Below are positions 1 to 32,531 of a stretch of DNA of 32,531 nucleotides, one piece after another (positions within the stretch are counted from its first letter, which is position 1; every line of letters begins with the position of its first letter). The stretch is from contig JAJDVC010000199.1 of the NCBI GenBank assembly GCA_022826305.1, forward strand, positions 1 to 32,531, in the 5' to 3' direction. The notes under the pieces were generated by a model that made no database searches, was not told the origin of the DNA, and saw only the letters and a program-made list of their open reading frames with translations. This DNA comes from Gammaproteobacteria bacterium. Its GTDB lineage: Bacteria; Pseudomonadota; Gammaproteobacteria; Arenicellales; Poriferihabitantaceae. The position numbers and the translations under genes are program-made.

Positions 1-719
1 TCCACGTTCCGCACCGCCTCGTCGAAGGTCACCCGCCACGTCAGGCTGTCCGCCGCGGTCGGCGAGACCGACGGCGCATGCCTCACGATCGACGACACCC
101 GCGGCGAAGTCGTGTCCGTGCCGCCGTCGTTGTCGCGGATGGTCACCGTGGCCGTGGGATTGGCGCCCACGGAATACCCGACCGGAAACGGATCGATGGC
201 GACCCCCGGCGACGGATCGATGTCGATCCTGAAGGTCTCGTCCGGCTCCACGACCTCGTGGTTCCATGCGTTCGATTCCACCACCTCGGGCGATTCGTCC
301 ACGGTCCGGACGGTGAAGGTGTGCGAGCCGGCGTTCGCCGGAATGGTCACGCTGTCGGGCGACGCCTCGTAGTCCTTGCCCACCGCGAATTCCCGCTGGC
401 TGTCATAGCTGACGTGCCTTCTGCGGGCCGTGCCGCCGCTCCCCCTGTCCGCATCCCGGTAAACGAGGCCCACTTCCGTGGCCGTGGCGCGCGGCGGGTC
501 GATGTTCACCGTCACGCTGACTTCCCCTCCCTCCGTCACGCTCCAGGACGCGCTGGCGAAACCGATCGTGTAGGTCTGCGCCTGTGCTACGGTCGAGAGG
601 CCGAACAGCAGCGGCAACCACAGCAGGCCGCCCGCAACGGCGCGGAGGAAGGATGATTCAGGCGGGCAGGAGCGGGCAGAGACCGGACGGAGGAACCGCC
701 GCCATATGGCCCCGATCAT
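1..719 (-). CDS. Secreted/surface protein with Calx-beta-like and Ig-like segments; C-terminus runs off window edge
   Basis: Not in the ORF track because no stop lies in the window. I checked every minus-frame codon from 719 to 3 and found no stop. Translation: MIGAIWRRFLRPVSARSCPPESSFLRAVAGGLLWLPLLFGLSTVAQAQTYTIGFASASWSVTEGGEVSVTVNIDPP...EVVEPDETFRIDIDPSPG...ATVTIRDNDGGTDTTSPRVSSIVRHAPSVSPTAADSLTWRVTFDEAVRNV. Signal-peptide-like LLWLPLLFGLSTVAQAQ, Calx-beta-like motif. The frame stays open upstream through the octamer tract to about 822. Confidence 0.8.
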   Translation of the reverse strand, partial: MIGAIWRRFLRPVSARSCPPESSFLRAVAGGLLWLPLLFGLSTVAQAQTYTIGFASASWSVTEGGEVSVTVNIDPPRATATEVGLVYRDADRGSGGTARRRHVSYDSQREFAVGKDYEASPDSVTIPANAGSHTFTVRTVDESPEVVESNAWNHEVVEPDETFRIDIDPSPGVAIDPFPVGYSVGANPTATVTIRDNDGGTDTTSPRVSSIVRHAPSVSPTAADSLTWRVTFDEAVRNV

Positions 720-825
720 GACCGGAATGCGAACGCAGGTTGGGCGATCCAGCGATCCAGCGATCCAGCGATCCAGCGATCCAGCGATCCAGCGATCCAG
801 CGATCCAGCGATCCAGCTTATTCAT
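658..825 (-). CDS. Short ORF (55 aa, MNKLDRWIAGSLDRWIAGS...) starting upstream of the octamer tract; possible out-of-frame leader of the surface protein
   Basis: ATG at 825-823 with SD-like GTGAGG about 8 nt upstream; reads through nine octamers then terminates at TGA 660-658, one frame off from the surface-protein ORF. Confidence 0.45.
   Translation of the reverse strand: MNKLDRWIAGSLDRWIAGSLDRWIAGSPNLRSHSGHDRGHMAAVPPSGLCPLLPA
745..816. repeat. Perfect tandem octamer (CGATCCAG)x9
   Basis: Directly read: nine identical 8-bp units; minus-strand unit CTGGATCG encodes the period LDRWIAGS. Confidence 0.98.
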
Positions 826-887
826 GATGCGAACCTCACGGCAACTTGTCAAACCCCGATCCAGAACCCCGCCTGCGGCAACCGGAA

Positions 888-912
888 CATGCTCGCCACA
901 ATGACGAGCATG
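888..912. promoter_or_regulatory. Perfect inverted repeat CATGCTCG-N9-CGAGCATG upstream of the octamer locus
   Basis: catgctcg ccacaatga cgagcatg read directly; 8-bp perfect arms. Confidence 0.5.
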
Positions 913-1699
913 AGAAATCCTGGCGGATGATGCCGGATTCAACACGCGAAGACAAGTCCCGCATGACCTGTCGGAACCACAGGTGCAGCAGCGGTGACGG
1001 CGCACCGGTCCCATGACACCAGCCGGATTTTGGCGCACTGCCGCTGGCGGGGCATTGCCACCCGCCATGCCAGGCCTGCCGCATCGTTCCGCGCCGCCAG
1101 CCATGGCCAGCGCCTCATGTCATGCTGCGATGACTCGTGACGGCAATGTCTTGGGAAAGTAATTTCCTGAAAAAAATCCGGATTATCCGATGGAAGGCTC
1201 ATCGACACGACCATGGCATGCCAGTGTGAAACTGTTAGGAGAGACGAAACTTACGCTGCAAGGTTGCGCTGGATGGCGGGGAAACACGGCCTTCCGGGCA
1301 ATATCACACACCGCTCGCCGGAGTCCGCCGCTTTGGCAGGCAATGCTCCCTGAACGCATCCACGCCCAGTTCGTTCACCATCTGCCTGAAGTTGCAGCCC
1401 AGCGCCATCACCCGAACATTGCACGAGCACCGAGAAGCAGGTGAGATTCAGGATATCAGGAGACGGAGAGGTCGGTATCGACGACAGGCAACGGTTTTGC
1501 CCGGCATTTCCTGCGGTGAAAGCCGCTTCGGAGGACCGGCAACGGGCCTCCAGGTCGTCGCTTGCGGCCGTTGCCGGAGGTCCGGGCAGGAGCAGTCCTC
1601 ACACCGTGGCGTGATCGGGCAATGTTCGGGGTAGCACCGGCGGGCGGGCCACCGCAAACCCCGATTCATTGAAATACCTTCACACTCTCATTTGCACAG

Positions 1700-1816
1700 G
1701 TTCAGGGCGTTGATCACCTTCCCGGAGCGATGCGAATCCTTGCTCGTGATCCCCGCCAGTTCGTTCCGCTCCACTTCGTCCAGGCTCACCACATGGCGTT
1801 TCATGCCCTGACCCTC
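1700..1816 (-). pseudogene. IS630-type transposase N-terminal remnant
   Basis: Minus frame MKRHVVSLDEVERNELAGITSKDSHRSGKVINALNLCK* resembles the N-terminus of IS630-family transposases but stops after 38 aa. Confidence 0.4.
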
Positions 1817-1904
1817 GTCTTTGCCCGGAGACGAGAAATCCATCATGCCATATACGACATGTCATGTATGACGTTGCACCAGGTACCCGGCGTCCGCCGG
1901 GCCA

Positions 1905-2735
1905 TCACGCCTTCGGGTCACGACGCCTGGTTGGCGGATGCAGTGTCGGACTGTCTACCGACTGCCTTCTCGCGCCGGAACCTTTGGGGCGGTAGACATG
2001 CGCCCTGGATGAATCATAGAGGTAGGAATCGCAAAACCCGTCGCTGCCCAGCACCCTGCCGACCAGTATCAGGGCCGTCCTGGTAAATTTCCTGGCACGT
2101 ACTTTCCCGACGATATCCCCGAGCGTTCCGGACACCCGCTCCTGGTCAGGCCAGGACGTGCGATAACACACCGCTACCGGACAATCCTCGCCATAGTGCG
2201 GAATCAGTTCCTCCACGATCCTGTGAATTCGCGGGACACCCAGATGAATGGCCAGGGTAGCCCCGGTAGCCGCCAGCGCTGGCAGCCGTTCGCGTTCCGG
2301 GAACGGCGTCTTGCCCTCGTAGCGGGTCAGGATCACCGTCTGGGTTATGCCGGAGAGCGTCAGTTCCCTGCCCAGCCAGGCCGCCGATGCCGAAGTTGCG
2401 GTGACGCCCGGGATGATTTCGTAGTCGATCCCGAACACCTCAAGGCGCCGAATCTGCTCTGCGACGGCACCATAGATCGAAGGGTCTCCCGAGTGCAGGC
2501 GGGCAACGTCCCGTCCCGCCGCGTCAGCCTTCCTGATTTCCCCGATGATCTGGTCAAGGTCCATGGATGAGGTGTCCATGACCAGTTCCGCGGAATCCCC
2601 GGCCGGTTCGAGGACCGCGCAAGGCACCAGCGAACCAGCATACAGGATCACCGGGCATGCGGCGATAAGCTTTTGTGCCTTGACCGTGAGCAGTTCCGGG
2701 TCACCTGGCCCGGCGCCGATGAAATAGACCGTCAT
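1905..2735 (-). CDS. cobM: Precorrin-4/cobalt-precorrin-4 C11-methyltransferase
   Basis: MTVYFIGAGPGDPELLTVKAQKLI... YAGSLVP, HSGDPSIYGA; tetrapyrrole methylase family; ATGA overlap with cobJ stop. Confidence 0.9.
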   Translation of the reverse strand: MTVYFIGAGPGDPELLTVKAQKLIAACPVILYAGSLVPCAVLEPAGDSAELVMDTSSMDLDQIIGEIRKADAAGRDVARLHSGDPSIYGAVAEQIRRLEVFGIDYEIIPGVTATSASAAWLGRELTLSGITQTVILTRYEGKTPFPERERLPALAATGATLAIHLGVPRIHRIVEELIPHYGEDCPVAVCYRTSWPDQERVSGTLGDIVGKVRARKFTRTALILVGRVLGSDGFCDSYLYDSSRAHVYRPKGSGARRQSVDSPTLHPPTRRRDPKA

Positions 2736-3508
2736 GACTGCCTGCCGTAACCCCTGGGCGTGTAGACCCACTCCTGCTGCGGCGTTTCAAGGCGGCGACT
2801 CTCGCTGTTCCCTACCGATACCAGCGTGAACATGTCGATGTCTCCGGCCTCCAGTTCCGATAACCTGACCACGCGAATGCGTTCATTCCTGCGGGTCAGC
2901 TGTTGCCCGATAATCACGGGCGTTGCGGACGGTCGGTATTCAAGCAGGATTTCCCGGGCGGCATCGATCTGCCAGTTTCGTCTCCCTGACCGGGGGTTAT
3001 AGAGCGATATCACGAAATCGCCCGCACCGGCGGCGTGCAGACGCCTGGCGATGGTTTCCCACGGAGTAAGCAGGTCGGACAGGGAAATGGCGCAGAAGTC
3101 GTGCCCCAGTATGGCGCCGCATCGGCTGGCTACCGCCTGCATGGCGGAAATTCCAGGTATGACCTCTATCTCCACGCCATGCCAGCCGCCCCCCCGCAGG
3201 GCACCATCTGGGTGCCGGTCAAGCAGTTCGAATACCAGGGTCGCCATGGCGTATATTCCGGCATCGCCGCCGGATACCAGGGATGTCACCCGCCCTCCGG
3301 CGGCGAGATCCAGTGCAAGACGGGCCCGTTCGGTTTCCTTGCCGAGAGGCAGCTCGTGCAACGTTTTTCCGTCACGGATGGCTCCGAGCAGTTCCAGGTA
3401 CAGTCCATAGCCCACCAGTTCGCTGCTGGCCCCGATAGCCGCAGCGGCCCGGGGAGTAACGAGGTCCGGACTGCCGGGGCCAAGACTCACAATGTACAGT
3501 CTAGTCAT
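2732..3508 (-). CDS. cobJ: Precorrin-3B/cobalt-precorrin-3 C17-methyltransferase
   Basis: MTRLYIVSLGPGSPDLVTPRAAAAI...SGGDAGIYAMA...GAILGHDFCAISLSDLLTPW...SLYNPRS. Confidence 0.9.
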   Translation of the reverse strand: MTRLYIVSLGPGSPDLVTPRAAAAIGASSELVGYGLYLELLGAIRDGKTLHELPLGKETERARLALDLAAGGRVTSLVSGGDAGIYAMATLVFELLDRHPDGALRGGGWHGVEIEVIPGISAMQAVASRCGAILGHDFCAISLSDLLTPWETIARRLHAAGAGDFVISLYNPRSGRRNWQIDAAREILLEYRPSATPVIIGQQLTRRNERIRVVRLSELEAGDIDMFTLVSVGNSESRRLETPQQEWVYTPRGYGRQS

Positions 3509-4286
3509 CTTCAGGGTTCTTCGTTGCAATCCCGGCGCAGGCTCGGGCAATGGCACAGGTGGCGCGTCCCGACTTGCGCTTCGGCACCATCAGCTCAGGC
3601 TGTGCGCCGGTAGCCCGTGCTGCTGCCAGAAGCGCTGCTGACTCCGCCACACCGTAGATGCCGACGGTCTCCTTCACATAGTCCGAACGCACCGACAGTA
3701 ACGGCTCCATCGGCGAGAGGTCGGCGGCGCTGAACACCTGGAAAGGTATGTTGAGGCGTCCGCACAGATTCCGCAGCCCGGGCTCATCGCGCTTGATATC
3801 GATACTGTTTACCGAGTGCAGGCTGTCTTTCGGCATCTCCGCCAGTCGGAGACACTGCTTGAGCAACGTTTCAAGCTCCTGGTCGCTGCAATTCCGTTCA
3901 CACCCCATTCCAGCCGTATAGACAGGCTCCGGGCAGGCGCTCGCAGTGGTCAGTACGGGCCGGGCCCCGATCGCGCCGGCAACCTCCATCGCAAGCGCGT
4001 TCGCACCGCCTTCGTGGCCGGACAGCAACGAAATGACATATGCGCCGACCTGGTCCAGCACCACTACCGGAGGATCCGTTTTCTTGCTCCCGAGGACCGG
4101 CGCCAGGGTGCGCACGACAATGCCGGTGGCACAGATCATCACCAGTGCATCCCCGTCCCGGAACGCCTGTTGAACCCGCGCCTTGAACGGGCTCGGCCTG
4201 TGCCACTGCCTGCAGTTCGGGAGACGCTTCACGATCTTCCTGCCCAGATCACGCCCTGCCGGGGTAAGGCTTACCACCTGTCTCAC
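3501..4286 (-). CDS. cbiG: Cobalamin biosynthesis protein CbiG (N-terminal plus CobE-like C-terminal regions)
   Basis: ICATGIVVRTLAPVLGSKKTDPPVVVLDQVGAYVISLLSGHEGGANALA and GMGCERNCS...; within cobalamin operon. Confidence 0.85.
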   Translation of the reverse strand: MRQVVSLTPAGRDLGRKIVKRLPNCRQWHRPSPFKARVQQAFRDGDALVMICATGIVVRTLAPVLGSKKTDPPVVVLDQVGAYVISLLSGHEGGANALAMEVAGAIGARPVLTTASACPEPVYTAGMGCERNCSDQELETLLKQCLRLAEMPKDSLHSVNSIDIKRDEPGLRNLCGRLNIPFQVFSAADLSPMEPLLSVRSDYVKETVGIYGVAESAALLAAARATGAQPELMVPKRKSGRATCAIARACAGIATKNPEDD

Positions 4287-5011
4287 TTGACCGCCCGCCC
4301 GGCGCGCATTACCAGAAACAGGGAAAAGTAGGGACCTGCTTCGACCGGAAGGCGGCTCACGTCGGTTTCGACACGCTGGTTGTCCCGTCCTATGTATTCA
4401 AGGTAAACCGCCTCCTCGGTCCGCCCGGCGCGCTCCAGCGCCTCGATAATCCGGGGGCGCGAACGACCCGCCTTCATGATGACGACACTGTCATGAGCAT
4501 CAAGCGTCTGCACTATCTGCCCAAGGTCATGGCGGCCGCTGGCTACGGCGAAAGACTCGTCCAGCAGGGTCAGCGGACGCTGCAACGCGGCGGAAGCAGC
4601 ATGCATTGAGGAAATGCCCGGCACGACTTCACAACGGTTATGCACAAGGCGTATCAGCAGGTATGCAAAGGAGCCGAAAAACAGGGGGTCGCCCTCGCAC
4701 AGGAACACGACCCGCTTGCCTGCGTCGATGCGTTGCTGGATGTCGGAAGCGGCCAGGTCGTAAATCCGGTTGGCAGGCGTGCGGTCGTCGTTCATCGGCA
4801 CCACGAAGGGGAGTTCCTCCTGGTGCCCGGGCGCCTCTTCAAGCAGTCCGCCAGCGATATCGCGCGCCTGCGACCTGCCGGGAGCACTGCAGATATAGCT
4901 GACCACATCTGCATGGAGAATACGGTCTGCCGCCCTGATGGTGATCAATCCGGGGTCACCCGGCCCCACGCCGACACCGGTAAAAGCAGATTGACAGGCC
5001 TCGATCTTCAT
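4283..5011 (-). CDS. cobI: Precorrin-2/cobalt-factor-II C20-methyltransferase
   Basis: GVGVGPGDPGLITIRAADRIL...FLCEGDPLFFGSFAYL...VVPGISSMHAASAALQRPLT. Confidence 0.87.
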   Translation of the reverse strand: MKIEACQSAFTGVGVGPGDPGLITIRAADRILHADVVSYICSAPGRSQARDIAGGLLEEAPGHQEELPFVVPMNDDRTPANRIYDLAASDIQQRIDAGKRVVFLCEGDPLFFGSFAYLLIRLVHNRCEVVPGISSMHAASAALQRPLTLLDESFAVASGRHDLGQIVQTLDAHDSVVIMKAGRSRPRIIEALERAGRTEEAVYLEYIGRDNQRVETDVSRLPVEAGPYFSLFLVMRAGRAVK

Positions 5012-6273
5012 CCATGCACACCTTCGCTCTTGCAAAGCCGGAACAGACTTACGGGTCGCTTCCGCGCCTGGGTCCATTCACCTGCACGGAACCTGCTCCG
5101 GCTTACCGCGATGTCAATGGATTCAGCCAGGGCGATGTCCCGCCGTTTGCAGAAACCCCGCAGGCACTCGCGGCTTGAACCGGTCACGGCGCTCGCGACC
5201 AGCAATCCGCCTGATGCCAGACGTTGCCAGCAGTAGTCCAGCAGCAGGGGCAACTTGCCTGCACTGCCTCCGATAAAGACCCGGTCCGGGTCCGGCACCG
5301 ACTCCAGTACCGCCGGCGCATTGCCATTCACGACCTCGACGTTGGACACGCCGAACCTTGCGCGGTTGGCGCGGATGCATCGCAGCCGTTCCGCATGACA
5401 TTCGACAGCGAATATCGTTGCGTCGGGATGCCACAGGGCAAGTTCGGTGGCGACGCCGCCGCACCCGGCACCGACATCCCAGACCAATTGATTCGCACCC
5501 GTCTGCAGGAGAGACAGGATCTGCAGCCTGGTCTCCCGCTTGCTGATCATCCCGGCACCGGGCCCGCCATCGGTAACAAGGTCGGTATCCCGGATACCCG
5601 GAAAGTCGGGGACGCCCCTGCCCCTGCCCCGAAGATGCAGCACGCTGATGTTCAGGTCGGCAAACGACCGGCCGGTATCCCTGTCGAACCCATTCACGTC
5701 AATACGGTGTATCTTCTCGTCATCGTAGCCGAGCCTTTCACAAACCCACAGGATCGACTGCTCCAGCTGCGCATCGATGCAGATGCCCGCCAGCGTGTCC
5801 GGGGGGCTGTTCTGGTCCGTAAGGATCACCAGCGTGCGGCCGGGCCGCAAATGACGGTTCAGGGTGTGCAGGGGTCTGCCGTGCAGGCTCACGACGGTGC
5901 AATCCTGCAACGACAGCCCGAGACGGCTGCAGGCGGCCTGGATGCTTGACAGGGCGCCATGAAACCTGAGCTTCGACAACGGATACTGTCGGCTCAGCCG
6001 CCGGCCGATGCCAAAGAACAGGGGATCGCCGGAGGCCAGGACGGCCACCTCGCCACCATGTCCTGCAAGCAGTGTATCCAGTTGTGCAACCTTCGACAGC
6101 GTGATCATCGGCGGCCAGTCAGCCGGCATTGTCCGGGTCATGGCACACAGCCATTCCAGGTGACGCTCGGTACCGATGATGGCCGAAGCGCCCCTGAGCG
6201 CCGCCTCGGCAACGGAACCCAGCCGGCCGCCGGCTTCCACGCCCAGGCCCACAACATGAATCCGGTCGGCCAT
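5008..6273 (-). CDS. cobL: Precorrin-6Y C5,15-methyltransferase (CbiE-CbiT fusion)
   Basis: MADRIHVVGLGVEA...LASGDPLFFGIGRRL... plus C-terminal ISKRETRLQILSLLQTGANQLVWDVGAGCGGVATE; ATGA overlap with cobH stop. Confidence 0.88.
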   Translation of the reverse strand: MADRIHVVGLGVEAGGRLGSVAEAALRGASAIIGTERHLEWLCAMTRTMPADWPPMITLSKVAQLDTLLAGHGGEVAVLASGDPLFFGIGRRLSRQYPLSKLRFHGALSSIQAACSRLGLSLQDCTVVSLHGRPLHTLNRHLRPGRTLVILTDQNSPPDTLAGICIDAQLEQSILWVCERLGYDDEKIHRIDVNGFDRDTGRSFADLNISVLHLRGRGRGVPDFPGIRDTDLVTDGGPGAGMISKRETRLQILSLLQTGANQLVWDVGAGCGGVATELALWHPDATIFAVECHAERLRCIRANRARFGVSNVEVVNGNAPAVLESVPDPDRVFIGGSAGKLPLLLDYCWQRLASGGLLVASAVTGSSRECLRGFCKRRDIALAESIDIAVSRSRFRAGEWTQARKRPVSLFRLCKSEGVHG

Positions 6274-6914
6274 CAGTACCACTCACCGTGGTTGCAGCGC
6301 AACAGCGCGTTGCAACTGGCGGCCGTCGGTGCGCTGCCGCCTTTTCTCCCCGGCAGCGTAATGCACTCGACGCCCAGTTCACGGTGCCGCTCCCACAGCA
6401 ATTGCTTCGATTCCTGTGCTCCCACGAAACCGACCGGCATGGCAATGACCAGTGCCGGGACGCCAGCGTCGCCTTCAAGCATTTCCAGCAGGCGAAACAG
6501 GGCCGAAGGCGCATTACCGATAAGGACCACGCTACCTGGCAGCAGTTCGCGCCACAGGTCCAGAGCCACCATGGATCGCGTCTGCGCATGTTCCCGTGCC
6601 CGTCTGGACACCGACTCGTCATTGAGAAAGCACAGTGGCGGTTTCGACAACAGTCGCCGGGTTATGCCCTGGCATACCATTTCGACATCGCAAAGGATCG
6701 TGCATGAGTCCCGGAGCGCCGCACACCCCATGTCACATGCCCGCTCGCTGAAACGCAGTTCGCCGGCGATGCCCGGTTCTCCGAGGCTGTGCACCACGCG
6801 CATTGCCACCTGCTGCTGGACACGGCCGAGACCATCGAGATCGGTCACACGGCGAATCCGGCGAAAGCTTTCGTGCTCGATCTCGACAGGATCTGACAGA
6901 TACTCTCTGGACAT
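6273..6914 (-). CDS. cobH: Precorrin-8X methylmutase (CbiC/CobH)
   Basis: MSREYLSDPVEIEHESFRRIRRV...VVHSLGEPGIAGELRFSERA...GNAPSALFRLLEM...MPVGFVGAQESK. Confidence 0.9.
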   Translation of the reverse strand: MSREYLSDPVEIEHESFRRIRRVTDLDGLGRVQQQVAMRVVHSLGEPGIAGELRFSERACDMGCAALRDSCTILCDVEMVCQGITRRLLSKPPLCFLNDESVSRRAREHAQTRSMVALDLWRELLPGSVVLIGNAPSALFRLLEMLEGDAGVPALVIAMPVGFVGAQESKQLLWERHRELGVECITLPGRKGGSAPTAASCNALLRCNHGEWY

Positions 6915-6921
6915 GGCGAAC

Positions 6922-7677
6922 CTATTCCATACCAAGTTGCAGTACTGCGTCATGGCAGGCGGGAACATCATCGAACTCGCGATCCACCACAGGCAGTTCG
7001 GGCCGTGCCAGCAGGTGGACCGGGACACCGTGTTCCCGGGCGACCACCAGCTTGGCTGCAGAATGCCTTCCGCCGCTGTTCTTGCAGACTATCGCATCAA
7101 CGGCGAGCTTGCGAAGCAATTGCCGCTCCGCATCGATTTCGAATGGACCGATTGCCTGGATCCATGACATGGATGACGGCAGATCGATCAACGGCATCGT
7201 GGCCGAACGCAACCACTGCTGCTGACCGGCGGAACGCGTGGAGGCCGAGAGGGTGTCAACGAACCCCTGGGACAACCGTCCCGTGGCAAGAAACACCGAA
7301 CGCGAATACGCCAGTTCCGGAAGCAGCGATTCCCAGTCATGGAACACCTGCCACCGGTCACCCGGTCTTTCCCGCCAGGCCGGGCGCAGGTAGCGCCAGC
7401 ACCTGATCCCTGCCGTACTGCCAGAGCAGGCGGCCTGCCGGCTCATGGTGGATGCGTAGGGATGGGTCGCATCGAGAATCAGGTCGATCGCCTCATTGCA
7501 GAGCCACTGGTCAAGGCCGCCGTGACGGCTGAATCCGCCGCTGATCACCCTGCAGGGAAGATCCGGCTGGCGCACCTGGCCAGCGATGCTGTAGATGACG
7601 TCGATCGTTTCGTGCCGGTGCAGCCGACTGGCCAGATCCACGGCCTCGCGGATGCCGCCCAGTACCAGAATCCTCAT
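6922..7677 (-). CDS. cobK: Precorrin-6A reductase (CobK/CbiJ)
   Basis: MRILVLGGIREAVDLASRL...ISGGFSRHGGLDQWL...DLILDATHPYASTMSRQA...CKNSGG. Confidence 0.88.
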   Translation of the reverse strand: MRILVLGGIREAVDLASRLHRHETIDVIYSIAGQVRQPDLPCRVISGGFSRHGGLDQWLCNEAIDLILDATHPYASTMSRQAACSGSTAGIRCWRYLRPAWRERPGDRWQVFHDWESLLPELAYSRSVFLATGRLSQGFVDTLSASTRSAGQQQWLRSATMPLIDLPSSMSWIQAIGPFEIDAERQLLRKLAVDAIVCKNSGGRHSAAKLVVAREHGVPVHLLARPELPVVDREFDDVPACHDAVLQLGME

Positions 7678-8771
7678 CGGCTGAAGGGAGCATGACCAAC
7701 GAGATCGCCATGCCGGTCAATGGCCCACACCTCCACGTCCGTGCCGGGGCCCGCCAGGTCGGCCGCAAAATCACGGGCAAGGCCACAGACCGGCGCGGCA
7801 ATCCCCACATCCGCTTCCCGACACATCTGCAGGACCTCGATACTGGTATTGGCCGAGAGGATACGGCTGGACAGGTTCCGGTCCGCACCGCCCGCAGCCG
7901 CGATTCCCGACAGGAATCGGAAATCGATTGAAGACTTTCGACTGTTGAGATCCCGGTTCCTGCACGCCAGCTTGCTGATCTTGCCGAATCCGCCGCAGAT
8001 GCTCAGACGGGCCACCGGATGTCGTCGCAGGTATTTCAGCATCGCACCGGCGAAATCCCCCATTTCGACCAGTGCCGAATCCTCCAGCCCGTAGTGCCGC
8101 CTGATCGCGCATTCGCTACTGTTGCCGGTGCTTGCGGCGATATGCGACAGGCCACAGGCTCGGGCGACATCAATGCCCTGATGAATGGATGCAATCCAGG
8201 CCGCACAGGAATAGGGGCGGACGATACCGCTCGTGCCGAGTATGGACAACCCGCCGACGATGCCAAGCCGCGGATTCATGGTTTTCCGTGCCAGGGCCGC
8301 GCCAGCCTCGATGCCGACACTCACTTCGAACCCTTCCGTGTAGTCGAACCGCAGGGCCTGACGGGCCAGGTGTTCACGCATCATCCGCCTCGGTACGGGG
8401 TTGATGGCGGGCTCCCCCAAGGCAAGCGGCAGACCGGGCCGGGTCACTGTACCCACCCCCTCTCCGGCACGGAACCGGACACCGGGCGGTTTCCTGCGAT
8501 GCAGTTCAACGAAAACGCAGGCACCATGCGTGATATCGGGATCGTCGCCGGCGTCCTTGATGGTCGAGGCATGAACCCCCTGATCCCGTGTTTCGCAGGC
8601 TTCTATGGGCAAAGCCACCTCATCGCCCTTCGGCAGGGTCACAGTTACCTCCTCAAGGGACAGACCGGTGAACAGCCGCTCGGAGGCGGCAACACAGCAG
8701 GCCGTGGCACAGGTTCCCGTGGTGAATCCGCTACGCAGCCTGTTCGAACGTTCCGCGCTCTCGGGCCACAT
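7674..8771 (-). CDS. cbiD: Cobalt-precorrin-5B C1-methyltransferase CbiD
   Basis: LRSGFTTGTCATACCVAASERL...DAGDDPDITHGACVFVEL...GEPAINPVPRRMM...GGLSILGTSGIVRPYS. Confidence 0.93.
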   Translation of the reverse strand: MWPESAERSNRLRSGFTTGTCATACCVAASERLFTGLSLEEVTVTLPKGDEVALPIEACETRDQGVHASTIKDAGDDPDITHGACVFVELHRRKPPGVRFRAGEGVGTVTRPGLPLALGEPAINPVPRRMMREHLARQALRFDYTEGFEVSVGIEAGAALARKTMNPRLGIVGGLSILGTSGIVRPYSCAAWIASIHQGIDVARACGLSHIAASTGNSSECAIRRHYGLEDSALVEMGDFAGAMLKYLRRHPVARLSICGGFGKISKLACRNRDLNSRKSSIDFRFLSGIAAAGGADRNLSSRILSANTSIEVLQMCREADVGIAAPVCGLARDFAADLAGPGTDVEVWAIDRHGDLVGHAPFSR

Positions 8772-8774
8772 GTG

Positions 8775-9437
8775 TCACCAGACCCGTGTCAGCCAGTAGC
8801 CGCCAACCGCCATTGACCCAAAGGCGACCAGGTATCGAAATCCGTTCATCTTCCTGGCCGAGCAACGACCGATACAACGCTGCATGGACCCGAAACCCAA
8901 CCCGAACATCAGCATCGTCAGCATGACCGCAAGCGAAAACAGCAACAGGTAAACGAGGGCCGAAAGCAGGCTCCCCTGCATCGCAACCGGCATCAGGGCC
9001 AGGACCGTTGCGCTACCGGCAAGCCCGTGCAGCACCCCTATCATTACCGGCGCATGAGTCAGGCCTGCCTGGCTGTGACGAACCTTGACGCCTGCTCCCT
9101 GCGGTTCCCACTGACGATGTTCCGGCGTCCCGGACACTTCCAGGCGAAGGCGTCGGATACAGTAAAAGCCCATGCCGATCAGTACCAGTCCCACCGACAG
9201 TTCACTCACCTGCAGCAGGTGTGCGGGCAGGCCGAGGCCGAGGCCGAAAAGCAGTACGCCGCTCACCAGCAGGACCAGAGAATGCCCGAGCGCCCAGTTG
9301 GTACAGTAGCGCATGGTTCTCGGCAGATCCGTCTCCATGCTGCTGAAAGCCGACAAGGTCATGACGTGATCGGGATCGAATGCATGCAGCAATCCCAGCA
9401 TGTAGACGAAGCCCAGCACATGCAACGCACCATCCAT
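8775..9437 (-). CDS. Membrane transporter (HupE/UreH/RcnA-like Ni/Co transporter, possibly cobalt uptake)
   Basis: Multi-TM; GLLHAFDPDHVMTLSAFSS and GVLHGLAGSATVLAL motifs; stop of the upstream CDS shares a base with this start. Confidence 0.7.
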   Translation of the reverse strand: MDGALHVLGFVYMLGLLHAFDPDHVMTLSAFSSMETDLPRTMRYCTNWALGHSLVLLVSGVLLFGLGLGLPAHLLQVSELSVGLVLIGMGFYCIRRLRLEVSGTPEHRQWEPQGAGVKVRHSQAGLTHAPVMIGVLHGLAGSATVLALMPVAMQGSLLSALVYLLLFSLAVMLTMLMFGLGFGSMQRCIGRCSARKMNGFRYLVAFGSMAVGGYWLTRVW

Positions 9438-10780
9438 CAGGCAACCTCCCCGCAGGCGGGCAGGCCCCGGGCATTACCCCTGAGCAGGCTGACAATGGCG
9501 GACAGGTTGGAGGGGAAGAACAGGTGCAGATAGGTGGCGGTCAGGCTGCCCTTGCGGTAAATAGCCTCGCCGGGAGCAGGGTGATGTGGTCGCCTGCCAT
9601 GGGCGATTGGAGCCGGTGTCCCGGAACTGCGTGAGCGGTGATGGGCGTGTCCGCGAATTTCTCCTTCGGGCAGCGGTGCGCTCTGCATTCCCTGACAGCC
9701 CCGCTTTCCGCGCATGGCTCCGTGTCCCGTCATCAGACCAGCCATCGGATGGCATTCCTGGTTGAGATCGGTCAGACTCTCGAGACAATAGAGGAGGCCA
9801 CCGCATTCCGCCAGTATCGGCCTGTCCGAAGCGTGAAAGTCCCGCAGGTCCCTGATCATGGTGGTATTGCCTGATAACCGTCTGGCATGCAGCTCCGGAT
9901 ATCCGCCGGGTAGCCAGATCGCATCGACATCGGGAAGGCCGGGGTCTTCGAGCGGCGAAAAGAACCGAACCTGCGCGCCCATCTCCCGCAGCAGTCGCAG
10001 ATTGGCCGCGTAGATGAAACTGAAGGCATCATCCCTGGCGACGCCTATCACGCACCCCCCGAGCCACGGTGCAACGGATGCTTCCGCCGGAGCGGTGAAC
10101 TCAACTGGCTCGAAATGCTCCACGATACTGTCGGCGCCGGCATCCTGCAACCAGTCGGCCCCCGCCTCGAAACGCTGTTCGAGCTCGGTTGCAATCTCGG
10201 ATGCCTGCACCAGTCCCAGATGCCTTTGCGGCAGGACAACCGCATCGGATCTTGCCAGACTGGCCAGCAGCGGAATCGATGGGGGCAGGGCATCGGCAAT
10301 CAGCTGGCGGTGCCGTTGCGTACCGCAATGGTTCGCGATCATGCCCGCTACTTGCACATCATCCCGGTAGGCGGCAAGGCCGCCAACCAGGGCGGCAGCC
10401 GTCTGGGCCATCCCCCGCACATCCATGACAACCACCATCGGCAGCCCGAAGCGGACAGCCAGATCGGCGCTTGAGGGCTCTCCGTCGAACATGCCCATCG
10501 CCCCTTCGACAAGAATCAGATCGGCGCCTTGGGCGGCATCCCGGAGACGCTGTCGGCACCACGCCTCGCCCGCCATCCACAGATCGATCTGCTCTACCGG
10601 CTGCCCCGAAGCCTGCTCAAGAATCTGCGGGTCCAGATAGTCCGGTCCGGTCTTGAACACCCGCACCACCTTGCCCTGGCGGCACAACATGCGGGCCAGG
10701 GCGGCGGTGATGGTGGTTTTCCCCTGGCCTGAAGCCGGGGCAGCCAGGAACAGGGCCGGACAACTGGCGGACTCACTCAA
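9437..10780 (-). CDS. cobB: Cobyrinate a,c-diamide synthase
   Basis: APASGQGKTTITAALARMLCRQGKVVRVFKTGPDYLDP...EGAMGMFDG...WLPGGYPELHA...AECGGLLYC; glutamine amidotransferase type. Confidence 0.93.
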   Translation of the reverse strand: MSESASCPALFLAAPASGQGKTTITAALARMLCRQGKVVRVFKTGPDYLDPQILEQASGQPVEQIDLWMAGEAWCRQRLRDAAQGADLILVEGAMGMFDGEPSSADLAVRFGLPMVVVMDVRGMAQTAAALVGGLAAYRDDVQVAGMIANHCGTQRHRQLIADALPPSIPLLASLARSDAVVLPQRHLGLVQASEIATELEQRFEAGADWLQDAGADSIVEHFEPVEFTAPAEASVAPWLGGCVIGVARDDAFSFIYAANLRLLREMGAQVRFFSPLEDPGLPDVDAIWLPGGYPELHARRLSGNTTMIRDLRDFHASDRPILAECGGLLYCLESLTDLNQECHPMAGLMTGHGAMRGKRGCQGMQSAPLPEGEIRGHAHHRSRSSGTPAPIAHGRRPHHPAPGEAIYRKGSLTATYLHLFFPSNLSAIVSLLRGNARGLPACGEVA

Positions 10781-11379
10781 AACTCGATCCCCGCTTGGGC
10801 CTTGACACCGAGGCGGAATGCGTGGCCCTCATCCTTGACCACGGAAATGGTATCGGCAATGGCTCTCAGCCTTTCCGTCATGGTGCGTCCGGTAATGATG
10901 ACATTCTGATTTCGCGGGCGGCCGACAAGAGCCTCCACCACCGGTTCAACCTCGAGATAACCGTACTTGAACATGTAGCTCATCTCGTCAAGCACCAGCA
11001 GATCGGGGCCCGGATCACGCATCAGTTTCCGGGCAATTCCCCAGGCTTTTTGCGCGGCGGCGATATCCTGGTCGCGATCCTGGGTTTCCCAGGTGAACCC
11101 ATGCCCCATGACATGCCACTCGATATTCCGGTGGTCCTTGAAGAACCTGTACTCTCCGGTTTCCCTTCGTCCCTTGATGAACTGCACCACCACGCACCGC
11201 TGTCCATGGCCTGCCGAACGGGCCATGGTACCGAAAGCGGAACTGCTCTTGCCTTTACCGGGACCCAGCAGGAGAATCAGTACGCCCCGTTCTTCCCTGG
11301 CCTGGGCAATCCGGGCATCCACGACAGCCTTCTTCCGGGCCATTCGCTTTCTGTGCTTGTCGGGATCGGTTATCGGCAT
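10777..11379 (-). CDS. cobO: Cob(I)yrinic acid a,c-diamide adenosyltransferase (CobO/BtuR)
   Basis: GVLILLLGPGKGKSSSAFGTMARSAGHGQRCVVVQFIKG...PDLLVLDEMSYMFKYGYL...NVIITGR. Confidence 0.92.
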   Translation of the reverse strand: MPITDPDKHRKRMARKKAVVDARIAQAREERGVLILLLGPGKGKSSSAFGTMARSAGHGQRCVVVQFIKGRRETGEYRFFKDHRNIEWHVMGHGFTWETQDRDQDIAAAQKAWGIARKLMRDPGPDLLVLDEMSYMFKYGYLEVEPVVEALVGRPRNQNVIITGRTMTERLRAIADTISVVKDEGHAFRLGVKAQAGIEF

Positions 11380-11384
11380 GGCTG

Positions 11385-13052
11385 TCAGGCCGGCAGCGGA
11401 TGGTAGGCGGCGCCCAGCGTTTCCGCAATTTCAGTGGCGCGGCCCCGCCTGATTCTCGAGGTCTCCATATCGATCAATACCGTGTCACCCCTGAGCGCAA
11501 GTCCGGAAAGTGATGCGGAAGACCTGCCGTCGGTGATCAGGTAGGTGCAAAACCGCAGTTCCGGCTGCGTGCGATGCATGACCTCCTGATACTGTGCAGC
11601 ACGTTCGATCACGCTCCTCAATGGCGTACCGCCGCCACCCTCGATCCTGTCCAGCAGACAACGCAGGCCCCGTGGCGTGCGCCGATTCGACAGCAGCATC
11701 CTTACCTGCTGATTGCCGAATCCCAGAATGGCAAGCTGCGCACGGTCGAGATATGCCTGCTCGGCAATGTCGAGAATGGCTGCCTTGGCATCCGCCAGCC
11801 GACTGTTGCGCAGCGTCGAGGCGGAGGTGTCGAGCAGAATCAGGTGCAAAACCGGATCGCCGCAGCGCCGGCGCCTGAACCGCAACCGGGACAATGGCCA
11901 TTGCCCCGGATTGGCCGCCAGTGTCCGAAACCAGTCCAGGCGGCTTCCCATGTAGCCGGACAGCCTGCTTCCGTATCCACGCCTCCCCTGGCGACGCGAG
12001 AATGCCGAACCGTTTCGTCGATCCACCGAGTCGGCTCCGGATGCCGATACGGCAGCCCTGTACTTCGATACGGCTGCCGTCGGCTGTCCGAGCGGCGGCA
12101 TCTGTCCCCAGTCACCGTCTTCACGTCCCTGCCGACCATGCCGTTCCGAAGGACTGGACGCCGGTGATTCGGGGGGTGCATCGGATGGGCAGGATTTCCT
12201 GTCCCTCCGTCGGTGATCCAGCACCAGACCCTCGACTGCGTCAACGTCGTCGAGTCGGACACGGGTAACGCCGCCCAGTGCGGCATGCGCCAGTGCGGCA
12301 CGTATCCAGACGATATCGGCGCGCAGTCCATCCACATCGGCTGCCAGGCATCGCTCGGCGATCTCCATGCGCATGTCCTCCGGGCAATCGACGTTTTCCC
12401 GAAGCCGGATGGCCTGCTGCAAAACGTCACGCAGCGCATCCTGTTCCGACTGCCTTCGGCGGCAGTACGTCACGGGATCCCGCTCAAACAGTTCACGCTG
12501 CCGGGCGATCTCGACACGCTCCTGCACATTGAACCGCTCCTGTATACGGACCGACATTCCAAACCGGTCCTGCAGTTGCGTGCGCAATTCGCCCTCTTCC
12601 GGGTTCATGGTGCCCAGCAGGATGAATCGGGCCTCATGCCGGTGACTGATTCCGTCTCTCTCCACATGGTTGATGCCGCCCGAGGCAACATCCAGCAGCA
12701 GATCCACCAGGTTGTCCGGCAACAGGTTGATCTCGTCAACATACAGCACGCCCCCATGCGCCCTGGCAAACAGACCGGGGCTGAATGCAACCTGCTTCTC
12801 GCCCAGGGCCCGTTGCAGGTCGAGCGTCCCGGTCAGCATCTCTTCGGAAGCACCCAGCGGCAGGTTGACGAAAGCGACGGGATCGGGCACGATTTCGGGC
12901 AAGCCCCTTGCCAGGGTTGACTTGGCGGTACCCCGGGGTCCGCTTACCAGCAGACCCCCAATACGTGGATCAATGGCCGCAAGCTTGAGCGCCAGCTTGA
13001 ACCTTGACTGGCCGATTACCGCGGTAAACGGAAATTCGGGCTGGATGCTCAC
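11385..13052 (-). CDS. chlID: Fused ChlI/ChlD-type chelatase ATPase-VWA subunit (cobaltochelatase-associated)
   Basis: AAA+ GPRGTAKSTLARGLPEI, LYVDEINLLPDNLVDLLLDVASGG, GTMNPEEGELRTQLQDRFG; C-terminal VWA LLDTSASTLRNSRLADAK. Confidence 0.88.
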   Translation of the reverse strand: MSIQPEFPFTAVIGQSRFKLALKLAAIDPRIGGLLVSGPRGTAKSTLARGLPEIVPDPVAFVNLPLGASEEMLTGTLDLQRALGEKQVAFSPGLFARAHGGVLYVDEINLLPDNLVDLLLDVASGGINHVERDGISHRHEARFILLGTMNPEEGELRTQLQDRFGMSVRIQERFNVQERVEIARQRELFERDPVTYCRRRQSEQDALRDVLQQAIRLRENVDCPEDMRMEIAERCLAADVDGLRADIVWIRAALAHAALGGVTRVRLDDVDAVEGLVLDHRRRDRKSCPSDAPPESPASSPSERHGRQGREDGDWGQMPPLGQPTAAVSKYRAAVSASGADSVDRRNGSAFSRRQGRRGYGSRLSGYMGSRLDWFRTLAANPGQWPLSRLRFRRRRCGDPVLHLILLDTSASTLRNSRLADAKAAILDIAEQAYLDRAQLAILGFGNQQVRMLLSNRRTPRGLRCLLDRIEGGGGTPLRSVIERAAQYQEVMHRTQPELRFCTYLITDGRSSASLSGLALRGDTVLIDMETSRIRRGRATEIAETLGAAYHPLPA

Positions 13053-13780
13053 CCGGACGGACGCAGCCAGCGGTTGTACACAAGGGCGCTGGAAACTCCC
13101 AGTACGATCCAGAAGGCAAGATTGACCGCGCCGCCGACCATCATGAACTGCATATGCAGCTCGGTCAGCCTGACAACGGCATCCGGATCGGCGTGTACAA
13201 ACGCAGGCCCTTCATGCGTCGGCGGGCCGACAATGTAGGGAATTGCGACCAGGACGATGCCCAGCACCTTGAACCTGGCTTGCGCCAGGGCAAGAATGCC
13301 GATCCCGAGGGCCACACAGGCAACCGTCAGCAACCACCAGAACTGGCGGTCTGCAAGCGGCGGCGCCTCGATACCGGGAATTTCCGGATGCAGTCCCATG
13401 CCCGGAGCAAGGTAGATGGCGGCGAAACCGGCAAGGCCCCAGAGCAGTCCCTGACCGAGACTGATGTCCTGCCGTCTTGCCGACCAGAACTGGCTCATCA
13501 GTGCGAGCAGCACCGCAGCGAAGCCTGTTGCGGCAAACATGTTCGAAACCACCGTGTAAAATGTACGCTCGACGCCTGCCTCGGGCTCCCACTCCCCGTG
13601 CACATGACCCGCATCATGGTCGTGACCGTGCCCTGTTCCCGCATCCGATGGCTCATCGTCTTCAAAGCCTTCAGCCGCAAGAATGATCGGATCCACCGCC
13701 ACCACCTGCATCAGGCTGAGCAATGACCCCGCCAGGACCCCCATGGCAAGTGCACAGTACACGATACGGGCGAAGATCAT
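13049..13780 (-). CDS. cbtA: Cobalt transporter subunit CbtA
   Basis: MIFARIVYCALAMGVLAGSLLSLMQ...His-rich GTGHGHDHDAGHVHGEWEPE...GLHPEIPGIEAPPL...PTHEGPAFVHADP. Confidence 0.85.
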   Translation of the reverse strand: MIFARIVYCALAMGVLAGSLLSLMQVVAVDPIILAAEGFEDDEPSDAGTGHGHDHDAGHVHGEWEPEAGVERTFYTVVSNMFAATGFAAVLLALMSQFWSARRQDISLGQGLLWGLAGFAAIYLAPGMGLHPEIPGIEAPPLADRQFWWLLTVACVALGIGILALAQARFKVLGIVLVAIPYIVGPPTHEGPAFVHADPDAVVRLTELHMQFMMVGGAVNLAFWIVLGVSSALVYNRWLRPSG

Positions 13781-13858
13781 GCTGACTTCATACCGGCGGC
13801 ATGGCTGGATCTGGACTCGAACAGGCTCTCCCGGGTCAGGAGATGGCTTCAATCCTGC

Positions 13859-14041
13859 TCAGTGACACGGAAACGCCAGCGTATGACGAGTGTCGTGGGC
13901 AGCATTGTGGGCTGCATTCATGGGGGAGAAACCAACCGCAAGGAGAATGATCAGGCCGAGTACTGCTGCCGCCAGATTCTGCACCGGCAACGGAATAGTC
14001 GTCTTGATGGCTGAAGTAGCGGATATCGCAGGAATATTCAT
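13859..14041 (-). CDS. cbtB: Cobalt transporter subunit CbtB
   Basis: 60 aa with one TM and C-terminal NAAHNAAHDTRHTLAFPCH; adjacent to cbtA. Confidence 0.85.
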   Translation of the reverse strand: MNIPAISATSAIKTTIPLPVQNLAAAVLGLIILLAVGFSPMNAAHNAAHDTRHTLAFPCH

Positions 14042-14402
14042 TTTCGTGTGCCTCGTTACGCTTGGGAATGTCGGATGAAATCAGATCGCTCTACGGTTCC
14101 TGATCAGGGTTGTGCCGGAAATGCCTCGATTCCTGCCTGCCCGCCAATTGCCTCGGTATACAGCAGGTGACCGACGTCCGCTCGGCCATGCCAGCACACT
14201 GTGACTGCACCAGCGGCCATTGCCGCCATCCTTGCCAGGCTCTCCACAATGAAGTCTGACAGCCCGGCAATATTACCAGTATTTCAAGGTCAGTCAATCG
14301 TTTTGTACCGGAACAGCCTGGACATCGTGCTTGAAAAGGACACCTTTTGACGCACAGGCGGCACAACTCGTCCCGGCAGGAAGAACCGACATGGCCACGG
14401 TC

Positions 14403-14573
14403 TCCGGAACCGGGCGTGAGAGGCTTGCATCCGGCAGGTCCGCATCCGGAAGGACAGGCATATCGGCTGACCGGCATCCTGCAGAACCGGGATTGCACAG
14501 GAATTTCCGACTGCACACGCAATGCATCAGATCTGGTCATTTTTCCCACGGGATCAACCTGCAACCGGTACGC
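14403..14573. repeat. Dispersed direct repeat, copy 1 (~170 bp)
   Basis: Shares gcgtgag-ggcttgcatccggcaggt-tgcatcc-gaaggacaggcatatcgg ... gatcaacctgcaaccggtacgc with 18740-18913, same orientation. Confidence 0.85.
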
Positions 14574-15197
14574 CGAGTCGGTCCATCCTGGCCGTCTCAA
14601 CCAATGAGGCGATGCGGGACCAGGGCGTGCTGACACAGGCACGGGACTTCGAGCATTCCGATAACGGAATTCTCACTTCGTATCTCCGCAGGCTCGCCAA
14701 CCCCTCCTCCTGCGGATCACACCACGCAGCGACGGCGTCGGTCTCCGCAAGCCTCCATTCCCGGGTCTGAAAATCCCTGCAGCACAAGGCCCCCTTTCAT
14801 GCTCAGGGTTGCATCCGGGGCGGTGTGTGTATACGATCAGAAGTATCTGATCTTGGAAAATTTGCGTTGTGCAGCTTCTGTGATTCATGTTCGTTGGGTG
14901 CCACTTCAGGGGAGGCGTCTGGTTGGGGAACTGATCAAATCTTGTAATCTGCGACTTCCTGTTCACTCGACCCTGTTCATTTGGATGCGCCCGCGAAACC
15001 CATAGGTGCCCCAAATATCCTGGCCAAATGATCAAATTCTCATTCCGTTCGCAACGATCCATGAACCATAGCCCGTTGTCGCGAGGCGTATTTCACATGA
15101 TGGACTCCTGAAACCGATCAATGTACAAGATAATGCCGAGAAAAGAACTGATCCGGTCTCACGGGTGGATTGGTCACATGGACGAGTGCTCTCACGA

Positions 15198-16085
15198 ATG
15201 AATCATGTGAGCCCACTTCGCTATCCTGGGGGAAAATCCGCTCTTTCGGATTTCCTCATTGACATCATTGATCTCAACAACCTTCGTGATGGTGCTTATT
15301 ACGAGGCCTACGCAGGTGGAGCTGGCGCAGGGCTCAGGTTATTGATGGAAGGTGTCGTCTCGGAGATATATCTGAACGATGTCGACTCACGAATTCATGC
15401 GTTTTGGGTCAGTGTTCTTGACGAACCGGAGCGTTTCGAGAAGTCGATACGCGAAATACCGCTGTCTATTGAGGAATGGAAGAAGCAAAGGGAAATATAT
15501 CTGAACCCGGATCACCATGATCGGTTTGACCTCGGGTTTGCGGCATTCTATATGAACCGCTGCAACCGGTCGGGGATCTTGATGGATGCGGGTCCGATCG
15601 GTGGTTTTGGGCAGCAGGGAAAGTGGCATATGGGTGTACGTTTCAATCGGGAAACCCTTTCCAGGCGAGTACTCGATTTGGCTGGCTATCGTGAGAACAT
15701 CCATGTATTCAACAAGGATGCCATCAGATTTCTCAAGGAACACCTACCGAAAGGCCGTGGCAGGTCCCACGTGTTTGTCTATCTGGATCCTCCGTATGTG
15801 AACAAGGGTCGTCGCCTGTACTTCAATGCCTACGGAAAAAAGGACCATGCCACCCTGGCGAGGTATCTCCTGAACCAGAAATCACTGTACTGGATCATGT
15901 CCTACGACGATAACAGCCTGGTACGGGATTTGTACAGGGACCGCTTGAGGGCACTGGTGCACTCGAGCTACACGTTGCAGTCCAGGCGGTCCACACATGA
16001 GATCCTGATCGCCCCGGAACATGTAACTATCCCACTGGAACAACGTGTCGGACACAACCGGTTTCCATTAAGGAAAGTAGCGTAA
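15198..16085 (+). CDS. D12-class (Dam-like) DNA N6-adenine methyltransferase
   Basis: SPLRYPGGKSALSDFL (AdoMet motif), YYEAYAGGAGAGLRLL, FVYLDPPYVNKGRRLYFNAY (DPPY). ORF extends to 15165; MNHVSPLRYPGG at 15198 is the likely start. Confidence 0.92.
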   Translation: MNHVSPLRYPGGKSALSDFLIDIIDLNNLRDGAYYEAYAGGAGAGLRLLMEGVVSEIYLNDVDSRIHAFWVSVLDEPERFEKSIREIPLSIEEWKKQREIYLNPDHHDRFDLGFAAFYMNRCNRSGILMDAGPIGGFGQQGKWHMGVRFNRETLSRRVLDLAGYRENIHVFNKDAIRFLKEHLPKGRGRSHVFVYLDPPYVNKGRRLYFNAYGKKDHATLARYLLNQKSLYWIMSYDDNSLVRDLYRDRLRALVHSSYTLQSRRSTHEILIAPEHVTIPLEQRVGHNRFPLRKVA

Positions 16086-17207
16086 ATGGATCCTGCAATG
16101 CAAGACAACCAGGCGACCAGAACTCTGCCGACCAGGGAACTGCACCTCGACAGGAAAAATCCGAGGCTGGCGGAGCATGGTATCAATTCCGACACCCCGG
16201 AAAACGACATCATTGACATACTGTGGCAAGTGATGGACGTACAGGAGTTGGTACAGTCTATTGTCGCCAGTGGATTTTTCGAGCACGAGCCCCTGATCGT
16301 CGTTCAGGAAAACGACAGTTACATTGTTATCGAAGGAAACAGGCGTCTTGCCGCAGTCAGGGTGCTGTTGGACCGGAAGCTGGCGGATCGTGTCGGATGC
16401 AGATTCCGCATCAGGGAAAAGGCTGCCCTGAGAGCACTCGAGAATCTTCCGGTCAAGGTATCCGGGCGCAAAGATTCATGGCGTTATCTTGGATTCAAGC
16501 ACATTAATGGCCCGGCCAAGTGGAGCAGCTACGCCAAGGCGCAATACATAGCAGAAGTCCATCGAAAATATCATGTGCCTCTGGCAGATATTGCGGAACA
16601 GATCGGTGACCGTCACAAGACAGTACAGAGGCTTTATCGGGGCCTGATGGTGATGGAACAGGCCGAGAAAGCAGGTGTATACCGACGTGAAGATCGGTAC
16701 CGGACAGGATTTGCCTTTTCCCACCTCTATACAGGGCTGGATTATGACGGAATCAGCGATTTCCTGTCCCTGGGTCCCTCGAATGTCGAGAGCGAACGCC
16801 CGGTGCCGAGGAAAGCGCTCAAGGAACTCGGCGAGCTCTGCCTATGGCTGTATGGAAACAGGAATGACCAAGTACAGCCTGTAGTACAGACCCAGAACCC
16901 TGATTTGCGGCGACTGGATACAGTTCTCAAGAACAGGGAGTCACTTGCGGCACTTCGAGGTGGCGTACCCCTGGACAAGGCACTGGAAACTGGTCGCAAG
17001 CCAGAAGCAGTACTTGAAGAATCCCTTCTTGAAGCAAAGCGCTCCCTGCAACAAGCCAGTGGGTATGTCACCACAGGATTCAAGGAGTCACGCGCCATTC
17101 AGTCAATAGCAGAAGATGTCAGTGACTTGGCCAATGATCTCTGCGATCAACTGAATCGCAAAATACAGCGGGCCGGTCGCAGAAGCTCTAAATCATCGGG
17201 CGGCTGA
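16086..17207 (+). CDS. ParB N-terminal (Srx/ParB fold) protein with GNRR motif
   Basis: LHLDRKNPRLAEHG...LVQSIVASGFFEHEPLIVVQENDSYIVIEGNRRLAAVRVLL...; begins immediately after the methylase stop. Confidence 0.82.
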   Translation: MDPAMQDNQATRTLPTRELHLDRKNPRLAEHGINSDTPENDIIDILWQVMDVQELVQSIVASGFFEHEPLIVVQENDSYIVIEGNRRLAAVRVLLDRKLADRVGCRFRIREKAALRALENLPVKVSGRKDSWRYLGFKHINGPAKWSSYAKAQYIAEVHRKYHVPLADIAEQIGDRHKTVQRLYRGLMVMEQAEKAGVYRREDRYRTGFAFSHLYTGLDYDGISDFLSLGPSNVESERPVPRKALKELGELCLWLYGNRNDQVQPVVQTQNPDLRRLDTVLKNRESLAALRGGVPLDKALETGRKPEAVLEESLLEAKRSLQQASGYVTTGFKESRAIQSIAEDVSDLANDLCDQLNRKIQRAGRRSSKSSGG

Positions 17208-17218
17208 AGGAACCAGTC

Positions 17219-18253
17219 TTGTTCAAGCTGCCGAACCTTCCCAACCCCGGGGCGGATTGCCAGGAACTGGCAGATTTTGCCGAGATAAGGTGCTGGATAG
17301 ACAATACCAGGCATGCGCACAAGAGCTTGTCCGAATCTGAAATTGTCAGATATCTCGTGCAAACTGACGATAACGACAAGAATTCCGGGTGTGATGACAG
17401 TGAGGATGCAATCCGGGACAGGGTCAGTGAAGCAATGGGAGAAATCAGCCGAAGAGCCGAAATTTGCCGTGATGGCTACCCGTTTCACCAGGGTCGCGAT
17501 GGTCAAACACTGAAATTTGCACCAATGCGTAAGGGAAGGAAACAAAAAGCAGTCTATCTGTACTTGCTTCTTTGTACCCGCCTCAATATGCAGAAACAAC
17601 GTATGCATGCTGATCTGGACGGAACCCGGCTTCTCGAAATTCTTTCAGGCCATGTGCTGCAGACATATCTCGGGCCGAATTCCCGGAACCTGTTGTTTGG
17701 AACAGCAACGACGGGCGGATTTAGGGGCAAGGTGAACGACCTTTGTCAGAAGTTGGGTGAAGGAGGATCATACCGTCAGATTGATGACAGGAGCGATCAG
17801 GCGAAAGACGGCGGACTGGATACGGTTGGCTGGATACCATTCGCTGATCGGAGTCCCGGCCAGTTGATCATATTCGGTCAGTGCAAGACAGGAACCAACT
17901 GGCGTGATGACACTACCAAGCTACACCCAGAGAATTTTGCCAAAATCTGTTTGTCCGACTCCTTCCTTGTCGATCCGCTGCGCGCATTTTTTGTGTCCGA
18001 ATCGGTTGATCGGTCTATCTGGAAGAAAGCAGTCATCAGTGCCGGTATTCTTTTTGACCGATGCCGGCTTGTGGAGCACAGCGGGAATCTTCCATCAGGA
18101 ATCTTCAGCGACATTTCCATCTGGAACAAGGAGGCCGTGAAGTCAGTGGCACAGTCTTTTTGGTCTCGTGTTCATGGAGGAATGGTTTCCAAGGATAGGA
18201 CCAGACCGAATGGCACCATTACGAAACAATCTGGACAACAACTCTCAGGATAG
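17219..18253 (+). CDS. Putative PD-(D/E)XK-like restriction nuclease of the methylase/ParB cassette
   Basis: TTG start with AAGGA upstream; AKDGGLDTVGWIPFADRSPGQLIIFGQCKTG fits a GxD...QxK nuclease core; operonic with methylase and ParB genes. Confidence 0.6.
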   Translation: MFKLPNLPNPGADCQELADFAEIRCWIDNTRHAHKSLSESEIVRYLVQTDDNDKNSGCDDSEDAIRDRVSEAMGEISRRAEICRDGYPFHQGRDGQTLKFAPMRKGRKQKAVYLYLLLCTRLNMQKQRMHADLDGTRLLEILSGHVLQTYLGPNSRNLLFGTATTGGFRGKVNDLCQKLGEGGSYRQIDDRSDQAKDGGLDTVGWIPFADRSPGQLIIFGQCKTGTNWRDDTTKLHPENFAKICLSDSFLVDPLRAFFVSESVDRSIWKKAVISAGILFDRCRLVEHSGNLPSGIFSDISIWNKEAVKSVAQSFWSRVHGGMVSKDRTRPNGTITKQSGQQLSG

Positions 18254-18617
18254 TGAAGGAATATCTTCTACGAACGAACATAGCATCCCCTACAACTGGT
18301 TGATTGATCTGATTTTATCGTTTACTTCCACCAGATCCGGCATCATTTCAGATTCAGATGTATTCGACATGGGGTCAGCACAAGCACATATCTGGCGGCA
18401 GTCGATGGGGCACACCAGCAACCTCCGTCTCCGGACAGAAGCGGACTTCGGTCCACTGTTCAGTGTTCCCAAGACCTTCCTTACAGCAATTCCAGACGCA
18501 TCCCCACCAGCGGCATCATTCCTCCCGACTCAGGAATTTATCCAACCCTTGTTGCTGGTCGGTCTAGCCCGAAAAATGCATGAGAGAGGAGGGTGGAACC
18601 TCAATCATGTGATATAA
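18210..18617 (+). CDS. Small hypothetical protein overlapping the nuclease 3' end
   Basis: MAPLRNNLDNNSQDSEGISSTNEHSIPYNWLIDLILSFTS...LLLVGLARKMHERGGWNLNHVI; out-of-frame 44-nt overlap with the upstream ORF. Confidence 0.45.
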   Translation: MAPLRNNLDNNSQDSEGISSTNEHSIPYNWLIDLILSFTSTRSGIISDSDVFDMGSAQAHIWRQSMGHTSNLRLRTEADFGPLFSVPKTFLTAIPDASPPAASFLPTQEFIQPLLLVGLARKMHERGGWNLNHVI

Positions 18618-18739
18618 TTCAATCAGTTAACAGAGAATTACCGGAGATCCCACCCATGATACATTGTACCCGCCAGCCGCTCCGGTTTTCAAGACGCAGA
18701 GGCCGCAAGGTCGAAGCCAGTTTCCAGGGCGGCGCCATC

Positions 18740-18913
18740 ACCGGCAACGGCGGCGTGAGGGGCTTGCATCCGGCAGGTCTGCATCCAGAAGGACAGGCAT
18801 ATCGGTTAGCCAGCATCCCGCAGGGCCAGAATTGCACAAGAAATTCTGACTACATAAGCAATTGAGGAGGTTTGAAAACTTTCCCCCCTGCGATCAACCT
18901 GCAACCGGTACGC
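18740..18913. repeat. Dispersed direct repeat, copy 2 (~170 bp)
   Basis: Homologous to 14403-14573, same orientation, diverged centrally. Confidence 0.85.
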
Positions 18914-18959
18914 TGAAGCGCATCCGTGTCTACAACAGAAGAGGATTGACCTTCTACGG

Positions 18960-18990
18960 CTGTAGGCATATGGTTGGCATATGCCTACAG
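18960..18990. promoter_or_regulatory. Perfect 13-bp inverted repeat overlapping the vapB start codon
   Basis: CTGTAGGCATATG-GTTGG-CATATGCCTACAG; the vapB ATG (18981-18983) lies in the right arm. Confidence 0.85.
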
Positions 18991-19244
18991 ATTCACAAAA
19001 CCTTTCCAGATCTGCCCGCCATGCTCGGCTGTTCCGCAATGGCCGCAATCAGGCAGTTCGCATTCCGCGAGAATTTGAACTATCAGCGGACGAGGTGATG
19101 ATCTACAAGGAAGATGGCCGTCTTGTCGTTGTGCCGATCAAGCGGTCCCCAACCCTAGCCGAGGTTTTGTCGCGGCTTACCCCCCTTGAAGAAAACTTCC
19201 CAGACATGGCAGATCCGCCAGTCGCACTGGAAGATTTCCTCTGA
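18981..19244 (+). CDS. vapB: VapB-type antitoxin (AbrB/MazE-like DNA-binding)
   Basis: ARLFRNGRNQAVRIPREFELSADEVMIYKEDGRLVVVPI. Confidence 0.88.
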   Translation: MPTDSQNLSRSARHARLFRNGRNQAVRIPREFELSADEVMIYKEDGRLVVVPIKRSPTLAEVLSRLTPLEENFPDMADPPVALEDFL

Positions 19245-19245
19245 C

Positions 19246-19650
19246 GTGGTACAACTGCAATACATGCTGGATACTAACGTTGTATCCGATCTGGTACGCC
19301 AGCCCGGTGGATCCATCGCGCAACGGGCTACCGCTCTTGAACCAGGAAGTGTTGCTGTCAGCATTATCGTCGCATCCGAGCTTCGATACGGTGCGAAACG
19401 CCGCGGGTCCATGCGCCTGACAAAACAGCTCGATGCTGTGCTCTCGGCCATTGAGACCGTCCCTCTAGGGGAGCCCGCAGACAGGCATTACGGCTTGATC
19501 CGCAGTGAACTGGAGCGAATCGGTCTCCCGATTGGGCATAATGACCTGCTGATTGCTGCCCATGCGAGAGCACTCGGTACAACACTTGTAACGAAGAACA
19601 CCAGCGAATTCAGCCGTGTTCCGGGTCTTGAAGTTGACGATTGGGTGTAA
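19246..19650 (+). CDS. vapC: VapC PIN-domain toxin
   Basis: MLDTNVVSDLVRQPGG...VAVSIIVASELRYGAKRR...PIGHNDLLIAAHARALGTTLVTKNTSEFSRVPGL. GTG at 19246 or ATG at 19264. Confidence 0.9.
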   Translation: MVQLQYMLDTNVVSDLVRQPGGSIAQRATALEPGSVAVSIIVASELRYGAKRRGSMRLTKQLDAVLSAIETVPLGEPADRHYGLIRSELERIGLPIGHNDLLIAAHARALGTTLVTKNTSEFSRVPGLEVDDWV

Positions 19651-19754
19651 GGATTGCTCTGACCCATCTCGTGATGATGCTGACAAATCACGCAGTTGCA
19701 CAGAACCTTGAAGCTGGATAAGGATATGCTTCATGCAGTCTCCCAGCCATATCA

Positions 19755-20797
19755 ACCCGTATCTGTTTGACCCATCTTCAACTGCCGGGTTGACCGGTCA
19801 CGAAGGGTGTACGGGCATGCCCCCGGTAGCTGACAACAGCGCTGCACCGCCGCGATAGTTGTATCAACTTCTTCAAGAAGCTGGATGGTGTCACGTAGCT
19901 TTATTTCGCGCTCCGACTCCACGACGCATTTCTTCAGGATTTCGTGCACGAAGTGAATTGCAGGATCTTCCGGGAAGATTTGCCGTAAGTCATCCCCTTC
20001 CCGATCAAAGTACCGGAGAGGGAATCGAGGGCGACCGGATACCATCGCCCACAGCACCCTTGCAAGGCTGAACACGTCGAATGTTGGCTGAACATCCTTC
20101 AGAAGTTGACCGAAGCTCTACGGCGGTTGATATTCCCGGGTTCCTGCGTTTTCGAAGGTCAGCGTCAGCCTATCCTGATTCTCAAGCTTGAACGCGAGCC
20201 CACAGTCGGCCAACACGAGCCGGTCTCGGGCGCGACGAAGATGTTATCGGGCCTGATATCCCTGTGTACGACCTTCTGGCCGTGCAGCATGGCGACTGCA
20301 TCCACCACGGGTCGGAAAGCCTTGAGCGAGTTCAGTACGCGCCCCTTGTGCGTGTTCAAACGGCCAGTCAGCGTTCCTCCTTCGAGGTATTCCATCACAA
20401 ACCACTTCTCATCGAGGTTGCTGTCCAGCACCTTCACCAGTGACGGGTGATTGATCGATTGGAGTGTTGATAACTCCACCTTCATTCGGCCCAGCGTGGC
20501 TGTCTCATCGCTCCCCGCCCCCTCTTCGAGGGGCAGGAGTTCCTTGAGATCCCCCAGTGGTGCTTGGGACCCGGCCGCAATTTAACGGACTTCTTCCTCC
20601 AATTGTTCAGCGGCCATCTTGAGCCGGAGTTCTTCGGTGATGTGGGCCAACGTCGCAACGCTGGTGTGGAAGGTCCTCTGCCGATTCTCTGCGTTCGGAA
20701 CGGCCGCCGGATATCGGACCAGATAAACTCGTCCTTGCCCGCCCTGCCCGATGGATTTGACCACTTCCCACTTGCCGTACTTGGCGGAATTGATCAT
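19755..20797 (-). pseudogene. Degraded Hanks-type Ser/Thr protein kinase
   Basis: IGQGGQGRVYLVRY / NHPSLVKVLDSNLDEKWFVMEYLEGGTLTGRL / VVHRDIRPDNIFVAPETG / LADCGLAFKLENQDRLTLTFENAGTREYQPP. Broken by TAA at 20582-20584, a frameshift near 20206, and an in-frame TAG near 20120. Confidence 0.85.
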
Positions 20798-20850
20798 GCG
20801 GAAAATCTCTGCAATGCGCTGGTGCAGAGCAAGCCGCGCCGTGCACGGTG

Positions 20851-22197
20851 TCAGATATGTTCCGGAAACTCGTCGGACGCCTTCTGCATATCCACCAGTG
20901 CCTGCTTACGGAGCGCCAGCGTCTCGTGCCATTCTTGCGCCTCCCGATCCTTGACAAAACCTGCATTGGGAGCAAGTTTCCTTACAGCCCCTTCCACCTC
21001 ATCCAGAGTAACCCGAAAAAACTCCTTGCGAAGATTGGACGCATTGATTCGCCGGTCAGAAAACTCCTTGTGCAGTGCGACCTCCAGAGCCGGTGCGTCT
21101 TCCGAGTAAATAATCGCATGCGTGTCGAACTTGAAGGGAACACTGGCGTCACCCAGCTCCCGAACGCGATCATCTGGATCCAGCCTTCGGGTCAGACCAA
21201 TCTTCACCACATCGCCACCGAACGAGCCGATGTTCGAGACAATGTAGACGTAGCCGGACCGGGTCATCTGCGCCATCGCACGCGCACGTGAGCTCCTGGC
21301 CTGGGCTGCGGCCAGCTGTGTTTCCAATTCTGCGATGCGGCTCATATCAACGCCAGCCTGATTTCTAGCCTCGTTGAGGAGGCCAGCAAACTTTCGTTCT
21401 TCTCGTTGAGCGGCCTCAGCTTCCGCGAGCAGCTTTTTCTCCTCGTGTTCAGCACGTGCCAGTTCCGCGCGTTCGTCTTTCTCAATCTTGAGGCGCTCCC
21501 GGTATTCGTGTGTCAGGTACAGTTCCTCAAGTTTCAGGACCACGTAGTCCTCGTGGATGACCAAATTCATGGAGGCGTTGGCATTGTTGATCTGTTTGGC
21601 TGCATCGAGAATACGTTTTTCCATGGCGATGACGTTGTTCCATCGCGTATTGGCGATCGCTGCCTCACATTCGTTGTTGAAAGCTCTCATGGTGAGGCGG
21701 GTTTGCCTGTTGACCATGGTCTGTCCTTTGGAGCGACTGCCGTCGACCGCCCAGTCGGTAGGGCAAGTCGTAGCTTCCTTTGACGAGACCATCGCCTTCT
21801 GACGCTCTCGAACGAGTTTGATGCTCTCCTTGTAAGCATCACTGTCTCCGAAGTCGAAATGCGGTTCATAGACTCCCAGTTCTGCGAAAGAGATGCGTTC
21901 GTCGTAGATTGCGACCTGCTGTTCAAGTTTTTTCAACGTGGAGCGCTTCTCGGCGTACTGTGCCCGCACCTCATCTGTTTCTTTCCGCCCCTGTTCGGCA
22001 GACGACCGAAGTCGGTCCATTTCCGACTCGATGGAGATAATGGGCGCATACTTGTGCTTTAGTGCCTCGATTTCTCGTTCCTGATTCCTGATTGCCTTCC
22101 TGGAGGCCTTGGCCCGCTTTCTCGCTACCAGCCAAAGGACAAGAAGGACGGGCGGGAGAATGAACCAGACAAGCAAGGCGATGGTGGACGGGGTCAC
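20851..22197 (-). CDS. DUF4041 protein with C-terminal T5orf172/GIY-YIG-like nuclease domain and N-terminal TM helix
   Basis: N-terminal ALLVWFILPPVLLVLWLVARKR; coiled-coil centre; GYVYIVSNIGSFGGDVVKIGLTRRLDPDDRVRELGDASVPFKFDTHAIIYSEDAPALEVALHKEF. Confidence 0.85.
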   Translation of the reverse strand: MTPSTIALLVWFILPPVLLVLWLVARKRAKASRKAIRNQEREIEALKHKYAPIISIESEMDRLRSSAEQGRKETDEVRAQYAEKRSTLKKLEQQVAIYDERISFAELGVYEPHFDFGDSDAYKESIKLVRERQKAMVSSKEATTCPTDWAVDGSRSKGQTMVNRQTRLTMRAFNNECEAAIANTRWNNVIAMEKRILDAAKQINNANASMNLVIHEDYVVLKLEELYLTHEYRERLKIEKDERAELARAEHEEKKLLAEAEAAQREERKFAGLLNEARNQAGVDMSRIAELETQLAAAQARSSRARAMAQMTRSGYVYIVSNIGSFGGDVVKIGLTRRLDPDDRVRELGDASVPFKFDTHAIIYSEDAPALEVALHKEFSDRRINASNLRKEFFRVTLDEVEGAVRKLAPNAGFVKDREAQEWHETLALRKQALVDMQKASDEFPEHI

Positions 22198-22389
22198 CGG
22201 GGGCTACCCATAGCGCGCATATGCTCGAATTCGCTGATCGTGCCTCTCAAGGCAGGAAAAGGTGGGATGAGGGCCGGAAGCCCGGATCAGACCAAGAAGA
22301 ACCGAGGCCATCTGTATGGACAGATGTACATGCACTTCATTCATAAGCACATATAAGCTCTTTCCTACCAATACGTTATGAGAAAGGCT

Positions 22390-22480
22390 TGGCGGAGAGA
22401 GAGGGATTCGAACCCTCGATACGCTGTTAACGTATACTCCCTTAGCAGGGGAGCGCCTTCAGCCACTCGGCCATCTCTCC
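22390..22480 (-). tRNA. serX: tRNA-Ser(GCU), CCA encoded
   Basis: Reverse strand GGAGAGATGGCCGAGTGGCTGAAGGCGCTCCCCTGCTAAGGGAGTATACGTTAACAGCGTATCGAGGGTTCGAATCCCTCTCTCTCCGCCA; long variable arm, anticodon GCT. Confidence 0.95.
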
Positions 22481-22534
22481 TATTCCAGCAGGACTGACAG
22501 TCGATCAACTGATCACGGGCATGCCCGGTGGAAA

Positions 22535-22807
22535 TCACACGTTGTGCGGATCGTCCTCTTCGTCTTCCGGGTCATAATCATATTCGGAGTCGGAGTCGGC
22601 ATCAATCGAGTTGCTCCCTTCATGGCTTGCAACGGTATCTCCAGTCTCGTTCCTGATCCGGTGATAAATTTCCTCCCGGTGAACCGGCACCTCCTTGGGC
22701 GCATTGATACCTATCCTCACCTGCGTTCCGCGCACACCCAGCACGGTCAGCCTGACATCATCTCCGATGTAAACGGATTCACCGACACGACGTGTAAGTA
22801 TTAACAT
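22535..22807 (-). CDS. csrA: Carbon storage regulator CsrA with acidic C-terminal extension
   Basis: [51 protein letters not shown] then ...[24 protein letters not shown]. Confidence 0.95.
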
Positions 22808-22927
22808 GTTGCTACCCTCCCACCGATTATAATGAACAGACCGACGACTGTCGTTCTTCATCCTTGCGAACGTCTACCGTTTCGCAACAACCCTGTCAAC
22901 CTGTCTTTCATCTTCCGTATCAGCCCC

Positions 22928-24157
22928 TTACTCTATTCCGGCAGCGACATGAAGCTCAAACGCATTATGCAACGCACGGACTGCAAGTTCCAGATACTCC
23001 CTGTCTATGGTAACAGAAATCTTGATTTCTGAAGTAGAAATTATCTGAATGTTGATGCCCTTCTCCGACAGGGCACGAAACATGGTTGTCGCAATCCCGG
23101 CATGAGATCGCATGCCGACGCCCACAACGGAGATTTTCGCCAGGCTCGAATCACCGACCACCGTTTCGGCATCAAGCTCCCTCACCACCGGCTCCAGCAG
23201 GGCCAGCGTCCGCTCCAGGTCATCCTGATTGATCGTGAAGGTCAGGTCAGTCAGGGAATCAGTCCCGACATTCTGGACAATCATGTCGACATTGATATGG
23301 GCCTCGGAAACCGGGTTGAGAATACTGTAGGCAATGCCCGGGCGGTCCGGAACACCGCGAATCGTGACCTTGGCCTCGTTGTCGACAGAGGTAATACCGG
23401 AAATCAATGGTCTTTCCATACTCGAATCCTCACAAGATATGAGCGTCCCGACTCCATCCTCGAACGAGGACAGAACCCGGAACGCAACGTCGTATTTGCT
23501 GGCAAATTCCACCGCACGTATCTGCATGACGCGGGCGCCTGCACCGGACAGCTCCAGCATCTCCTCGAATGTCAGGTAGTCAATGCGGCGCGCATTTTCC
23601 ACGATCCGGGGATCAGCCGTATATACTCCGTCCACATCGGTGAATATCCGGCACTCGTCGGCCTTCAGCGCCGCCGCCATGGCAACAGCGGTTGTATCCG
23701 TACCGCCCCGCCCCAGGGTAGTGATGGCGTTTTCGCTGTCGATACCCTGGAATCCGGCAATCACCACAACCTTGCCGGCCTCCAGGTCCGCCATGACCCG
23801 TTCGCCCGATATGTCTTCTATCCTGGCCTTGCCATGAATCGAGTCGGTCTTGATGGGAACCTGGAAACCCGCATAGGAGCGGGCAGGCACACCCAGTTCG
23901 TGCAGTGCCAGTGACATCAGGGCGATCGTCACCTGCTCTCCGGTCGAGACCAGCGTGTCGACCTCGCGGGCAGAAGGACGGGGGCTGATTTCGCCGGCGA
24001 GACCAAGGAGCCGATTGGTCTCCCCGCTCATTGCCGAAACCACCACGACCATCCGGTTCCCTTCCTGCCAGCTGGCCTGTACGCGCCGTGCGATCTTCCT
24101 GATGCGTTCGACAGAACCGACGGATGTGCCGCCGTACTTCTCCACTATCAGTGCCAC
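22928..24157 (-). CDS. lysC: Aspartate kinase
   Basis: MALIVEKYGGTSVGSVERIRKIA...GRGGTDTTAVAMAAAL...two ACT domains. Confidence 0.95.
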   Translation of the reverse strand: MALIVEKYGGTSVGSVERIRKIARRVQASWQEGNRMVVVVSAMSGETNRLLGLAGEISPRPSAREVDTLVSTGEQVTIALMSLALHELGVPARSYAGFQVPIKTDSIHGKARIEDISGERVMADLEAGKVVVIAGFQGIDSENAITTLGRGGTDTTAVAMAAALKADECRIFTDVDGVYTADPRIVENARRIDYLTFEEMLELSGAGARVMQIRAVEFASKYDVAFRVLSSFEDGVGTLISCEDSSMERPLISGITSVDNEAKVTIRGVPDRPGIAYSILNPVSEAHINVDMIVQNVGTDSLTDLTFTINQDDLERTLALLEPVVRELDAETVVGDSSLAKISVVGVGMRSHAGIATTMFRALSEKGINIQIISTSEIKISVTIDREYLELAVRALHNAFELHVAAGIE

Positions 24158-24201
24158 AGGTGGACTCCGATGACCAGGCTTTCAGGCATTGCAAGACAGT
24201 C

Positions 24202-26853
<2,652 letters not shown>

Positions 26854-26859
26854 GCCGTC

Positions 26860-27339
26860 TTACCCGTAAAACAGCCTCCTGTACTGTTCGGTCTCCGAAT
26901 CCCTGAAGCCGCGCTGTTTCAGAAAACGGATCTGTTTCATCCACCCTCCGGGGTCGGCCGGAATTCCCGAACCGAATTTGCGGGTTCGTATCTCTTCTAC
27001 CCGTTCCCGCCACAAGCTCTCGTAAGGTTCCATCACGCGTTCGATTGTCTGTACGGCTATATGGTGTCGTTTCAGTTCAACAAGGATCCTGAGCGGTCCC
27101 TTGCCGGCATTGTATCGCGAACGGCACAATGATTCTGCGAACCGGTCATCGGAGAGGGCCCCCTGATCGAGCAGGGATTGCACCACCTGATCACACAGCC
27201 CGGGAGAGGCCCTGTCCTGCAGCTTCCGCCTGATCTCATGGACGCTGTATTCCCGCCTTGACAGCCACGTGCAGGACTGCTCCAGCAACGCGGCCGCATC
27301 ATCCGGCGATCGCCTGACTCCCAAACCGCGTCGTGTCAC
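26860..27339 (-). CDS. recX: Regulatory protein RecX
   Basis: SRREYSVHEIRRKLQDRAS...LLDQGALSDDRFAESLCRSRYNAGKGPLRILVELKRHHI; between recA and alaS. Confidence 0.92.
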   Translation of the reverse strand: MTRRGLGVRRSPDDAAALLEQSCTWLSRREYSVHEIRRKLQDRASPGLCDQVVQSLLDQGALSDDRFAESLCRSRYNAGKGPLRILVELKRHHIAVQTIERVMEPYESLWRERVEEIRTRKFGSGIPADPGGWMKQIRFLKQRGFRDSETEQYRRLFYG

Positions 27340-27355
27340 ATCCGTTCAGAACGAA

Positions 27356-28396
27356 TCAGGCATCTTCCGCCTGTGCCGCATCCCTGCCTCCGGAACCGGC
27401 AAGAGGCGGTATGGACTTTCTTTCGCGGATAATCCGCTCTATCTCCTCCGCCATGCCGGAGTTTTCCATGAGAAAGGCCCGGACGTTGTCCCGTCCTTGT
27501 CCAATCCGGTCATCGCCATAGCTGTACCAGGCGCCGGACTTGTCGATGATTCCCAGGTTCACGCCCAGATCGATCAGTTCACCCTCCTTGGAAATGCCCT
27601 CGTTATACAGGATATCGAATTCGGTTTGCCTGAAAGGAGGCGCCAGCTTGTTCTTGACCACCTTGATCCGGGTCTGGTTGCCGAGCACCTCGTCACCCTT
27701 CCTGATGGCCCCGATCCGCCGGATATCCAGCCGTACCGAGGCATAGAACTTCAAGGCATTGCCACCAGTCGTCGTTTCCGGATTGCCGAACATCACACCG
27801 ATCTTCATCCGGATCTGGTTGATGAAAATGACCATGGTGTTCGACCGCTTGATATTGGCAGTCAGCTTGCGCAACGCCTGGGACATCAGTCTCGCCTGCA
27901 ACCCGACATGGCTGTCACCCATGTCACCCTCGATTTCCGCCTTGGGCGTCAGGGCCGCGACAGAGTCGATCACGATGACATCGACGGCCGCCGAACGGAC
28001 CAGCATGTCGGCAATCTCCAGGGCCTGCTCCCCGGTATCGGGCTGGGAAACCAGCAGTTCATCAATATTGACGCCGATCCGCTCTGCATAGGAAGGATCA
28101 AGCGCATGTTCGGCATCGATGAATGCAGCCGTCCCGCCGCTTTTCTGCGCTTCGGCGATTACCGAAAGGGTCATGGTCGTCTTGCCGGACGATTCCGGGC
28201 CATAGATCTCGATCACCCGGCCCCGTGGCAAACCGCCGATCCCGAGTGCAATATCCAGCCCCAGCGACCCGGTTGAGTAGCTCTGGATATCCTCCGCCAC
28301 ATCGGAATCTCCGAGTCGCATGACCGAACCCTTTCCGAACTGGCGATCGATCTGACCCAGTGCGGCGTCTAGCGCCTTTCTCCTGTTTTCATCCAT
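27356..28396 (-). CDS. recA: Recombinase RecA
   Basis: [30 protein letters not shown]...[26 protein letters not shown]...[13 protein letters not shown]. Confidence 0.98.
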
Positions 28397-28537
28397 ATCG
28401 TTTCTCTTTCTGACATCGTTCAACCAGCCGGAACAGGAACGAACCTGCGGCCCTTTCCGGAACGGGGAACGGATTATCCCACATGCGTCACCAATGAACC
28501 AGCATCATCCGTACGCCCTCGTGCCGGGGCCTGCAAT

Positions 28538-29047
28538 TCACCCGCGCAGATCGGCAGGCCGGACAAGCTCCCGCAAGGCAACCGCTCCCGTGCTGCCGGA
28601 GTCCATGTCCAGAACAGCGATTGCAGCTGTCGTCATCAGCTTGCCACAGGCACTGGACCGGGCATGCGGACAAAAGTGCAGGAGCAAGTCATCCAGGGTC
28701 GGATTGTGTCCAACCAGCATCAATCGATCATACTCCCCGAATCCCCCGTCAATCATGTCCAGAACAGAACCCCGGGACGCCAGGTACAGTGACCGGGTAC
28801 AGCGTATCTTGGGGTCATGCCCCTTCCAGCCGGGCGTCGTGCTCGCCAGTTCAAGCGTCTCTGTCGTTCTGCCGGCATCGGAACACAGGACAAGATCCGG
28901 CAGGTAACCGGAATCCGCCAGCCATTGCCCCATGATTGGAGCATCCCTTCTTCCCCGGTGGTTCAATGGCCTCTCGTGATCCGTCGGTGTGCCGCTGTAC
29001 CAGTCGGACTTGGCATGGCGGAACAGGATCAGTTGCTTGTGTAACAC
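28538..29047 (-). CDS. sixA: SixA-like phosphohistidine phosphatase
   Basis: KQLILFRHAKSDWYSGTPTDHERPLNHRGRRDAPIMGQWL...LMLVGHNPTLDDL; RHG histidine phosphatase motif. Confidence 0.85.
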   Translation of the reverse strand: MLHKQLILFRHAKSDWYSGTPTDHERPLNHRGRRDAPIMGQWLADSGYLPDLVLCSDAGRTTETLELASTTPGWKGHDPKIRCTRSLYLASRGSVLDMIDGGFGEYDRLMLVGHNPTLDDLLLHFCPHARSSACGKLMTTAAIAVLDMDSGSTGAVALRELVRPADLRG

Positions 29048-29103
29048 GGCATGTGATGTCCGGGTAGAATACACTTCGATTCTAAACCATCTGCAGCCAG
29101 CTC

Positions 29104-29937
29104 GTGACATTCAGGACAAGGCCTCCGAAACCCCCACCACCCGGCACGCTGGCCAGCAGGGCCGACAAGCACCGATGCTACGAAATCTCCGTGCAGGACC
29201 CGGTTGCCGAAATCGACATGATCGACATGACTTACAGGGTGTTGCGGGGGAAAACGGCAACCGTGCTGCGGGAAGATTTCTGTGGTACCGCCAACACGAG
29301 TTGCGAATGGGTGAGAAGGCGCACGGACAACCGTGCGGTGAGCATCGATATCGACCCGGAGGTTCTGGAATGGGCCAGAAGAAACAACGTGGCCCGACTC
29401 CGTTCCTCCCAGCGCGAACGCATCGACATCTGGAAGACCGACGTCATGGATTTCCGCCACGGCAAGGCCGATGTCATCCTTGCCATGAACTTCAGCTACC
29501 AGTTGTTCAAGACCCGTGCCGAACTCGGAACCTATTTCTCCAGGGCCCGGGAGGGTCTGGCCGATGACGGCGTACTTTTCATCGACGCATACGGTGGATA
29601 CGAATCCTGCCGCAGAAATCGTGAAAAGACCCGGCTGGAGCAGTTCACCTATTACTGGGACCAGGCGAAATTCGACCCGATGTCCGGCCACATGCTGTGC
29701 TACATCCATTTCCGGTTCCGCGACAAGTCATGGCTGAAACGTGCGTTTTCCTACTGCTGGCGACTGTATACCCTGCCTGAACTCAGGGAGATGCTGGACG
29801 AAGCCGGTTTCAGCAGGGTTACCGTCTACTGGGAAGGCACGGACGAGGAGACCGGGGAGGGAAACGGCATATTCACGCCTGCCGGGCACGGACAGGACGA
29901 TCCGGCCTGGATCGTTTACATCTCTGCGGAAAAATGA
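29104..29937 (+). CDS. Class I SAM-dependent methyltransferase
   Basis: TATVLREDFCGTANTSCEWVRRRTDNRAVSIDIDPEVLEWARRNN...DVILAMNFSYQLF. Confidence 0.85.
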   Translation: MTFRTRPPKPPPPGTLASRADKHRCYEISVQDPVAEIDMIDMTYRVLRGKTATVLREDFCGTANTSCEWVRRRTDNRAVSIDIDPEVLEWARRNNVARLRSSQRERIDIWKTDVMDFRHGKADVILAMNFSYQLFKTRAELGTYFSRAREGLADDGVLFIDAYGGYESCRRNREKTRLEQFTYYWDQAKFDPMSGHMLCYIHFRFRDKSWLKRAFSYCWRLYTLPELREMLDEAGFSRVTVYWEGTDEETGEGNGIFTPAGHGQDDPAWIVYISAEK

Positions 29938-29989
29938 CCGTCTCCGGAGAAACCCGGTACTGCATCGACCCTCTTCCGCCTCCCCGTGC

Positions 29990-31225
29990 CTATGCGGCTT
30001 CTCCGCCTCTGCCCGTACCCCTGGAGAACCTCAGCCCAAGAGCCAGCACAATCGAGGCGGCAGACAATACGGCTGACAGCAGAAATGCAAGGGAAAGATC
30101 GATTTCCCCGGCCAGTCCGGACAACAGGGCGCCGAGCGCCCCTACGCCATCCAGAATGGCGAACACCAGCCCCATGGTGGTGGATTCCGAATCTCCCGAA
30201 AACTCAACTGCAGCAGCGAGGATCACCGGACGTATTGCGGTCAGCAGGGAAGCGGCGCCAACCAGCGAGACGATGAACGGCAGAAACCCGGAAAGCAGTC
30301 CTGCGGCGCCTGCACACACGGCTGCAAGACCGACCGTTCCGATCAGCAACGCCTTGCGTCCGGCAATATCGGAAATCTTGCCGACGAAAGGCTGGCACAG
30401 GGTACCGAACACCAGCATCCCGGCAAACACGATGGAAGCGTTGAAGGTATCGAACCCGTATCGCTGCTGCAGAATGACCGGCGTCATTGACAACAACGCG
30501 TACAGGGCCATGTTGTAGCAGACCATCACGCCCACCATGCACAGTCCCCTGGATGAACTCCAGAGCCGCACCAGTTTCCTCAGGTCCGTGATCGACAGCC
30601 TCTTTCCGCATGCCGCCGGAATTCTCGGCGCTATGAACACGAACGCAAACCCCATCAGCAAGGCAGGGATGATCAGCAACTGCAAACTGGTCTGCCAGCT
30701 GAAGTATCCAAGCAGAAAGCCCATGCTCAACGGCCCCAGGATTTCCGCACCGATGCTGCCGCCCATGGCGTGAATGCCAAGCGCCTGGGCCCTTCGGCTG
30801 GGCAGGGTCTTGACCAGCACTCCGGTTGCGACCGGATGCCAGAACGCATCGCCCATGACCCCGACTGCCAGCAACAGGGTTATGGGCCAGAATCCTGGCA
30901 CGAGGGTGCTGACGAAATACCCTGCCGCAACCCACCAGAACGTGACCAGCATCAGGAGACCCTGATTCGAAACCCGGTCGGCAATTATGCCTGCCGGAAT
31001 ATAGGTAAGGCCGGCGGCAATACCGTTCACGGCCAGAATAATGCCGATTTCGGCAGGACCGAGCCCCATGCTCACCGCAACCGCAGGCGCAATGATCCAG
31101 ATCGTTCCACCGACCCAGTCATTGACCAGATGACCCAAGGTAAGCACCTCCAGCAGAAACCTGTTCCTGACAATGACTGAAGATCCGTTGGCCAGAACGG
31201 CAGGATCCGCTTCAGAGCGTGCCAT
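29990..31225 (-). CDS. MFS transporter
   Basis: 411 aa, about 12 hydrophobic helices; GIIADRVSNQGLLML, GKISDIAGRKALLIG. Confidence 0.88.
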   Translation of the reverse strand: MARSEADPAVLANGSSVIVRNRFLLEVLTLGHLVNDWVGGTIWIIAPAVAVSMGLGPAEIGIILAVNGIAAGLTYIPAGIIADRVSNQGLLMLVTFWWVAAGYFVSTLVPGFWPITLLLAVGVMGDAFWHPVATGVLVKTLPSRRAQALGIHAMGGSIGAEILGPLSMGFLLGYFSWQTSLQLLIIPALLMGFAFVFIAPRIPAACGKRLSITDLRKLVRLWSSSRGLCMVGVMVCYNMALYALLSMTPVILQQRYGFDTFNASIVFAGMLVFGTLCQPFVGKISDIAGRKALLIGTVGLAAVCAGAAGLLSGFLPFIVSLVGAASLLTAIRPVILAAAVEFSGDSESTTMGLVFAILDGVGALGALLSGLAGEIDLSLAFLLSAVLSAASIVLALGLRFSRGTGRGGEAA

Positions 31226-31237
31226 GATGCATACCCG

Positions 31238-31258
31238 GCCTGATGGGGAGAATCAGGC
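31238..31258. promoter_or_regulatory. Inverted repeat GCCTGAT-N7-ATCAGGC upstream of the MFS gene
   Basis: gcctgat ggggaga atcaggc, 7-bp perfect arms. Confidence 0.35.
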
Positions 31259-31363
31259 AGTATAGCAGTTCTGCCGCCAGCGCAGTAACAGCATGTTGCT
31301 CGTGACAAATGTGTATCCACATGCCAGCAAGGCGGAAGTTTCATCAGACAGTGTCTGGGCCCT

Positions 31364-31720
31364 GTTAACTCAAACGCAGGAATTCGACGATGAGTTCGAA
31401 GGTGACGAAGCCGAGGAACATGACATCGGGCCTGTGAAGCGCGAGAAGATCCTGCGGAATCCCCTGAACCGTCGGAACAGGCGCTCGATCTCGTTGCGCC
31501 GCCGGTACAGTTGCCGATCGTACTGCCAGGGCGCGCACCGATTCCGCTTCGGCGGAACCACCGGCCTGAACCTCCGCTCCCGGATCAGCTGGCGGGTCGC
31601 GTCGTCTTCGTACGCCCGATCCATGAGCAGGACCGGTCTGTCCGCCGGTCGCGTCAGAGCCTGCCCTGCCCAGACCTTGGGCAGAGCCCTGATCAGGGCC
31701 CTGGAAACCCGTTGCCGACC
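31364..31720 (-). pseudogene. IS5-type transposase C-terminal remnant, frameshifted
   Basis: SRALIRALPKVWAGQALTRPADRPVLLMDRAYEDDATRQLIRERRFRPVVPPKRNRCAPWQYDRQLYRRRNEIERLFRRFRGFRRIFSRF, then after a frameshift DVMFLGFVTFELIVEFLRLS*. Confidence 0.8.
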
Positions 31721-31749
31721 TGCCGGAACGTCTTTTAATCTCTCAGTAT

Positions 31750-32075
31750 CTTTCGGGCGCTTCCGACGATGCGTCCCCAGTCCCGCGACCTGCGTCGGGG
31801 CACGGTCGGGAAATTCAACTGTCATTTTCAGCCTTCCGCCCATGGCTCCGATATGGCTGCACAGCGTCGATATCATGAGATCGCTGCGCTTTTCCATCTG
31901 GGCAACGGTTGCCTGACGAATGCCCGGGGTCCTGGCAAGCTGGACCTGGGTGAGTGCCCTTGTGCAGTTCCTGAAGGGTTTCATACTCCTCTGTGCAGGC
32001 GCCTGGCCTCGGCATCGATCCTCGCGCGGCGTTCCGGTGTGAACTCGCTCATGATGTCGTTTGATGCAGTTGTCA
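31750..32075 (-). pseudogene. HigA/XRE-type antitoxin remnant
   Basis: Three frames join: MTTASNDIMSEFTPERRARIDAEARRLH / EEYETLQELHK / LTQVQLARTPGIRQATVAQMEKRSDLMISTLCSHIGAMGGRLKMTVEFPDRAP. Confidence 0.75.
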
Positions 32076-32084
32076 TGATACTCA

Positions 32085-32499
32085 CCCTTTCATTTCATCA
32101 AGATGGATGTCGAACCGCTCATCGGTCTTCGCAAGTAGTTGCCTGTAAAACCGCTTCTCGCTCATTCCTGACTTATCGCCAGCTACCAGAAGGACAGCTT
32201 TCGATCAGGATCAAAGGCGAAGGCAATCCACCAAACCCCGTCATTTGCATTGCACCTCATATCCTTCATGTTCGCGTGCTTCGATCCAGCAAGGTGTCAG
32301 CATGCGGCCTGCCGAGTCGTGGACCTTCGCGCTCCAGAAGCCTGATACGGGCGGCCATGGCATCCTGAACGGTTTCAGGATAAGCCTTGAACTCCGTCAC
32401 ACAAGGTGTCAACGAAAACGACTGCCCAGTCCATACCCGGAATATGGCTTGAATACCATAATATCTGAAAATCTGTATTTTCTGGTTGCGCGAATCCAA
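32085..32499 (-). pseudogene. HigB/RelE-type toxin remnant with frameshifts
   Basis: EFKAYPETVQDAMAARIRLLEREGPRLGRPHADTL / NMKDMRCNANDGVWWIAFAFDPDRK / VLLVAGDKSGMSEKRFYRQLLAKTDERFDIHLDEMKG* lie in shifted frames. Confidence 0.75.
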
Positions 32500-32531
32500 C
32501 TGATCATGCTTCCTAACCCGAAAAATGCATG

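Follow-up and report, generated by a model that had tools for sequence, protein, structure and literature searches.

The window analyzed here, a 32,531-nucleotide stretch of DNA that forms one contig (C4) of the genome of an uncultured gammaproteobacterium (G000; 3.03 Mb in 263 contigs), very probably carries a translational slipped-strand (simple-sequence-repeat) contingency locus at positions 745 to 816. Tandem octamers lie here between a start codon preceded by a Shine-Dalgarno (SD) sequence and the signal peptide of a surface protein, and sister genes of this and related species have differing repeats (8-, 7-, or 1-letter) at the corresponding position. Together, these features strongly indicate a switch that turns surface proteins on and off at random, of a type familiar from pathogens. 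The locus is well supported as part of a phasome that comprises several genes of this uncultured lineage. In the PDB, rpoB of G000 is closest to entries from Pseudomonas, followed by Xanthomonas and E. coli, and is more distant from Caulobacter, in line with a gammaproteobacterium.

The octamer tract and its reading frames

Over window positions 658 to 852, the minus strand contains, in order, a TTGACA motif, an SD-like GTGAGG, ATGAATAAG, nine perfect copies of CTGGATCG, CCCAACCTGCGTTCGCATTCCGGTC joined to the ATG at 719, and the signal-peptide open reading frame (ORF), with the bases directly 3' of the array beginning CCCAAC. TRF reports this array at 744 to 817 with a period of 8, 9.2 copies, a 100% match, and a score of 148, and it is the sole strong tandem repeat of the window, the runner-up scoring 41. 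Both the minus-strand read and TRF agree with the original prediction, which had placed nine octamer units between an SD-preceded ATG at 825 and the signal-peptide ORF. The features are listed in Table 1.

Table 1. Features of the candidate switch locus in the window
Feature	Position	Strand	Details
Tandem tract of nine perfect CTGGATCG units (CGATCCAG on the plus strand)	745..816	-	LDRWIAGS repeats encoded in every frame
Upstream ATG, proposed start of the switchable ORF	823..825	-	Nine bases 5' of the tract; SD energy -6.4
Shine-Dalgarno-like GTGAGG	834..839	-	8 nt 5' of ATG 825; identical in paralog C238
Leader ORF at the assembled n=9, predicted OFF state	658..825	-	55 aa plus TGA at 658-660
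Signal-peptide surface-protein ORF	3..719	-	239 aa, truncated by the contig end; N-terminus MIGAIWRRFLRP...LFGLSTVAQAQ common to paralogs
ATGA	716..719	-	Downstream ATG 719 overlaps the TGA closing the leader ORF at n=11, 8, ...
Sigma-70-like TTGACA-17-CATCAT, 10/12	824..852	-	Overlaps ATG 825; not conserved in C238/C219
Tract plus upstream flank, duplicated cassette	744..956	-	91% identity to the paralog C238 flank

The octamer contains no stop codon in any frame, and its length is not a multiple of three, so that slippage of one unit shifts the reading frame. The signal-peptide frame is open back across the tract for 273 codons, from the contig end to a stop that overlaps ATG 825. Translation from ATG 825 was computed to be out of frame with the signal peptide at nine units, where it ends after 55 amino acids, and in frame at 10 units, with seven units giving the same frame as 10. 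The reading-frame claims of the original prediction, namely, early termination at nine units, restoration of the frame by the gain of one unit or the loss of two, an octamer free of stops, and a surface-protein ORF open through the entire tract, were all reproduced in these computations.

In the mechanism that we propose, replication slippage would add or remove 8-nt units. At unit numbers of n = 1 mod 3 (7, 10, 13, and so on), ribosomes starting at ATG 825 would cross the tract in the frame of the signal peptide and make the surface protein (ON), whereas the tract as assembled (n=9) would lead to early termination (OFF). At n=11, 8, and so on, the stop of the leader would coincide with the downstream ATG (ATGA), where weak reinitiation may follow. 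G000 has at least five such genes, and if each switched independently, cells of the population would come to differ in their surfaces.

A cobalamin biosynthesis cluster, containing genes for cobM/cbiF, cobJ/cbiH, cbiG, cobI/cbiL, cbiE-cbiT, cbiD, cobB, and a cobaltochelatase-like protein, adjoins the switch locus at 1905 to 13852 on the minus strand. The upstream flank of the locus (window 744 to 956 and 1411 to 1619) is duplicated at paralog C238 (88 to 91% identity; L033 16777 to 17504), with approximately 450 bp extra in the window, and the segment at 1042 to 1151, possibly a dispersed element, also matches paralogs C219 and C230.

A family of surface-protein genes with swapped repeat units

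Arrays of at least three octamers in tandem occur at exactly four loci in G000, all of them directly 5' of one surface-protein gene family. In each case an ATG is found 5 or 9 nt upstream of the tract and the ATG of the ORF itself is found 25 nt downstream, and the ORFs share a signal-peptide cassette (MxGAAWRxLRP...LLLGLxTxAQAQ). The window locus (C4, n=9) and C238, whose 23 units comprise 15 of CTGGATCG followed by 8 of CCGGATCG, both carry ATGAATAAG before the tract and are not in frame; C219 (n=5, not in frame) and C230 (n=15, in frame, the ON configuration) carry ATGAG instead, and the classes of unit number that give ON therefore differ, being n = 0 mod 3 for C219 and C230 and n = 1 mod 3 for C4 and C238. 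At its 15 units, C230 has a fully open frame of 1,165 amino acids that ends in a barrel with a terminal ...LGARW.

A search with a profile of the signal-peptide cassette, combined with a protein search, identified a fifth G000 paralog (C74), in which a GGATGCC heptamer is repeated 15.6 times at the equivalent site. Every unit of this heptamer brings its own ATG, and the C74 switch would therefore be graded and cannot be strictly binary. The sole tract-less G000 copy of the cassette that was found (C141) is a pseudogene with a broken signal-peptide frame and stops in the barrel, and a further family member (C48) is also degraded. G000_C115 and G002_C39 have no tract near the start, and the cassette match is only weak in both.

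The relatives compared, with one genome per species, included three congeners (G002, G006, and G001) and a member of another genus of the family (G013). Homologous sites in G002 contain tracts of C17, C10, C14, G13, and G13, the site in G006 contains C11, and that in G001 contains a long G/C tract adjoining an assembly gap, the poly-C and poly-G tracts of the congeners ranging from 10 to 17 nt. At G002_C63, ATGGATCGCCGGATCG is followed by 14 C, an octamer remnant running into poly-C. G000_C74 and G002_C2 are 75.6% identical upstream of the tract and 79% identical over 1,281 nt downstream; because they align on both sides, they are homologous genes in which the repeat unit differs (heptamer versus poly-C). 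In G013, seven copies of CCGGATCG precede another signal-peptide ORF at a contig edge. All of the units found at the site are 1, 7, or 8 nt long, lengths that three does not divide. The octamers CTGGATCG and CCGGATCG are one transition apart and the heptamer, read as CCGGATG, equals CCGGATCG minus one C; the repeat units may thus derive from one another.

Poly-C/G tracts of at least 12 nt were present in all 11 family genomes scanned and in two of six genomes from elsewhere in the order. Long homopolymer tracts also occur at other sites in G000 (C15 at C42:14759 and G17 at C170:1860), and L114 of G013 has a further heptamer (AGCCAAG, 9.6 copies at 1495 to 1561) ahead of a 1,473-amino-acid Calx-beta/autotransporter-barrel ORF.

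The slipped-strand architecture put forward in the original prediction is strengthened by its recurrence at a conserved site in five G000 paralogs and in congeners, with differing units and lengths. Change of both unit type and length while the site persists is the signature of a slipped-strand contingency locus. This comparative evidence is the most persuasive: other than by a contingency site, it is difficult to account for swapped, frame-shifting units that recur at one position.

The original prediction described the gene product as a Calx-beta/Ig-like protein. Pfam did not support this label for the window fragment itself, which gave only a sub-threshold match to Cupredoxin_1, but its full-length homologs L107, L114, and L102 contain Calx-beta domains above the Pfam gathering score. 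L114 also passes the NCBIfam autotransporter barrel model TIGR01414 (19.2 versus a cutoff of 16), and several homologs end in ...RW, like outer membrane barrels. C230 did not match TIGR01414 and had no significant domain match except by homology, and a profile of the barrel found no relative by sequence in the PDB. The window gene is cut at window base 1, ahead of its C-terminus, leaving 239 amino acids visible; an AlphaFold model of this fragment was poor (pLDDT of 44) and was set aside. Because the N-terminus is shared and window bases 1 to 577 have 86.7% DNA identity to the interior of G002_C2, we infer that the truncated gene belongs to the Calx-beta/barrel surface class, and its product is presumably displayed at the surface.

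Octamer arrays were sought more widely. Among 118 relatives, the octamer was found outside G000 solely in G013, and the heptamer (GGATGCC type) was found in G000 alone. In public genomes, the octamer occurred in 11 records from unrelated bacteria, mostly without the architecture of the window locus; these included nine CTGGATCG units in Tahibacter aquaticus (L099 6224 to 6303) and 15 units in Streptomyces sp. SBT349 (L092 2823 to 2943), located either ahead of an open frame or within its 5' part. An array of 12 units in L098 (MAG jk18x22bins.31, 4005 to 4104) was not counted, as it lies approximately 390 nt from the ORF with stops between; L098 is labelled Alphaproteobacteria, its octamer is identical to that of the window, and the downstream ORF is secreted and Calx-like, with no frame linkage. 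Among viral contigs, the array was present on one unrelated contig only, and searches of viral contigs recovered neither the upstream flank nor the protein family. Searches of the literature, both for the octamer and for reports of phase variation among symbionts of sponges, gave no relevant result.

Start codons, tract length, and rival explanations

SD strength was taken as the duplex energy with the anti-SD and ranked against all ATGs of the window. ATG 825 has an energy of -6.4 kcal/mol, among the best 6% of window ATGs, versus +1.2 kcal/mol for ATG 719 (96th percentile), in line with the earlier claim that ATG 719 has no convincing SD. This codon may nevertheless matter, as the TGA of one of the three frames overlaps it and a third, coupled state is possible. 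The anatomy of the locus and the SD comparison favor ATG 825 as the start that would control the switch. Across four G000 loci, energies are -6.4 to -7.4 at the upstream start versus +1.2 to -3.2 at the downstream start; the same comparison showed no contrast between the two starts in G002_C2, G002_C85, G002_C37, G006, or G001.

For 12 loci, we computed where translation initiated at the upstream ATG would lead at n, n+1, and n+2. For 10 of these, the three lengths fall into three classes: in frame, termination at a TGA that overlaps the start codon downstream (ATGA or TTGA), or a stop 47 to 119 nt inside the signal-peptide region. As assembled, the 11 assignable loci comprise 1 ON, 2 ATGA, and 8 OFF; a single ON locus is rather few but is not significant (binomial, about 0.08; the loci are not independent). 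The ATGA overlap is a classic geometry for translational coupling, and graded expression from alternative starts is known for lic1A. Bacterial ATG codons are often followed by A, however, and the third state is no more than hypothetical. A family-wide switch with three states (fusion ON, low coupled expression at ATGA, and OFF), with natural selection keeping the site while the unit is swapped (octamer to heptamer to poly-C) between paralogs and sister species, seems to us possible but doubtful.

If translation instead started at ATG 719, the tract would lie in the 5' untranslated region or in promoter-proximal DNA, and unit number would tune transcription or mRNA structure as in hmwA. The sigma-70-like element (0.3 such matches expected) overlaps ATG 825, so that an mRNA might have its 5' end at the tract or inside it; an ATG or TTG is present at the 719-equivalent position in 12 of 12 loci; codon-position tests, which were uninformative, gave no coding signature in the leader or in the 15-nt segment 5' of ATG 719; and promoter-type heptamer and octamer tracts have been reported for hmwA (PMC2651432, PMC3309571). 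We nevertheless consider this explanation unlikely: the SD lies at 825 and not at 719, C219 and C230 likewise have an SD-ATG abutting the tract despite a different upstream flank, C238 has an altered -35 element and C219 has none, and none of the unit lengths is divisible by three.

In favor of a neutral or mobile microsatellite that expanded from a GATC-rich word and has no regulatory role, CTGGATCG arrays also lie at unremarkable places in unrelated bacteria (Streptomyces, Paracoccus, and Acuticoccus). This explanation is very improbable for the window locus, as all four octamer arrays and the heptamer array of G000 are at one site in one gene family, congeners keep a repeat at that site with the unit changed, and the only tract-less G000 paralog found with the cassette is broken. 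It is similarly improbable that the unit number is an assembly artifact, or the gene a decayed pseudogene, with no switch operating. Contigs do break in these genes or tracts (at window base 1, at the end of C230, and at a poly-G next to N in L107), and C141 and C48 are degraded, but the window tract is perfect, lies inside its contig with unique flanks, and is followed by a frame intact to the contig end, and the long frame of C230 is fully open.

Relation to known phase-variable loci

Autotransporters that undergo phase variation are already known, as is the occurrence of unlike repeat units at homologous sites (hmwA). Lav is a phase-variable autotransporter with GCAA repeats (PMC9022572), and NalP and MspA are phase-variable autotransporters with homopolymer tracts (PMC3723659). 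For Lav, NalP, MspA, and AutB of Haemophilus and Neisseria, the repeats lie within or close to the 5' coding region of a surface autotransporter gene that slippage switches ON or OFF, as is proposed for the window locus; the window locus differs in having an octamer, other passenger domains (Calx-beta in homologs), and an uncultured host lineage, and its family comprises several paralogs in which the unit type at a single site varies. The hmw1A and hmw2A genes of Haemophilus influenzae, in which most strains have a heptamer and even a nonamer occurs, and hmwA of biogroup aegyptius, with 12 to 15 copies of the octamer GCATCATC, likewise show that homologous surface-adhesin loci can carry unlike units (PMC2651432, PMC3309571). 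The hmw tracts lie in the promoter and tune transcription, whereas that of the window lies between an SD-ATG and a signal peptide, and homopolymers are among the units swapped in the window's gene family. In tract position immediately after the proposed start codon, predicted frame switching, and a predicted N-terminal repeat peptide, the window locus resembles the tetranucleotide contingency loci of H. influenzae (PMC2651432), from which it differs in unit length and gene family and in a conserved ATGA that suggests a coupled third state. The novelty here lies in a multigene family from an uncultured lineage, in swapped units that occupy a translational position, and in a third state that may exist.

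Most work on slipped-strand phase variation concerns pathogens and commensals that are restricted to a host. A multigene surface phasome now appears in an uncultured gammaproteobacterial family, which suggests that the surface is under strong and fluctuating selection by a host, phage, or predator. The family also offers a set of natural variants with the repeat unit exchanged and the switch site retained, so that how mutability evolves at a single site can be tested directly.

Follow-up and report, generated by a model that had tools for sequence, protein, structure and literature searches.

A probable restriction–modification operon in which a ParB-fold protein accompanies a DNA methylase and a predicted nuclease

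To our knowledge, restriction–modification (R–M) systems normally do without a ParB-like clamp. Orphan ParB-fold proteins are abundant on mobile elements, and most of them have no known function (Kaljevic 2025 survey, PMC12704722). Among the described systems that come closest to the locus we report here is PD-lambda-5, which has been found experimentally to protect Escherichia coli from many phages and was labeled a compacted RM+Abi system by Vassallo et al. (Vassallo 2022, PMC9519451). GmrSD, a type IV system, restricts DNA by means of a nuclease domain paired with a ParB/Srx-fold NTPase domain (Machnicka 2015, PMC4619093; Silas 2025, PMC12373910). MspJI and AspBHI are endonucleases that cut modified, not unmodified, DNA (PMC3874153).

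Our locus is a three-gene operon that offers a testable case of a chromosome-segregation clamp fold serving DNA restriction. It lies in a stretch of 32,531 nucleotides (the window, by which we mean the whole of the DNA analyzed) from a gammaproteobacterial genome of 3.03 Mb in 263 contigs. Methylase, ParB-type protein and nuclease follow one another on the plus strand (Table 1), packed as tightly as an earlier note on this DNA had described, with junctions exact to the nucleotide: no spacer parts the methylase stop from the ParB ATG, and 11 nt lead to the TTG with which the nuclease starts. We think it probable that the locus is a mobile R–M system, in which a D12 enzyme marks self DNA and a ParB-type subunit serves a nuclease directed against unmethylated DNA. 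The evidence suggests an antiviral restriction system that has been little described so far and has a clamp protein at its center. Its gene families, predicted folds, co-inheritance, exchange of methylases and placement in type I operons and phages come directly from sequence and its comparison; the working parts of the proposal are put conditionally below.

A cobalamin gene cluster lies to one side of the trio and a tRNA-Ser gene (22390–22480) to the other; the cassette is flanked by an imperfect direct repeat of 164 bp whose copies are 80% identical. There are only two copies genome-wide, which rules out a dispersed genomic repeat at the cassette flanks and agrees with the earlier description of the island as repeat-bounded. 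A VapBC-like toxin–antitoxin pair adjoins it, again as described, together with a DUF4041/T5orf172 protein. Relatives carry other genes beside the same tRNA-Ser(gct), and the locus is therefore a variable one, though no clean empty site could be reconstructed when that region was compared among them. Upstream of the operon, nothing convincing emerged by way of a parS-like operator or shared palindromes, and a scan for promoters and terminators gave signals no more than in shuffled sequence.

Table 1. Positions in the window of the three genes, the small frame that follows them and the repeat copies that flank the cassette
Feature	Coordinates	Strand	Remarks
Left copy, imperfect direct repeat flanking cassette	14413..14576	+	
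D12-class (Dam-like) N6-adenine DNA methyltransferase	15198..16085	+	295 aa; putative modification subunit
ParB/KorB/Noc-type protein	16086..17207	+	373 aa
Predicted restriction nuclease	17219..18253	+	344 aa
Fourth ORF	18168..18617 (GTG 18168, or start at 18210)	+	not a conserved part
Right copy, imperfect direct repeat flanking cassette	18752..18916	+	

One element of the first description has to be given up. The note had counted a fourth, small ORF as a component of the system. It is an open frame, but family profile searches gave it no match, it is missing from all 23 loci homologous to the trio, and across 299 sampled genomes its only match was a partial one of 38 aa, at another site of the genome it comes from. 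Its absence from the homologous loci and from the 299-genome search rules it out as a component; it is probably a spurious ORF or a fragment.

The identities of the three genes proper stood up well. Gene 1, taken from the outset for a D12 adenine methylase, matches Pfam PF02086 (E=2e-12) with its DPPY motif present, and also the PADLOC profile PD-Lambda-5_B (PDLC04018, E=4e-99), of which 279 of 291 positions are covered. Gene 2 had been called a ParB-fold protein from its GNRR motif. Its AlphaFold model (pLDDT 86.5) matches the CTP clamps KorB, ParB and Noc across the N-domain and helix-turn-helix (HTH) that mark the fold of a nucleotide-gated clamp (Foldseek prob 1.00, E about 1e-6), with 21 PDB matches at E<1e-3. 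By sequence, solved homologues of ParB gave marginal matches only, the Pfam ParB_N match is sub-threshold, and NCBIfam parB_part falls below its cut-off. Residues 16–174 match the N-terminal part of PADLOC PD-Lambda-5_A (E=6e-25), and the full length belongs to phrog_3694 (E=3e-75). Within the ParB N-domain lies the invariant IEGNRRLAAV (residues 82–91); an invariant loop, GFKHxNGPAKW, occupies residues 136–146, and both are nearly or fully invariant in 20 ParB homologues. An HTH (about 163–187) and long C-terminal helices follow. On our own inference the loop sits at the expected place of the ParB phosphate-contacting motif. Its residues 139–144 have a pLDDT below 50, which in the model would fit a loop that becomes ordered on nucleotide binding. 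The canonical motifs are altered, GERR to GNRR and ENxQR to KHxNG, so CTP use is not to be assumed. Nor is the nucleotide preference of a ParB-type protein readable from its sequence (PMC12704722).

Gene 3 is the least familiar of the three by sequence: Pfam, NCBIfam and PADLOC returned no match, a sequence search found no solved homologue, and its family, phrog_14650 (E=3e-20)/phrog_3984, consists of PHROGs without an assigned function. The AlphaFold model (pLDDT 87.7, pTM 0.87) predicts an N-terminal winged helix (about residues 14–100) followed by a PD-(D/E)XK core of alpha-beta-beta-beta-alpha-beta topology. The motif that had first suggested a nuclease, KDGGLD...FGQCKTG, is present as D201-x19-Q221-C-K223, and the model puts it where the superfamily carries its D and (D/E/Q)xK, on strands 2 and 3: D201 begins one strand, Q221-C-K223 ends the next, and E140 lies on the helix at 135–151. 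E140, D201 and Q221-C-K223 are invariant over 22 nuclease homologues. Among 69 nuclease entries (some loci counted twice), 64 carry D-x(19-22)-Q with a lysine either at Q+2, as in the subfamily of the window, or in a following [WY]xxK, as in others. The suspected nuclease fold is thus the one predicted, with a structural match that is modest: the best solved structure is MspJI (Foldseek prob 0.99, E=2e-3), and further matches are AspBHI (prob 0.85) and winged-helix domains.

Having MspJI and AspBHI as best matches raises the prospect that the nuclease is itself modification-dependent, of a type IV or MspJI- and Mrr-like kind, and the operon a selfish or switchable element, not a classical R–M system. 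Winged helices can indeed read 6mA in wH-fusion endonucleases (PMC11037411). A 6mA-dependent nuclease next to its own 6mA methylase would, however, attack the host that carries it; C5 methylases, too, are found beside this nuclease family, and the nuclease has no SRA domain. We regard a modification-dependent enzyme as quite improbable.

Whether the genes belong together can be judged from related loci. A search of GTDB genomes seeded with the nuclease only gave 23, and 17 of them hold methylase, ParB and nuclease in the same order and on the same strand, so that co-conservation, on which the earlier note had made its proposal depend, holds for all but the fourth ORF. In these full trios the methylase, immediately upstream of ParB, is 49–61% identical to its counterpart in the window, the ParB protein 53–59% and the nuclease 38–49%; at most MTase/ParB junctions the frames overlap by 4 nt or stand a few nucleotides apart, and ParB/nuclease junctions run from −1 to +6 nt. 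Contig ends truncate two further loci. Another two have ParB and nuclease beside a different D12 methylase (in L031, the methylase of a NotI-type pair). L017 has ParB and nuclease with no adjacent methylase and L032 the nuclease alone, which means that protection in these two is dispensable or supplied from elsewhere. A methylase adjacent to an endonuclease and inherited with it, as type II R–M has it, is what the trio shows.

The three genes have concordant distance matrices (Mantel r 0.85, 0.88 and 0.90; 0 of 2000 permutations), while the ParB tree mixes phyla, with nearly identical ParB copies in Gemmatimonadota and Zoogloea. The trio is transferred as a unit, and horizontally. It or close versions of it occur in at least nine phyla and many phages, and recurrence on this scale puts the arrangement far beyond chance; the nuclease-seeded search alone reached Nitrospirota, Planctomycetota, Pseudomonadota, Latescibacterota, Lentisphaerota, Gemmatimonadota, Cyanobacteriota, Chloroflexota, Binatota and others. 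It is rare overall: of the genomes sampled in the class, about 1% carry it. One could still imagine plasmid or phage partition or maintenance genes brought together by accident, given the ParB fold and the occurrence on plasmids and phages. But the parA next to parB of a ParABS system is missing (no ParA-like ORF lies beside the operon in the window), most genome loci are chromosomal, and the partnership of ParB with nuclease and methylase is constant. An accidental gathering is hardly credible.

The methylase can be changed. Across phages, plasmids and further genomes, the ParB–nuclease pair has different methylases for neighbors, D12, C5-cytosine (PF00145) or N6_N4 (PF01555), upstream or downstream of the pair. 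The C5-cytosine methylase is convergent in P2-like Wphi, 12474, Pseudomonas phage D14A and G290; a D12 methylase is convergent or downstream in some loci, and an N6_N4 methylase lies downstream on a Mesorhizobium plasmid. An interchangeable methylase is a hallmark of R–M. Of 59 loci surveyed with profiles, 41 have ParB and nuclease, and 40 of these an adjacent methylase, the one without a recognized methylase being L052; with ParB clustered at 85% identity, an adjacent methylase accompanies 20 of 21 clusters. The PD-lambda-5-like loci that this survey covered are built otherwise: the ParB protein is longer, a D12 methylase follows it, and there is no nuclease. Conservation in the broad alignment, A1, was insufficient for pattern scanning. 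Relatives of the trio are found in phage accessory regions; when viral sequences were searched, the window-type nuclease as seed gave no match, and ParB or phage nucleases as seeds gave many. Five bacterial genomes carry the trio inside a type I R–M operon, between hsdM/hsdS and hsdR; hsdS overlaps the methylase start by 4 nt in two of the five, and one (L018) sits among operon remnants. No hsd gene was matched in the window.

Such exchange bears on another idea, in which an ordinary type II pair would be under the transcriptional control of the ParB-like protein, in the manner of KorB or a C protein. KorB, a transcriptional repressor, is among its top structural matches, and the HTH is there. 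The protein nevertheless keeps with the nuclease whatever the class or orientation of the methylase, it is better conserved than either of the other two (mean identity 0.62), and PD-lambda-5 carries this domain fused to a presumed effector, so we give the controller little credence. From sequence, a near-constant ParB partner would also argue against a plain type II enzyme.

How might the system work? We favor R–M because the methylase is interchangeable, the ParB–nuclease linkage is tight, and the nuclease active site is present. The D12 enzyme would mark self DNA by methylating adenine within a host sequence motif, and this methylation would block cutting. The ParB-type protein would bind DNA through its HTH and, if ParB, KorB and Noc are a guide, probably close as a nucleotide-gated clamp (on CTP or another NTP) and slide. 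By the same analogy it may form a complex with the nuclease, as its DNA-recognition, loading or licensing subunit. The nuclease, which has a winged helix of its own, would cut unmethylated incoming DNA at the PD-(D/E)XK center of E140, D201, Q221 and K223, presumably in defense against phages. That its relative PD-lambda-5 has proved defensive in experiments speaks for this reading. Counting against R–M are the modest similarity of the nuclease fold (E=2e-3, to enzymes that cut modified DNA) and the two loci without an adjacent methylase; the altered ParB motifs, with no parS-like site found upstream of the operon, count against both R–M and a clamp.

There is a real chance that the trio is a distinct class of restriction system. 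We tentatively entertain a particular form of it, in which the ParB clamp would load on unmodified invader DNA, slide, and license or deliver the nuclease, with at least three methylase chemistries exchanged around it. Were that true, a large set of orphan ParB proteins would gain a function. The trio accounts for several phage gene pairs annotated as "hypothetical" (Wphi gp98/gp96), and through it PD-lambda-5 becomes part of a broader modular family, which current defense finders report only partly.

The earlier note's view that the locus matches no named system stands in part. The methylase has a homologue in PD-lambda-5 B and the ParB N-domain one in PD-lambda-5 A, with the profile scores given above, and the two genes are adjacent in both systems; the C-terminal part of the ParB protein and the nuclease are not shared. 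PD-Lambda-5_A is mostly a 430–590 aa fusion of ParB_N with another C-terminal region of about 300 aa, its gene precedes the methylase, and no winged-helix PD-(D/E)XK nuclease gene accompanies it. Bona fide members match positions 8–463 of the 473 in the profile, and ours 16–176. Partial ParB coverage and the extra nuclease gene rule out canonical PD-lambda-5. A divergent PD-lambda-5, in which methylase and ParB-like protein protect through abortive infection and the nuclease merely takes the place of the fused C-terminal effector, would suit the scores, the RM+Abi description (PMC9519451) and two true PD-lambda-5 loci (L037 and L038) with a 476–483 aa ParB fusion, the same methylase family and no nuclease gene. 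It is unlikely, since the ParB match ends at residue about 174 of 373, the full-length family is phrog_3694, not phrog_9592, and gene 3 has no PADLOC match. The two are kin by descent; effector and architecture differ.

Other comparisons are more distant. GmrSD shares the pairing of a ParB/Srx-fold domain with a nuclease, but it has DUF262 with DGQxR and an HNH nuclease, depends on modification, and lacks a cognate methylase, whereas the trio has EGNRR with an HTH, a PD-(D/E)XK nuclease and a methylase; no DUF262 or DUF1524 match was found in the operon. MspJI and Mrr-like endonucleases resemble gene 3 in predicted catalytic fold and D...QxK active site, but MspJI has an SRA-like 5mC-reading domain, requires methylated DNA and has no ParB partner. 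Among the four ORFs, PADLOC matched no gene of BREX, DISARM, Dnd or type I/III R–M (PglZ/BrxL, DrmABC, DndBCDE, HsdRMS, Mod/Res), and the mismatch first noticed with these layouts and with type II is upheld. A search of open-licence full texts turned up no publication naming the three-part system. In the phages Wphi (gp98-gp96-mth) and D14A the ParB and nuclease families are the same (phrog_3694, phrog_3984/14650) with a methylase adjacent, but the methylase is a convergent C5-cytosine enzyme and the proteins are about 20–30% identical to those of the window; these phage genes are annotated as hypothetical or by domain only. An R–M-like defense operon of methylase, ParB-fold protein and PD-(D/E)XK nuclease, as first proposed, remains the supported description. 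With the CTP-dependent clamps ParB, KorB and Noc its central protein shares the fold of N-domain and HTH, and it differs from them in having no ParA, altered nucleotide motifs, another C-terminus, and a nuclease and a methylase for partners.

Five of the related loci that we collected from other genomes, phages and plasmids (L019, L023, L026, L033 and L018) carry the methylase–ParB–nuclease trio inside type I restriction–modification operons, enclosed by hsdS and hsdR; in L018, the surroundings of the trio are hsd remnants only. The ParB-type gene and the nuclease gene also occur as a pair in other company (table): in L004 and L005 they adjoin a gene for a Z1-domain protein, and the pair may serve other defence systems as well. 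In L004, a protein annotated with a PD-(D/E)XK motif is also present, and a DUF262 protein is encoded upstream.

About 0.9 kb of other DNA splits the nuclease gene of one Pseudomonas prophage relative (L078, 5738-7136), and in L028 (5892-7001) an in-frame stop replaces a conserved tryptophan of the ParB-type protein (W132 in the numbering of the window protein), beside an intact methylase and nuclease.

Partners of the ParB–nuclease pair and neighbours of the window trio (L-numbered loci in their own coordinates)
Locus	Position	Strand	Feature	Remark
L005	6248-10264; 3509-5702	-; +	ParB–nuclease pair(s) adjoining Z1-domain protein	no methylase recognised nearby
L004	697-6774	+	ParB–nuclease pair adjoining Z1-domain protein	no methylase recognised nearby
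L031	8319-10143	-	NotI-type endonuclease and its D12 methylase	adjoins ParB–nuclease pair without its own methylase
Window	18981-19650	+	VapBC-like pair: AbrB/MazE-type antitoxin, then PIN-domain toxin	directly adjoins right repeat of trio cassette (18752-18916)
Window	20851-22197	-	DUF4041 and T5orf172/MUG113 (GIY-YIG-like) protein	see text below

Elsewhere in the window, the 8-bp unit GCGATCCA forms a short tandem array (736-825). Among the defence-like neighbours of the trio, the DUF4041 protein fits the description of a defence protein reported by Vassallo et al. (2022), with a DUF4041 coiled coil and a C-terminal DNA-cleavage domain.
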